Part shown: positions 1-59,737 of the stretch, piece by piece | Layout of the letters: every line of letters starts with the position of its first letter | Position numbering within the stretch: position 1 is the first letter of the stretch | Origin: Aliarcobacter sp. | GTDB lineage: Bacteria > Campylobacterota > Campylobacteria > Campylobacterales > Arcobacteraceae | Length of the DNA stretch: 59,737 bases | Reading direction: 5' to 3' | NCBI GenBank assembly: GCA_028703945.1 | Contig: JAQVLW010000001.1 | Span: 1-59,737 of the forward strand | Notes under the pieces: generated by a model | What the model was told of the DNA's origin: nothing | Databases searched by the model: none | Seen by the model: only the letters and a program-made list of their open reading frames with translations | Position numbers and translations under genes: made by a program

Positions 1-1181
1 AGCTAAGGCATTTTGTTGAGTAGCTTGATCAAGTTCAGTAACTGCATCATTAATTTGTTCAATTCCTGATTGTTGTTCTTTACTTGCATCTGTAATATTA
101 TTAATTAAAGAAATAGTATTATTTATATTATCATTTAATTTTGCATAACCATCAATCATTTGAGATGCTATTTCTTTTCCATGATTTGCTTTTGAAGTTG
201 CAGTTACAACTAGGTTTTTAATTTCTTTTGCTACATCCGCGCTTCTTGCTGCTAGATTTCGAACTTCTCCTGCAACAACAGCAAATCCTTTTCCAGCTTC
301 ACCAGCAGTTGCTGCTTCAACAGCTGCATTTAGTGAAAGAATATTAGTTTGGAAAGCAATTTGATCAATTAAACTTATAGCATTATTTATTTCATTTACT
401 TGAACATTAATCTCTTCCATAGAATTAGCTGTTTCATCAGCTAATTTTCTTCCTTCATTCGAAGCTATATTCACTTCTTTTGCAAACATAGCCATTTTAT
501 TTGTATTTTCTGTATTATTTATAATAGTACTTGTAATTTCTTCTAAAGCAGCAGCTGTTTCTTCTAATGAAGCTGCTTGTTGATTTGAAGAAACTGACAG
601 ATTATTTGAAGCAGTTGTTAATGTTTCAACATTTTCATTTAAAGAATTAGCAGTAAGACTAATAAGGGCAACAAATTCAGAAACAGAACTTCCCCCAATG
701 CTCTAATACCTAATAATAAAGAACCTGTTTTACCACTTAGATTATTTGTTTTTACTTCAAATGCAAAATTTGCATTACCATATTCTGTTAATATTTCTAA
801 TGCATAATCAATATCTTGATTAAATTTATCCATACTTTCATTAAGTAGTTTTGTAACTTCTGCAACTTTTGAATCATTGGGAGCTTTTTCTATTCTATAA
901 CCTAAAAAACCAATTTTTAGTTTTTCTAAAACATTTACAATCTCATCTCTAATCAAGTTATCTTGATTTGAGTTATTTAGTTTCATTTCGCAGTCATCTT
1001 TAATCTCATTAATTTCAAATTCTAATTTTGAATAGCCTTTGTTTAATTCAAATAATAAAAATGCCGATGCAACAATTGCCATTACTGAAACAATCCATAA
1101 TGTAATATTATTTGCAATAAAACATGAAATTAAAGTCAAAATTGACAACATTAAAAATAAAAGAATAAATCTGTTTCTCAA
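1..1181 (-). pseudogene. Methyl-accepting chemotaxis protein, frameshifted, 3' end beyond the window
   Basis: Chemoreceptor that would signal to CheA/CheW. The N-terminus has two closely spaced hydrophobic segments (about residues 4-22 and 27-45) with almost no loop between them, so there is no real periplasmic sensor domain. A linker follows, then the conserved cytoplasmic signalling hairpin with FQTNILSLNAAVEAA and GEAGKGFAVVAGEVR, which continues to position 1 and past the edge. The frame breaks at a run of five G (692-696 as C on the plus strand). Upstream the frame reads ...GIRALGE and soon stops at 639. With one more G it reads ALGGSSVSEFVALI and runs into the intact signalling domain. 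So the gene is either broken, phase-variable, or a consensus error. The longest frame starts at a TTG (1181); an ATG ten codons in is an alternative. Family assignment is very sure; functional status is not. Confidence 0.85.
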
Positions 1182-1428
1182 AAAAACTCTTGTAGAAAAA
1201 ATTATATAATCATAAACATTATATATTAACTATCCTCTTTAACAGATAAAAGTATAGATGAAAGGAAATAGATATTACAGTTTATGATATTTTTTAGGAG
1301 TAAACTTAAATAATTCATAACCAAAGGTATCATTATCTAGGGTGGGTCAAATATACTTAAAACTATTTTTAACTACGCATATTGAACAAGGATGAGATAT
1401 TAAGAGTAAAAAAATTCCCAGTAAATAT

Positions 1429-1450
1429 TGAGGGTGAAAAAACACCCTCA
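1429..1450 (-). terminator. Hairpin after the EF-hand gene
   Basis: A perfect 8-bp inverted repeat (TGAGGGTG, A6 loop, CACCCTCA) begins 8 bases past the stop of the minus-strand EF-hand gene. The T-run that follows is weak and delayed, so this is a probable rather than textbook terminator. Confidence 0.6.
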
Positions 1451-1457
1451 GATAGAA

Positions 1458-1808
1458 TTATTGTCTTTGTTTAATTTGATGAGCTAAGAACTCTTCTTTG
1501 TTGATATTTCCATCTTTATTGGTATCAATCTCTGAAAATGTTGGTTGATTACCAACATTTTTCATCATTCTACCTTCCGATGATTTTTCAGCCATTCGTT
1601 TTTCTCGAGCTTCATCCATCTCTTTAGCATTAATCATGCCATCTTTATTTAAGTCAAAATCTTCAAAGTTAGGCATATTGAATCCTTGCCCCATGCCTCT
1701 ATTACTTTGGTTATTTGGTAATTCTTGTGCAACAACTGCACTTGTTAAAGCTGATAAAGAACCAATAACTACTAAACTTAACTTAAATATTTTTACAATA
1801 TTTTTCAT
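1458..1808 (-). CDS. Secreted EF-hand calcium-binding protein
   Basis: A 116-residue exported protein. A typical signal peptide covers about residues 1-28 (basic start, hydrophobic core, cleavage near AVVAQE). Two canonical EF-hand loops follow: D52-L-N-K-D-G-M-I-N-A-K-E63 and D95-T-N-K-D-G-N-I-N-K-E-E106. Both keep the acidic or Asn ligands at loop positions 1, 3, 5 and the Glu at 12, so each should bind Ca2+. A charged linker rich in Lys, Glu, Met and Arg lies between them. It is followed by a hairpin and probably forms its own transcription unit, downstream of the L,D-transpeptidase gene on the same strand (39 bp gap). A role in calcium sensing or buffering in the periplasm is inference; no partner is evident. 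Confidence 0.85.
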   Translation of the reverse strand: MKNIVKIFKLSLVVIGSLSALTSAVVAQELPNNQSNRGMGQGFNMPNFEDFDLNKDGMINAKEMDEAREKRMAEKSSEGRMMKNVGNQPTFSEIDTNKDGNINKEEFLAHQIKQRQ

Positions 1809-1847
1809 AATCTTGTCCTCCTTATTTTGGTACCATATTGTACTCTT

Positions 1848-3161
1848 TTATTTTAAAATAATTTTTACATCATTCAAACTTTTCAAATCAGCAAAATTAT
1901 TTAATAGTGTTGCCAATTGAACAACATCATTATTTTTCATTCTTATACATCCAGCTGATTCATTTGTTCCTATTGTATTTTCATTTAGTGTTCCATGAAT
2001 TCGATATGTACTTTTTCCATCAACTTCATGGGTAAGATTTATTTTTGCAGCACCCATATAGTTGTATTTATTTCCAGGAGGAACAACACTTGGAAGAAAA
2101 ATTCCTCTTTTTTTAAAACTATTAATTGTATCTTGTGTTGGATACCAAACTGGATTTAAGGATATTTTGCTAACTTTTCCTAATCCAAAAGGTTTTTTAA
2201 TATTATCTTTTCCTGTTGATACTCTATAAGTTTTTATATCTTTTATTTGATTATCTATTTTTGCTTTTACACTCATATAATTATTTATAGAATCAACTTC
2301 TATTAAAATTTCTTCATATTTTGCTACATTTAAAAGAGGATTTGAACTATCTTCTTTTTTTATTTTAGCTTTCTCTATTTTTTCCACTTTTACAGGAACT
2401 TCAGGTTTTTCTACTTTTTCATAAGTTGTTACTCTTTGAACTTTTTCAATCGTATCAACAAGTTTTTCTAATTTTTCAACTTTTGGAGCTTCTACAACCT
2501 TTTCAATTTCTTTTGGTTTTTCTATTTTTTCAGGAGCTTTTTTTGACTCTTTTTGCTCATCTGCTTTATCAAACTCATCCATACTTATTTGTCTTAATTC
2601 TTCAATATATTCTAACTCTTGTTTTGAATAAACAACTTGTTTTTTTTGTTTTTTAGTAATTTCAGTAGAAAGATTTTGTCCCTCTTCAAAAGGATATGAT
2701 TGTACTAATTGCAACTCTTCGGCTTTTGGATAAATTGAAACCAAGTCTATTAATTTTTCTCTTTTTTTAGTTTTATTTGTAGTTTCATTATTCATTACAA
2801 TCTCTTCAATAGGAGTATTTAAATCAATAATTTGTTCATTCTTTTGTTTTAAAATTAGGACGTTATTTGGTATCTTTTTTATAAAAGGCATTTGTTTTTT
2901 CACATATGACGATGCCATTTTTATGGCATACTTAGCGCTATTTTCATCAGTAAAAATACCAAGATTTGTTAGGTATTTTCCATTTTCTTTTACTATAAAA
3001 ACATCTGATTTTACATCATTTGCTAAAACTTTATATTTACAAGTTAGTGCATTGTCAAGACTAAAAGTTGTACAAACCGAAATTGTATATTTTTCATTTG
3101 TTGCATAAACAGATGAGATACTGTTAAGCATAAATAATAAAGGTAAAACTTTTTTTATCAT
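1848..3161 (-). CDS. L,D-transpeptidase (YkuD) with SPOR-like N-terminus
   Basis: Periplasmic peptidoglycan enzyme, 437 residues. A signal peptide (about 1-20) is followed by a SPOR-like segment (about residues 25-105, with GKYLTNLGIFTDENSAKYA), which would bind septal or denuded glycan. A long, highly charged region (about 150-290) is full of repeated Lys-Glu-Pro-Val units such as VEKLEKL and VEKPEVPVKVEK, and looks like an extended spacer. The C-terminal YkuD domain (about 290-437) carries the catalytic motif H389-G-T...S-A-G-C405-I-R-M, with Cys405 as predicted nucleophile. The family makes 3-3 cross-links, attaches lipoproteins, or in relatives of Campylobacter and Helicobacter acts as a carboxypeptidase that shapes the cell. 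Which activity applies here cannot be read from sequence. The ribosome site upstream of the ATG is weak. Confidence 0.85.
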   Translation of the reverse strand: MIKKVLPLLFMLNSISSVYATNEKYTISVCTTFSLDNALTCKYKVLANDVKSDVFIVKENGKYLTNLGIFTDENSAKYAIKMASSYVKKQMPFIKKIPNNVLILKQKNEQIIDLNTPIEEIVMNNETTNKTKKREKLIDLVSIYPKAEELQLVQSYPFEEGQNLSTEITKKQKKQVVYSKQELEYIEELRQISMDEFDKADEQKESKKAPEKIEKPKEIEKVVEAPKVEKLEKLVDTIEKVQRVTTYEKVEKPEVPVKVEKIEKAKIKKEDSSNPLLNVAKYEEILIEVDSINNYMSVKAKIDNQIKDIKTYRVSTGKDNIKKPFGLGKVSKISLNPVWYPTQDTINSFKKRGIFLPSVVPPGNKYNYMGAAKINLTHEVDGKSTYRIHGTLNENTIGTNESAGCIRMKNNDVVQLATLLNNFADLKSLNDVKIILK

Positions 3162-3331
3162 AATTTTATCTTATTCCCTATTTGTGTCGTTTTGCTATTT
3201 TACCTTTTAATTCTTATAAACTTGCAAAATAACTTACAATATTAAATAAAATAATAAAATCTTTGTATTATAAAATAATAAATATGCTAAACTTGCAGAT
3301 TAATTCAAACCCGTTATTATAAGGAATATTT

Positions 3332-4555
3332 ATGTTATCAAACGACAATTTAATTGACTTAAGTTCAATAAAATATCAAACAACTTGTAAACCAATATCA
3401 AGAATATTTACTTTACTTACAATTCCTACTGCTTTATTTGCAATAATAATTTTATGTTATTTAGGAAAATTACCTTTAAAAGTAGAGATTCATAGTGTTA
3501 TTTTAATAGGATTTATTTATTTTATTTATTTATTTTTTATAATACACAATGCTTATTATGTTTCATGCAAATTTAAAACTCAATATACAGCGATGTTTTT
3601 TTCATTAAAAGAGTATGTTGATAATAATTTATTAACAATTGATAATTCTACAAAAGCAAATGGAAGTTTTGACGACTTTTTAAAAGATTACACAAGTAAC
3701 TTAAGAAATACAAATTTTTCATCAATTGCATCAGGAATTTTCCCAACACTTGGAATTTTAGGAACTTTTATTTCAATCGCTCTTAGTATGCCAGATTTTT
3801 CATCTGGAACTACAATTGCACTTGAGCAAGAAATTTCACATCTTTTAGGTGGAGTTGGAACTGCATTTTATGTTTCAATTTATGGAATATTTTTATCAAT
3901 TTGGTGGACTTTTTTTGAAAAAATTGGAATGAGTAGATTTGAACATGATACTTTTTTAATCAAAGAATCAACTAAATCATTTTTCTGGACAAGAATTGAT
4001 ATTGAATCAATTCACATAAAAAGTAACCTTGATAATTTTTCTAAAATGTCAGAGGTATTTGATAAATTAACTTCAAGTAACATGATGGATAATATAAATC
4101 ATCTAATTGAAAAAAGAGTTGAAATTTTAGATGAAATTCTAAAAAAAGAGTTGATTTTATCAACAAAAATTAGTGAAAATATTGATAATAATGAAAAATT
4201 ATCTACAATGTTAAAAGATATGACTTTAAACATGAGTACAACTATCAAAAGTTTTGAACAACAAAAAGATTCATATACTCTTAGTGCTCAGCTTTTAAAT
4301 AATAGTATTGGAAAATTAAATGGTCATTTAGACAATTTAAGTTCAGATAATCTAAAAGCAATTTATTCAAATATTGTTAAAAGTATTGAAACTATGAAAA
4401 GTGATATGGAAAAAATCGAGTGGAAATTTAAACAAGGTTTAGATGAATATGACACTAAATTTACAGATAAATTACAAACTTCCCTAGAATCAATAGACCA
4501 ACAAACAGTAAAAATAATAGAAGATTTAACGCAATTTAAAGAACTATCAAAGTAG
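3332..4555 (+). CDS. MotA/TolQ/ExbB-type proton-channel protein, ZorA-like
   Basis: Inner-membrane stator-like subunit of 407 residues. Two N-terminal hydrophobic segments (about 22-45 and 52-77) are followed by a cytoplasmic stretch, then the conserved channel pair (about 131-155 with GIFPTLGILGTF, and 171-196 with GGVGTAFYVSIYGIF). The last ~200 residues form a long hydrophilic, probably coiled-coil cytoplasmic tail, as in ZorA of Zorya defence systems; ordinary MotA and ExbB lack such a tail. The tail here is shorter than the ZorA tails I know. The start has a good AAGGA ribosome site. The gene lies 6 bp upstream of a MotB/OmpA-type partner, so the two form a MotAB-like pair. No zorC, zorD or zorE is adjacent, so a defence role is unproven; transport or envelope maintenance are alternatives. 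Confidence 0.8.
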   Translation: MLSNDNLIDLSSIKYQTTCKPISRIFTLLTIPTALFAIIILCYLGKLPLKVEIHSVILIGFIYFIYLFFIIHNAYYVSCKFKTQYTAMFFSLKEYVDNNLLTIDNSTKANGSFDDFLKDYTSNLRNTNFSSIASGIFPTLGILGTFISIALSMPDFSSGTTIALEQEISHLLGGVGTAFYVSIYGIFLSIWWTFFEKIGMSRFEHDTFLIKESTKSFFWTRIDIESIHIKSNLDNFSKMSEVFDKLTSSNMMDNINHLIEKRVEILDEILKKELILSTKISENIDNNEKLSTMLKDMTLNMSTTIKSFEQQKDSYTLSAQLLNNSIGKLNGHLDNLSSDNLKAIYSNIVKSIETMKSDMEKIEWKFKQGLDEYDTKFTDKLQTSLESIDQQTVKIIEDLTQFKELSK

Positions 4556-4561
4556 ATAAAA

Positions 4562-5572
4562 ATGTACAATAACGAACAAAAAAACGAAGAAAACTTCTGG
4601 ATTTCTTATGCAGATTTGATGGCAGGTTTACTTTTTGTATTTATTTTAGTTCTTGGAGCTATTGTAATAAAATATGTTTATTCGCAAAATAACTTAGAAA
4701 AAGAGAAACTAGCCCTAAATCAAAGTCAAGAAGAACTAATAAATAAAAATGAAGTTTTAAATAAATTAAATACTTTAATAAAAAATCTTGAAGCTGAAAA
4801 ATCAGAATTATCAACTCAGTTATCAAAATCAAATGAAACAATTAATCTAAATAATGAAGAATTTCAAAAATTAAAAGATGTTTTATTGGGTTATGAATTA
4901 AAAGATAAAGAACAAACAACTGAACTTGAAAATAGACAAAACCAGATAACTTTAAAAGATAGTGAACTTACAGTTTTAGTAAATAAACTTTTAGAACAAG
5001 AAAAGGCTCACCAAAAAACCGTTGAAGAGTTTGATATTACAAAAGCGAAAATTAAAACTTTAACTGGAATAAAAATTAATGTTATCAAAAAACTAAAAGA
5101 AAAATTAGGAAAATCTATAAATATAGATGAAAAAAGTGGAGCTATAAAATTCTCTTCAAATATTTTATTTGACCAAGGTGCATATAAACTAAAAGAAGAA
5201 TCAAAAAAAGAGTTAAATGGAGTATTAAAAAACTATATATCAACTCTACTTGAAGATAAAGAGATTAGAAAATATATCCATGGAATAACTATTGAAGGGC
5301 ATACAAATAGTGATGGTTCGTATTTAAGTAACTTACAGCTTTCCCAACAAAGAGCCTTGGAAGTTATGCAATTTTTATATGAATCAAATACGATAAATAA
5401 AGAATTATTAAATAAATATGTAAGTTCAAGTGGGAAATCATCTTCTGAGTTAATTTATAATAAAGATGGTTCTGAAGATAAAGATAATTCAAGAAGAATT
5501 GAGATTAAATTTATCATCAAAAATGATGAAGCAGTAAAAGAACTTCAAAATTATTTAGGAGAAAAAGAGTAA
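4562..5572 (+). CDS. MotB/ZorB-like protein with OmpA peptidoglycan-binding domain
   Basis: Partner of the preceding channel protein, 336 residues. A short cytoplasmic N-terminus leads into one membrane helix with the motif FWISYADLMAGLLFVF. Asp18 in this helix is the expected proton-carrying residue of MotB-type stators. Residues ~45-165 form a long Glu/Lys/Leu/Asn-rich periplasmic coiled coil, longer than in the usual ZorB or MotB plug-linker. The C-terminal OmpA-like domain (about 185-325) has SNILFDQGAYKL and IEGHTNSDG, followed by NLQLSQQRALEV, typical of diaminopimelate-binding domains. A rigid coil between the membrane and the cell wall would hold the anchor at a distance. The gene ends in TAATG, giving a 1-base overlap with the next small ORF and suggesting translational coupling. 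Confidence 0.82.
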   Translation: MYNNEQKNEENFWISYADLMAGLLFVFILVLGAIVIKYVYSQNNLEKEKLALNQSQEELINKNEVLNKLNTLIKNLEAEKSELSTQLSKSNETINLNNEEFQKLKDVLLGYELKDKEQTTELENRQNQITLKDSELTVLVNKLLEQEKAHQKTVEEFDITKAKIKTLTGIKINVIKKLKEKLGKSINIDEKSGAIKFSSNILFDQGAYKLKEESKKELNGVLKNYISTLLEDKEIRKYIHGITIEGHTNSDGSYLSNLQLSQQRALEVMQFLYESNTINKELLNKYVSSSGKSSSELIYNKDGSEDKDNSRRIEIKFIIKNDEAVKELQNYLGEKE

Positions 5573-5706
5573 TGGAAATATCAAAAGAAACTCTTTATAA
5601 ACCCAAAAAACTTGAAGCGCTAAGGGCCGATGTAAGCGAAAAACTAAAGAAGAAAAGTAGATTTTCTTTCTTTAGAAAAATCAAGAGATTCTTTTTTGGG
5701 AAATAA
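5572..5706 (+). CDS. Small basic protein coupled to the MotB/ZorB-like gene
   Basis: A 44-codon ORF whose ATG overlaps the stop of the preceding gene (TAATG at 5570-5574). It begins MEISKETLYKPKKLEALRAD and ends with a Lys/Arg/Phe-rich segment, SRFSFFRKIKRFFFGK, which would be strongly basic and membrane-seeking. It has no recognisable domain. Its position as third gene of the motor-like pair suggests an accessory cytoplasmic or membrane-surface peptide. Its last 26 bases overlap the 3' end of the convergent dehydrogenase gene. That this ORF is translated is inferred from the coupling geometry and the non-random composition. Confidence 0.55.
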   Translation: MEISKETLYKPKKLEALRADVSEKLKKKSRFSFFRKIKRFFFGK

Positions 5707-6622
5707 ACTCTTTTATATTACTTGCTACCATTTGAACAAGTCTATTTCTAGCTTCAATACTTGCCCAACCAATATGTGGAGTTAATAAAAGTCTATCTTT
5801 ATTTTTCACTTTTAAAAGTGGATTATCTTCTAAGATTGGCTCAACAGCAACAACATCAATTCCACAATAAATCTCTTTTTCATCTATAATTTTTGCTAAA
5901 TCAGGCTCATTTATAATTCCACCTCGACCAAGATTTAATAAAATTGCTCCATCTTTGATATTTTTCATATTTTTATAATTTAATAAATCTTTTGTATTTT
6001 CATTTAATGGACAATGAATACTTATAATATCGCAAGTACTTAATAACTCATCTAAACTAACTTGTTTATATTCACTATTAGAATTTTTTCCACTTGTTGA
6101 AAAATACATCACTTCACAATCAAAAGCTCGTGCTTTTTTTGCAAAATTTCTTCCAATATCACCAAGTCCAATAATTCCTACTTTTTTACCATCAAGTTCA
6201 AAAAATGGTTTATCTATATGTGTAAAAATTTGCGATTTTTGCCAATTACCAACATCCACATATTTTTTATAATAATCAAGTTTTTGTACTATATGAAAAA
6301 TCATAGAAAAGGCTAATTGAACTACGCTTGAACTTGAATATCCAGCTACATTTTTCACTTCAATATTTTTTTGTTTTGCAAACTCTAAATCCACATTATT
6401 TGTTCCTGTTGCACTAATACAAATAAGTTTCAAATTTGAATTATCCATAACTTCTTTTGAAATCACTACTTTATTTGTGATTACTATATCTGTGTCTTTT
6501 AATCTATTTATGGTTTGAGTCTCATTTGTAATCTCATAACTAGTTACTTCACCTAAAGAGTCAAAGACACTCAAATCAATATCAAATCCTAAAGTTGCTC
6601 TATCTAAAATTACTATTTTCAT
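5681..6622 (-). CDS. D-2-hydroxyacid dehydrogenase (NAD-dependent)
   Basis: Cytosolic oxidoreductase of 313 residues, the normal family length, that interconverts a 2-oxoacid and a D-2-hydroxyacid. The split catalytic domain flanks a Rossmann domain with G152-L-G-D-I-G157. The catalytic set is present: Arg233 (in LGRGG), Glu261 (in VEP) and His283 (in TPHIGW). It resembles glycerate/hydroxypyruvate or D-lactate-type members; substrate cannot be fixed from sequence. The gene starts 9 bp after the stop of the HTH regulator, with a GGAG ribosome site lying in the regulator's last codons, so the two genes are almost certainly one operon. It converges on the small basic ORF at 5572-5706. Confidence 0.85.
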   Translation of the reverse strand: MKIVILDRATLGFDIDLSVFDSLGEVTSYEITNETQTINRLKDTDIVITNKVVISKEVMDNSNLKLICISATGTNNVDLEFAKQKNIEVKNVAGYSSSSVVQLAFSMIFHIVQKLDYYKKYVDVGNWQKSQIFTHIDKPFFELDGKKVGIIGLGDIGRNFAKKARAFDCEVMYFSTSGKNSNSEYKQVSLDELLSTCDIISIHCPLNENTKDLLNYKNMKNIKDGAILLNLGRGGIINEPDLAKIIDEKEIYCGIDVVAVEPILEDNPLLKVKNKDRLLLTPHIGWASIEARNRLVQMVASNIKEFISQKRIS

Positions 6623-6631
6623 ATTTTTCTC

Positions 6632-7609
6632 CTAATTTCTTCTTTGTCCTGGTTTTGGTGGTGTTACTTCTTTTTGTAAATCAATACTTAAATTATTATA
6701 AAAAAGCTCTCCGTAGTTTGTTTCTCTATTTATCATCTCATAAGCTTGTTTAATGTCATTCCCATATTTAACTGCATCTTGTAAAATCTTGATAATTTTT
6801 ACAGATTCTAAAAAGTTCACATGAGAAGGTGCTTCAAGTGGTGAACTATAATATTTATGCATTCGCTCAACCAATGATTTATTTCTAATTTCAATAAAAA
6901 CTGATTCTATTGGCGATTTAAAAAATAGAATTTTTTGTTTTACATTTATAGAAATATATGTTGTTTCCATTCCATATACTTTTCTTGAGAAAGAGTCAAA
7001 TAGAAATAATTTTTTATTATAGTTATTGTTAAATAATTCATAAATAAGTTCAAGTATTTTTATCTTCTCTTCTTTTGTATAAAAGTTTCCAATAATTGCA
7101 AAACAAAAAGATAAAATCGATTTTATCGAATACCATTCAGTTGTGTCATAGTCATATCTTAACATTTGATCAATTCTTGCTTGCTTTAATTCTTCTATAT
7201 CAGAACTATTTGTAGTTTTGTACACTTTTTGTACAGCTGAATCCCTATACATCGGTCCTGGGAATTGAGCTTGTATAACAAATCTTCTATTTTGTTCCTG
7301 TTCTAATATGTATTTTAATCTTCCTTGATAATCTTCATCAATAATTCTTACTTCTTTTTGAGGTATTTGAGTTATTGATTTTAAGAACTCTTCACCATTA
7401 CAACCATCTTCCCAAACATAATCTGGATACCTAAATGTTTGACAAATTTTATCCTTTATTTCTTTATTTGGTTCAATATCAGTTACCTTATCAATCCACG
7501 ATGTAACCGTTCTTCTATCTTTGTTTATTAAAACTGCAAATTTAGAAATACTTAAGTTTGACCTTTTGAAAATTTCTATGAATTTTTCTATTGAATTTTT
7601 ATAATTCAT
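6632..7609 (-). CDS. HTH (XRE-like) regulator divergent from the prp operon
   Basis: A 325-residue protein I cannot assign to a named family. The N-terminus (about residues 15-42, ...NLSISKFAVLINKDRRTVTSW...) reads as a Cro/C1-type helix-turn-helix. The remaining ~270 residues form a predicted soluble domain, with no membrane segment and no known catalytic motif seen. It is transcribed divergently from prpB across a 174-bp spacer that contains repeats, and it sits upstream of a 2-hydroxyacid dehydrogenase in the same operon. By position it is the best candidate regulator of the methylcitrate genes. It is not the sigma54-type PrpR of enterobacteria and has no visible AAA+ domain. Actinobacterial RamB/PrpR regulators are also XRE-like, but similarity to them is not shown here. 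Confidence 0.6.
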   Translation of the reverse strand: MNYKNSIEKFIEIFKRSNLSISKFAVLINKDRRTVTSWIDKVTDIEPNKEIKDKICQTFRYPDYVWEDGCNGEEFLKSITQIPQKEVRIIDEDYQGRLKYILEQEQNRRFVIQAQFPGPMYRDSAVQKVYKTTNSSDIEELKQARIDQMLRYDYDTTEWYSIKSILSFCFAIIGNFYTKEEKIKILELIYELFNNNYNKKLFLFDSFSRKVYGMETTYISINVKQKILFFKSPIESVFIEIRNKSLVERMHKYYSSPLEAPSHVNFLESVKIIKILQDAVKYGNDIKQAYEMINRETNYGELFYNNLSIDLQKEVTPPKPGQRRN

Positions 7610-7783
7610 GACAACACCTTAAATGTAATATTTATTGCATTGTACTATTTTATAGCAAAAAAGCAAATATTGTACATACTCTTGCATTTATGAAATAAAT
7701 TGTAATTTATCTTTCAAAATCATACATCACTACTATGTATAAATCATGTATAATTACTTACAACTTAAATTTAAAGGATGTGT
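7610..7783. promoter_or_regulatory. Divergent control region between the HTH regulator and prpB
   Basis: Plus direction: TATAAT at 7749-7754 and ribosome site AAAGGA at 7773-7778 for prpB. Minus direction: TACAAT at 7639-7644 is a possible -10 for the regulator. Repeats: ATTGTAC occurs at 7639-7645 and again at 7669-7675, 30 bp apart (about three helical turns). An inverted pair ATACAT (7722-7727) and ATGTAT (7735-7740) has a 7-base spacer, with another ATGTAT at 7746-7751 overlapping the prpB -10. These are candidate operators; no binding is demonstrated. Confidence 0.5.
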
Positions 7784-8668
7784 ATGAGCGCAGGAAAAAA
7801 ATTTAGAGAAGCCTTGAAAGAAGAGTCTCCTTTACAAATCGTAGGAACTATTAATGCTTACCAAGCATTACAAGCAACAAAAGTAGGACATAAAGCAATT
7901 TACCTATCAGGTGGAGGTATTGCTAATGCTTCTTACGGTTTACCAGACTTAGGTATGACAATGATCGAAGATGTTTGTATTGATGTTAGAAGAATTACTT
8001 CTATTTGCGATACTCCATTAATTGTTGATGCTGATACTGGTTGGGGACATGCATTTAATGTTGCAAGAACTGTTAAAGAATTTATCAGATCAGGTGCTGC
8101 TGGTATGCATATTGAAGATCAAGTTGCTGCAAAAAGATGTGGACACAGACCAAATAAAGAGTTAGTATCTACTGAAGAAATGTGTGACAGAATTAGAGCT
8201 GCGGTTGATGCTAAAATGCAATTAGACCCAGATTTCTATATTATTGCTAGAACTGATGCTCACGCATCTGAAGGTCAACAAGCTGCAATCGACAGAGCAA
8301 AAGCTTATGTTGAAGCTGGAGCTGACGCTATTTTTGCAGAAGCTGTTCATACTTTAAAAGAATACAAAGAATTTACAGATCAAATGAGTGTTCCTGTTTT
8401 AGCGAACATTACTGAATTTGGAGCAACTCCAATGTTTACTACTGAAGAATTAGCTTCTGTTGGAATTGATATGGTTCTTTACCCATTATCAGCATTTAGA
8501 GCAATGAATAAAGCTGCACTTGCTGTTTACCAAGAATTAAAAGACAAAGGTACTCAAGAAGGTGTTCTTGATACAATGCAAACAAGAATGGAATTATACG
8601 ATATGTTAAATTACCATGCTTATGAGCAAAAAATGGATGAATTATTTTCAAAAGGTAAAGCTAAGTAA
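7784..8668 (+). CDS. prpB: 2-methylisocitrate lyase
   Basis: Last step of the methylcitrate cycle: 2-methylisocitrate is cleaved to pyruvate and succinate in the cytosol. The 294-residue protein is of the isocitrate lyase/PEP mutase superfamily. It has the Mg2+-binding stretch VDADTGWG (81-88) and the catalytic loop K117-R-C119-G-H. The upstream ATG at 7778 overlaps the ribosome site itself (AAAGGATG), so the second ATG at 7784, five bases after AAGGA, is the better start. It is the first gene of prpB-prpC-acnD-prpF and is followed after 54 bp by prpC. The motifs fit PrpB better than isocitrate lyase, which is much longer. Confidence 0.95.
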
Positions 8669-8722
8669 TTAGCTTTATCAGACCAATATAAAACAAAATT
8701 AAACTTTAACTAAGGAGAAAAT

Positions 8723-9877
8723 ATGAGTACTGAAACAACTTCGGGGTTTAAACCAAAAAAATCTGTTGCACTTTCTGGAACTTCTGCTGGAAATACAGCT
8801 CTTTGTTCAGTTGGAAAAAGCGGAAATGACTTACATTATAGAGGGTATGATATTTTAGAATTTGCTGATAAAGCAGAATTTGAAGAAATTGCATATTTAA
8901 TTGTTCATGAAAAATTACCAAATATTGCAGAGTTAACAGCATACAAAGCTAAACTTAGATCTTACAGAGAGATTCCAAATGGTGTTAAAGTAGCACTTGA
9001 GCAATTACCAAAAACTTGTCATCCGATGGATGTTATGAGAACTGGTTGTTCAGTACTTGGAGCTTTAAATCAAGAGAAAGAAGAGCATCCAAAAAATGAA
9101 GCTCAAGATATTATTGATAGATTAATGGGATCATTTTCTTCTATTTTATTATACTGGTACCACTTTGCTTATAATGGAAAAAGAATTGATGTTGTAACTG
9201 ATGATGATACTGTTGGTGGACATTTCTTACATTTATTACATGGTGAAAAACCAAGAGAATCTTGGGTTAAAGCTATGCATGTATCTTTAATTCTTTACGC
9301 AGAACATGAATTTAATGCTTCAACATTTACTTCAAGAGTAATTGCTGGTACAAATTCAGATATGTATTCTTGTATCACAGGTTCTATTGGAGCTTTAAGA
9401 GGTCCAAAACATGGTGGAGCTAATGAAGTTGCATTTAGAATTCAAGAAAGATATTCTTCAGCTGATGAAGCAGAAGCTGATATTAAAGCAAGAATGGCAA
9501 AAAAAGAAATTATTATCGGATTTGGACATCCAGTTTATACTATTTGTGACCCAAGAAACGTAGTAATTAAAAAAGTTGCTGAAACTTTATCTAAAGAAAA
9601 CAACGACACATTAATGTATGACGTTGCAGAAAGAATTGAATCAGTAATGTGGGAACAAAAGAAAATGTTCCCAAATCTAGACTGGTTCTCAGCAGTTTCT
9701 TATAACCAAATGGGAATTCCAACAGATATGTTTACTCCAATTTTCATTATCTCAAGAGTTACTGGATGGGGTGCACACGTAATTGAGCAAAGAGAAGATG
9801 GAAAAATTATTAGACCATCAGCTACTTACACAGGACCTGAAGGTTTAAAATTCGTTCTATTAAAAGATAGAAAATAA
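8723..9877 (+). CDS. prpC: 2-methylcitrate synthase
   Basis: Condenses propionyl-CoA with oxaloacetate to give 2-methylcitrate. It is 384 residues long, the short citrate-synthase type, with the family active-site stretches [11 protein letters not shown] and [13 protein letters not shown]. The ATG has a clear AAGGAG site at 8713-8718. Its place between prpB and acnD distinguishes it from the longer gltA-type citrate synthase elsewhere in the window (52130-53416). A terminator-like hairpin follows before acnD. Some members also make citrate with acetyl-CoA; specificity cannot be read here. Confidence 0.95.
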
Positions 9878-9941
9878 TTATCTTTTCTCTCAAAGTATAG
9901 AAAAGAACTTACAAAATATACAGTGCTAATCTTAGCAAAAC

Positions 9942-9971
9942 AAAAGGATGGGAGAAATTCCATCCTTTTTT
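9942..9971 (+). terminator. Strong terminator-like hairpin inside the prp operon
   Basis: A perfect 10-bp stem (AAAAGGATGG at 9942-9951, CCATCCTTTT at 9960-9969) with an 8-base loop and a run of six T (9966-9971). It lies between prpC and acnD, ending 25 bases before the acnD ATG. It has the form of an intrinsic terminator or attenuator, so acnD-prpF may be made at lower levels than prpBC. A 6-bp hairpin (TGCTAA/TTAGCA) precedes it at 9924-9937. Confidence 0.75.
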
Positions 9972-9996
9972 AAAATTAAATATATGGATATAAAAT

Positions 9997-12597
9997 ATGA
10001 CAAACGAAAAATATCTTAAAGACCTTGCTGGTATTGATGGTGTTAAATATTATGATGTAAAAAGTGCTGTTGAGGATATTACTCCTGGTTCTTTTGCAAA
10101 ATTAAACTACACATCAAGAGTATTAGCAGAAAACTTAATTAGAAAATGTCCAAGTGCTGATTTAAAAGATTCTCTTATTCAATTAATTGAAAAAAGAACA
10201 GATAAAGATTTCCCTTGGTTCCCTTCACGTGTAATCTGCCACGATATTCTTGGACTTACCGCTTTTGTTGACCTTGCAGGGTTAAGAGAAGCAGTTGCAC
10301 TAGGTGGTGGAGATCCACAAAAAGTAAATCCAGTAGTTCCTACTCAATTAATCGTTGACCACTCATTAGCAGTTGAGTGTGGTGGATTTGACCCAGATGC
10401 TTTCCAAAAAAATAGAGATATTGAAGATAGAAGAAATGCAGATAGATTCCACTTTATTAACTGGGCTAAAGAAGCATTTAATAATGTTGATGTTATTCCT
10501 CCAGGTAATGGAATTATGCACCAAATTAATCTTGAAAAAATGTCTCCAGTTGTTCACAATATTGATGGTATTGCATCTCCTGATACATTAGTTGGAACTG
10601 ACTCACATACTCCTCATGTTGATGCACTAGGTGTTATCGCTGTTGGTGTTGGTGGATTAGAAGCTGAAAACGTAATGTTAGGAAATCCTTCTTATATGAG
10701 GGTTCCAGAAATCATTGGTGTTAATATTGTAGGTGTTAGATCTGAAGGTATAACTGCTACTGATATTGCACTTTCTATGACTTCTTATTTGAGAGATAAC
10801 AATGTTATTTCTGCATACTTAGAATTCTTTGGAACTGGAATCAAATATCTTGATTTAGGAGATAGAGCAACTATTTCAAATATGACTCCTGAATATGGGG
10901 CAAGTGCTGCTATGTTTGCTATTGATGATAGAACAATTGACTATTTAAGAATCACAGGAAGAGAAGCAAAACAAGTTAAACTTGTAGAAGCTTATGCAAA
11001 AGCAAATGGTTTATGGGCTGATTCTTTTGCACACGCTACATATGCTAGAACTATTGAGTTTGATTTATCAACAGTTACAAGAACACTAGCTGGTCCATCA
11101 CAACCTCATAAATTACTTCCTACTTCAACTTTAGAAGCAGCAGGTATTTCTAAACATATCACAATTACTGATGATGTTATGCCTGATGGTGCTGTTTTAA
11201 TTGCTGCAATTACTTCATGTACAAATACATCAAATCCAAGAAATGTTGTTGCGGCTGGGTTATTAGCTAAAAAAGCAAATGAACTAGGATTAACAAGAAA
11301 ACCATGGGTTAAATCTTCATTAGCACCAGGTTCAAAAGTTGCTGAATTATACTTAAAAGAATCAGGATTATTACCAGAACTTGAAAAATTAGGATTTGGA
11401 ATTGTAGGTTTTGCTTGTACTACTTGTAATGGTATGTCAGGTGCACTTGATCCAAAAATTCAACAAGCTGCTGCTGATGCTGGTATTTATACAACTGCTG
11501 TATTATCTGGAAATAGAAACTTTGATGGAAGAATTCACCCATTTATTAAAGAAGCTTTCTTAGCATCTCCTCCACTTGTAATTGCTTATGCACTTGCTGG
11601 AAGTATCAGATTTAATATCGAAACAGATGTTTTAGGTAAAGATAAAAATGGAAATGATATTAGATTAAAAGATTTATGGCCAAGTGATGATGAAATTGAT
11701 GCTGTTGTAAGTAGTGCTGTTAAACCTGAAATGTTTGCAACAATTTATGACCCAATGTTTGCAAGAAATGGTTTAGCTGGAATTAAAGTAGATCCATTCT
11801 ATAAATGGAATACAAGATCAACATATATTAACAAACCTCCTTATTGGGAAGATGAATATATGCAAATGCCAGCGTTGAAAAATATGAGACCATTAGGTGT
11901 ATTCCCTAATGATATTACTACAGACCACTTATCTCCTTCAAATGCAATTTTACCTACATCTGCATCAGGTGAATATTGTTTAAAAATGGGATTACCATTA
12001 GAAGATTTAAACTCTTATGCAACACATAGAGGGGATCATCATACAGCATCAAGAGCTACATTAGCAAATCCAAAATTATTTAACGAAATGGTTAAAGATG
12101 AAAATGGAAAAGTTAAACAAGGTTCTTTAACAAAAATTATGCCAGAGGGTGTTGAATCAAGAATGTGGGAAGCAATTGAAACTTACACAACTAGAAAACA
12201 ACCTTTAATTATAATTGCAGGAACTAATTATGGTCAAGGGTCTTCAAGAGACTGGGCTGCAAAAGGTGTTAGACTTGCAGGTGTTGAAGTGTTAATTGCT
12301 GAATCAATCGAAAGAATTCATAGAACTAACTTAGTTGGAATGGGTGTTTTACCATTACAATTTAAAAAAGGTGAAACTAGACATACTTACGTAATTGACG
12401 GAACTGAAACTTATGACATTCTTGGTGATATTACTCCAAGATGTGATTTAACAGTTGTTATGACTAGAGCAAATGGTGAAGTTGTTAAATTCCAAGTTAT
12501 TTGTAGATTAGATACTTCTGCTGAAGTTGATGTTTACAAAAATGGTGGTATTTTACAAAAATTCGCTAAAGATGTTATTGCATCTTCAAAAAAATAA
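9997..12597 (+). CDS. acnD: 2-methylcitrate dehydratase, Fe/S-dependent
   Basis: Aconitase-family enzyme of 866 residues that dehydrates 2-methylcitrate to a 2-methylaconitate, working with PrpF in place of the PrpD enzyme. The [4Fe-4S] ligands are visible in SCTNTSNPRN and, about 65 residues on, GFACTTCNG. The C-terminal swivel domain has GTNYGQGSSRDWAAKG. The neighbouring prpF makes AcnD, rather than a housekeeping aconitase, the clear call. The ATG lies 25 bases after the intra-operon hairpin, with only a weak ribosome site, so translation or a separate promoter may be regulated here. Confidence 0.93.
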   Translation: MTNEKYLKDLAGIDGVKYYDVKSAVEDITPGSFAKLNYTSRVLAENLIRKCPSADLKDSLIQLIEKRTDKDFPWFPSRVICHDILGLTAFVDLAGLREAVALGGGDPQKVNPVVPTQLIVDHSLAVECGGFDPDAFQKNRDIEDRRNADRFHFINWAKEAFNNVDVIPPGNGIMHQINLEKMSPVVHNIDGIASPDTLVGTDSHTPHVDALGVIAVGVGGLEAENVMLGNPSYMRVPEIIGVNIVGVRSEGITATDIALSMTSYLRDNNVISAYLEFFGTGIKYLDLGDRATISNMTPEYGASAAMFAIDDRTIDYLRITGREAKQVKLVEAYAKANGLWADSFAHATYARTIEFDLSTVTRTLAGPSQPHKLLPTSTLEAAGISKHITITDDVMPDGAVLIAAITSCTNTSNPRNVVAAGLLAKKANELGLTRKPWVKSSLAPGSKVAELYLKESGLLPELEKLGFGIVGFACTTCNGMSGALDPKIQQAAADAGIYTTAVLSGNRNFDGRIHPFIKEAFLASPPLVIAYALAGSIRFNIETDVLGKDKNGNDIRLKDLWPSDDEIDAVVSSAVKPEMFATIYDPMFARNGLAGIKVDPFYKWNTRSTYINKPPYWEDEYMQMPALKNMRPLGVFPNDITTDHLSPSNAILPTSASGEYCLKMGLPLEDLNSYATHRGDHHTASRATLANPKLFNEMVKDENGKVKQGSLTKIMPEGVESRMWEAIETYTTRKQPLIIIAGTNYGQGSSRDWAAKGVRLAGVEVLIAESIERIHRTNLVGMGVLPLQFKKGETRHTYVIDGTETYDILGDITPRCDLTVVMTRANGEVVKFQVICRLDTSAEVDVYKNGGILQKFAKDVIASSKK

Positions 12598-12601
12598 ATA
12601 T

Positions 12602-12623
12602 CTAAAGAGCTTTTGCTCTTTAG
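12602..12623 (+). terminator. Hairpin after acnD
   Basis: Perfect 9-bp stem (CTAAAGAGC, TTTT loop, GCTCTTTAG) five bases after the acnD stop, with only a short weak T tract. It may be a leaky terminator or an mRNA processing or stabilising element before prpF. Confidence 0.55.
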
Positions 12624-12705
12624 TATTTGAAAAACTATTTAAAGAAATTAAAAAGATTTTTTTAGAGAGTTTTTAAATCAAAACTATTTTTTAAGGAAAA
12701 CACAC

Positions 12706-13884
12706 ATGAGTAATTACAAACCACAATTCAAAGTTAAAGCTACATATATGAGAGGTGGAACTTCTAAAGGAACATTTTTTAATATAGCTGATTTGCCTAA
12801 AGAAGCACAAGAAAACCCAAAAAAAAGGGATAAATTACTTCAAAGAATCGTAGGAAGTCCTGATGTTTATAAACAACAAATGGATGGAATGGGAGGAGCA
12901 ACTTCTTCAACTTCTAAAGCGATTTTAGTTGGAAAAAGTTCAGTTCCTAATCATGATGTAGATTACTATTTCTGTCAAGTTGCTATCGATAAAGATTTTG
13001 TGGATATGAGTGGAAACTGTGGAAACTTATCAAGTGCAGTTGGTCCTTTTGCAATAAAAGAAGGTTTAGTTGATAATGTACCTGAAAATGGTGTTTGTTG
13101 TGTAAGAATTTGGCAAGCAAATATCAAAAAAACAATTCTATGTTATGTAACTATGGAAAATGGAATGGTTAAAGAAATGGGAGATTATTATATTGATGGT
13201 GTAGCATTTCCTGCTGAAGAAATCGTTTTAGAATTTGCTGAACCTGTTGATCCAAGTGAAGAGTTATTCCCAACTGGAAACTTAGTAGATGATTTAGAAG
13301 TTCCAGGAATTGGTACATTTAAAGCAACTATGATAACTGCTGGAATTCCAACATGTTTTGTAAATGCTAGTGATATTGGTTACACAGGAACTGAGCTTCA
13401 AGGAGATATTAACTCTGATACTGAAGCACTTGCAAGATTTGAAACTATTAGATCTTATGCAGCCTTAAAAATGGGTTTAATTTCTGATTTAAAAGAAGCA
13501 GAAACAAGACAACATACTCCAAAAATTGCTTTTGTTGCGCCGCCAAGTGATTTTACAACTTCAAGTGGTAAAGAAATTAAAGCAAATGAAATTGATTTAC
13601 ACGTACGTGCTTTATCTATGCAAAAACTTCACCATGCAATGATGGGAACAGCTTCAGTTGCTATTGGAGTTGCTGCTTGTATTCCTGGAACATTAGTAAA
13701 TATCGCAGCTGGTGGTGGTGAAAAATCAGCAGTTGAATTTGGACATCCATCTGGAACTTTAAAAGTTGGTGCGGTAATTCAAAATAATGATGGTAAATTT
13801 ATAGTTGATAAAGCAACTATGAGTAGAAGTGCTAGAATTATTATGGAAGGTTATGTTCATGTTCCTGAAGGAACAATGAACTAA
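12706..13884 (+). CDS. prpF: 2-methylaconitate cis-trans isomerase
   Basis: Cytosolic isomerase that converts the AcnD product to the 2-methylaconitate isomer that aconitase can hydrate, completing the PrpD-independent methylcitrate route. At 392 residues it has the normal family length. The N-terminus MRGGTSKGTFF and the stretches MDGMGGATSSTSK and MSGNCGNLSSAVGPF, with an active-site-type Cys in GNCGN, are typical of PrpF and its DapF-like fold. The ATG has an AAGGA ribosome site. It is the last gene of the operon and is followed by a clear terminator. Confidence 0.94.
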   Translation: MSNYKPQFKVKATYMRGGTSKGTFFNIADLPKEAQENPKKRDKLLQRIVGSPDVYKQQMDGMGGATSSTSKAILVGKSSVPNHDVDYYFCQVAIDKDFVDMSGNCGNLSSAVGPFAIKEGLVDNVPENGVCCVRIWQANIKKTILCYVTMENGMVKEMGDYYIDGVAFPAEEIVLEFAEPVDPSEELFPTGNLVDDLEVPGIGTFKATMITAGIPTCFVNASDIGYTGTELQGDINSDTEALARFETIRSYAALKMGLISDLKEAETRQHTPKIAFVAPPSDFTTSSGKEIKANEIDLHVRALSMQKLHHAMMGTASVAIGVAACIPGTLVNIAAGGGEKSAVEFGHPSGTLKVGAVIQNNDGKFIVDKATMSRSARIIMEGYVHVPEGTMN

Positions 13885-13903
13885 TTTTCTTCTATTTAAT
13901 AAA

Positions 13904-13933
13904 AGGTCTGAAGTAAAACTTCAGGCTTTTTTT
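13904..13933 (+). terminator. Intrinsic terminator of the prp operon
   Basis: CTGAAGT (13908-13914) and ACTTCAG (13918-13924) pair with a 3-base loop, extended by further pairs on both sides, and are followed by seven T (13927-13933). It lies 19 bp after the prpF stop. Confidence 0.88.
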
Positions 13934-13994
13934 ATCCTTTAATTATTAATATTATGTTACCATTCCCGCAATAAAATCTAGGAGATAAGTAATA

Positions 13995-14999
13995 GTGGAT
14001 AATTCCTTTAAATTTAATCCTTACGAAGCCCTAAAATCAATACTTGAGATTACTTCTTATCACACAGGTGATGAATTTATAGAACATACAGCAATAGAAA
14101 TTAAAAAATTATTCCAAGCTGATTTAGTTTATATAACTAAAGCTATAGACTTTAATCCCACAACTAAAGTAAAAATTTTATATTCTACAAATGACAAAGT
14201 TCCCAATATTATAGATTTAAATGGAATTCCAGGGAAATTTGTTTTTGATAATAAAATTATAAAAATAAAAGAACATGTAAAATATAACTTTTTAGATTTA
14301 CTAGATGAAAAATTTGAAAGCTTTTATGGAATTCCTATAACTGATGGAAAAGGTATTTGCGTAGGACACATCGCAATTTATTCTAAATTAGTTAGAGAAT
14401 TACCAGAAGAGATAAATGATATTGCATTAATATACTCAAGAAAAATTGAAAGAGAAACAAGAAGAATAGAGCTTGAAAAAGAGAATCAAATAATTAGAAA
14501 TCAATTACAAGAATTAACTATTACAGATACTTTAACTTCTTTATATAATAGAAGATATTTTGCAAAAGTTTGTTCTACTATTTTTGCACAAGTAAATAGA
14601 GATTCTATAAAAGCAACTTTAGCATATATTGATATAGACAATTTCAAAAGTATAAATGATAAATTTGGGCATGAAGGTGGAGATGAAGTATTAAAATATT
14701 TCGCTGAAATATTATTAGAACATACAAGAAAAGGTATAGATTTTGTATTTAGACTAGGTGGTGAAGAGTTTTGTGTAATTAGTATTGATAATTCTCTTGA
14801 AAGTGCAAATGAGCATATGAATAGAATTATGAACATAACTTTAAATAAATTTTCATCTACAAGATTTGGGAAAATAACTCTTAGTATAGGAATAGTTGAA
14901 TTTGATAAAAAATTTACTTCTTATGATGAAATTCTTAGTTTAGCAGATAAAAAAATGTATCAAGCTAAAAAAAATGGTAAAAATACAATAGTAAAATAA
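13995..14999 (+). CDS. Diguanylate cyclase, GAF-like + GGDEF
   Basis: Predicted soluble enzyme of 334 residues that makes cyclic di-GMP. The N-terminal ~150 residues look like a GAF-type sensor (PHITKA... region with no membrane helix). The GGDEF domain (about 175-334) has the metal/GTP motif IDIDNFKSINDKFGHEGGDE and an intact active site G255-G-E-E-F259. The usual inhibitory RxxD site upstream reads KGID, so product inhibition may be weak. The start is a GTG, placed 10 bases after GGAG. The gene follows the prp terminator and converges on the isochorismatase-like gene. The ligand of the GAF-like domain is unknown. Confidence 0.85.
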   Translation: MDNSFKFNPYEALKSILEITSYHTGDEFIEHTAIEIKKLFQADLVYITKAIDFNPTTKVKILYSTNDKVPNIIDLNGIPGKFVFDNKIIKIKEHVKYNFLDLLDEKFESFYGIPITDGKGICVGHIAIYSKLVRELPEEINDIALIYSRKIERETRRIELEKENQIIRNQLQELTITDTLTSLYNRRYFAKVCSTIFAQVNRDSIKATLAYIDIDNFKSINDKFGHEGGDEVLKYFAEILLEHTRKGIDFVFRLGGEEFCVISIDNSLESANEHMNRIMNITLNKFSSTRFGKITLSIGIVEFDKKFTSYDEILSLADKKMYQAKKNGKNTIVK

Positions 15000-15009
15000 G
15001 AAAAAATTC

Positions 15010-15552
15010 TTATTTTACTAAAGATGAAATCTCTTTAAAAACTGGATTTTTTGCATTTAACGTTAATTCAAAAAGTAAAGATTCATAAGTTGTTGGAATT
15101 ACTCCTGCTTGAACAAGTCTAGAAATAGCCATATCTGTATCTTTTTGTTTTCTTGAAGTACAACAATCAGTAACTAAAACAACTTCAAATCCACCCTCAA
15201 GTAAATCAATACAAGTTTGTAATACACAAACATGAGTTTCAATTCCAGCAACTATTACAACTTTTTTATCTGTTGCATTTATAGCTTCAATAGTTTCTTC
15301 ATTTTTATAACAAGAAAAAGTTGTTTTTTCAAAGTGTGGATACTCTTTTACTAACTCGTTTAAAGATGGTATGGTTTCTCCTATACCCTTTTTATATTGT
15401 TCATTTATAATAAAAGGAACACTAAAAACTTTTAACCCTTTTATTAATGTAATTAAATTTTTCTCAATCTCATCTTTATTTGTAACATGTGGATATAACT
15501 TATCTTGAACATCAACTAAACAAAAAAGTGCATCTTCTACATTTATTCTCAT
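15010..15552 (-). CDS. Isochorismatase-family cysteine hydrolase
   Basis: Cytosolic hydrolase of 180 residues with the complete catalytic triad of the family: Asp14 (in LVDVQ), Lys76 (in FEKTTFS) and Cys109 (in GIETHVCV). The single-domain form without a carrier-protein domain resembles YcaC and related nicotinamidase-like or amide-hydrolysing proteins more than EntB. The substrate is not predictable. It follows hemC on the minus strand after a 19-bp gap and has its own ribosome site (GGGG upstream of the ATG), so it may be co-transcribed with hemC, without an obvious functional link. Confidence 0.85.
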   Translation of the reverse strand: MRINVEDALFCLVDVQDKLYPHVTNKDEIEKNLITLIKGLKVFSVPFIINEQYKKGIGETIPSLNELVKEYPHFEKTTFSCYKNEETIEAINATDKKVVIVAGIETHVCVLQTCIDLLEGGFEVVLVTDCCTSRKQKDTDMAISRLVQAGVIPTTYESLLFELTLNAKNPVFKEISSLVK

Positions 15553-15571
15553 TTTATTTCCCCTGATTTTA

Positions 15572-16510
15572 TTATTTAAAAGCTAATTTTTCTGCCCTGT
15601 CTAATAACTCTCTTGCACCTTGGTCTATAAAGTTTTGAGCTAATTGACGACCGGCTTTTTCATAATCTTTTATACTAACTGTTATATCTTCACTTATATA
15701 TTCACTTCCATCAGGAAGTCCTACAATTGCTTGAATTCTTATTGAATTTTCATCAATAATAGTAGCTTTTACTCCAATTGGAACTTGGCACCCACCTTGT
15801 AAAGTATCAACAAAACTTCGCTCAATTGTAGATTCTATATGTGCATCATTATCATTTAATACTTTTACTATTTCCAAAACTCTTGGGTCATTTGTTGTTT
15901 CAATCCCTAAAGTTGCTTGTCCCATTGATGGAATCATTAAATCAGTTGAGATTGGATTAAAAAATTTAACTTCATTCTCAATTTTTAATTTTTGAATACC
16001 AGTTGCTGCTAAAATAATTGCATCATATTCACCAGCATTTAATTTTGCAATTCTTGTATTGATATTTCCTCTTAAATCTTTAAGTTCAATATCAGGTCTT
16101 AACATTTTTATTGCCATTCTTCTTCTTAAACTCGTAGTTCCAACAACTGCACCTTGAGGTAAATCATCAATAGAAGAGTATTTATTACTTAAAAGAGCAT
16201 CTCTTGGATCAAATCTTTTTGTAACAGCCGCAAGTTGTAAACCATCTTCAAATTGTGTTGGAACATCTTTTAAAGAATGAACAGCTAAATGAGCAGTTCC
16301 CTCAAGCATCGCAACTTCAAGTTCTTTTGTAAAAAGACCTTTCCCTCCAATTTTTGCCAAAGGCACATCTAGGATTTTATCACCTTTTGTTACAAATTCT
16401 TGTAACTCAATTTGCATATCTGGATAATGTTCTTGAAGTAGTGATTTTACATATTCACTTTGCCAAAGTGCAAGTTGACTTCTTCTTGTTGCTATTACTA
16501 ATTTTTCCAT
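15572..16510 (-). CDS. hemC: Hydroxymethylbilane synthase (porphobilinogen deaminase)
   Basis: Haem biosynthesis enzyme that polymerises four porphobilinogen units into hydroxymethylbilane. The 312-residue protein has the family landmarks: N-terminal ATRRSQLALWQ, KGLFTKELE, VHSLKDVPT, TTSLRRR and DLRGNINTRI. The cofactor-binding cysteine is in GGCQVPIG near residue 240, where the dipyrromethane is attached. It lies 18 bp downstream of the DsbC/G-like gene on the same strand. Confidence 0.97.
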   Translation of the reverse strand: MEKLVIATRRSQLALWQSEYVKSLLQEHYPDMQIELQEFVTKGDKILDVPLAKIGGKGLFTKELEVAMLEGTAHLAVHSLKDVPTQFEDGLQLAAVTKRFDPRDALLSNKYSSIDDLPQGAVVGTTSLRRRMAIKMLRPDIELKDLRGNINTRIAKLNAGEYDAIILAATGIQKLKIENEVKFFNPISTDLMIPSMGQATLGIETTNDPRVLEIVKVLNDNDAHIESTIERSFVDTLQGGCQVPIGVKATIIDENSIRIQAIVGLPDGSEYISEDITVSIKDYEKAGRQLAQNFIDQGARELLDRAEKLAFK

Positions 16511-16528
16511 ATTACCTTCTTATATAAA

Positions 16529-17368
16529 TTATTTTTTACCTAATGTTTCATATTTAAGTCTACTAGAATCTTTAACCCCATTTATAAATATTGTTGGTGT
16601 TCCTGAAACTAAAACTTCTTCACCCATTGAAATATCTTTTTCAAGAAGTGTATTTATCTCTTTAGCAGAAATTTCTTCTAATTTTATAGATGTTTTAAAT
16701 TCTTTATTAAATGCCTCTAAAATTTTCTTTTCATCCACTGATTTAACATCAAAATATTTTTCCCAATCAGTTTCATAAACTTTTAGTTCAATATCTTTTA
16801 TACCCTTATGTTTTGCTACTTCAACCAATTTTGATAAAGGTGCAGATGCTGGATGAAGAGCCATTAATGGAAAATGATAATAATATAAAGCAATGTCATT
16901 ACTATTTTTATTTACATATTTTATAACATCAGGAACATAATCTTTACAAAATGGACATAATGGATCAGAAAAAATTACAATTTTTTCTTTTGCATTAGCA
17001 TTACCAGCAATTAATTTTGATTTATCATGATAATTGTCTGTTAAATTTGGAGTTACTAAATCTTTTAAAGATTTTCCAGTCTCTGAGTCAATTAATTCTA
17101 ATGATATATATTTTCCATCAGAAAAAAGTATATCTTTTGCATTTATGTCTTTGCCCTGAATATTTGCTTGAACATCTATAATATAACCATACCAACCATT
17201 TAATGGTAACTCTTTTTTTGTACTAATTTTTATATCTTTTATTTTTACATTTGGATTTTGTGTTATTCTTTTTTGCTCAAAACTAATAATGTTTTCATCA
17301 CTAGAAGCAGCAAATAAAGCACTTGATAATAAAATACTTATTGATAATATTTTTGAAAATTTATTCAT
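16529..17368 (-). CDS. DsbC/DsbG-like periplasmic thiol:disulfide protein
   Basis: Exported thioredoxin-fold protein of 279 residues. A signal peptide (about 1-20, ending SSALFAASS) precedes an N-terminal region (~25-115) in the position of the DsbC/G dimerisation domain. The thioredoxin-like domain carries the redox motif C138-P-F-C141 in FSDPLCPFCKDY and a cis-Pro loop SGTPTIFING near residue 255. CPFC is unusual beside the CGYC of DsbC and CPYC of DsbG, so isomerase versus oxidase activity is open. It is adjacent to hemC and has a good AAGGA site. Confidence 0.85.
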   Translation of the reverse strand: MNKFSKILSISILLSSALFAASSDENIISFEQKRITQNPNVKIKDIKISTKKELPLNGWYGYIIDVQANIQGKDINAKDILFSDGKYISLELIDSETGKSLKDLVTPNLTDNYHDKSKLIAGNANAKEKIVIFSDPLCPFCKDYVPDVIKYVNKNSNDIALYYYHFPLMALHPASAPLSKLVEVAKHKGIKDIELKVYETDWEKYFDVKSVDEKKILEAFNKEFKTSIKLEEISAKEINTLLEKDISMGEEVLVSGTPTIFINGVKDSSRLKYETLGKK

Positions 17369-17432
17369 TCATTTTTCCTTTTTAAAGCTGAAAGATAGTC
17401 TATCTATTTAACATTAATAAAAAGTTAATATT

Positions 17433-19430
17433 TTAACTTCTTGCTTTTACTGTAATCTTTTTTATGTCAAAAAGCTCTTTTGCTTTATCGAGCATTTTTG
17501 AATTTAATATATCATTTAACTGTAACTCTTGTTGTGATGACTGAGTCGTTTCACTTTTATGCATATCAGCCACACAACCTGAACCTATTTCAATCTCTTC
17601 AATCATAGAACCTGTATCGTTTGAATCTTCTTTATTAATAAAAGATTCTGCTTCTTTTAATGAAATATCATTTACTGCAGTAATCAACTCAGATGATACT
17701 TCATTCTCATTTTTATTCTCTAGTACGGAGGGTTCTTCCTTTTTGAAATCTAGCTCAACATCATTTCCAAAAATATCTTGAGCAAAAGTTTTTATTATTC
17801 CAAAATGTTTATATAAAAACTTTCTATCTTCATCTTGAGCGTAAGAAGTTATATATAATTTTTTATTTTCAAAACCGCTAAATATAAAATTTCTCTCAAA
17901 ACATTCACCTAAATCAGGATCTCTATCATAAACTTTTGCAGTTAATTTTTCATATAACTCATTTTGAATTTCATTTTCTTCTTCAAACACTTCTTCAAGT
18001 GGAACAATTTCTATCTCTTCAAAAATATTTGCTTGAACTTGATGTTCAATAATTGGCTCAATTGCAATCTCTTCTTTTGGTTTTTCCATTTCCATTTCTT
18101 TTACAATAGAAGTTGGAGGAGTCATTGGTAAATCATCAAAAGGAGTTGAATAATCAACAACTTCAATAGCATTAATCATCCCTAAATCCATAATATTATC
18201 ACTTTGAACTAAAACTTCATCAAAGGGAGTTATCTCTTCTATTTTTGTTTCAGGTTCAACAAAAGCTGGTTTTATCTCTTCTACTTTTTCTATAACTCTT
18301 TCAACAACTTTTTCAACGATTCTTTCAACTGGCTTAGAAATAGGAGTTTCTTTTCTAACTTCAATTTTCTCAACTTGATTTATAATATCATCAATAGTTT
18401 TTAAATTTGTAGCTTCAATCATTTTCATAAAAGTCAAAATTAAAACAAAACCACCATCGCTGTTTATTGCAAGTAAATGTTTTGCATCACTTAAAATTCT
18501 AAAAAATCTATCAAATAAAAGCAAGTCAAATTTTGTATCTTTTGAAAGCATTTTATCTTTTAAATAAATAGCCATTTCATCACAAATTTGAGAAACTTCA
18601 TAACTTTCTAAATCTTTTATTATTTGATTTATGTCGCCTTTATTTAAAATAATAGAAAAAATATCATCCATTAATTTTGGGTCAATTAAACCCAACATAT
18701 CAACAACACTTGTTGTATTTACTTTTCCTTTTGAAAAAATTATAGCTTGATCAAGTAAGGTTAGAGTATCTCTTAGACTTCCTTGTCCTGCTCGTGCTAG
18801 TATTTCTAAAGCATCTTTTTCATAATTAATATTTTCTTCATTTAAAATATGTGATAAGTGATGAATTACATCAACAGTTGCAATTTTATTAAATCTAAAA
18901 TGTTGAGTCCTACTTAAAATTGTAGCTGGTAATTTTAATGGATCGGTGGTTGCAAGTATAAACTTCACAAAGCCAGGAGGTTCTTCAAGTGTTTTTAAAA
19001 GTGCATTAAATGCCTGAGTTGTTAACATATGGACTTCATCGATTATAAATACTTTAAATCTTGCACTACTTGGTTTGTATTTTGTATGTTCAATTAAATC
19101 TTTTATATCATCAATTCCACGATTAGAAGCTGCATCCATTTCAATAATATCAAGATGTCGATTTGAATTCGCACTTTTACAATTATCACAAACTTCACAA
19201 GGTTTAGATGTTGGTCCTTCAGAACATAATAAAGCTTTTGCCATAATTCTAGCTGTTGAAGTTTTTCCACTTCCTCTAAGACCTGAAAACAAATATGCAT
19301 GTGATAATCTATCTGAATCCAAAGCCAAAGAAAGAGTTTGAGAAACTGTACTTTGTCCAACTAAATCTTCAAATCTATGAGGTCTATATTTTAAGGCCAA
19401 AACTCTTTTTTCTAAAATTTCTTGACTCAT
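17433..19430 (-). CDS. dnaX: DNA polymerase III gamma/tau subunit
   Basis: Clamp-loader ATPase of the replisome, 665 residues. The N-terminus (LKYRPHRFEDLVGQ) leads to the Walker A G50-L-R-G-S-G-K-T57, the zinc-binding cysteines 69, 78, 81 and 84, the Walker B DEVHML, and TLLDQAI in the third domain. Residues ~370-560 are acidic and poorly conserved (Glu/Ile/Pro repeats), giving a long tau-like tail. A GTG at 19439 is in frame, but ATG 19430 is preferred: it forms an ATGA overlap with the murI stop and has AGGAAG at correct distance. I saw no convincing slippery site for a programmed frameshift to gamma. Confidence 0.95.
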   Translation of the reverse strand: MSQEILEKRVLALKYRPHRFEDLVGQSTVSQTLSLALDSDRLSHAYLFSGLRGSGKTSTARIMAKALLCSEGPTSKPCEVCDNCKSANSNRHLDIIEMDAASNRGIDDIKDLIEHTKYKPSSARFKVFIIDEVHMLTTQAFNALLKTLEEPPGFVKFILATTDPLKLPATILSRTQHFRFNKIATVDVIHHLSHILNEENINYEKDALEILARAGQGSLRDTLTLLDQAIIFSKGKVNTTSVVDMLGLIDPKLMDDIFSIILNKGDINQIIKDLESYEVSQICDEMAIYLKDKMLSKDTKFDLLLFDRFFRILSDAKHLLAINSDGGFVLILTFMKMIEATNLKTIDDIINQVEKIEVRKETPISKPVERIVEKVVERVIEKVEEIKPAFVEPETKIEEITPFDEVLVQSDNIMDLGMINAIEVVDYSTPFDDLPMTPPTSIVKEMEMEKPKEEIAIEPIIEHQVQANIFEEIEIVPLEEVFEEENEIQNELYEKLTAKVYDRDPDLGECFERNFIFSGFENKKLYITSYAQDEDRKFLYKHFGIIKTFAQDIFGNDVELDFKKEEPSVLENKNENEVSSELITAVNDISLKEAESFINKEDSNDTGSMIEEIEIGSGCVADMHKSETTQSSQQELQLNDILNSKMLDKAKELFDIKKITVKARS

Positions 19431-20212
19431 ATGGTACACTTCCTAACTTCAATATTTTTATTTTTTAAAATCTTTTCTATCATTTGTTTATTTATTTCAC
19501 CCGTAAAACAAACACTTATTTTAAGTTTTCCTTGATTTTTGTGCCCTAATTCTTCACTTAAAAGTTTTAATCTATTAGCTATTGCATTTCCCGTTTCTAT
19601 CAAAGTTATATCATTCCCCATGATTTTTTTTATAATCTCATCAACTAAAGGATAATGTGTGCAACCTAAAACAATGGTATCTACACCATTTTGTTTCATT
19701 GGTTCTAACCATTTTTCTAACATATTAAAAGTTTTAGAACTATTAATTTCACCTTTTTCTATTTGCTCAACCAAACCAATACAAGCTTGTTCATAAAGAG
19801 TTACTTTTTTTATATTTGATAACTCATTTACCAATAATTGATATTTATCGCCTTTTAATGTTGCAGGTGTTGCCAATACTCCAACATGTGAAGTTTTAGT
19901 ATTTAAAATTGCAGGTTTAATTCCTGGTTCTGTTCCTATTATTATTAAAAAAGGAAATTTTTCTCTTAAATGTTTTATTGCGGCACTCGTTGCCGTGTTA
20001 CAAGCAATAATCAATGCTTCAATTCCATGATTTGATAAAAGATATTGGGTAATATTATCGCATCTATTTAAAATCTCTTGAACAGTTTTTCCCCCATAAG
20101 GAGCATAAGCAGTATCAGCTATATAAAAAAGTTCTGCACCCTTAAAAACCTCTTGAATTGCACTAACAACAGTTAATCCTCCAAGTCCAGAGTCAAATAC
20201 ACCTACTTTCAA
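19427..20212 (-). CDS. murI: Glutamate racemase
   Basis: Makes D-glutamate for peptidoglycan. It is 261 residues with the two catalytic cysteines Cys71 (in IACNTATS) and Cys184 (in LGCTHYPL), plus the N-terminal FDSGLGGLTVV with Asp7. The start is a TTG preceded by AAAGGT. It overlaps dnaX by 4 bp (ATGA), so the two are translationally coupled. Confidence 0.96.
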   Translation of the reverse strand: MKVGVFDSGLGGLTVVSAIQEVFKGAELFYIADTAYAPYGGKTVQEILNRCDNITQYLLSNHGIEALIIACNTATSAAIKHLREKFPFLIIIGTEPGIKPAILNTKTSHVGVLATPATLKGDKYQLLVNELSNIKKVTLYEQACIGLVEQIEKGEINSSKTFNMLEKWLEPMKQNGVDTIVLGCTHYPLVDEIIKKIMGNDITLIETGNAIANRLKLLSEELGHKNQGKLKISVCFTGEINKQMIEKILKNKNIEVRKCTI

Positions 20213-20289
20213 TTTGTACCTTTAATTATAATAAGCAAACATTTTAACATAAGTTTTTAAATAAATTTATTAGTAAGATATAAGAAGAG

Positions 20290-20319
20290 TTACAATACTC
20301 TAAAATTAGAGTATTGTAA
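20290..20319 (-). terminator. Perfect inverted repeat 3' of gdhA
   Basis: A 14-bp perfect repeat (TTACAATACTCTAA at 20290-20303, TTAGAGTATTGTAA at 20306-20319) just beyond the gdhA stop. In the gdhA direction there is no T-run after the stem (the T-run precedes it), so it is a strong hairpin that may end or protect the mRNA rather than a standard terminator. Confidence 0.6.
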
Positions 20320-20326
20320 AAAAAGA

Positions 20327-21694
<1,368 letters not shown>

Positions 21695-21828
21695 CTAATA
21701 TTGAATAAACATTTTATCAAAAATAGATTATATTTTATGCAATAATTATAGAAAATATACATATATATAATAAATATACCATTTTTAGGTTTTTGTCACT
21801 TGTAAAATTTACTAAAAAAAGGAGTTTC

Positions 21829-22494
21829 ATGTTCTTTCACTACCATCCTTATGAACCTTTTTTAAATAAAAATACTAAGTTTTTAATTATAGGAACTCTT
21901 CCCCCGCCAAGGTTTTGTGGGAAAGATTTAAAATTAAAAGATGTGGATTTTTGTTATGGTTCAAAAGATAATCTACTTTGGCAAATAATTAATAAAATTT
22001 TTAAATTAGATTTGATTTTTGAAAATACATTAAAAGCTATAAATCAAAGAAAAGAATTTTTAATAAACAATCAAATTGGGATTTGCGATATTGTGGAAAG
22101 TTGCCAAAGATTTAAACTTGATGCAAGTGATTCAAGTATGGAAAATATTGTATTAAGAGATATTTTAAAATATTTAGAAAATTATAAAAATATTAAAACT
22201 TTGATTTTTACAGGTGGAAGCTCAAAAAATAGTCCTGAATATTTTTTAAAAAAGATTTTGAAACAGAATAATATAAAAGTAGAACTAATCAGTAATAATC
22301 TTCCCAAAACTCATCAATTTATTTTTGACAATAGAGTTTTTACAACTATTTCATTAACTTCACCATCAAATGCAGCAAATAAAAGTATAGGTGCAAATAT
22401 AAATTACAAGATGCAAAAGCAGATTAATCCTAATTATACAACTTTTGATTTCAGAGTAAATCAGTATAAAAAAGTATTTTTAAATTTTGAATAA
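21829..22494 (+). CDS. Uracil-DNA-glycosylase-superfamily protein (HDG/Mug-like)
   Basis: A 221-residue protein that looks like a member of the uracil-DNA glycosylase fold, closest in layout to the hypoxanthine-DNA glycosylase/Mug branch. Residues ~18-30 give motif 1 (FLIIGTLPPPRF), followed by YGSKDNLLWQII (43-54), the place where relatives have a phenylalanine- or Asn-rich base-binding motif before FW. Near the C-terminus, SLTSPSNAAN corresponds to the DNA-intercalation loop (often SPAN or HPSP type). An upstream in-frame TTG (21793) is less likely than ATG 21829, which follows AAAGGAG by five bases. It is convergent with rho. Activity and substrate are unproven; a DUF-type relative without activity is possible. 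Confidence 0.6.
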   Translation: MFFHYHPYEPFLNKNTKFLIIGTLPPPRFCGKDLKLKDVDFCYGSKDNLLWQIINKIFKLDLIFENTLKAINQRKEFLINNQIGICDIVESCQRFKLDASDSSMENIVLRDILKYLENYKNIKTLIFTGGSSKNSPEYFLKKILKQNNIKVELISNNLPKTHQFIFDNRVFTTISLTSPSNAANKSIGANINYKMQKQINPNYTTFDFRVNQYKKVFLNFE

Positions 22495-22515
22495 AAAAGA
22501 GTAATCTTTTTTATT
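22490..22515. terminator. Compact bidirectional terminator holding both stop codons
   Basis: AATAAAAAAGA (22490-22500), GTAA loop, TCTTTTTTATT (22505-22515): an 11-bp perfect repeat with A/T-rich arms. It contains the TAA of the plus-strand glycosylase-like gene (22492-22494) and the stop of rho on the other strand (22511-22513). Each direction reads A-rich arm, loop, U-rich arm. It has little GC, so stability is modest. Confidence 0.6.
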
Positions 22516-23839
22516 CATTCATTGAGTTAAAGAACTCTTCGTTATTTTTAGTTTTTTGCATTTTTGAGTATAAGAATCTTAAAGCTTCAACTTCATCCAT
22601 TTGTGAAATTGCATTTCTTAAAATCCATGTTTTTTGTAGAATATCAGGAGTAAGAAGTAACTCTTCTTTTCTTGTTCCAGATTTTGTAATATCAAGAGCT
22701 GGATAAACTCTTTTATTTGCAGCATTTCTTGAAAGTACAACTTCACTATTTCCAGTTCCTTTGAACTCTTCAAAAATAACTTCATCCATTTTTGAACCAG
22801 TTTCAATAAGTGCAGTTGAAATAATTGTTAAACTTCCACCCTCTTCAATATTTCTAGCAGCTCCAAAAAATCTTTTTGGTTTATGTAGTGCATTTGCATC
22901 AACTCCACCTGAAAGTACTTTTCCAGAAGATGGTGTTACTGTATTATAAGCCCGTGCTAGTCTAGTAATAGAATCAAGTAAAATAACTACATCTTTTTTC
23001 ATCTCTACAAGTCTTTTTGCTTTTTCAATTACAATTTCTGCAACTCTTACATGGTTATGTGCAGGTAAATCAAAAGTAGAAGAGTAAACTTCACCTCTTA
23101 CACTTCTTTGCATATCAGTAACTTCTTCAGGTCTTTCATCAATTAATAAAACCATTAATGTAACTTCAGGATGATTTCTAGCAATTGCGTGAGCTAACTC
23201 TTTTAATAATTCAGTTTTACCAGTTTTTGGAGGTGCAACAATAAGACCTCTTTGACCTTTACCCATTGGAGCAAATAAATCAAGCATTCTTCCTGTCATT
23301 CTTGTAGATTCATATTCAAAGTTAAATCTTTTAGTTGAGTATAAAGGGGTTAAGTTGTCAAATAAAGGTCTGTTTTTAGATTCTTTTACGGGTAGATAAT
23401 TTATTGCTTCTATTTTTAGTAAAGCGTTATATTTTTCACTCTCTTTATTAGGCGGTCTAACTTGCCCTGAGACAATGTCTCCAGTTCTTAAAGCAAATTT
23501 TCTAATTTGTGTAGCACTTACATAAGAATCATTAGAAGTATCAGAAAAATTTCCATCAATTGCTCTTAAAAATCCAAAGCCACCCTCTTTAATCTCTAAA
23601 ATACCAGTAAATAAAATAAATCCACCAGCATCAATTTGCGATCTTAAGATTGTAAACATTAAATCTTGTCTCTTTAACTCTTGAGGATTTTCTACTTCAA
23701 GTTCATTTGCGATATTGATAAGTTCTTCTAGGGGAAATTCTCTTAGTTGCTCAATCTTATAACCTTCAACAGGAATATGCGTTCTTGCTTTTTTCGAAGT
23801 TGGAGTTTTTGTTTTTGTTTCTTCTTTAGACTCTTCCAT
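22511..23839 (-). CDS. rho: Transcription termination factor Rho
   Basis: Hexameric RNA-dependent ATPase that ends transcription. At 442 residues it has the normal length, with a short charged Lys/Thr-rich N-terminal extension (about 1-22). The RNA-binding domain includes [14 protein letters not shown]; the ATPase has Walker A A202-P-P-K-T-G-K-T209, and [13 protein letters not shown] follows as Walker B and Q-loop region. The R-loop part includes [27 protein letters not shown]. It is transcribed alone from a near-consensus promoter with an unusual repeat-bearing leader. Confidence 0.98.
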
Positions 23840-23873
23840 GAGTATTTTTTACCTTTGATTTTACATAAGTTTA

Positions 23874-23899
23874 TGTAGTTTTTGTAGTTTTTTGTAGTT
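23874..23899 (-). repeat. Three tandem AACTACA repeats in the rho leader
   Basis: On the rho mRNA strand the 5' leader carries three AACTACA copies at about 10-base spacing (plus-strand TGTAGTT at 23874-23880, 23883-23889 and 23893-23899). They lie between the promoter and the ATG. The stretch is C-containing, nearly G-free and unstructured, as expected of a Rho utilisation site, suggesting autoregulation. Confidence 0.5.
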
Positions 23900-23919
23900 T
23901 TTATTAAAGTATTGGCATT

Positions 23920-23948
23920 ATTGTAGTGTTAATTTGAAAAATTGTCAA
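23920..23948 (-). promoter_or_regulatory. Sigma70 promoter of rho
   Basis: Minus strand: TTGACA (23948-23943), 17-bp spacer, TACAAT (23925-23920). This is close to consensus in a lineage whose promoters usually lack a -35 box. It lies about 81 bp upstream of the rho ATG. Confidence 0.75.
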
Positions 23949-23962
23949 TAAAAAGCTTTACA

Positions 23963-23998
23963 TAAAAAAAGGTACCAAAATAAAATTTGATACCTTTT
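23963..23998 (-). terminator. Terminator of ahpC
   Basis: On the minus strand AAAAGGTA...TACCTTTTTT forms a stem with further CAAA/TTTG pairs inside and a terminal T-run. It sits between the ahpC stop and the rho promoter. Confidence 0.75.
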
Positions 23999-24021
23999 CA
24001 ATTATATAATATTGTTAAATA

Positions 24022-24618
24022 TTATAATTTACCTTCATTTTTAGCTAAATATTCAGCAACACCAGCAGTGTTAGCTTTCATACCTTCGTCACCTTTTACC
24101 CAACCAGCAGGACAAACTTCACCATGCTCATTTGTAAATAACATTGTATCTACCATTCTAATCATTTCATCAATATTTCTTCCTAATGGTAAGTCATTAA
24201 TTACTGCATGTCTAACTGTTCCATCAGCATCAATTAAGAAAGAACCTCTTAATGCAACTGATTCACCAAATAATACATCATAATCTCTAGAGATTGATTT
24301 TGAAAGGTCAGCTACTAATGGAAATTTAACTCTTCCAATTCCACCTTGCTCAACTGGTGTTTCTCTCCATGCAAAGTGAGAAAATTGTGAATCAACTGAA
24401 CAACCGATTACTGATACTCCTCTTGAAGTAAATTCTTCAATTCTCTTTGAGAAAGCAATAATTTCAGATGGACAAACAAATGTAAAGTCTAATGGGTAAA
24501 AGAATAATACTGCACCTTTTTCACCAATGTTTTCATATAAGTTAAAATTTTCTACAATTTGACCATCTGCAAGTACAGCTTTTGCTGTAAAATCTGGAGC
24601 TTTTTTTGTTACTAACAT
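24022..24618 (-). CDS. ahpC: 2-Cys peroxiredoxin (AhpC/TSA type)
   Basis: Reduces hydrogen peroxide and organic peroxides in the cytosol. The 198-residue protein has the peroxidatic Cys49 in FTFVCPSE and the resolving Cys169 in EVCPAGW, the typical 2-Cys arrangement. The ATG has an AAGGA site. It appears monocistronic, ending in a hairpin before the rho promoter. No ahpF is nearby, so electrons presumably come from a thioredoxin system (inference). Confidence 0.95.
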   Translation of the reverse strand: MLVTKKAPDFTAKAVLADGQIVENFNLYENIGEKGAVLFFYPLDFTFVCPSEIIAFSKRIEEFTSRGVSVIGCSVDSQFSHFAWRETPVEQGGIGRVKFPLVADLSKSISRDYDVLFGESVALRGSFLIDADGTVRHAVINDLPLGRNIDEMIRMVDTMLFTNEHGEVCPAGWVKGDEGMKANTAGVAEYLAKNEGKL

Positions 24619-24885
24619 ATTTTAATTCCTTTTTTAAATAATAATTTTGTATCGAAATTATATACCAATATTTTAGAAAAGAAACTGTGATTTTCCTTAA
24701 ATTTGTAAATTCATGAAAAATATTATCATAAGATAAAATTTATCTATAAAATCTACTTTACATAATGTGAATATTTATTACATATAATCTCAATGAGAAA
24801 TTTTAAAATGATAATCTAAATGTTTTAAAGATAATTTTATATTTACTGTGATAGAGTTTTCTAAATTTTAATTAGGAGATATACT
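24619..24885. promoter_or_regulatory. Divergent region between ahpC and the ferredoxin gene
   Basis: About 267 bp with no ORF or RNA gene that I can recognise. Minus strand: TATAAT at 24657-24662 fits an ahpC -10. Plus side: CATATAATC around 24781-24789 is a possible -10 for the ferredoxin gene, and AGGAG lies just upstream of its ATG. Several TGATAATC and AAGATAA words occur, but I cannot name a convincing PerR or Fur box. Confidence 0.35.
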
Positions 24886-25161
24886 ATGGCAGTAAAAATT
24901 ACTGATATCTGTATTAGTTGTGATGCTTGTTTAGATGAGTGTCCAGTAGAAGCAATTGTTGATAATGATGAGAACCCAACTGGGGCAGATACATATTATG
25001 TATATTCAGACAAATGTGTTGAGTGTGTAGGACATAATGACGCTCCAGCATGTGCTGATGCATGTCCAACTGAAGGTTGTATTGTATGGGATGAAGTAGG
25101 TTCAAGTGCTGTTGAAAGAGAAGACAGAGGAGCTGTTGGTTCTCCAGTTGTTGAAGACTAA
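24886..25161 (+). CDS. 2[4Fe-4S] ferredoxin
   Basis: Small electron carrier of 91 residues. The first cluster motif is C9-x2-C12-x2-C15-x3-C19-P; the second is the extended C44-x2-C47-x8-C56-x3-C60-P with a further Cys65, as in YfhL/Alvin-type ferredoxins with low potential. A Ser/Val/Glu/Gly-rich tail (about 70-91) follows. The ATG has an AGGAG site. It stands alone and ends in a strong terminator. Its redox partners are not apparent; in this lineage such ferredoxins often serve oxoacid oxidoreductases (inference). Confidence 0.9.
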   Translation: MAVKITDICISCDACLDECPVEAIVDNDENPTGADTYYVYSDKCVECVGHNDAPACADACPTEGCIVWDEVGSSAVEREDRGAVGSPVVED

Positions 25162-25193
25162 TATTAAAAATTAACTATCAATTTATAGTAAAA

Positions 25194-25228
25194 AAAGGCG
25201 AGTAGTTTTCACTACTTGCCTTTTTTTT
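25194..25228 (+). terminator. Terminator of the ferredoxin gene
   Basis: AAGGCGAGTAG and CTACTTGCCTT pair (one G-T pair) around a TTTTCA loop and are followed by eight T. The T-run merges into the ndk promoter. Confidence 0.88.
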
Positions 25229-25238
25229 ATTTTTTAGG

Positions 25239-25244
25239 TATAAT
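25239..25244 (+). promoter_or_regulatory. -10 element of ndk
   Basis: TTTTTTAGGTATAAT: a TATAAT preceded by T-rich sequence, the usual form in Campylobacterota, which often lack a -35 box. It is 33 bp upstream of the ndk ATG; the T-run is shared with the preceding terminator. Confidence 0.6.
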
Positions 25245-25277
25245 CCGCGACTTAAAAAAAATCGAGGAATACAAGTA

Positions 25278-25691
25278 ATGGAACAAACATTATCAATCAT
25301 TAAACCAGACGCTGTAGCAAAAAATGTAGTTGGAAAAATCTTAGACAGATTTGAAACAGCTGGATTAAGAATTGCAGCTACTAGAAAAATGCAATTAAGC
25401 CAAGCTGATGCTGAAGCTTTTTATGCAGTTCATGCAGCAAGACCTTTCTTTAAAGATTTAGTTGAATTCATGATCTCAGGACCAGTTGTAGTAACAGTTT
25501 TAGAAGGTGTTAATGCAATGGCAATAAACAGAGAATTAATGGGTGCAACTAATCCTAAAGAAGCAGCAGCTGGAACAATTAGAGCAGATTTTGCTGAATC
25601 AATTGATGCAAATGCAGTTCATGGTTCTGATTCATTAGAAAATGCAGCAAATGAAATTAATTTTTTCTTTGCACAAAAAGAAATTTGTTAA
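25278..25691 (+). CDS. ndk: Nucleoside diphosphate kinase
   Basis: Balances nucleoside triphosphate pools by phosphate transfer through a histidine. It has 137 residues, normal length, with [10 protein letters not shown] at the start and the active-site region NAVHGSDS, where the His is the phosphorylated residue. The [15 protein letters not shown] stretch is typical. It leads a run of genes (yceD, rpmF, plsX, fabH) on the plus strand, separated from yceD by 27 bp. Confidence 0.97.
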
Positions 25692-25718
25692 TTTTATAGT
25701 TAATTAATACAATTTATA

Positions 25719-26096
25719 ATGAAAATTGAATTTAGAAAAGCACCTTCTGTAAGCAAAGAATTGGAAATTATTCACAATTCAGTTAAAATTGAAGGTACTT
25801 TTTGTAAAATATCGCAATCGTTAGTAAAAATTGACGCAGTACTAAAAGGCAGTACTGACATTGATTGTTGTAGATGCGGAGTAACTGAAGAAATTGAAGT
25901 TGATGAAGAGCTTCATTTATTATTAAGTGATGGTATTTACAAAAATGATGAAAGTGAATATTTAGTAATAGAAGTTGAAAACAGTTTAATTGATTTTGAT
26001 GAAATAATTCAAAGTGAATTAAATAGTATCAAAAGTGACTATCACCTGTGTGACGAATGTACACAACTTGGTGATAATTTTGAAAAAGAATTTTAA
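25719..26096 (+). CDS. YceD (DUF177) family protein
   Basis: 125-residue protein of the DUF177/YceD family, found next to rpmF in many bacteria; its role has been linked to 23S rRNA or large-subunit metabolism. It shows the family CxxC pairs, IDCCRCGV (near 50) and HLCDECTQ near the C-terminus, which may bind a metal. It is immediately upstream of rpmF. I assign by gene order and cysteine pattern rather than by strong sequence match. The ribosome site of its ATG is weak. Confidence 0.75.
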
Positions 26097-26107
26097 GGAG
26101 AATTAAA

Positions 26108-26260
26108 ATGGCAGTACCTAAGAGAAGAGTATCTCACACTAGAGCAGCAAAAAGAAGAACTCACTACAAAATAACATTGAAAAAACCTGTTAAAGACAGT
26201 GATGGAACTTGGAAAATGCCTCATATGGTTAATCCAACAACTGGTGAATATAAAAACTAA
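26108..26260 (+). CDS. rpmF: 50S ribosomal protein L32
   Basis: A 50-residue basic ribosomal protein beginning [20 protein letters not shown], the hallmark start of L32. Zinc-binding cysteines are absent, as in some lineages. It sits 11 bp after yceD with an AAGGAG site, and its TAA overlaps the plsX ATG (TAATG). The order yceD-rpmF-plsX-fabH is the classic one in bacteria. Confidence 0.95.
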
Positions 26261-27267
26261 TGCTAAGAATTGCAATAGATGCTATGGGTGGGGACTTCGG
26301 TCCTGAACCTATAATAGAAGGCTTAGTTGCAGCACTAAAAAAAAACAACAACTTTACTGCTATCGCAGTTGGTAAAAAAGATGAACTTTTACCTCTTATT
26401 CCACAAATTTTTTTATCAAGAATTGAAATATTAGATACAGATGATGTAATTAGTATGAGTGATTCAGCTACAGACGCACTAAAAAGAAAAGAATCAACTA
26501 TTTATAAAGCTATTGAATTAGTTCGTGAAGGAAATGCTGATGCAGTAGTTTCAGCAGGACATTCAGGGGCTTCAATGTCACTTGCAACTCTTCGAATTGG
26601 AAGAATTAAGGGTGTAAATAGACCTGCAATTGCTACATTAATGCCTACAAGTGAAAATCAAAATACTTTAGTATTGGATGTTGGAGCAAATGTTGACAGT
26701 GATGCAAAGAACCTATTTGAATTTGCCGTTATGGGTCAAGTTTATGCGCAATATGTTCTAAGACTTGATGAACCAATTGTTGGATTATTAAGTAATGGTG
26801 AAGAAGATAGTAAAGGTAATGAAGTAACAAAAGAAGCTTATAAACTACTAGCAAAAATTCCTAATTTCGCAGGAAATGTTGAGGGTAGTGATATCTTCAA
26901 AGGGACTGTTGATGTTGTTGTTTGTGACGGTTTTGTTGGTAATATTTTACTTAAAACAGCCGAAGGTGTTGCAGATACTATCGGTAAAATTATTAAGAAA
27001 AATTTAAAAAGATCATTAATTTCAATTGCTGGTGCAGTTCTTATGAGAAAAGTTTTTAAAAACTTAAAAGTAAGAGTTGATTATGCTGAATATGGAGGAG
27101 CTCCATTATTGGGTGTTAAAGCTCCTGTTATTATTGCCCATGGAAAATCAAATCCAAAAGCAATACAAAACGCTATATTTCAGGCAATAAATGCAGCAAG
27201 TTCAAATTTAGATACTATAATTGAACAAAGATTAGCAAAATATAGTAATAATCAAGAAATTAATTAA
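26260..27267 (+). CDS. plsX: Phosphate acyltransferase PlsX
   Basis: Converts acyl-ACP to acyl-phosphate, feeding PlsY for glycerolipid synthesis. It is 335 residues with [13 protein letters not shown] at the start, [24 protein letters not shown] and [13 protein letters not shown], all typical of PlsX. It overlaps rpmF by one base and precedes fabH by 27 bp. Confidence 0.97.
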
Positions 27268-27294
27268 CACTATATTTAATTTAAGGATATGTAA

Positions 27295-28293
27295 ATGACA
27301 TATGCAGCTTTTAGATCTATTGGGGCTTATATTCCTTCAAAGATTATGACAAATGCAGATTTTGAAAAAATCATTGATACAAGTGATGAATGGATTACAA
27401 AAAGAACTGGTATTAAAGAAAGAAGAATATCTGAAGTTGATGAAGCTTCATCTGATTTAGGGGCACGAGCAGCACAAGTTGCAATTGATAGAGCAGGAAT
27501 TTCTAAAGAAGAGATTGACTTAATAATTTGTGCCACTGTTACACCTGATTATTTATGTATGCCATCAACTGCTTGTTTAATATCATCAAAAATTGGACTT
27601 CCAAATGTTATGGCATTTGATATTAGTGCCGCTTGTACAGGATTTGTATATGCTATTTCAATAGCAAAAGCATTTATTGAATCAGGAATGAAAAAAAATG
27701 TATTAATTATTGGTGCAGAAACTTATTCTTCAATTCTCGATTATACAGATAGAGGTACTTGTTTTATTTTTGGAGATGGAGCTGGAGCTGCAATAATTTC
27801 AGCTACAACAAATAAAGATGAAGCAATTATTGATGTAAATTGTTCAAGTGATGGAAATTATGAAGATTTGATTAAAACAGCTGGTGGAGGAAGTAAACAT
27901 CCTTGCTCAAAAGAAGTTTTAGAGAATAAAATGGCATGTATAAAAATGAAAGGGAATGAAACTTTCAAACTTGCTGTTAAAACATTAACATCAGATGTAC
28001 AAGTAATGATGCAAAAACATAATCTTTCAAATGAAGACATAACACACTTTATTCCTCATCAAGCAAACCTTAGAATTATAAAAGCAGTAGGTGAAGCTTT
28101 AGGCTTCACTGACGAGCAAACTGTTGTAACCGTTCATAAATATGGTAATACTTCAGCTGCTTCAATTCCTATGGCTATGAATGATGCCTTTGAAGAAGGA
28201 AAAATAAAAGCTGGAGACACCATACTTTTTGATGCCTTTGGTGGTGGATTAACTTGGGGTTCTGCTCTATTTAAATTCGCACCTAAACAATAA
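27295..28293 (+). CDS. fabH: Beta-ketoacyl-ACP synthase III
   Basis: Starts fatty-acid synthesis by condensing acetyl-CoA with malonyl-ACP. It is 332 residues with the catalytic Cys114 in SAACTGF, the His in IPHQANLRI and the Asn in KYGNTSAASIP. It has an AAGGA site and is the last gene of the run, with a hairpin after it. Confidence 0.97.
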   Translation: MTYAAFRSIGAYIPSKIMTNADFEKIIDTSDEWITKRTGIKERRISEVDEASSDLGARAAQVAIDRAGISKEEIDLIICATVTPDYLCMPSTACLISSKIGLPNVMAFDISAACTGFVYAISIAKAFIESGMKKNVLIIGAETYSSILDYTDRGTCFIFGDGAGAAIISATTNKDEAIIDVNCSSDGNYEDLIKTAGGGSKHPCSKEVLENKMACIKMKGNETFKLAVKTLTSDVQVMMQKHNLSNEDITHFIPHQANLRIIKAVGEALGFTDEQTVVTVHKYGNTSAASIPMAMNDAFEEGKIKAGDTILFDAFGGGLTWGSALFKFAPKQ

Positions 28294-28300
28294 TGAATTT

Positions 28301-28323
28301 GTGGGATTTTACTCCCACTTTTC
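28301..28323 (+). terminator. Terminator after fabH
   Basis: GTGGGA (28301-28306), TTTTAC loop, TCCCAC (28313-28318), followed by TTTTC. It lies 7 bp after the fabH stop. The stem is short but GC-rich for this genome. Confidence 0.75.
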
Positions 28324-28351
28324 TATTGGATTCCTTACCGTAATACACAAA

Positions 28352-28855
28352 ATGAACTTTTTAGAAGGTTTATTTTATGAAATATCTTACAAAAGCTTCA
28401 AACGACTACTACAAACTTAGAATTGAATACCAAAAGCTTTACAAGTTCATTTTAGAAGAAATGAAATAAATAAAAGTCTCAATACAACTAATTTTGCATT
28501 CGCAAAGAAAAAAGCTCTTACCATATTAAATTATTATCAAAAGATTTGTTTAATGTATCAATTAAAATTGAATGATGAAAACTATATTGAAAAAGATATT
28601 GTCAAACAAAGTGAAGAATAAGCAGATAGATTGTTAAAAAAGTTATATACGAAAAAAGTGAATAGTGTTATATTGAATGGTATTCAAATTTATGTACTTA
28701 ATAAGAAATGTTGGTTTTAACTAAATTTCTAATAATTCCCAATAGTTTTACGGGGAATTTGAGATTGAATAAAAAATAAATTTATAGCCTATGATTACGA
28801 TAGTGCAGATGATGAGATATTAGAAATAGTTTTAAGAGTTCATATTCCAAAATAA
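28352..28855 (+). pseudogene. Decayed coding region between fabH and recQ
   Basis: The 604-bp gap 28294-28897 has no intact gene. Frame pieces look coding-like: 28378-28470 reads MKYLTKASNDYYKLRIEYQK... (30 residues); another frame, open from about 28424 to 28621, contains TTNFAFAKKKALTILNYYQK and continues in frame after a stop (28619-28621) to 28720. A last open piece, 28766-28855, reads ...YDYDSADDEILEIVLRVHIPK. The pieces do not join without at least one frameshift and stops. This fits remnants of one or more lost genes; I do not recognise the ancestor. Chance open frames in AT-rich DNA are the alternative. Confidence 0.35.
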
Positions 28856-28897
28856 CCTTTTATTCCCACCTTATTCAAACTATGTTACCATCACATC

Positions 28898-31003
28898 ATG
28901 AATAAAAAATACCAAATACTAAAAGATATTTTCGGACACGAAAAATTTAGAAGCTTCCAAGAAGAAGTTGTTGATACAATTCTTGCTAATCAAGATGTTT
29001 TGACAATTTTGCCAACAGGTGGTGGAAAATCACTTTGTTATCAACTTCCTACACTTCTTATGAATGGAACGACTGTTGTAATTTCTCCACTTATTGCACT
29101 TATGCAAGACCAAATAAAAGCACTTAATGATTTGAATATTAGTGCTGAAATGATAAGTTCTGCTACATCAAATGATGAAAATAGTTTCACCCTTCAAAAG
29201 CTTTTAAATGGGGAATTGAAATTTATTTATGTTGCACCTGAAAGATTTACTTCAAATGAGTTTGTTTCAGTTTTACAACGAATAAATATAAATTATTTTG
29301 TAATTGATGAAGCGCACTGTGTTTCTGCTTGGGGGCATGAGTTTAGGGCTGAATATCGAAATCTTGATAGATTAAAAAGATTTTTTCCAAATACTTCAAT
29401 TTGCGCATTTACAGCAACTGCTACAAAAAAAGTTGAAGCTGATATCGCTTCCTCTTTGAACTTACAAAATCCAAGACATTTTCGTGCAAAAACTGTAAGA
29501 GATAATCTTGATATAAAAGTTGAACCACGAATCTCAAATGGAAAAACTCAAATACTAAATTTCCTAAAAACTCACAAAGGTTTATGTGGAATTATCTACA
29601 CTTTTACAAGAAAAGAAGCAGAATCAACAGCTGAGTTTTTGAGTGAAAGTGGTTACAGTGCAAAAGCCTATCACGCTGGACTTAGTAATGATAGAAAAAA
29701 TGAAGTTTTTAATGATTTTGTATATGAAAAAATAGATATTGTTGTAGCAACAATCGCTTTTGGAATGGGAATTGATAAATCAAATATTCGTTTTGTAATT
29801 CATACTTCATTGCCAAAAACTCTTGAAAACTACTATCAAGAAATAGGTCGAGCAGGACGTGATGGCGAAATGTCTTATGTTTATATGCTTTATTCAAAAA
29901 GTGATGAGGTAAAAAGAAAAATTCAAATAGAAGAAGCAATTGATAATTCATACAAACAAACTGGACTTGATAAGTTGGAGTTTATGTATAGATATTGTGT
30001 GAGCAATAATTGTCGTCATAAAATGATTGCAGGTTATTTTGAAGATGAGATAGAAGCTTGTAAAACTTTATGTGATAACTGCACAAAAGGTGAAGTGGAG
30101 CAGGTTGATGTGAGTGTGGATGCCCAAAAACTTTTAAGTGCAATTTATCGAAGTGAACAAAGATTTGGATTAAATCATATTATTGATATTTTAAGAGGTT
30201 CAAAAAATCAAAAACTTTTAGAGTTTGGACATGATAAATTAAGTGTTTATAATTTGGGTGCGGATAAAAGCAAAAATGAGTGGATAGCAATTGCCGATAA
30301 ACTAATCGATATTCAAGCTTTGGTTTTAGGGGAGTTTCGAGTTCTGAAAATTTCAAATTTAGGTTTAGAGATTTTAAAAGGCAAAGAAAAACTTTTAATT
30401 GATAGTGATAAATTAGGAATTGCTTCAAAAATCCAAGAAGAAGAAACGGAACTAAGTTTTGATGAATTAGTTTATGAAAGATTTAGAACTTTACGAAGAG
30501 AAATTGCCCTTGAAAATGAAGTTCCAGCTTATGTGATTTTTGGAGATAAAACTTTAAAAGAGTTTGCAAACAAATTGCCAATTTCAAAAGAGCAAATGTT
30601 AGAAATAAATGGAGTTGGTCTTGTAAAATATGAAAAATATGGAGAGACTTTTTTGAATTTATCTAAAAAGATAAAAGGCGAATTTAAAGAAAAACTTGAA
30701 CAAAAAGAGCCATTAAAAAAACTAACAAAAACATATTTAGAAACTTATGAGCTTTTAAATGAAGGCAAAAGTGTAGAAGAAATATCTCAAATTAGAGATT
30801 TAGGATTAACTTCAGTTCTTAGTCATATTACAGTTTTAGCTGAACATGAAAAGATTTCAAAAGAGAAAAAAGAAGAACTTTTAAAACCACTTGAAATTCC
30901 TTTAAATATAAAAAACTGGATGGAAGAGGGCTTAAAACTTGATAGTTTTAAAGAATTAAGACAACATCTATATTTGTATGAATATTTATCAAAGGAAAGT
31001 TGA
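28898..31003 (+). CDS. recQ: ATP-dependent DNA helicase RecQ
   Basis: 3'-5' DNA helicase for recombination and replication-fork repair. It has 701 residues. Walker A is T40-G-G-G-K-S45, Walker B is DEAHCVSAWGHEFR, motif III FTATATKKV and motif VI QEIGRAGRDG. A zinc-type cluster region (YCVSNNCRHKM...CDNC) precedes the winged-helix part. An HRDC-type domain (about 520-595, ...LVYERFRTLRREIA...NGVGLVKYEKYG) and a C-terminal HTH_40-like region (about 605-690) follow, both found in RecQ proteins. The start lacks a good ribosome site. Confidence 0.95.
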   Translation: MNKKYQILKDIFGHEKFRSFQEEVVDTILANQDVLTILPTGGGKSLCYQLPTLLMNGTTVVISPLIALMQDQIKALNDLNISAEMISSATSNDENSFTLQKLLNGELKFIYVAPERFTSNEFVSVLQRININYFVIDEAHCVSAWGHEFRAEYRNLDRLKRFFPNTSICAFTATATKKVEADIASSLNLQNPRHFRAKTVRDNLDIKVEPRISNGKTQILNFLKTHKGLCGIIYTFTRKEAESTAEFLSESGYSAKAYHAGLSNDRKNEVFNDFVYEKIDIVVATIAFGMGIDKSNIRFVIHTSLPKTLENYYQEIGRAGRDGEMSYVYMLYSKSDEVKRKIQIEEAIDNSYKQTGLDKLEFMYRYCVSNNCRHKMIAGYFEDEIEACKTLCDNCTKGEVEQVDVSVDAQKLLSAIYRSEQRFGLNHIIDILRGSKNQKLLEFGHDKLSVYNLGADKSKNEWIAIADKLIDIQALVLGEFRVLKISNLGLEILKGKEKLLIDSDKLGIASKIQEEETELSFDELVYERFRTLRREIALENEVPAYVIFGDKTLKEFANKLPISKEQMLEINGVGLVKYEKYGETFLNLSKKIKGEFKEKLEQKEPLKKLTKTYLETYELLNEGKSVEEISQIRDLGLTSVLSHITVLAEHEKISKEKKEELLKPLEIPLNIKNWMEEGLKLDSFKELRQHLYLYEYLSKES

Positions 31004-31015
31004 TTGATATAAAGT

Positions 31016-31057
31016 AAAATACAATAGAAAAGGGAGAGGATTCTATTGTATTTTTTT
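31016..31057. terminator. Terminator between recQ and the convergent small gene
   Basis: AATACAATAGAA and TTCTATTGTATT pair around an 11-base loop and are followed by seven or more T on the plus strand. It also overlaps the 3' flank of the minus-strand gene, so it may work in both directions. Confidence 0.78.
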
Positions 31058-31063
31058 ATTCGA

Positions 31064-31291
31064 TTATTTTAAATTTTTCTTTGCATATTCTCTTACTTCA
31101 TCATTGCTATCTTGAGCTAAAATTTTTAAAACACTAACTGCTGTTTGAGGGTCTTTTGCAATAGTTGTTCTAACATTTAATGAAGCTTTTGTATTTAGGT
31201 AGTCTGCACTTAAATCAGCAAATTTATCATTTGCATTGGCGATATTAAATAAAGCTACTGTTAATAAACTAATTGTAATTATCTTTTTCAT
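31064..31291 (-). CDS. Small exported protein with HEAT-like repeat
   Basis: 75 residues: a signal peptide (about 1-20, ...LFNIANA) and one predicted helical repeat in the mature part (AVSVLKILAQDSNDEVREYA), which resembles a HEAT repeat (Asp/Glu-rich turn, then V-R-x-A). No enzyme motif is present. It has an AAGGA ribosome site and appears to be its own unit. The function is unknown; a periplasmic binding or scaffold role would be a guess. Confidence 0.7.
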   Translation of the reverse strand: MKKIITISLLTVALFNIANANDKFADLSADYLNTKASLNVRTTIAKDPQTAVSVLKILAQDSNDEVREYAKKNLK

Positions 31292-31389
31292 ATTTAAATC
31301 CTTTTTTTGTAATTTGTAAAGGAAGTATATATAAATAGGATAATAATTGTCTTGATTTAAATCAATATAGGATACAAATTGTCTTATTT

Positions 31390-31953
31390 CTAATCATCGC
31401 TAAACCATTTTTTATTATAATCTTTTAAAGACTCTGGATAATGCCTATGTTTTGGGATGTTGTTTACGATTACAGCAATTATTAATAAAATAAATGCTCC
31501 TGAAGTAACAGGAACTAAAACATAAAAAAATCCTAATTCATGTATTTGGGGACTTCCAATTACAGCGATAAGGGCAGTTGCTCCACCTGGTGGATGAAGA
31601 GTTAAGGTTAGTTGCATTAGTAATATTGAAGTTGCAACAGCAAAAGCAGATGCTAATAAAATATTTGAAGAAAATAGTTTATATGAAATAACACCAATAA
31701 TAGCAGATAATATATGTCCACCAAGAAGGTTTCTTGGCTGAGCCAAAGGAGAGTTAACAGCTCCATAAACCAAAACAGCACTAGCTCCAAAAGAACCAAT
31801 AACTAATGTTAAATCCGTATCATCTAAAAAATCACTATGAAAATAAGATATAGCTAATATTCCTAAAAAAGAACCTATCCAAGACCAAATAATATTTGAC
31901 TTTTCTAAAGGTTCTGAGTTTACTTTTTTGAATTGTTTGAAAAATTTTTTCAT
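31390..31953 (-). CDS. HPP-family integral membrane protein
   Basis: 187 residues with about five hydrophobic segments (beginning at residues ~22, 48, 80, 105 and 143). The family motif is visible: HPPGGATALIAV, together with SFGASAVLVYG and PLAQPRNLLGGH. HPP proteins include a nitrite transporter of cyanobacteria and chloroplasts; the function of most bacterial members is not known. Only a weak ribosome site is present. Confidence 0.88.
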   Translation of the reverse strand: MKKFFKQFKKVNSEPLEKSNIIWSWIGSFLGILAISYFHSDFLDDTDLTLVIGSFGASAVLVYGAVNSPLAQPRNLLGGHILSAIIGVISYKLFSSNILLASAFAVATSILLMQLTLTLHPPGGATALIAVIGSPQIHELGFFYVLVPVTSGAFILLIIAVIVNNIPKHRHYPESLKDYNKKWFSDD

Positions 31954-32047
31954 TATATTACTTTAATTTTAAATAAGTCAAATAGTAACAAAAAAATGGA
32001 GTTTATTTCATGATTTTGGTCAAAAAAAACATACCATAAAAATCTTT

Positions 32048-33160
32048 TTATAGTATATTTAATTGATGAGCTAAATCTGCTGCGATTCTTTCATAATTTC
32101 TAACCGCTAAAAGTCTTTTTTGACCATTTAGTCCAACTTGTGTTACTTCATCTTTTGATAATGAGATAATATGTTCAAGTTTATTTTGTATTGATTCTTT
32201 ATCAAAATTTGTAAACCAAGCACTCTCATTATCTTCAAAAATTGAGGCATTATTTTCATTGTTACTCATGATACAAGGAATAGCACTTGAATAATAATCA
32301 AGCACTTTCATTGGAGTTGAGCTATTAAATAACGCAATATTAGGAAGTGGAGATAATCCAACATCTGCTTTTGCAATCAAAGATAACAACTCTTTTCTTG
32401 TTTTTGCATCGTAAATTTCAATATTATCTTTTAAATTTGGGAAATCAATCAATAAATGATCCAAAAATTCTGGGTCTTTTGTAGAAATCATTAGTTTGAA
32501 ATTTGAATTATGAATATTACTAAAAGCTTCTAAAATAGTTTCAAATTCTCTTAATTTATCTAAAGTTCCAGCATAAAAAAATCTTTTTTCATTTCCTTCA
32601 TGTTGAATATTTTCATGTAAAATATCAGGATCAATAGCAGATGGAATTACAAAAGTTCTTGTTTTTACATCTTTGAAGTAATCATTTTTCATTTGAAATG
32701 AAGTTGGAAGAAAAATATCACATTCGTTTATTAGACTTACTTCACTATATGTTTGAATTTTATTACTTATAATATCTAAAATTGATTTTTTATTGTTTGC
32801 TAAGTCAGTTTCAAGTTTTGCAATTCTTTTAGGAAAAGATAATCTAAATCCAACTTTGAAGTTATATTTTGTTTTTTGTTTTAATACTTCTTTTAATAAA
32901 TCAGTATTATTTCTAACAACCACAAATTGATACTCATTTAGATTTATATTATTTTTTTCTAATTCTTGAAGAATATGGCTTTTTGATTTCTCAGGAATGA
33001 TGATTCTTCCATCTTCTTTTATCTCAATTTCTGATTTTTCTTTAGAAAAAAAAGTTGTATTTATATCAAAATGTTTTGTTAAATATTTTTGAAATAAAGG
33101 ACCTATAAAACTATGGTCAGCATATTCATCTTGATCTGTAATATATAAAAACTTGTTCAT
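32048..33160 (-). CDS. Glycosyltransferase (GT4/GT-B-like)
   Basis: A 370-residue protein of GT-B type. The C-terminal half has the nucleotide-sugar-binding style of GT4 enzymes: FFYAGTLDKLREFETILEAF, then ADVGLSPLPN and STPMKVLDYYSSAIPCI, then a final helix. The N-terminal half is less conserved. An upstream in-frame start (33214) is open, but ATG 33160 follows AAGGAAG by five bases and is preferred. Acceptor and sugar are unknown; it lies alone, away from any LPS or capsule cluster visible here. Confidence 0.8.
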   Translation of the reverse strand: MNKFLYITDQDEYADHSFIGPLFQKYLTKHFDINTTFFSKEKSEIEIKEDGRIIIPEKSKSHILQELEKNNINLNEYQFVVVRNNTDLLKEVLKQKTKYNFKVGFRLSFPKRIAKLETDLANNKKSILDIISNKIQTYSEVSLINECDIFLPTSFQMKNDYFKDVKTRTFVIPSAIDPDILHENIQHEGNEKRFFYAGTLDKLREFETILEAFSNIHNSNFKLMISTKDPEFLDHLLIDFPNLKDNIEIYDAKTRKELLSLIAKADVGLSPLPNIALFNSSTPMKVLDYYSSAIPCIMSNNENNASIFEDNESAWFTNFDKESIQNKLEHIISLSKDEVTQVGLNGQKRLLAVRNYERIAADLAHQLNIL

Positions 33161-33243
33161 AATAACTTCCTTTAAAATTCTTTGAAGGATTCTAACATTT
33201 AAGTGTTGCAACAAAAAAGCATTTTAGTTATTTCTGTAAAAAT

Positions 33244-33735
33244 TTAATAAAGTTTTCCAAATAAATCAACATGGGTTAAATAAACTCTTAAATCAAATTC
33301 TACTTGATGATAAGATGGCATTACAAAAGTGCAAAGATTATAAAAAGCTTTGTCATGCTCTTTTTCTTTAAAGTGGGCAAGTTCGTGAACTACAATCATT
33401 TCCAAAAACTCTTCAGGCATGTTTTTAAAAACTGAGGCAACTCTTATTTCATTTTTTGATTTTAGTTTTCCACCTTGAACTCTTGAAACGATTGAGTGCA
33501 TTCCAAGAGCATTGTTAATTACATTTATTTTTCCATCATACATTACTTTTGAAACTTGAAATTTTTTGAAGTATTCATTTTTAAAATCCATCACATAAGA
33601 GTATAAAGTTTTATCATTTGTAAAGCTGTGAGCATTTGGATATTTTGTTTTTATATATGATGATAGCTTTTCTTTTTCTATTAGAACTTTGATTTTATCT
33701 TGTAAATCTTTTGGGTAGTGGTTTATATATTTCAT
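33244..33735 (-). CDS. YgjP-type zinc metallopeptidase-like protein (DUF45)
   Basis: 163 residues with the zincin motif H117-E-L-A-H121 in VVHELAHFKEKEH, followed by His127, giving the HExxH plus distal His pattern of the YgjP/SprT-like group. The N-terminal ~60 residues are not typical. No membrane segment is seen. The ribosome site is poor; the ATG is preceded closely by an AT-rich TATAAT-like word. The family is widespread, with unclear substrate. Confidence 0.8.
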   Translation of the reverse strand: MKYINHYPKDLQDKIKVLIEKEKLSSYIKTKYPNAHSFTNDKTLYSYVMDFKNEYFKKFQVSKVMYDGKINVINNALGMHSIVSRVQGGKLKSKNEIRVASVFKNMPEEFLEMIVVHELAHFKEKEHDKAFYNLCTFVMPSYHQVEFDLRVYLTHVDLFGKLY

Positions 33736-33867
33736 GAATAATTATAACTTATTGTGGTATAACGCTTCCTTATTTTAAAAAATGGAAAAGATATAAGGAA
33801 TAAAAATAATAAATAAAAAAATTATGTTATAATCATAAGTATAATTTATATACTATCAGGAAACTTT

Positions 33868-34950
33868 ATGCAATTAAAATATATCTTTAATCAAATTAGT
33901 AAAAAACTTGGTATTGGACTTATTTTAATATTAATTGTATTTATTGATATTTTTATTATTATTGGAAACGCTTTTTTTGTAGAACATTCAATTCTTGAAA
34001 TGGAAAATGATGCCGTACTTATAAATAAAAGCGGAATAATAAGGGGTGGTATTCAAAGAGTTGTTAAACTTGAGTTAGAAAATATGGATACTACAAAATA
34101 CATCTCAGATATTGATTCTGTATTTAATGAAATTTTTATAGAAGAAAAGTATAAATTAGTTAACGATAAAATGATTATATTTGTTTCAAAATTAGAGATA
34201 TTAAAAAAAGAGTGGAATGTTTTAAAAGAGTTGATTACAACTTATCATTTAACTAAACAAACTACTGATAAATCAAGTTTAATCACACAAAGCGAATATA
34301 TCTGGAGCCTTTCAGAAGATGCAGTATCTACGCTTTCTATATTATCATCTCAAAAAATGAGTATGTTAAAAAATATTTTTTTTATTTTTTTTATTTTTTT
34401 ACTTGATTTTTTCTTGATAGTATTTATTATTTATATAATAAATAAAAAGATAAGAAATAACCTTGAAATCTTATCAACTACTGATGCTTTAACAAAAGTA
34501 AAAAACCGAAATATGTATAATGAAGCTCTATGTTTTGAACTTGAATTAAATAAAAGAGCTAAAAATAATACTGCATTTTTATTTTTAGATATAGATTCTT
34601 TTAAAGATATAAATGATACTTATGGACATGCTTCTGGAGATTTGGTCTTAAAAGAATTGGTATTGATTTTAGGAGTAACTATTAGAAAAACTGATATGCT
34701 TTTTAGAATTGGTGGAGAAGAGTTTGTGATTTTTCTAAAAGAGATTAAAAAAGAAAAATTAGAGAAACTAGCAAATAAAATTAGACTTCAAGTTCAAAAC
34801 TTTGATTCAAAGATAAGTCACAAATTTACTATTAGTATTGGTGCAACAATGTTTAATCCAGATGATACAAAAGATACTATATTTAAAAGGGTTGATAAAG
34901 CACTCTATCAATCAAAAAATACTGGCAAAAATAAAGTTACTATATCTTAA
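33868..34950 (+). CDS. Membrane diguanylate cyclase with periplasmic PilJ-like sensor
   Basis: 360 residues. A membrane helix (about 15-40), a periplasmic helical domain (about 41-165, with INKSGIIRGGIQR as in type-IV-pilus-type/NIT-like sensors), a second membrane helix (about 168-195), then GGDEF. The active site is G282-G-E-E-F286 in LFRIGGEEF. R273-K-T-D276 upstream is an intact RxxD inhibitory site. It converges on the dynamin pair with abutting ends (34950/34951). It has an AGGAAA ribosome site. The ligand is unknown; a role in the motility-to-adhesion switch is inferred from the enzyme class. Confidence 0.88.
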   Translation: MQLKYIFNQISKKLGIGLILILIVFIDIFIIIGNAFFVEHSILEMENDAVLINKSGIIRGGIQRVVKLELENMDTTKYISDIDSVFNEIFIEEKYKLVNDKMIIFVSKLEILKKEWNVLKELITTYHLTKQTTDKSSLITQSEYIWSLSEDAVSTLSILSSQKMSMLKNIFFIFFIFLLDFFLIVFIIYIINKKIRNNLEILSTTDALTKVKNRNMYNEALCFELELNKRAKNNTAFLFLDIDSFKDINDTYGHASGDLVLKELVLILGVTIRKTDMLFRIGGEEFVIFLKEIKKEKLEKLANKIRLQVQNFDSKISHKFTISIGATMFNPDDTKDTIFKRVDKALYQSKNTGKNKVTIS

Positions 34951-36978
34951 TTAAATCTCCTCTTTTATCTTCTCTAAGTCTTTGATTTTTTCTAAATATT
35001 GCTCTTTTCTTGATTTTACAAAATTTATTCTATCTTCATTTATCTCTAGATATTGCTCTTTTGAATATTTAACAATTTTAAATAAATAGTTTCTTTTTGA
35101 AGTTAAAAAATCTTCAATTTTTTCAAATCCGAAATTGGCTTTTAGTTTTGCAACAATTTCATCTTCTCTAGGATGAGTAATAGAAAATTTTGCTGGTTCT
35201 TTTTTATATAACTCTTCTGATTCTAAGATTTGTTGTTCAAAGTGAGCGATTGTTGCTTGAGTAGTTTGAATATATGAATATGATAATGCTCCATTAAAAT
35301 ATGCGAATTTTTTTCTAATAGCTGAAATATTTTCTAAAATAGCTGTATGGTATGTTTTTAAAACATTTTCATAAACTTTTGCTGCAAAGTGCCTTGTATT
35401 TGAGAATTCTAAATCTGAACTAATTTCTCTTTGTTTTCTAATAAGTTCATAAGGTTCTTGCCATTTTGTAACTTCATTTTTAATTATATTATAAGCATCT
35501 CTAAATGCTTCATCTGTATCAAGTTCAATATTTTTTAGAAGTTTGATTGATCTTTTAAACATTTTATCAACAGTTTGGTCATCATAAAAAAGCTTTTTAT
35601 AAATACCATCTGAATCAATCCAATAAGTTTCATAATCATATTTTTCAATTTTTGAACCTATAAAGCTTTTTGTTTCTTCAAATCTATTATTTGTTCTTTT
35701 TTTTATTCCTTTGTATGTTTCATGGGCAATTTTTTCCATAATAGACTCAAGTGAATTATAAATATTAAATAGTTCTTTTGAATATTTTTTATAAATATTC
35801 TCAAAATGTTCAATAACCGTATTTTCACAGCCTTTTAAAACATCAATTAACGCATCGTAGATTTTTGTAATAGTTTCATATTCTTTGATTAAAATATCAC
35901 AAATCCCTTTTAAATCTTTTTTAATTGCAAAAGCTTTTGCTTCAGCGGCTTGAGGTCTAATAGTGTTTTCTATAAATTCTAAAACTTCATTAATATTTGA
36001 GTCTTTTAGAAGTTTCATATCATCTGTCATATCTTTTGAATTAATCTCTTCAACTTTTTTGTGAAATTCTTCAAATGAATCTTTAAAAAATTCCAATGAT
36101 GAAACACCAATATTATTATTTAATTCATTTTTAAATTTTTTTGTAATTATGCCAAAAGAGTCATCCAATAAAACCCTTTTTTGATGAGCTCTTGATTCAA
36201 GAGCCATTCTTGCAGAAATCGGAGTAACTTGTGCAAAATATTTTCCAAATTTTTCTTTTACATAATTTGTAGTAGTTTCAACTTGATCAGGAGTTAATTT
36301 ATCTTTTTGGTTTAAAACACATAAAGATTTGTTTTTAAAGTGTTGCATATATTCATCAAGAACTTCTGCTTCTGATAATTTTCCTGCATTATCAATTAAA
36401 GTTAGCCAAATAATTCCTCCAACATCTCTTAGAACTTTTCGTGTTGTTTCTGTATCACTTTGAGATTGAGAGTTAAGTCCTGGCGTGTCAACAAATGAAA
36501 TATCTTTTAAAATATCCATAGGAGCATAAAGTGTAAGATATTTTATATCTTGCATTTCATCTTGTCTTTGGTCTGTAAAATCGGCGATTGATTCAATTGG
36601 AGCGAACTCTTGAGCTCCTGAATAATAAGTTATTTTTAGTTTATACTCTTCTCCATAATTTATAAAATTTACTTTAGATGTAACTGGTGTAATTCCTGTT
36701 GGTAAAATATTTCTTGAAAGTAGGGCATTTAAGAAAGTTGATTTTCCAGAAGAGAACTGCCCTGTAATTGCAATTTCCATTGGGTATCTAGCTCGTCTAA
36801 TTTGCTTTTTTAAAATACCTTCAAGCTGATTTGATGGTAAAAATTTTTCATCAAGTAATTTAGTTTGGATTTTTTTAATATCTCCAACTAAACCATCTTC
36901 ATAAACAACTTCTTGTAAAGAGTAAGTTTCTTTATATTCATTAACAAAACTTTTTAGGATATTTAAATTTGCACTCAT
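34951..36978 (-). CDS. Bacterial dynamin-like GTPase, second of a pair
   Basis: 675 residues. The GTPase domain has Walker A/G1 G73-Q-F-S-S-G-K-S80, the G3 motif DTPGLNS and a G4-like NQKD. Long helical regions (about 290-675) follow, as expected of the bacterial dynamin neck and trunk. No classical transmembrane pair is obvious. The gene's ATG overlaps the preceding dynamin stop by one base, so both are translated together. In Campylobacter jejuni the genes following frdCAB encode a dynamin pair (Cj-DLP1/DLP2) that forms a heterotetramer on membranes; this gene would be the DLP2 counterpart by position. A membrane-tethering or remodelling role is inferred from that pair. Confidence 0.88.
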   Translation of the reverse strand: MSANLNILKSFVNEYKETYSLQEVVYEDGLVGDIKKIQTKLLDEKFLPSNQLEGILKKQIRRARYPMEIAITGQFSSGKSTFLNALLSRNILPTGITPVTSKVNFINYGEEYKLKITYYSGAQEFAPIESIADFTDQRQDEMQDIKYLTLYAPMDILKDISFVDTPGLNSQSQSDTETTRKVLRDVGGIIWLTLIDNAGKLSEAEVLDEYMQHFKNKSLCVLNQKDKLTPDQVETTTNYVKEKFGKYFAQVTPISARMALESRAHQKRVLLDDSFGIITKKFKNELNNNIGVSSLEFFKDSFEEFHKKVEEINSKDMTDDMKLLKDSNINEVLEFIENTIRPQAAEAKAFAIKKDLKGICDILIKEYETITKIYDALIDVLKGCENTVIEHFENIYKKYSKELFNIYNSLESIMEKIAHETYKGIKKRTNNRFEETKSFIGSKIEKYDYETYWIDSDGIYKKLFYDDQTVDKMFKRSIKLLKNIELDTDEAFRDAYNIIKNEVTKWQEPYELIRKQREISSDLEFSNTRHFAAKVYENVLKTYHTAILENISAIRKKFAYFNGALSYSYIQTTQATIAHFEQQILESEELYKKEPAKFSITHPREDEIVAKLKANFGFEKIEDFLTSKRNYLFKIVKYSKEQYLEINEDRINFVKSRKEQYLEKIKDLEKIKEEI

Positions 36979-39332
36979 TAGTATAATCCTTTTATTGTTG
37001 TTGAAATATTTTCAAGTTTTTTGATATTTTTGTGAATATTAATTGATAGTTCTGCTCTATTTTTATCATTTTCTTCAAATGAATTAATCTGATTTTGAAG
37101 TATTTCTTCATCATTTTTAAGTTTTTGTTCAAATGTTTTTAATGGAGCATTTAGTGTAGTAAAAAAAGATTCAATTAAAAGATTACTTACTTTTTTTGCT
37201 TTTACTTTTATATCTTCTTCTATTGAAGTAAATTGATATTTAATAAGCAGCTCTATTTCTCTATCTAATTCATTTAATTTTGTATCTTTTGATTTTGAAA
37301 CGGCATCTATTACTTGTGAAATTAAAACTTCATTATTTGAAGTCAAAAAGCCTGATTTAAAGTCATCTTGAAAAAAACCTCTTGCATCAAAGTTCTCATT
37401 TTTATGACCTATTGTAAAACCTAAATCTTGATATTTTTGTTCACATTGTTCACCAATAGTTTGAGATTTTTTGATAAATTTATATCTATAATCTCTAATT
37501 ACATCAATAATTCCATCTTTTATTGCAGTTTCTACAATTACTCTTATTCTTGTATTCTCAGGTCTTTTTTTTGTTTTTTCAAAAGAATATCGAACATCTC
37601 CCACAACTCTTTGTTTTATTACTGTTTGTAAATCCATGAGTTCACTTTGTAAAAAGGTTTCTAAAGAGTTTACATACTCTTTTGTATCATTTTTATAATA
37701 AGTGATATCTTCACTCATTGCTTGAAATATTCTTGTATTTACAGATTTTTTCTTATTAAAATCTTGAAGTTCTACTTCCAATTCATCTTTTGATTTTGAA
37801 AGAAGTTGTAATTCATAGTTATAAAAAGAGTTTTGTTTTTCAATAACTTTTTGGAGCTGATTTTTAGCTGATTGAATTACAAGTTCACCTTTTTGAGAAC
37901 TTGAACCAAAAAGTGTTTCATTTAGGTATTGTTCAATTTCTAAGATTCCTGTTTGCTCTATTGTATATCCAGCTTTTAGAGCTTCTTCTTCACGACCAGT
38001 TCTATGTAAGAGAGCCATTCTTCCAGAAATAGGAATAAATTTAATAGTTTTTAAAATATAATCAAGTTGAGAATCTTTATTTTGAGACTTTAATTGTCTT
38101 TCAATTGATGATTTTGTGTATTTAATAACTTCATCAAGTTGTTCTTTTGAAACTGTATCTGCTCTTGTAATTACAATCAAAAGTTTTGAAATATTTTGAT
38201 ATAAAACAGCATCAATTATAAACTCAACATCTTTTAAAGTTGCACTTTGAGATACATTCATTAAATGCAACATCATATCACATTGGCTGATATACTCTTT
38301 TGTAATTTCTTCCCTTTGAATAACAGGGTCATCAAGTCCAGGTGTATCAACTATTTCAATTCCATCAGATAAAAAGTCTAGTTTAGAACCTAATTCTACA
38401 TATTTTACAAGATTACATTTTTTTCCACTTGCTGCTGCTGATGTATAAGATGACAAATCATTAATATCAATTTCATCAAATCTAGAAGTTGGTCTGATAT
38501 AATTTTTTAGATCTTCTCCAAAAATTTTATTTGTTTCGTTTACAAATTCTCTCATAGATTCTAATTGTTCAGCTGATTTTACAATTCTTTCCCACTCTTG
38601 AGTATTCCAGTAATATACTTTTGCATTATCAGTTGAGTTGTGTTTTACAATAGTTAAATTTGCAGTTTCAGGAACAACAGCACTTCCAAGGATTTCTCTT
38701 CCCATTAAAGCATTTAACATTGTAGATTTACCAGCGTTCATAACACCTGTAATTCCAATAGAGAATTTTTGAGTATTTAAATAGTTTTTTGTAGCGTTAA
38801 TCTCTTTTGAAATTTCTTCATTTGTAATATCTACTTGTAATTGAGATATTAATTCTTCAACCGTTGCTTTTAATTCTTTAAATGATGATTTTTCAAGTTC
38901 AGTATCAACTTTATTGCTAGAAGTTATAGTGTATTCATCTACTAAATCTAACTCTTTATAATCAAATAAAGATATTAATTTATCATAATTTTGACCATTG
39001 ATTATGTTTTCACTTTTTAGATATTCAAACGATGAATGTAAAACTGAAATATTTTGTTTTGATTTATTAGTTAATATTGACTTTACTATCATATGTTGTA
39101 AATGATTGAGTTCATTTATATTTGAAGGACTTTTAACTTTTAATTGTTGGCATAAAGTTTTGAATGATGTTAATGGTAAATATTTATCATAATTCTTTCT
39201 TGTTGCACTTATAATTAAAGCATAAATTGTAAATACTTCTTCATTTACTGCTGTTTCAATTGGTTCTAAATCTAAATTTTCTTCAAAAGTTATACCGTGA
39301 TACAGTAAGAAATAATCATTTGCTAAACTCAT
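36978..39332 (-). CDS. Bacterial dynamin-like GTPase, first of a pair
   Basis: 784 residues. An N-terminal helical region (~1-180) precedes the GTPase domain with G1 G196-V-M-N-A-G-K-S203, G3 DTPGLDDPV and G4-like TRAD. Long coiled-coil-like helices (about 470-784) complete the layout. An upstream in-frame start (39371) is open, but ATG 39332 follows GAGGAA and is preferred. It precedes the 675-residue partner with a 1-base overlap, and frdB lies 93 bp upstream with two hairpins between. By synteny it is the DLP1 counterpart of C. jejuni. GTPase class is certain; function is inferred. Confidence 0.88.
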   Translation of the reverse strand: MSLANDYFLLYHGITFEENLDLEPIETAVNEEVFTIYALIISATRKNYDKYLPLTSFKTLCQQLKVKSPSNINELNHLQHMIVKSILTNKSKQNISVLHSSFEYLKSENIINGQNYDKLISLFDYKELDLVDEYTITSSNKVDTELEKSSFKELKATVEELISQLQVDITNEEISKEINATKNYLNTQKFSIGITGVMNAGKSTMLNALMGREILGSAVVPETANLTIVKHNSTDNAKVYYWNTQEWERIVKSAEQLESMREFVNETNKIFGEDLKNYIRPTSRFDEIDINDLSSYTSAAASGKKCNLVKYVELGSKLDFLSDGIEIVDTPGLDDPVIQREEITKEYISQCDMMLHLMNVSQSATLKDVEFIIDAVLYQNISKLLIVITRADTVSKEQLDEVIKYTKSSIERQLKSQNKDSQLDYILKTIKFIPISGRMALLHRTGREEEALKAGYTIEQTGILEIEQYLNETLFGSSSQKGELVIQSAKNQLQKVIEKQNSFYNYELQLLSKSKDELEVELQDFNKKKSVNTRIFQAMSEDITYYKNDTKEYVNSLETFLQSELMDLQTVIKQRVVGDVRYSFEKTKKRPENTRIRVIVETAIKDGIIDVIRDYRYKFIKKSQTIGEQCEQKYQDLGFTIGHKNENFDARGFFQDDFKSGFLTSNNEVLISQVIDAVSKSKDTKLNELDREIELLIKYQFTSIEEDIKVKAKKVSNLLIESFFTTLNAPLKTFEQKLKNDEEILQNQINSFEENDKNRAELSINIHKNIKKLENISTTIKGLY

Positions 39333-39351
39333 TTTAATTCCTCTAAAATAT

Positions 39352-39387
39352 AAAAAGTTAAATATCACCAATGATATTTAACTTTTT
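39352..39387 (-). terminator. 16-bp perfect inverted repeat upstream of the first dynamin gene
   Basis: AAAAAGTTAAATATCA (39352-39367), CCAA loop, TGATATTTAACTTTTT (39372-39387). On the minus strand it reads into TTTTTATATTTT and ends about 20 bases before the dynamin ATG, close to its ribosome site. It may act as a second terminator or attenuator. Confidence 0.65.
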
Positions 39388-39397
39388 ATATTTTTAT

Positions 39398-39422
39398 TTA
39401 CGAAGGAGGGAATCCTTCGTAA
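39398..39422 (-). terminator. Hairpin ending frdCAB
   Basis: TTACGAAGGA (39398-39407), GGGAA loop, TCCTTCGTAA (39413-39422): a 10-bp perfect stem that begins 4 bases beyond the frdB stop. The tail on the minus strand is A-rich (AATAAAAAT), so termination may rely on the next hairpin. Confidence 0.65.
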
Positions 39423-39425
39423 TAA

Positions 39426-40157
39426 TTATCTTAGTGCTACTAATTTTCTTCTTAAGTAAGCAATTTTATTTTGTAATGGTAAATGTTTTGGACAATGGTC
39501 TTCACATGCCATTAATGACATACAACCAAAAATTCCATCATCATCACCGATTAATTCATAGAAATCTTCAGCAGTTCTTTTATCATGAGGATCTACTTCA
39601 AATCTTGCAACTCTATTTAATCCAACAGGTCCAACAAAATTTGGTCTCATTAATGCAGTTCCACAAGAAGCAACACAAATTCCACACTCAATACATCTGT
39701 CTAATTCGAAAGTTTGTTCAGCAATTTCTGGCTCAATTCTATCTTCTAATTTAGAAATATCTACTTCGTGATCATTATGAATCCATGACTCAACTCTTTT
39801 AGACATTCCATCCATCCATTTACCTGTATTTACAGATAAATCTTTAATTAATTCAAATGCAGGCATAGGCATTAATTGTAATTTTCCACTTGGATAATTA
39901 GCTATTAATGTTCTACAAGCAAGTGTTGGTTTTCCATTTACAACCATACCACAACTTCCACAAATTCCAGCACGACAAACAAAGTCAAAAGATAAATCTG
40001 CATCCATCTCTTCTCTTATTTTCATTAATGCAATAAAAAGAGTCATACCTGGAGTTTCTTCTAAATGATAATCCACGAAATGAGGTTTTGAAACCTTACT
40101 TCTTGGATTGAATTTTAAAACTGATATTGTAATATCTCTACCTTTTTCAATACTCAT
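39426..40157 (-). CDS. frdB: Fumarate reductase/succinate dehydrogenase iron-sulfur subunit
   Basis: 243 residues that carry electrons between the cytochrome b and flavoprotein subunits. The [2Fe-2S] ligands are in [11 protein letters not shown] plus a later Cys, the [4Fe-4S] motif in [12 protein letters not shown], and the [3Fe-4S] region in [14 protein letters not shown]. The order is C-A-B as in Wolinella and Campylobacter. Its ATG overlaps the frdA stop by one base. The complex can run either way in this lineage; the direction is not readable here. Confidence 0.95.
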
Positions 40158-42142
40158 TATAAATCTCCTGCTCTTTCATTTTTTTCTCTATAATTCATAG
40201 GTAAATCAAATGGCATTAAGGCATGTTGGATTTCATGTCTATCTTTACCTTCTGCTTGCATTTTTTCTGTAATCTCATCAACTTGCGCTTGTCTTTTTTC
40301 TGATAAATCATGTTCTATAATCATACCCTTAGCACCATATCCTCTAAATGCAGGAGGTAATTCCATAGTCATAATGTCTAATGCTTCATAAGAAATTGTT
40401 GGAAGTGTTTGATTTTCATCTGGCCATGAAGTTAATGTTCTATTTAACCAGTTTGCATCATCTCTTTTTAAGAAGTCTTCTCTATAATGAGCTCCTCTTG
40501 ATTCTGTTCTTAGTAATGCCCCATTAGCAACACAAAGTGCTACTTTTAACATTCTAGGAACTCTATAAGCTTCTTCAAGTTCTGGATTTCCAACTCTTTC
40601 TTTAGATTTAACAGTGATTTTTTTAGTTTTATTTAATAACTCTTCAAGTTCTTCAACAGCAGCTTTTAAGTTAACACCATCTCTAAAAATACCAACTTTC
40701 TCATCCATTAAGTTTTGCATTCTATTTTTGATTCTGAATATATCTTCTGTTCCAGTATAAGCTAAAATATCATTTAAATATTTATCTTCTTTATCTAAGA
40801 ATCTTTGAACAGTCGAAGTTGGAATATTTACATCATTTGCAATACAATAATCAGCAAAGTAGTTACCAATAATCATACCAGCAACAACTGTTTCAGAAAC
40901 ACTGTTTCCTCCAAGTCTGTTAAAACCATGCATATCCCAACAAGAAGCTTCACCACAAGCAAATAAACCACTTAAGTTTTGAGATTCACCAGTTGGTTTT
41001 GTTCTAATTCCACCCATTGAGTAGTGTTGCATTGGTAAAACTGGAGCCCATCCTTTTTTACCTTCATCAGCTGGATCGATACCATTGAAAATCATACAAA
41101 TTTCTTGTACATCTCTTAGATTTTTTTCAATATGTTCTCTACCTAAAATAGAAATATCTAACCAAACATGGTATCCATAAGGAGAAGGAACACCTTTACC
41201 ATTTCTAATATGTTCAATCATTCTTCTTGAAACAACGTCTCTTGAAGCTAGTTCTTTTTTCTCTGGCTCATAATCTGGCATAAATCTATGACCATCAACA
41301 TCTCTTAAGATTCCACCATCTCCTCTACAACCTTCAGTTAATAAAATTCCTGATGGTACGATTGGTGTTGGGTGAAATTGAACAGCTTCCATATTTCCTA
41401 AAGTTGCAATTCCAGTTTCAAGAGCAATTGCAGCCCCAATACCTTCACAAATAACAGCATTTGTAGTTTGTTTAAATACTCTTCCATATCCACCTGTTGC
41501 GATACATGTACCTTTTGCAACATAAGCTTCTAATTCACCTGTAATTAAATCTCTAACGATTGCTCCATAACATCTTCCATTTTCATGAATAATTGATAAA
41601 GCTTCTTTTCTATCTCTAATATCAACATTATGTCTTAATGCTTCATTTGCAACACCAAATAACATAGTATGTCCAGTTGCATCAGCTGTATAACAAGTTC
41701 TCCATTTTTTAGTTCCACCAAAGTCTCTTGATGTAATTAATCCATGTCTGTCAGCATCTTCTGTAATTGTTGTTTTTTTAGCATTAATAACAGCTTCTCT
41801 TGATCCCTCTTTAACTCTAGACCAAGGAACCCCCCAAGCTGCTAATTCTCTAATTGCTTTTGGAGCAGTGTGTACGAACATTCTCGCAACTTCTTGATCA
41901 CATCCCCAGTCAGAACCTTTTACAGTATCAGCAAAGTGTAAATCTTCATTATCACCATCAGACATTTTAGAGTTACCTAAAGATGCTTGCATACCACCTT
42001 GTGCAGCAGCACTATGTGATCTTTTAACAGGAACTAAAGATAAAACGATTGTATTTAAACCTTTTTTTTGTGCAGCAACAGCAGCTCTTAGACCAGCTAA
42101 TCCACCACCAATTACCAATGCATCACAGTAATTAATTTTCAT
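40157..42142 (-). CDS. frdA: Fumarate reductase/succinate dehydrogenase flavoprotein
   Basis: 661 residues, the catalytic subunit with covalently bound FAD. The FAD-linking histidine lies in [12 protein letters not shown] near residue 43, the Rossmann start is [15 protein letters not shown], and substrate-site stretches include [15 protein letters not shown] and [10 protein letters not shown]. It overlaps frdC and frdB by one base on each side. The length is typical of Wolinella-type FrdA. Confidence 0.96.
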
Positions 42143-42942
42143 TATGCAATTCCCCCAACACTTTTATTTGTAATTTTATATTCCATTACTTGAGCAGTTG
42201 GTTGATATTTTTGACCAACAGTTCCATTTGCTGCATTTTCCATTCCGATTTTCATATAAGCCGCAAGTGATGCAAAACCTAATACTAAAAAGAATACTGT
42301 TAATGCCCATTTTACTTTTTTAAGTGCTTTTCTACTAGCTTTTGGGTTTTCACCATCAAACCATCCCCATTTTACACATAATCTATAAAGACCAATTGTT
42401 CCATGAAATTCAACTGCTAATAATAAAAGAATGTATAAAGGCCACATCCATTCAGACCAAACTCTATCTGAACTTGCATATGGTCCAATTGCATCTGAAT
42501 GAGTCATAATGATATATAAGTGAACAGAACCTAGGAAAAACATTACAAAACCTGTAAATGCTTGAATAAACCAAAGTTTTGTATCATCATGATTCATACT
42601 TTTCGAGTGAGCTTTCATTACTTGGAATTGTTTAAAATTACCTGGTAATTTTCTCATACCTAAAGCGGCATGAACAATAAAAATTGCAAATACTATAAAA
42701 GCAATAATAGAAACAATGATTGGTTGCCCTTCCTTGAAAATAAAACTACCCTCAAAGAATTTTGTGATTGTATACATAAAATCTTTGCTGATTAAAATTG
42801 ACGAGACAAAAAGCATATGTCCCCACATAAATAAAGCTAAGAAACCACCTGTAAAACTTTGCATGAAATCAAGTTTTGCAGGTACTCTACTCTTTCTTCC
42901 TTCCTCTGTTTTCCCCAAATAACCTTCTATTAGGTCACTCAT
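42142..42942 (-). CDS. frdC: Fumarate reductase cytochrome b subunit
   Basis: 266 residues with five predicted transmembrane helices (beginning at about 30, 75, 130, 165 and 210). The layout is that of the Wolinella diheme FrdC, and histidines in several helices are available as haem ligands. It anchors frdAB to the membrane and exchanges electrons with the quinone pool. It is the first gene of frdCAB, with a GAAAGGA-type ribosome site. Confidence 0.93.
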
Positions 42943-42983
42943 TTGCTATCCTTTCTGCGATTTAGATTTTTTTGAATAATAGC

Positions 42984-42989
42984 AGTATA
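42984..42989 (-). promoter_or_regulatory. Possible -10 of frdCAB
   Basis: Minus strand TATTATACT gives a TATACT hexamer at 42984-42989, about 42 bp upstream of the frdC ATG. There is no -35 at the usual spacing. Confidence 0.4.
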
Positions 42990-43061
42990 ATAGCTTAAAG
43001 CTACTTCAAATATCTTTATATTTTTGTGAAAAATGATGTTGAAAAAAGGAGAAAATAATCG

Positions 43062-43086
43062 AAAAAAACCCCTGTTAAGGGGTTTT
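43062..43086 (-). terminator. Terminator of the nuo operon
   Basis: On the minus strand AAAACCCC-T-TAAC-A-GGGGTTTT is followed by further T, forming a GC-rich stem with a T-run. It is about 67 bp beyond the nuoN stop and upstream of the frd promoter region. Confidence 0.9.
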
Positions 43087-43152
43087 GATAAAGAAGAGTT
43101 TTATGAAAAAAATTAATTAATAAGAAACGAAGATGTTACTTATTAACACAGG

Positions 43153-44673
43153 CTATTTTATAAATAGAGATTGAACTGCAAATTGAGTTAATTTTATTAT
43201 TTCATCAATATTCATTGCGGGAATAAAAAATACAATAGCAGAACCAATTCCACCTAAGAGTGTAAGAATTGCAACAAAAGCTATCGCATAAGTTGAAACC
43301 CTTTTATCATTAAAATCTTCACTAATGCAAGCTTCTTCTGGAGAATAAAAATACATCATTGCAATTAGTTTGAAATAGTAATAAACAGAAACAATAGTAG
43401 CAATTATTGCAACAATTGTAAGTCCTATGTAACCTGCATTTATAGCTTCTGTAAATACATATAATTTACCAATGAATCCTATTGTTGATGGAATTCCTGC
43501 AAGTGAGAATAAGAATATTGTCATCATTGCTGCTAAAAATGGTCTTTGTTTTGCTAAACCTTTAAAATCATCATAAGTTACTTTTACATTTGTTTCTGAA
43601 ATAATGTGTGATGCTAATCCAAAAGCTCCAAGAGCTGATAATAAATAAGCAATTAAATAAAACATTGTTGCATATGCTGAATCAATATTAATAATATGTC
43701 CATCTTTGTAACTTAAAGCAATAAATGCTAAAAGTACATACCCTGTATGAACTATTGAAGATGCTGCTAACATTCTTTTTATAATTTGTTGAGTAATTGC
43801 TAACCATGTACCAAATACTAAAGTTAAAACAATAATTATTGTAATAATACCATCCCAGAAATCTATGATAGGTGCAATATAACTTAATATCATTCGTAAG
43901 AAGAAAGAGAATATAGCAATTTTAAATGTTGATGCCATGTAACCCGTAATAACCATTGGTGCACCTCGATAAACATCAAGAACCCAAGATTGAAACGGAA
44001 ATGCAGCAATTTTAAATAAAAATGTAAATAAGATTAAAGTTAATCCAATATATACAAGTATCATTTGATCTGAATTAGCAGTTAAGATAAATGCTGATAA
44101 ATTAGCTAAATTTGTACTTTGAGTTGCTCCATAAATTAGAACAACTCCTAAAAGATAAAATGCTCCAATAAATGAACCTAATACTAAATATTTGAAAATA
44201 GCTTCAACTCTTTTTGAATCATCACTATTGTATCCCACCATAATATAAATAGAAAAAGAAGCAATTTCAAGTGCAATGTAAGCAGTAACTAATTCATTTG
44301 CATGGGCTAAAATCATCATACCAAATAAAGCAAATAATAATATAGAGAAGAATTCACCTTTGAAATAACTTCTATGTTGGAAATAATGTTCACCAATTAA
44401 TAGGGTTAACAAAGTTCCCGCTATTAATAAAATATTAAAAAAGTTTGAAAAAGTATCAAAAGTTAAAACATTGTTTAATAAACTCTCAAATGGTTGTACT
44501 GAATAAGAGTTGTTAATGTTACTTAAAGAAAAAGCTAAAGCAATTATTAAAAAGAGTGAAGAAGCAACTATGAAATTTTTTACAGTAAAATTTTTATACA
44601 TGCTCATAAACATAAGTACTAAAGCACCAGCTAATATAGTTAAAGCTGGAATTAAATAGAAAAATTGATTCAT
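43153..44673 (-). CDS. nuoN: NADH-quinone oxidoreductase subunit N
   Basis: Antiporter-like membrane subunit of complex I. 506 residues with about 14 hydrophobic helices. Typical charged or Pro-rich motifs occur: [38 protein letters not shown] and [19 protein letters not shown]. Its start overlaps the nuoM stop by 4 bp. It is the last gene of the operon. Confidence 0.96.
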
Positions 44674-46157
44674 TTTACTGCTCCTATTTGTAAAATATCA
44701 TTTAGATAATAAGTTACAGTTGGTTCAAATTTATTCATAAAAATCTCTGGATAAAATCCCATTAAAAATACTAAGATGACCCATGGAGCTAATCCTACAA
44801 TCTCTTTTACTTTTAAATCTCTCATTTTAAGTTCAATAGAACCCTCTGGTCTATTTTGTAAAATTGCTCTTTGAAACATCCATAACATATAAGTAGCTCC
44901 AATAATAACAGTTAATGCAGCGATATATCCTAAAGTATGATTAAATTCATATATACCAAAAATTATTAATAATTCTGAAACAAAACCATTAGTTCCTGGA
45001 AGTCCAATATTTGCAAATAACATAACTGCAAAAATAAACGTAAATATTGGAGCTTTTTTTGCAATTCCACCTAAATCTTTTATTGTTTTAAATCCTGTTT
45101 GTTCATGCATTATTCCTACAAGTAAAAATAGTGCTCCAGTTGCAATTGCATGAGCAATTATTAAATATAAAGACCCATTTATCCCATAAGAATTTAATGA
45201 AAAAATTCCAGCAGAGATAAAACTTAAGTGAGAAGCTGATGAATATGCAAACATTCTCTTAATATCATCTTGCATAAGAGCCGCAATTCCAAAGTATATT
45301 AAACCAAATAATCCAATAGCTACAAACCAAGTTGAAAATTCAACATAAATATCTGGGAAAATTGGAATCATAAATCTAACAATTGCATAAACACCAAGTT
45401 TTGCCATTATTGAAGATAATAAAAATACTGCTCCTGTTGGGGCATTTTTATATGTTTCCATAATCCAAGTATGAAGTGGAAAAATTGGAATTTTAATTGC
45501 AAAAGCAGCTAAAAATGCTAAAAATAACCAAACTTTTGTATCATAAGGAATAGTAGATATTTGCATTAAACTATCATAAGCAAACGACCATTCTCCAAAT
45601 TGATTGAAGTGAGCAACACCTAAATATAAAATAGCTACAAACATTAATAATGAACCAGCCATTGTATAAACAGTTACTTTAATTGTAGTAAATACTTTGT
45701 CTCCAAAACCATAAGAACCAATCATCAAGAAAACAGGTAAAAGCATAACTTCCCAAAAGAAGTAAAAAAGAACAATATCTAAAGAAAATAAAGTTCCAGT
45801 TACACCTGACTGAACTAAAAGCATATTTATCCAATAACCCTTAGTTTTTCCTTCCCACAATAATAAATAAGCTGTAGGAATTAAAATAGCAATCATCATT
45901 AAAATAGTAAGAGAAAACCCATCTAATCCAATATAATAATTTATTCCATAAGTTTCAATCCAAGGAATATTCGTAACAAATTGCATTCCAGCACTTGGAA
46001 CAAATTCAATATAGATTTTTAACACAAGTGCCAGAATAACAGTAGTAGTTAAAAAAGCAATGTTTCTAATAGTATTTACATCTCTTGTTGTAAGCATTAA
46101 TCCAATGGCTACAACTGCCGGTAAAAATATAATAAATGAAAGTATATCTGAGCTCAT
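44670..46157 (-). CDS. nuoM: NADH-quinone oxidoreductase subunit M
   Basis: Antiporter-like proton-pumping subunit, 495 residues, about 14 helices. The key features are [15 protein letters not shown] (conserved Glu), [23 protein letters not shown] (conserved Lys) and [12 protein letters not shown]. Overlaps nuoN by 4 bp and follows nuoL after one base. Confidence 0.96.
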
Positions 46158-46158
46158 A

Positions 46159-48045
46159 CTATAATCCTAATGTGATATATAAGTAGATAAATACACAAGT
46201 CATACCAATTAGCATGAATGCAGCATAAAATCTAACATTTGCATTTTGTATCATGGCAACTTTTTTCCCAATATTTACAAAACCAATTGATGAATTCATA
46301 ATAAACGCATCTATTATTTTTTCATCAATAACTTTATCTATAAATGTTGATAATTTTTTAGTTGATTGAACAAATAAAACATTATAAATCTCATCAATAT
46401 AAAATTTATTTCCAATTAATCCAGTTTCATTTTCTGGTTTACTTACATCAAAATTAGCATATTTAGCATAAGCTGCCATAATTCCTGTAGCTGCAACAAT
46501 AACTGATAATGCCATCAATACATATTCTGTTATATGATCCATATGAATGTGTTTAGAATGTAGTTGTCCTAACCAAGAGTCAACAAAATGATTTCCTCCA
46601 AATATACTAGGAAGGTTTAAAAAACCAGCTCCAACAGCACCAATTGCTAAAATTAATAAAGGAATAGTGATTGTTTTTGATGTATAAACATAATGTTCGT
46701 CGTGGTGGTTTGGTGCCACAAAAACTATAAAATACATTCTAAACATATAAAACGCTGTTAAAAATGCTGTAAACATTGCTATCGCCCAAATCAAATATTG
46801 ACCTTCTTGAAAAGCAGCAGCTAAAATAGCATCTTTTGAAAAGAATCCTGAAAATGGAGGAATTCCTGAAATTGCAATAACACCTATTAAAAAGGTTGTT
46901 CCAATAATTGGTAAATTTGCTCTGTGTTGTGCAATTTTAAAGATATTTTGCTCATGATGAAGCGCCATAATAACCCCTCCAGCACCCATGAATAACATTG
47001 CTTTGAAGAAAGCATGAGTAAATACATGGAAAAGTCCAGTTGAATAAAAACCAAGTCCAACAGCTATAAACATATACCCTAATTGACTCATAGTTGAATA
47101 AGCAAGAATTTTTTTAATATCTGTTTGTCTAGTTGCGATGATTGCCGCAAATAAAGCTGAAAATGCACCAATATAAGCTATAAATATTCCTACTTGCTCA
47201 ATTCCAACATATAAAAAGTGAAATCTTGCAACCATATAAACACCCGCTGTTACCATTGTAGCTGCGTGGATTAATGCTGAAATAGGAGTAGGACCTGCCA
47301 TTGCATCAGGAAGCCATACATAAAGTGGAACCTGTGCTGATTTCCCCATTGCCCCTACAAATAATAAAAAGCCTGAAAGAAGTAATAATTCATTAGAAAC
47401 ATTACCTAAATTTGCTTCAATAGAATCAAATGATAAATCAACTTGTCCTAAAGCAAAAAATAGTGTTACAACTCCTAGTAAAAAACCAAAATCTCCAACT
47501 CTGTTTGCAATAAAAGCTTTATTTGCCGCAAGTACATTTTCTGATTTTCCATAATAAAATTTAATTAAAAGATATGAACAAACTCCAACACCTTCCCAAC
47601 CAATAAACAAGATAATTGGATTATCAGCTAATACTAAAATTAACATAGAGGCTAAAAATAGGTTAAAATAAGCAAAAAACTTACCATATCCACTATCACC
47701 TTTCATATATCCAACTGCATAAATATGAATTAACCAACCAACAAATGTTACAAACATTGACATAAATATTGAAAGATTATCACCTAAAAAAGCCATTTCA
47801 ATATTTAATTTATCAACATTAAGCCAAGTAAAAAGTTGTTGTTTAAAGATGATTTTTTCATTATACATTCTTAAAAATAGACAAAACGTAATTAGAAAAG
47901 AGATAAAAGGAGTTATTGTTCCAATTAAAGAAAAATAAATATCATTTACTTTTGATTTCTTTATATGGTAAAAATAAAGTAATCCACTTACAATTGACCC
48001 TAATAATGGGGCTAAAATTATCCATACTAATAGTGGTGTATTCAT
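46159..48045 (-). CDS. nuoL: NADH-quinone oxidoreductase subunit L
   Basis: Largest antiporter-like subunit, 628 residues, with the C-terminal lateral helix region. Motifs include FIGWEGVGVCSYLLI, VPLYVWLPDAMAGPTPISALIHAATMV and GIPPFSGFFSKDAIL. Its ATG overlaps the nuoK stop (ATGA). Confidence 0.96.
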   Translation of the reverse strand: MNTPLLVWIILAPLLGSIVSGLLYFYHIKKSKVNDIYFSLIGTITPFISFLITFCLFLRMYNEKIIFKQQLFTWLNVDKLNIEMAFLGDNLSIFMSMFVTFVGWLIHIYAVGYMKGDSGYGKFFAYFNLFLASMLILVLADNPIILFIGWEGVGVCSYLLIKFYYGKSENVLAANKAFIANRVGDFGFLLGVVTLFFALGQVDLSFDSIEANLGNVSNELLLLSGFLLFVGAMGKSAQVPLYVWLPDAMAGPTPISALIHAATMVTAGVYMVARFHFLYVGIEQVGIFIAYIGAFSALFAAIIATRQTDIKKILAYSTMSQLGYMFIAVGLGFYSTGLFHVFTHAFFKAMLFMGAGGVIMALHHEQNIFKIAQHRANLPIIGTTFLIGVIAISGIPPFSGFFSKDAILAAAFQEGQYLIWAIAMFTAFLTAFYMFRMYFIVFVAPNHHDEHYVYTSKTITIPLLILAIGAVGAGFLNLPSIFGGNHFVDSWLGQLHSKHIHMDHITEYVLMALSVIVAATGIMAAYAKYANFDVSKPENETGLIGNKFYIDEIYNVLFVQSTKKLSTFIDKVIDEKIIDAFIMNSSIGFVNIGKKVAMIQNANVRFYAAFMLIGMTCVFIYLYITLGL

Positions 48046-48356
48046 AATTTCTCACTTTGTGTAAGAGTTGTGAAAATATCTGTATCCAAAGATTTTCTTG
48101 ATCTATATAATAAAATTATTACAGATAAAAATATTGCAGCTTCCGCAGCAGCAATTGAAATAACCATGATAGTAATAACTTGAGGGTCCATGTTAAAATG
48201 GTATCTTGCAAATGTTACTAAAAATAGATTTACTCCATTTAACATAAGTTCAATTGACATATAAATTACAAAGATATTTCTTCTAGAAACTACTCCAATT
48301 ACTCCAATAGAGAACAACATCATTGAAACAAAAGCATAAGATGTTAACGAAATCAT
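48042..48356 (-). CDS. nuoK: NADH-quinone oxidoreductase subunit K
   Basis: Three-helix membrane subunit, 104 residues, with conserved glutamates in YMSIELMLNGVNL and AAAEAAIFLSVII that take part in the proton path. Overlaps nuoL and nuoJ by 4 bp each. Confidence 0.95.
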   Translation of the reverse strand: MISLTSYAFVSMMLFSIGVIGVVSRRNIFVIYMSIELMLNGVNLFLVTFARYHFNMDPQVITIMVISIAAAEAAIFLSVIILLYRSRKSLDTDIFTTLTQSEKL

Positions 48357-48880
48357 AATTGCTCTCCTTTGTTATTAAGTTTTGATTTTCTTTTTTTTGC
48401 AAGTACGACAGAACCAATAAGTGCAATTAAAAGTAAAATTGAAATTAACTCAAAAGCAATAAACCAATTATTGTAAAGTTCAAGTCCTATTGGTTTTATG
48501 TCTCCAAAATTTGTATCACTAATAGTTAAATCTTTTGCAGGTAATTTTGAAACAGCTTTTAATACTAAGACATTTAATGGAATCATAATAAAAGCACCAA
48601 GAACCATAAATTTGTATTTATTAGGTTCTTTTGGTAAATCTTCTTCTTTTATATTTAAGAACATTAATATAAATAAAATTAAAGTCATAATTGCACCTGC
48701 ATAAACTATAATTTGTACTAAAAATAAAAAAGTTGCATTTAACAAAGCAAACATTCCTGCAACACTTAACATTGTAATTAAAATTCCAAGTGCACTATAC
48801 ATAGGATTTTTATTTACAATCATAGCAATTGCTCCACTAATTGCTAAAAATGCTAAAGCAATAAAAACTAAATCAGCCAT
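48353..48880 (-). CDS. nuoJ: NADH-quinone oxidoreductase subunit J
   Basis: 175 residues with five hydrophobic helices, matching NuoJ. The segment IVYAGAIMTLILFILM is the typical conserved third helix. It overlaps nuoI by 8 bp and nuoK by 4 bp. Confidence 0.93.
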   Translation of the reverse strand: MADLVFIALAFLAISGAIAMIVNKNPMYSALGILITMLSVAGMFALLNATFLFLVQIIVYAGAIMTLILFILMFLNIKEEDLPKEPNKYKFMVLGAFIMIPLNVLVLKAVSKLPAKDLTISDTNFGDIKPIGLELYNNWFIAFELISILLLIALIGSVVLAKKRKSKLNNKGEQL

Positions 48881-49379
48881 TATTCAAATCCTTTGATCTT
48901 TCGTTTGCCATTAAAGCTTTTTTATCTAATACAAAATCTTCTCTTTTACTTGATGTAAATGAAAAAATTCCAGTATCCATTCTGATTGCGTCACAAGGAC
49001 ATGCTTCGACGCAATAACCACAAAACACACACTCTAATAAGTCTATTTTAAACTCTTTTGGTCTTTTTTCATCATAACCATCAAATCTTTCTTCCGCTTC
49101 AATAAAAATACAATCAGCAGGACATGCAGTTGCACACATAAAACAAGCAACACATTTTTCAGTGTTATTTTCATGTTTTGTAAGTCTATGAACACCTCTG
49201 TATCTTTCATTTAAGTCAGTTGGTTGAACTTCTGGATAAGCCATAGTTTTTAAATTATCTATGTCCTTAAAATTTTTAACAAAATGTCTAAAAGTTGTTT
49301 TCATTCCTCCAGCAATTGCAGGAAGATATAACTTGTCTTTAAATGATTTACCGTATCTTGGTACTACTTTTATTCCCAT
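48873..49379 (-). CDS. nuoI: NADH-quinone oxidoreductase subunit I
   Basis: 168-residue iron-sulfur subunit with two [4Fe-4S] motifs, CVACFMCATACP and CVFCGYCVEACP, carrying clusters N6a and N6b toward the quinone site. Located between nuoH (1-base gap) and nuoJ (8-bp overlap). Confidence 0.96.
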   Translation of the reverse strand: MGIKVVPRYGKSFKDKLYLPAIAGGMKTTFRHFVKNFKDIDNLKTMAYPEVQPTDLNERYRGVHRLTKHENNTEKCVACFMCATACPADCIFIEAEERFDGYDEKRPKEFKIDLLECVFCGYCVEACPCDAIRMDTGIFSFTSSKREDFVLDKKALMANERSKDLNNG

Positions 49380-49380
49380 T

Positions 49381-50664
49381 TTAACTTCCTCTTACTACAA
49401 CAAAGATTGCTGTTATTACAATATTTAAAAGAGCTAATGGAATTAGAACTTTCCAACCTAACATTTGTAATTGGTCATATCTAAATCTCAATACAGTCCA
49501 TCTAACCCAAATGAAAACAAATGCCATCATAAAGAATTTTACTAAAAAAGTCCCAATTTGGATTACTGCAGTTGCAATATTAACACCATTTGTTCCTAGT
49601 CCTGTAACAAGAAAAGAGATTAATACAGCCATTATAAAAATAGCTAAAGACCAAAATATAAAAGTTAAAACTTTTGTCTCTTTTTCTCTTGATTTATTTG
49701 AACCAACTGCTTTATTATTTTTCTTCATCCATTTTGTAAGGAAAAATATTTTTATTGGAAGAAGTATAATAATTGCTAGAATTACATAGTTTATATTACT
49801 TTGAATTGCTTGTGTATCTAACCAAGGAATTTGATAACCACCAAAAAACAAAGTTACGATTATTGCACTTGAAGCACTCATAGCTGAATATTCACCAACT
49901 TGAAAAAGTCCAAATCTCATTGCAGAATATTCAGTATGATAACCAGCAACTAATTCCGATTCTCCCTCAGCTAAGTCAAAAGGTGCTCTATTTGTTTCTG
50001 CAAATGCACAAATAATAAAAATAATTGCTGCAAGTGGTTGTATAAATATTCCCCACATTGGAACTATTCCAAAATAAGTTCCGGCTTGTGCATTTACAAT
50101 ATCTGTTAAGTGAATTGAACCATATGATAAAAGCATTGAGATAATTGCTAATCCCATTGCAGCTTCATAAGAGATAACTTGAGCAGATGCTCTAATTGAA
50201 CCTAAAAGACCATATTTACTACCAGAAGAATAACCTCCAAGAATTATTCCATAAACAGATAATCCAGCAAAGGCTAAAAACCACATTATTCCTAGTTTAT
50301 TTGGAATAGCCTGCATAATATTTTCTTTTCCATCAATTATTAAAACATCAGCAAAAGGAATAGCTGCAAAAGTTAAAAATGAACACATAAATACAATAGC
50401 AGGAGCTATTGTAAAGAAAAATTTGTATTTGATATGAGAAGGAGTAAAGTCTTCTTTAAAAACAAGTTTTAGCATATCTGCAAAACTTTGAATTACTCCT
50501 CCTAATCTAAATGGTCCAATATGACATCTGTTTGGTCCACTTCGGTCTTGCATAAATGCTGATATTCTTCTTTCCCACCATACAAAAACTGGAGTTAGTC
50601 CAACTGCTAAAATTACAGCTATAACTATATTCGCAATTATGATGATTATAGATGAAGTACTCAT
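49381..50664 (-). CDS. nuoH: NADH-quinone oxidoreductase subunit H, extended
   Basis: Membrane subunit at the quinone-chamber interface. The core motifs are present: WWERRISAFMQDRSGPNR, AFAETNRAPFDLAEGESELV and GYHTEYSAMRF. At 427 residues it is about 100 longer than the usual 320-340. The excess sits in the C-terminal third, with a charged insert (KWMKKNNKAVGSNKSREKE, about residues 305-325) beside extra hydrophobic stretches. The nuoG stop overlaps its start by 4 bp. Identity is sure; the extension is unusual. Confidence 0.94.
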   Translation of the reverse strand: MSTSSIIIIIANIVIAVILAVGLTPVFVWWERRISAFMQDRSGPNRCHIGPFRLGGVIQSFADMLKLVFKEDFTPSHIKYKFFFTIAPAIVFMCSFLTFAAIPFADVLIIDGKENIMQAIPNKLGIMWFLAFAGLSVYGIILGGYSSGSKYGLLGSIRASAQVISYEAAMGLAIISMLLSYGSIHLTDIVNAQAGTYFGIVPMWGIFIQPLAAIIFIICAFAETNRAPFDLAEGESELVAGYHTEYSAMRFGLFQVGEYSAMSASSAIIVTLFFGGYQIPWLDTQAIQSNINYVILAIIILLPIKIFFLTKWMKKNNKAVGSNKSREKETKVLTFIFWSLAIFIMAVLISFLVTGLGTNGVNIATAVIQIGTFLVKFFMMAFVFIWVRWTVLRFRYDQLQMLGWKVLIPLALLNIVITAIFVVVRGS

Positions 50665-52097
50665 AGAGTTCCTTTCTCAATCATTGATTTTAAATCTTCT
50701 ATTATTGTTGTTATAGTTTTCATTGAATTATTTTTATTCATTTTAGATATAACTTTTTGTTTGATTCCATCACTATTTATATAAGTTCCAGATTTTTCAT
50801 AAAATGAAGCAACAGGTATTGCAACATTTGAATGTTCAATTGTTGGACAGTTATGACTAAATAAAGAAATTACTTTTTTATCTTTTAGTAAACTTGTATT
50901 ATTATCAAAATAATTATTCTCTATAATTATTACTAATGAAGTACTATTTAGAGCTATTTCAAAAAACTCTTTCGTTTCATTTATTTCTAATTCTTTAAAT
51001 GAATTTCTATTAACTGCTTTATCATTTGTTCGTAAATAATCATCTCCAAAGTTTTCATCTATTGTATTTGGAGAATAACCAGAAACTTGAATATTTAATT
51101 TTGTTGCCAAATTTTTTACATTTGACATCTCTTCATAAGAAAGATTTGCACTTAATACAAATAATATATTTTTATTTGTTGTAAGTTCTTTGAAAACATT
51201 TGTAATAGTATTATCAATAAGTGTTGGTGTATTATTAATAAATGGAGTTTCAAATCTATTTTCACTCTCATTTGTATAAGATAATCTTCCCTCATCACAC
51301 ATAAACCAACCATTTACAGCTTTATTAACCCTTGGTCTAAATCTAAAAATTTGGTCATCTTTATATTTTTCTTTTCTATGATCAACATAAATATTACATC
51401 CTTTTGAACAACCATTACAAATTGCATCAAAAGTTTCTAAAAACCAAACCCTTTGTTTAAATCTAAAATCTTTATTTGTTAAAGCTCCAACGGGACAAAT
51501 ATCAATAACATTCATCGCATAAGGATTGTTTAATGGTCTACCAGGAAAAGTTCCAATAACTGAATGATCAGCTCTGTTGATAACTCCTAATTCATTTGTT
51601 TTTGTAATAGTTGAACAAAACCTTACACATCTTGTACAAAGTACACATCTTTCTTCATCAAGCATTACATTTGAACCTAAATCAACTCTTTTTCTTGCGT
51701 GATTTTTATTTTCAAGATTTACTCTTGATTCATAAAATCCTGATTCCATATAATAGTCTTGAAGTTTACACTCACCTGCTTGATCACAAGTTGGGCAATC
51801 TATAGGATGATTTATAAGCTCAAGTTCAAGAATGTCTCTTCTAACTTTTTCAATATTTTCACCTATTGTTCGTACAACCATTCCATCTTTTACAGGAGTA
51901 TCACAGGCAATTTGAGGTCTTTTTTGACCTTCAATTTCAACCATACACATTCTACAATTACCATCTTTACCAAGTGCTTGGTGATAACAAAAATGAGGAA
52001 TATGTATATTTTCATCTAGTAATTTATCAATTAGCAAACTACCTTTAGTAGCTTGCATTTGCGCTCCATTTACTGTTATATTAATCAATCCATCCAT
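50661..52097 (-). CDS. nuoG: NADH-quinone oxidoreductase subunit G, shortened
   Basis: Peripheral-arm iron-sulfur subunit. The N-terminal ferredoxin domain (about 1-80; CYHQALGKDGNCRMCMVEIEG) binds a [2Fe-2S]. HPIDCPTCDQAGECKLQDY gives the His-Cys3 cluster, and CVLCTRCVRFC followed by DICPVGAL another [4Fe-4S]. A further Cys set (CNGCSKGC...C) fits an N7-type cluster. The molybdopterin-like C-terminal domain is reduced to about 200 residues, with SGTYINSDGIKQ still recognisable, so the protein is 478 residues against 800-900 in most bacteria. The 4-bp overlap with nuoH shows that the end is not a recent truncation. Confidence 0.92.
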   Translation of the reverse strand: MDGLINITVNGAQMQATKGSLLIDKLLDENIHIPHFCYHQALGKDGNCRMCMVEIEGQKRPQIACDTPVKDGMVVRTIGENIEKVRRDILELELINHPIDCPTCDQAGECKLQDYYMESGFYESRVNLENKNHARKRVDLGSNVMLDEERCVLCTRCVRFCSTITKTNELGVINRADHSVIGTFPGRPLNNPYAMNVIDICPVGALTNKDFRFKQRVWFLETFDAICNGCSKGCNIYVDHRKEKYKDDQIFRFRPRVNKAVNGWFMCDEGRLSYTNESENRFETPFINNTPTLIDNTITNVFKELTTNKNILFVLSANLSYEEMSNVKNLATKLNIQVSGYSPNTIDENFGDDYLRTNDKAVNRNSFKELEINETKEFFEIALNSTSLVIIIENNYFDNNTSLLKDKKVISLFSHNCPTIEHSNVAIPVASFYEKSGTYINSDGIKQKVISKMNKNNSMKTITTIIEDLKSMIEKGTL

Positions 52098-52129
52098 TAA
52101 TTGTCCCCTTACACTTGTTAATATTTTTC

Positions 52130-53416
52130 TTAGTTACCTGTATATAATTGTCTTGGTCTTGCAATTTTATGTTTTGGATCTTGTTTTAACTCTGACCATT
52201 GTGCTAACCATCCTGGAGTTCTACCAATAACAAAGATTGGAGTAAACATTTCAACAGGAATTTTAAGTGCAGTTAAAATTACACCTGAATAGAAGTCAAT
52301 ATTTGGATATAAACCTCTTTCTTTGAAATAATCATCACTTAATGCAGCTTGTTCAACAGCATGAGCAATATCTAATAATTTAGAATCAAGTTTTAACTCT
52401 TCTTTTAATTTATCTTGTAAACCTTTTAATGTTTCAGCCCTTGGATCTCTATTTTTATAAACTCTGTGACCGAATCCCATTAATCTAAATGGATCATTTT
52501 TATCTTTTGCTTTTGCAATATAAGTTGGTACATTTTTAACATCACCAATTAATCTTAATTGATCCATAACTTTTTCATTTGCTCCACCATGTGCAGAACC
52601 CCATAAAGCAGAAATACCAGAAGCAATCGCAACATAAGGGTGCGCTTCAGTTGAACCTACATTTCTAACCGTAGTAGTAGAAGCATTTTGTTCATGATCA
52701 GCATGTAAAGTTAAGATTGCATCAAGTGCATCAATTTCAACTTGTTTGATTTCATCATTTTTACCATCACCTAAATATTTCATTCTTCCACCTGGATATG
52801 CTCTTAACATGTATAAGAAATTTTCAGTGAAATATCTATTTACATCTGGATAAATTAGTGGTGTACCAATTGAATTTCTGTAAGCCATAGCTGCAATTAC
52901 TGGCATTTTAGCTAAGATTCTTCTTCTCATCATTTTAAATGCATTTTCATCTTCTAAATGTAAGTGATCTTTATAAAATGCAGAAAGTGCCATAGTAGCA
53001 GCTCCCATAGTTGCCATTGGATGAGCACCATCTGGTAAAGCCTCAAATAATCTAATAATTCCTTCATTTAAAAACGATCTATGTCTAATTTCTAAATCAA
53101 AGTTTTTAGAAGCTTCAGGAGTTGGAAGTTTTCCTCTCATTAATAAATAAGAAACATCCAAGAAAGAGTGTTTTCCAGCTAAATCTGTAATATCATAACC
53201 TCTATATCTTAACTCTGAGTTTTCACCATCAATAAATGTAATTTTAGATTCACAAGAAGCAGTTGAAGTATAACCAGGGTCATAAGTAAACATTCCAGAA
53301 TCTTTATAGAATGTAGAAATATCTACAACGCTAGGTCCTCTTGTACCATCAATAATATTGTATTCAAATGATTTTCCATTTCTGTTATCAGTTAATGTCA
53401 TTGTATTTTTAGTCAT
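52130..53416 (-). CDS. gltA: Citrate synthase, embedded in the nuo operon
   Basis: Condenses acetyl-CoA and oxaloacetate to citrate. It is 428 residues, the length of type I bacterial GltA, with the N-terminal beta part (FTYDPGYTSTASCESKITFIDG), LTLHADHEQNASTTTVR, SALWGSAHGGANEKV and MGFGHRVYKNRDPRAE. It sits between nuoF (25 bp) and nuoG (32 bp) on the same strand with no terminator seen, so it is probably co-transcribed with complex I. A second, shorter citrate-synthase homologue (prpC) is at 8723-9877. Confidence 0.96.
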   Translation of the reverse strand: MTKNTMTLTDNRNGKSFEYNIIDGTRGPSVVDISTFYKDSGMFTYDPGYTSTASCESKITFIDGENSELRYRGYDITDLAGKHSFLDVSYLLMRGKLPTPEASKNFDLEIRHRSFLNEGIIRLFEALPDGAHPMATMGAATMALSAFYKDHLHLEDENAFKMMRRRILAKMPVIAAMAYRNSIGTPLIYPDVNRYFTENFLYMLRAYPGGRMKYLGDGKNDEIKQVEIDALDAILTLHADHEQNASTTTVRNVGSTEAHPYVAIASGISALWGSAHGGANEKVMDQLRLIGDVKNVPTYIAKAKDKNDPFRLMGFGHRVYKNRDPRAETLKGLQDKLKEELKLDSKLLDIAHAVEQAALSDDYFKERGLYPNIDFYSGVILTALKIPVEMFTPIFVIGRTPGWLAQWSELKQDPKHKIARPRQLYTGN

Positions 53417-53441
53417 AATTTTCTCCTGTTATTTAGTTAAT

Positions 53442-54701
53442 TTAGTTTTTAAAATGTATATCAAATTCTTGAGGGAATTTTCTTACAATACTCTCAATAA
53501 TATCTTTAACTGCTGGTGCAAAAACACAAACAGTTTTTCCATTCATAGTGTTACATACGTCAAGTATCGTATTTAAATCTTCTTTTGAACCTTCACCTTT
53601 TAAGATTTTTTTCAAAATCTTATCTATCCAGCCTGTACCCTCTCTACAAGGTGTACATTGACCACAAGATTCGTGGTGATAAAACTCTATCAAATTTTTA
53701 GCTACATCAACCATAGATGTATCTTCATCAATAACTATCATTCCTCCTGTACCTAAAGTTGAACCAATATCCCACATAGATTCATAATCTAATACAGCAT
53801 TTTGAACTTCATCAGCTGTTAAGATTGGACAAGATGAACCTCCTGGAATAATTGCTTTTAATTTTTTTCCTTCAATCATTCCACCACCAAGAATATTTAG
53901 AAAATCGATCATTTTATTTCCATAAGCCATTTCATAAACACCTGGGTTTTTAACAGGTCCAGAAATTGCAAATAGCATGGTTCCCGGTGATTTTGGTGTT
54001 CCATATTTTGTGTATCCAATAGAACCATTTTCTACAATATTTGGAACACTAGCTATTGTTTCTACATTGTTTACAGTTGCTGGATTATCGAAGAACCATT
54101 CACATTCTTTTCCTGCTGGCTTAAGTCTAGGATGTCCACGTTTTCCTTCAAGAGACTCAATAAGTGCTGATTTTTCACCACAAATATAAGCTCCTCCACC
54201 TCTGTGAACTGTAATATCAACTTTAAAATCATATTTATTCATGATTTTATCACCAATAATACCAGCAGAGTAGGCTTCTTTTATTGCTTCGTTTAATCTA
54301 TCAATAAAAAATTTATATTCACCTCTTATATAAATATAAGCGTGATGAGCATTTATTGCATAACAAGTACAAATAATACCTTCAATTAATAAATGGGGGT
54401 CATATTGGAAAATCTGTCTATCTTTAAACGTTCCAGGTTCTGACTCATCTCCATTTACAATTAAATATGCAGGTCTTGGGTCATTTTTAGGCATTAATTC
54501 CCATTTTGGTCCACAAGCTGCTCCACCTCCACCTTTTCCTCTAAGTCCAGATGCGGTAACTTCAGCTGTAACTTCATCAGGAGTCATAGAAAAAAGTTTA
54601 TCAATAGAAGAATATCTTCCATTTGCAAGAGCAACTTCTAATTTATGTGAATTTGGAATGTCAAAATTTTTACTTACAATTTTTGTTATCATTTTTTGCA
54701 C
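53442..54701 (-). CDS. nuoF: NADH-quinone oxidoreductase subunit F
   Basis: NADH- and FMN-binding subunit, 419 residues. The NADH/FMN glycine-rich stretch GLRGKGGGGAACGPKW, GEYKFF, RGGGAYICGEKSALIESLEG and the N3 cluster motif SCGQCTPCREGTGW are present. It overlaps nuoE by 13 bp. Its presence shows a standard NADH-oxidising module, unlike the complex I of C. jejuni and Helicobacter, where nuoE and nuoF are replaced. Confidence 0.96.
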   Translation of the reverse strand: MQKMITKIVSKNFDIPNSHKLEVALANGRYSSIDKLFSMTPDEVTAEVTASGLRGKGGGGAACGPKWELMPKNDPRPAYLIVNGDESEPGTFKDRQIFQYDPHLLIEGIICTCYAINAHHAYIYIRGEYKFFIDRLNEAIKEAYSAGIIGDKIMNKYDFKVDITVHRGGGAYICGEKSALIESLEGKRGHPRLKPAGKECEWFFDNPATVNNVETIASVPNIVENGSIGYTKYGTPKSPGTMLFAISGPVKNPGVYEMAYGNKMIDFLNILGGGMIEGKKLKAIIPGGSSCPILTADEVQNAVLDYESMWDIGSTLGTGGMIVIDEDTSMVDVAKNLIEFYHHESCGQCTPCREGTGWIDKILKKILKGEGSKEDLNTILDVCNTMNGKTVCVFAPAVKDIIESIVRKFPQEFDIHFKN

Positions 54702-55168
54702 TCCTTAATTAATTCATCAACTTTTTCAATAGTTAATTTTTCATGATATTCACCATTTAAAGCAAACATTGGAGCTCCACCACAAGCACCAAGACATTCT
54801 ACTTCACTTAAATGAAATAAACCATCAGCACTTGTTTGCCCAGCTTCTATTCCTATTGTTTCTTTTATATGTTTTTTGATTTTAGAAGAACCACACAACA
54901 TACAAGAAAGAGTTTTACATAATTCTATATGATGTTTTCCAATTGGTTTTAAGTTAAACATTGTATAAAAAGTTGCAACTTCATAAACTTGAATAGGAGT
55001 TTTCCCTAATTTATCAGCTACATAAATCATAGATTCAGGGCTAACCCAAGATTCTTGTTCTTGCACTAACCATAATGCTGGTAACATTACCGAATCAATA
55101 ACTGGGTATCTACTTACATATTCTTGAAATTTTACTTCATTTTCAGGTGTAAATTTAAAACTGCTCAT
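54689..55168 (-). CDS. nuoE: NADH-quinone oxidoreductase subunit E
   Basis: Thioredoxin-like [2Fe-2S] subunit, 159 residues, with the N1a ligands in CKTLSCMLCG and VECLGACGGAPM. The normal pattern is C-x4-C then C-x3-C; both pairs are present. It overlaps nuoF by 13 bp and nuoCD by 1 bp. Confidence 0.95.
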   Translation of the reverse strand: MSSFKFTPENEVKFQEYVSRYPVIDSVMLPALWLVQEQESWVSPESMIYVADKLGKTPIQVYEVATFYTMFNLKPIGKHHIELCKTLSCMLCGSSKIKKHIKETIGIEAGQTSADGLFHLSEVECLGACGGAPMFALNGEYHEKLTIEKVDELIKECKK

Positions 55169-56802
55169 TATCTATCAAACTCCCCTGCAATAAAATTCAT
55201 ACTAGCCATCGTTACAACAGCATCAGCTAACATTCCACCTTCAACAATTTTTGAAAATGCTGAAAGTGCATAAAAACATGGAGGTCTACATTTAACTTTG
55301 TAAGGTCTTCCGCTTCCATCACTTACAATAAAAAATCCTAATTCTCCATTTGCAGCTTCTGTTGATGAATAATATTCACCTTTTGGAACTTTGATTCCTT
55401 CAAATGTAAGTTTAAATTGATTCATTAAACCTTCAATATTTCCATAAACATCTTTTTTACTAGGTAATAAAATTCCTGGTGCAATTACATTTATAGGACC
55501 AGTTGGAAGTTCATTCATTGCTTGTTTAATAATTCTCATAGATTGTCGCATTTCTTCAAATCTACACATCATTCGATCATAAACATCTCCATGACTTCCT
55601 ACAACAATGTCAAAATCAAAATTTTCATAACCATAATAAGGTTTATCTTTTCTTAAATCATGCGCCACACCAGCAGCTCTTAAATTTGGACCTGTTATTC
55701 CATATTGCATTGCAAAATCAGCTTTTATAACACCGACATCTTGTGTTCTATCTAAGAAAATTTTATTATGAGCTATTAAAGATAAAGCATCATTTATTGC
55801 TATTTCAGTTTCTTTTAAAAATACAGCCAAATCTTCACTAAATCCATCATATAAATCAAACTCTAAACCACCAATTCTGGTATATGTATTTGTAAGTCTA
55901 GCTCCTGTTAATTTTGATAATAAATCATAAGCCATGTCTCTTGGTGCAAATAAATACCAGAAGTTTGTAAGTCCACCTAAATCCACCATATTTGCAGCAT
56001 TACAAACAAGATGATCAATGATTCTACTTAATTCTCCAATAATTATTCTTATCATTTTAGCTCTTGGAGTTATATCAATATTTAACATCTCTTCAACAGC
56101 TTTTGAATAACCAATATTATTTAAAATAGCACTACAGTAATTTAATCTATCAGTATAAGGAATAACTTGAGAATAAGTATGATTTTCACATGATTTTTCA
56201 AATCCTCTATGTAAATAACCAATTTCTGTTACACAAGCTGTAATTGTTTCACCTTCCATTGCAACAAAATTTCTAATTGTTCCATGAGATGCTGGATGTG
56301 ATGGTCCAACATTTAAAAGCATTAAATCATTTATGTCCTCAGGTGTATAACCTTTTGAAACTAAAAGAGGATCCATTTCATCCATTAAATCTTCTGTATG
56401 AGTACAAATTTGTCCTTTTGTAATCTCATAATCTTTTCTAAGAGGGTATCCTATAAATTGATGATGATTTAATAATCTTTTTAAGTTTGGATGACCTTTA
56501 AATATTATTCCATATTGGTCATAAGCTTCTCTTTCTGCCCAATTAGCAGCATTATATAAATAACAAATAGAATCTACTTCCAATGTAGAGTTGTCTACAA
56601 AAGTTTTTACAGAAATTTGATTTTTAAATGAACTATCTCTTAGTATATAAACTACTGCAAATCTTGATGGAGTAGTGTCAGGAAAAGTTAAATAATCAAT
56701 TACTGTTATATCTAATAAAACTGTGAAATCTTTTTCAGTTTTTAATTTAGAAAGAGTAGATTTAATGTCTTTAGAATCAATTGATAAATCGCATTTAAAC
56801 AT
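55168..56802 (-). CDS. nuoCD: NADH-quinone oxidoreductase subunit CD (fused)
   Basis: A single 544-residue protein. NuoC lies at about 1-150 (with [22 protein letters not shown]) and NuoD at about 165-544 ([51 protein letters not shown]). NuoD forms part of the quinone cavity. Fusion of C and D is common in several lineages. It overlaps nuoB by 8 bp and nuoE by 1 bp. Confidence 0.95.
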
Positions 56803-57310
56803 CTAAAATTCCTTTATACTCTTTGATTCTATCTTTTAAAATTGATTCATCATTTGCTTTTTCTTGAATTCTCATAATAGCGTCAAGTACAGCTTCAGGA
56901 CGTGGTGGACAACCAGCTACATATTCATCAACCGGAATAATTTCATCTATTCCTTGTAAAGTTGTATAGTTGTCATAAAATCCACCAGAACAAGCACATG
57001 CTCCCATAGAAATAACCCATTTTGGTTCACACATTTGCTCATAAATTTTCTTTAAAATCGGAGCTTGTTTATATGAGATAGTTCCAGCAACAATTAATAA
57101 ATCAGCTTGTCTTGGAGAAAATCTTACAACTTCTGCTCCAAATCTTGATATATCATATCTTGAACCAGCAACTGCCATAAACTCAATTCCACAACATGCA
57201 GTTCCAAAAACCATTGGCCATAAAGAGTAAGATCTCCCCCAGTTTATAGCATGATCAAGCCTTGTTGTAACAATAGAGTCGCCTAATTTTGATTCAACGC
57301 CTAATCCCAT
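56795..57310 (-). CDS. nuoB: NADH-quinone oxidoreductase subunit B
   Basis: 171-residue subunit holding cluster N2, the last before quinone. Ligand cysteines are in [21 protein letters not shown] and [10 protein letters not shown]. It overlaps nuoA by 10 bp. Confidence 0.97.
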
Positions 57311-57663
57311 GATAATGCCTTTTTCTTATAAAGATAAATTAACCCTGCAAATAATAATCCCATAAATATAAACATTTTAAAAAGTCCAAAATAACCTAAT
57401 TCTAAAATATTTATAGCCCATGGAAACATAAAAATTATCTCCACATCAAATAATAAAAAGGAAATAGCAACTAAATAAAACTTTACCGAAAATCTGATGT
57501 TTGTTGTTCCAATTGGGTTTGTAACACCACTTTCATACACGGTGTTTTTCATTTCTGAGTTTTCATTCTTTGGACCAATAAACCTAGTAAGAACAAACAC
57601 TACTACAAGTATAAATCCTATTGCCACAAAAATAATAGAGGCTAGAATTAATTCAGTTGACAT
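57301..57663 (-). CDS. nuoA: NADH-quinone oxidoreductase subunit A
   Basis: 120-residue, three-helix membrane subunit with the typical [32 protein letters not shown]. It has a strong GGAGGG ribosome site and is the first gene of the operon. Confidence 0.95.
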
Positions 57664-57701
57664 TTTCCCTCCTATTGATTTAAATTATTGAGCAATTGTA
57701 C

Positions 57702-57722
57702 ACAAATTTGTAGTACATTATA
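57702..57722 (-). promoter_or_regulatory. -10 element and palindrome upstream of nuoA
   Basis: Minus strand TATAAT at 57717-57722, 53 bp upstream of the nuoA ATG. Between them lies a 10-bp palindrome, ACAAATTTGT (57702-57711). A -35 of consensus type is not present. The palindrome is a possible operator, unproven. Confidence 0.5.
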
Positions 57723-57792
57723 ATGTTTTCCTAATAATTACATCTATTAATCTACATAGTGAGAAAAAATGTAATACTTTGCTATTTTCTTG

Positions 57793-58968
57793 CTATAAAA
57801 ACTCTTTAGATAACTGAGATAATGCTATTTCTAGGCTATTTTGACTAAGAGCTAGATTTAATCTAAAATATCCATTTCCATTGTTACCAAAAGAAACACC
57901 ATCATTTAAAGCTATTTTTGATTTTGTTAATAAAATATTTTTTATCTCATTATGTGAAAGATTGTATCTAGAAAAATCTAACCATAAAAGATAAGTAGCT
58001 TCGGGTGGTTTGAAATCTATTTTTGAGTTATTCTTTTTGAGGTAATTTTTTGTAAATTCAATATTAGATAAAAGATATTTTTTTAACTTTTCTACAAATA
58101 AAGCACCATCATCATAGGCTGCTTTTGTGGCTACATAACCAAAAAAGTTTATTGATTGAATTTCTCTTTTTTGAGCTATCTTTTTGAATTTATCTAATAT
58201 CTTTTGATTTTTACTTATGGCATAAGCACTATTTAAACCAGCAATATTAAAAGTTTTTCCAGCACTATTTAAAGTAATAGTTTGATTTGCAATATCTTTT
58301 GAAATAGAAGCCAGTGGAGTAAACTTTTTAAATGTAATATCAGAATGAATTTCATCTGAAACTATTATGATATTGTGTTTTATACAAATATTTACAAGTT
58401 TTTCCAGTTCCTCTTTACTCCAAACACGACCTACTGGATTGTGAGGTGAACAAAGTGCTAAAATTTTTGTTTTAGAAGTTATTTTTTTTTCTAAATCTTC
58501 TAAATCCATCGTGTAATAACCATTTTCATCTTTTTTTAGTTCATTTACTACTACTTTTCTATTGTTTGCATTTACACATTTAAAAAGTGGTGGATAAATT
58601 GGAGTTTGAACGATTACTTCATCATTTTCTTCACTAAAGGCTTCAATACAAGCACTGTAGGCTGGAACTACGCCATTTATCATATAAATATCTTCTTTAT
58701 TTATTTGCCAATTATGTTGCGTATTTTGCCAGTTTATTATTGATTGATATATTTCATCACTATCGATGCTGTAACCATAAAGTGAGTTTTTTGCTGCATT
58801 TATAATTGCATCATTTATAAAAGCGGGAGTTTTAAAATCCATATCAGCAACCCAAAGTGGATTTAAGTCTTCATATCCAAAATATTTTTTTAAACCATCA
58901 TATTTTGCACAATTTGTATTTTTTCTATTAATCTCTTCATCAAAATTGTATTCAATATTATCAAGCAT
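57793..58968 (-). CDS. MalY/PatB-type PLP aminotransferase or C-S lyase
   Basis: 391-residue PLP enzyme of fold type I, most like MalY/PatB cystathionine beta-lyases: LWVADMDFKTPAFI near the start, YGYSIDSDE, IYPPLF, CSPHNPVGRVWSKEEL, VSDEIHSDI and the PLP lysine region NSAGKTFNIAGLNSAYAI. Start: a TTG in frame lies six bases upstream, but ATG 58968 has proper spacing from AGAGG. Whether it is a beta-lyase or an aminotransferase is open. It stands alone, divergent from the UbiD-family gene. Confidence 0.85.
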   Translation of the reverse strand: MLDNIEYNFDEEINRKNTNCAKYDGLKKYFGYEDLNPLWVADMDFKTPAFINDAIINAAKNSLYGYSIDSDEIYQSIINWQNTQHNWQINKEDIYMINGVVPAYSACIEAFSEENDEVIVQTPIYPPLFKCVNANNRKVVVNELKKDENGYYTMDLEDLEKKITSKTKILALCSPHNPVGRVWSKEELEKLVNICIKHNIIIVSDEIHSDITFKKFTPLASISKDIANQTITLNSAGKTFNIAGLNSAYAISKNQKILDKFKKIAQKREIQSINFFGYVATKAAYDDGALFVEKLKKYLLSNIEFTKNYLKKNNSKIDFKPPEATYLLWLDFSRYNLSHNEIKNILLTKSKIALNDGVSFGNNGNGYFRLNLALSQNSLEIALSQLSKEFL

Positions 58969-59060
58969 ATTCAAAACCTCTATTATAAACTATTTTTTAT
59001 TGATAAAATGATATAAGATTTATACTAATTACCTCATTAGAGGTATAATTTGAGGGAAAA

Positions 59061-59737
59061 ATGAAAGAAGCAATTGAACTATTAAAAAAACATGATTTAC
59101 TAAAAATTATTGATGATGAACTTGATATTTATTTAGAAATCCCACATATTGCCTATATTGAAGTTAAAACAGAAAATTCAAAAGCAATTTTATTTACAAA
59201 TCCAGTTGATAGAAAAAACAATAAAAAATTTGATATTCCAGTACTTATGAATGTATTTTGTAATGAAAAAGCAGTTGAACTTTTTATTGGTGATGGGGAT
59301 AAAATAGGGAGAGAAATAGAGTCTTTATTAAAAATGAAACCGCCAACAACTTTTAGTGAAAAACTTTCAACTTTTGGGAAACTTTTTGCACTAAAAAATA
59401 CAATTCCTAAAAAACTAAAAGGAACAGGTGAGTGCCAACAAATCATAAAACTTGGCTCTGACGCAAAACTTTCTGATTTACCGATTCTTACAACTTGGGA
59501 ACAAGATGGTGGTCCTTTTATTACTATGGGACAAGTTTATACGACTTCTTTAAATGGAGAGTTAAAAAATCTTGGAATGTACAGACTTCAAGTTTATGAA
59601 GATAATACTTTAGGACTTCATTGGCAAATTCATAAAGATTCAAATCACTTTTTCCATGAGTATAAAAAAGCAGGTAAAAAAATGCCAGTTAGTATTGGAA
59701 TTGGTGGAGATCCTATGTATATTTGGTGTGGACAAGC
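59061..59737 (+). CDS. UbiD-family decarboxylase, partial (continues past the window)
   Basis: The first 225 codons of a UbiD-type decarboxylase, running off the right end. It starts MKEAIELLKKHDLLKIID and contains AILFTNPVD, ALKNTIPKKLKGTGECQQI, LPILTTWEQDGGPFITMGQVYT, LGMYRLQVYEDNTLGLHWQIHKDS and VSIGIGGDPMYIW, characteristic of the prenylated-FMN UbiD fold, including the long menaquinone-pathway members. Its ATG follows GAGGG. TATAAT at 59044-59049 is very near the start and may be its -10, giving a short leader. Confidence 0.9.
   Translation, partial: MKEAIELLKKHDLLKIIDDELDIYLEIPHIAYIEVKTENSKAILFTNPVDRKNNKKFDIPVLMNVFCNEKAVELFIGDGDKIGREIESLLKMKPPTTFSEKLSTFGKLFALKNTIPKKLKGTGECQQIIKLGSDAKLSDLPILTTWEQDGGPFITMGQVYTTSLNGELKNLGMYRLQVYEDNTLGLHWQIHKDSNHFFHEYKKAGKKMPVSIGIGGDPMYIWCGQ

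Follow-up and report, generated by a model that had tools for sequence, protein, structure and literature searches.

A ZorAB-Type Motor Pair with a Small Third Gene in Aliarcobacter: Probably a Housekeeping Relative of Zorya

Introduction

To our knowledge, Zorya motors are known solely as parts of defense systems, and the outcome of the turning of the ZorA rod remains unsettled. Structures of ZorAB are available, and the ZorB residues essential for defense comprise D24 for the ion and H186, R203, and R254 for peptidoglycan (PMC11890865). According to PMC12505986, a β-sheet of the cytoplasmic domain is unique to proteins of the Zorya type. Moreover, ZorAB by itself has been reported to be insufficient for defense, and the partners of ZorAB in Zorya III are DUF3348/DUF2894 proteins (PMC8565338).

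The window analyzed here is a stretch of 59,737 nucleotides from Aliarcobacter sp. (assembly GCA_028703945.1, contig JAQVLW010000001.1), in which three adjacent genes, termed A, B, and C, encode a ZorA-like subunit, a ZorB-like subunit, and a small basic protein. The A/B pair is a ZorAB-type motor but not a Zorya system; its role is probably housekeeping, as a relative of Zorya, and not phage defense.

Gene Arrangement and Motor Subunits

All three genes lie on the + strand: A (3332..4555) encodes 407 aa, B (4562..5572) encodes 336 aa, and C (5572..5706) encodes 44 aa and occupies the same place in 52 loci; the B/C junction is a TAATG overlap, with AGGAG shortly 5′ of the start of C. The preliminary description of the window had given the order as a MotA-like gene, a MotB-like gene, and a TAATG-coupled basic ORF of 44 codons, and all three ORFs are confirmed on this strand; its long cytoplasmic tail on the MotA-like protein appears as a helical tail in the AF2 model, and its unusually long coil with an OmpA anchor on the MotB-like protein is borne out by an OmpA match of 50 bits and by the length of B relative to ZorB of the same order. 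The 5′ flank of A is a divergent L,D-transpeptidase gene (1848–3161), the 3′ flank of C is a convergent 2-hydroxyacid dehydrogenase gene (5681–6622), and prpB, prpC, and an aconitase gene, as read by sequence, follow past the latter. A defense island was considered and rejected: the surrounding genes serve metabolism or the envelope, and the two flanking genes that were run against PADLOC gave no match. Judged by B, the closest named relatives (83–96% identity) are Aliarcobacter MAGs and Arcobacter caeni.

Several features of these flanks may be recorded in passing. The 3′ ends of C and of the convergent dehydrogenase gene overlap by 26 nt (5681–5706); the L,D-transpeptidase, which is the divergent neighbor of A in most of the genus, carries a long Lys/Glu-rich N-terminal region; and a 325-aa protein beside prpB/prpC (6632–7609), with no Pfam match and kept in 24 loci, is possibly a regulator.

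The AF2 model of A (pLDDT 80) places membrane helices at residues 21–43 (TM1), 53–72 (TM2), 127–152 (TM3), and within 161–213 (TM4), a β-hairpin at 100–109, and an all-helical tail that runs from about residue 216 to 406. The Pfam MotA_ExbB profile is matched above its cut-off (29.2 bits), the best PADLOC model is ZorA1 (48 bits), and the best NCBIfam match is likewise ZorA, yet at 33.1 bits against a cut-off of 250, and at 29.5 bits against the lowest cut-off of 100. The model has six PDB matches below E 0.001, all of them ZorA with 8qyd/8vvn nearest, whereas TolQ appears only at E 0.09; the closest solved relatives of A and B are ZorA and ZorB. In this family, A measures 354–526 aa. The cytoplasmic rod of A (residues 216–407; 3977..4552) is unevenly conserved in mean pairwise identity over 35 Arcobacteraceae sequences, falling to 0.52 in its middle (246–335) and rising again at its end to 0.80 (336–361) and, at the tip (379–407), to 0.65. 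Such a variable middle with a conserved end is the pattern that a spacer leading to a docking site would be expected to show. In a C-less clade, the rod end is conserved as well (0.62 versus 0.37), so that a docking partner there need not be C alone.

B comprises one transmembrane helix that bears Asp18 in the motif YADLMAG, a long periplasmic coil, and a C-terminal OmpA peptidoglycan-binding domain; in its AF2 model (pLDDT 80), the transmembrane/coil helix spans approximately residues 5–182, ahead of the OmpA domain. PADLOC assigns B best to ZorB1 (198 bits) and only at 51 bits to ZorB3, and ZorB1 is also the best NCBIfam match, at 75.8 bits against a cut-off of 400. B measures 313–491 aa in the family versus 235–292 aa for the ZorB of Zorya and of the Helicobacter type within this order. 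Among 32 sequences, D18 and H247 are nearly invariant and R264 and R312 invariant; the residues that are essential in ZorB (PMC11890865) have conserved counterparts in B, the equivalence being drawn by motif, not by superposition.

Distinction from Zorya Systems

None of zorC, zorD, and zorE lies beside the A/B pair, and the adjacent genes, namely those of the L,D-transpeptidase and the 2-hydroxyacid dehydrogenase, do not include ZorF or ZorG; the absence of zorC/D/E beside a ZorAB-like motor, as noted in the preliminary description, is accordingly borne out, with best matches to ZorA and ZorB. ZorC or ZorE encoded in trans was considered and rejected: ZorC (PF15611) has no match in the genome or the genus and one among 150 relatives, and ZorE has no credible match in the genus, the only candidate being an HNH match of 23 bits on a different contig. 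True Zorya loci in the same order served as positive controls, with ZorC and ZorD found at one locus (L105) and ZorE at four (L153–L156).

The two kinds of motor are also separable by profile. Independent members of the family score 306–484 bits with the A HMM (215 bits for L170, a truncated fragment) versus 22–56 bits for true Zorya, and 291–477 bits with the B HMM versus 65–86 bits for true Zorya and 88–95 bits for the Zorya-like ZorB of L106–L109. In a tree of ZorB, the family of this pair forms one group with a support of 78, and true Zorya I/II and this pair occur together in two genomes (G243 and G213).

Another effector-free pair was seen in a Helicobacter-like family (f13) at L106 (5473–8888), L107 (6806–10224), and L109 (4883–8331), where a ZorA2-like protein of 873–890 aa and a ZorB2-like protein have no adjoining ZorE; this pair directly follows exbB/exbD-like genes and, in L107, precedes peb4-fba-like genes.

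Distribution of the Motor Pair

In a survey with one genome per species, the A/B pair was present in 30 of the 31 genomes sampled from the genus, among them the source genome, and the single exception is an assembly of 87% completeness. The immediate neighbors are constant over most of the genus; outside it they vary, and the gene neighborhoods offer no theme that would indicate a task. Measured against the window, A and the unlinked MotA vary together in identity (Spearman 0.69, p 0.0003, 23 genomes, a p value inflated by kinship). Across the phylum, the B profile matches strongly (E<1e-50) in the majority of members for several families, and several genera lack the pair, which is consequently not essential in the phylum. 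A mobile origin was rejected, because no copy of comparable length turned up on plasmids, phages, or viral contigs, where the matches are short pieces of distant true ZorB or OmpA and none covers 80% of B. A core function is indicated, because the pair is near-universal in the genus, sits at a fixed locus among metabolic genes, and has no full-length mobile copies. Literature on the pair of Campylobacter, which is presumably Cj0598–Cj0599, yielded only the statement "function unknown"; the one mention that names Cj0599 as the major outer membrane protein does not fit.

The Small Protein C

C is present in all 30 intact loci of the genus, in 6/6 sister-genus loci that share the A clade, and in 16 loci of other families, which brings the total to 52. 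Its counterparts from at least five further families show little sequence identity, and their place and design are alike. Over the loci as a whole, the start falls anywhere from 52 nt ahead of the zorB stop to 5 nt past it, and an N-terminal [FY]xPKxL is followed by a variable basic middle and a Phe/Trp/Lys-rich C-terminal helix. When an HMM built from the genus only was run against 13,055 stop-to-stop segments taken from 55 loci that lie outside the genus, ten matches were obtained at E<0.01, nine of which begin no more than 45 nt from the zorB stop; only this first round was used, since the iterated HMM picked up a low-complexity false match in L108. The preliminary description had proposed that the conservation and coupling of the small ORF be checked, and both hold across the 52 loci beyond chance.

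Purifying selection acts on C at the protein level: pN is below pS in 434/435 pairs, with a median dN/dS of 0.38 versus 0.25 for A and 0.27 for B. C ranges over 38–68 aa with almost no invariant residues and no conserved catalytic residue, so that the role of effector, one of those suggested in the preliminary description, is unlikely. No convincing match to the C family was found in Pfam, NCBIfam, PADLOC, PHROGs, or the PDB, and in single sequences the hydrophobic moment of a putative amphipathic helix was mostly no better than that of shuffles.

C is absent from about 20 related loci, including a Campylobacter-like family (f10), that retain A and B, from which it follows that the motor can work without it. 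On the B tree, the distribution of C needs four changes, and C is apparently an old gene that was lost about three to four times, in the Campylobacter/Sulfurimonas-like clade and in others. Co-occurrence of C with the tail-tip motif IDxE of A was examined and proved imperfect, as lineages of f10 and f20 without C keep the motif. Both C and IDxE are lacking in a second clade of the pair within Arcobacteraceae (L089–L093, L096, L098, and L099); this clade groups with other families, which suggests transfer or an old duplication. Furthermore, an ORF of 29–30 codons with IYPRHLLKLHK, resembling the start of C, lies approximately 33 nt past the zorB stop in L084 and L162 and may be a remnant of C.

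Proposed Function and Alternative Readings

The locus is considered a reasonably probable case of a mostly vertically inherited three-gene operon of Campylobacterota for a ZorAB-type 5:2 ion motor, with C as a dedicated small third subunit and a core cellular task rather than immunity; the stoichiometry, rotation, C-binding site, and cellular task of this motor are what we infer. Five A subunits would surround a B dimer that spans the inner membrane and is tethered to peptidoglycan through the OmpA domain at the end of its long coil. By homology to 5:2 motors, the ion gradient would be used at B-Asp18, where ion flow would rotate the pentamer of A together with its helical cytoplasmic rod. C would be translated by coupling from the same mRNA and act as a cytoplasmic accessory of the motor, its N-terminal helix docking on the cytoplasmic face of A, most likely along the rod or at its conserved end, and its basic Phe-rich C-terminal helix holding the inner membrane or another partner.

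Alternatively, the operon could be a minimal or trans-acting Zorya-like defense, in which ZorAB senses phage damage to the envelope and the output is C or an effector encoded elsewhere. The homology to ZorAB and the renewed conservation at the end of the A tail, which has the look of an effector-docking site, speak for such a reading; it is nevertheless unlikely, because the pair is near-universal in the genus at a fixed locus and without mobile copies, C is too small and variable for a nuclease, zorC is absent and ZorE not credible, and ZorAB alone is reported not to suffice (PMC8565338). The defense role that the preliminary description had implied fares no better, given the near-universal occurrence, the fixed non-defense locus, and the lack of related full-length plasmid, phage, or viral copies. 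A flagellar stator of an accessory or alternative kind, or an envelope motor similar to Tol, would share the 5:2 superfamily and the peptidoglycan anchor, and is improbable in view of the best matches, which are to ZorA/ZorB and not to MotAB or TolQR, of a fold nearest to ZorA, and of a MotB_plug match of B that remains below the cut-off (17.8 versus 24 bits). The genome already encodes five other MotA/TolQ/ExbB proteins, so the pair is neither its housekeeping MotAB nor its TolQR, an identity that the preliminary description had named as refuting its own reading; moreover, one complete genome (G009, locus L051) has no MotA match and yet keeps A, B, and C. The usual MotA is likewise missing from several genomes of the genus (L199–L203), in which a stator-like protein of just 25–27% identity is found instead.

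As for C itself, it could be a leader with a regulatory role, or an ORF that is simply coupled, and no motor subunit, a reading with which its weak conservation between families and its three to four losses would agree. This is very improbable, however, as selection acts on the protein, the position and design are constant across families, and the window holds no same-strand gene downstream to couple to, the next gene being convergent.

If the pair is indeed a core motor with C as its third subunit, a ZorAB family that is core, has no effectors, and has a minimal dedicated partner in culturable bacteria would provide a simple system for studying the motor's own output, which would also be approachable in Campylobacter-type genomes, where A and B occur as well. 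At the same time, C represents a previously unnamed small protein family, and defense finders that use only ZorA/ZorB matches may wrongly count pairs of this kind as Zorya.

Comparison with Known Systems

Relative to the MotAB stator, the pair shares the 5:2 superfamily and the peptidoglycan anchor, and differs in having no plug match over the cut-off and in occurring where MotA is absent, as in G009. TolQR and ExbBD share the superfamily of the A subunit; however, B ends in an OmpA domain and not in the periplasmic domain of TolR/ExbD, no TolA/TonB-like partner lies alongside, and A bears a long cytoplasmic tail. Zorya III (ZorABFG) is alike in combining ZorAB with partners other than C/D/E, whereas its partners are DUF3348/DUF2894 proteins and that of the present pair is a 44-aa peptide, with a ZorB3 match of 51 bits. 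The closest likeness is to the ZorAB of Zorya I/II (8qyd, 8vvn, and 8vvi), which have in common with this pair a MotA/TolQ-type A with a helical cytoplasmic tail and a β-hairpin, a B with a transmembrane Asp and an OmpA peptidoglycan domain, and adjacent A and B genes. In contrast to Zorya I/II, the present locus has a small C instead of zorC/D or zorE and a longer B coil, and the pair is core rather than patchy and separable by HMM; in Zorya I, ZorA reaches 645 aa (L105), compared with 354–526 aa and a shorter tail here. As a more tentative and rather doubtful extension, the pair might represent a phylum-wide, non-immune ZorAB class with its own third subunit, of which the Zorya motors would be specialized mobile relatives and in which C would stand at the tail in the place of the effectors.
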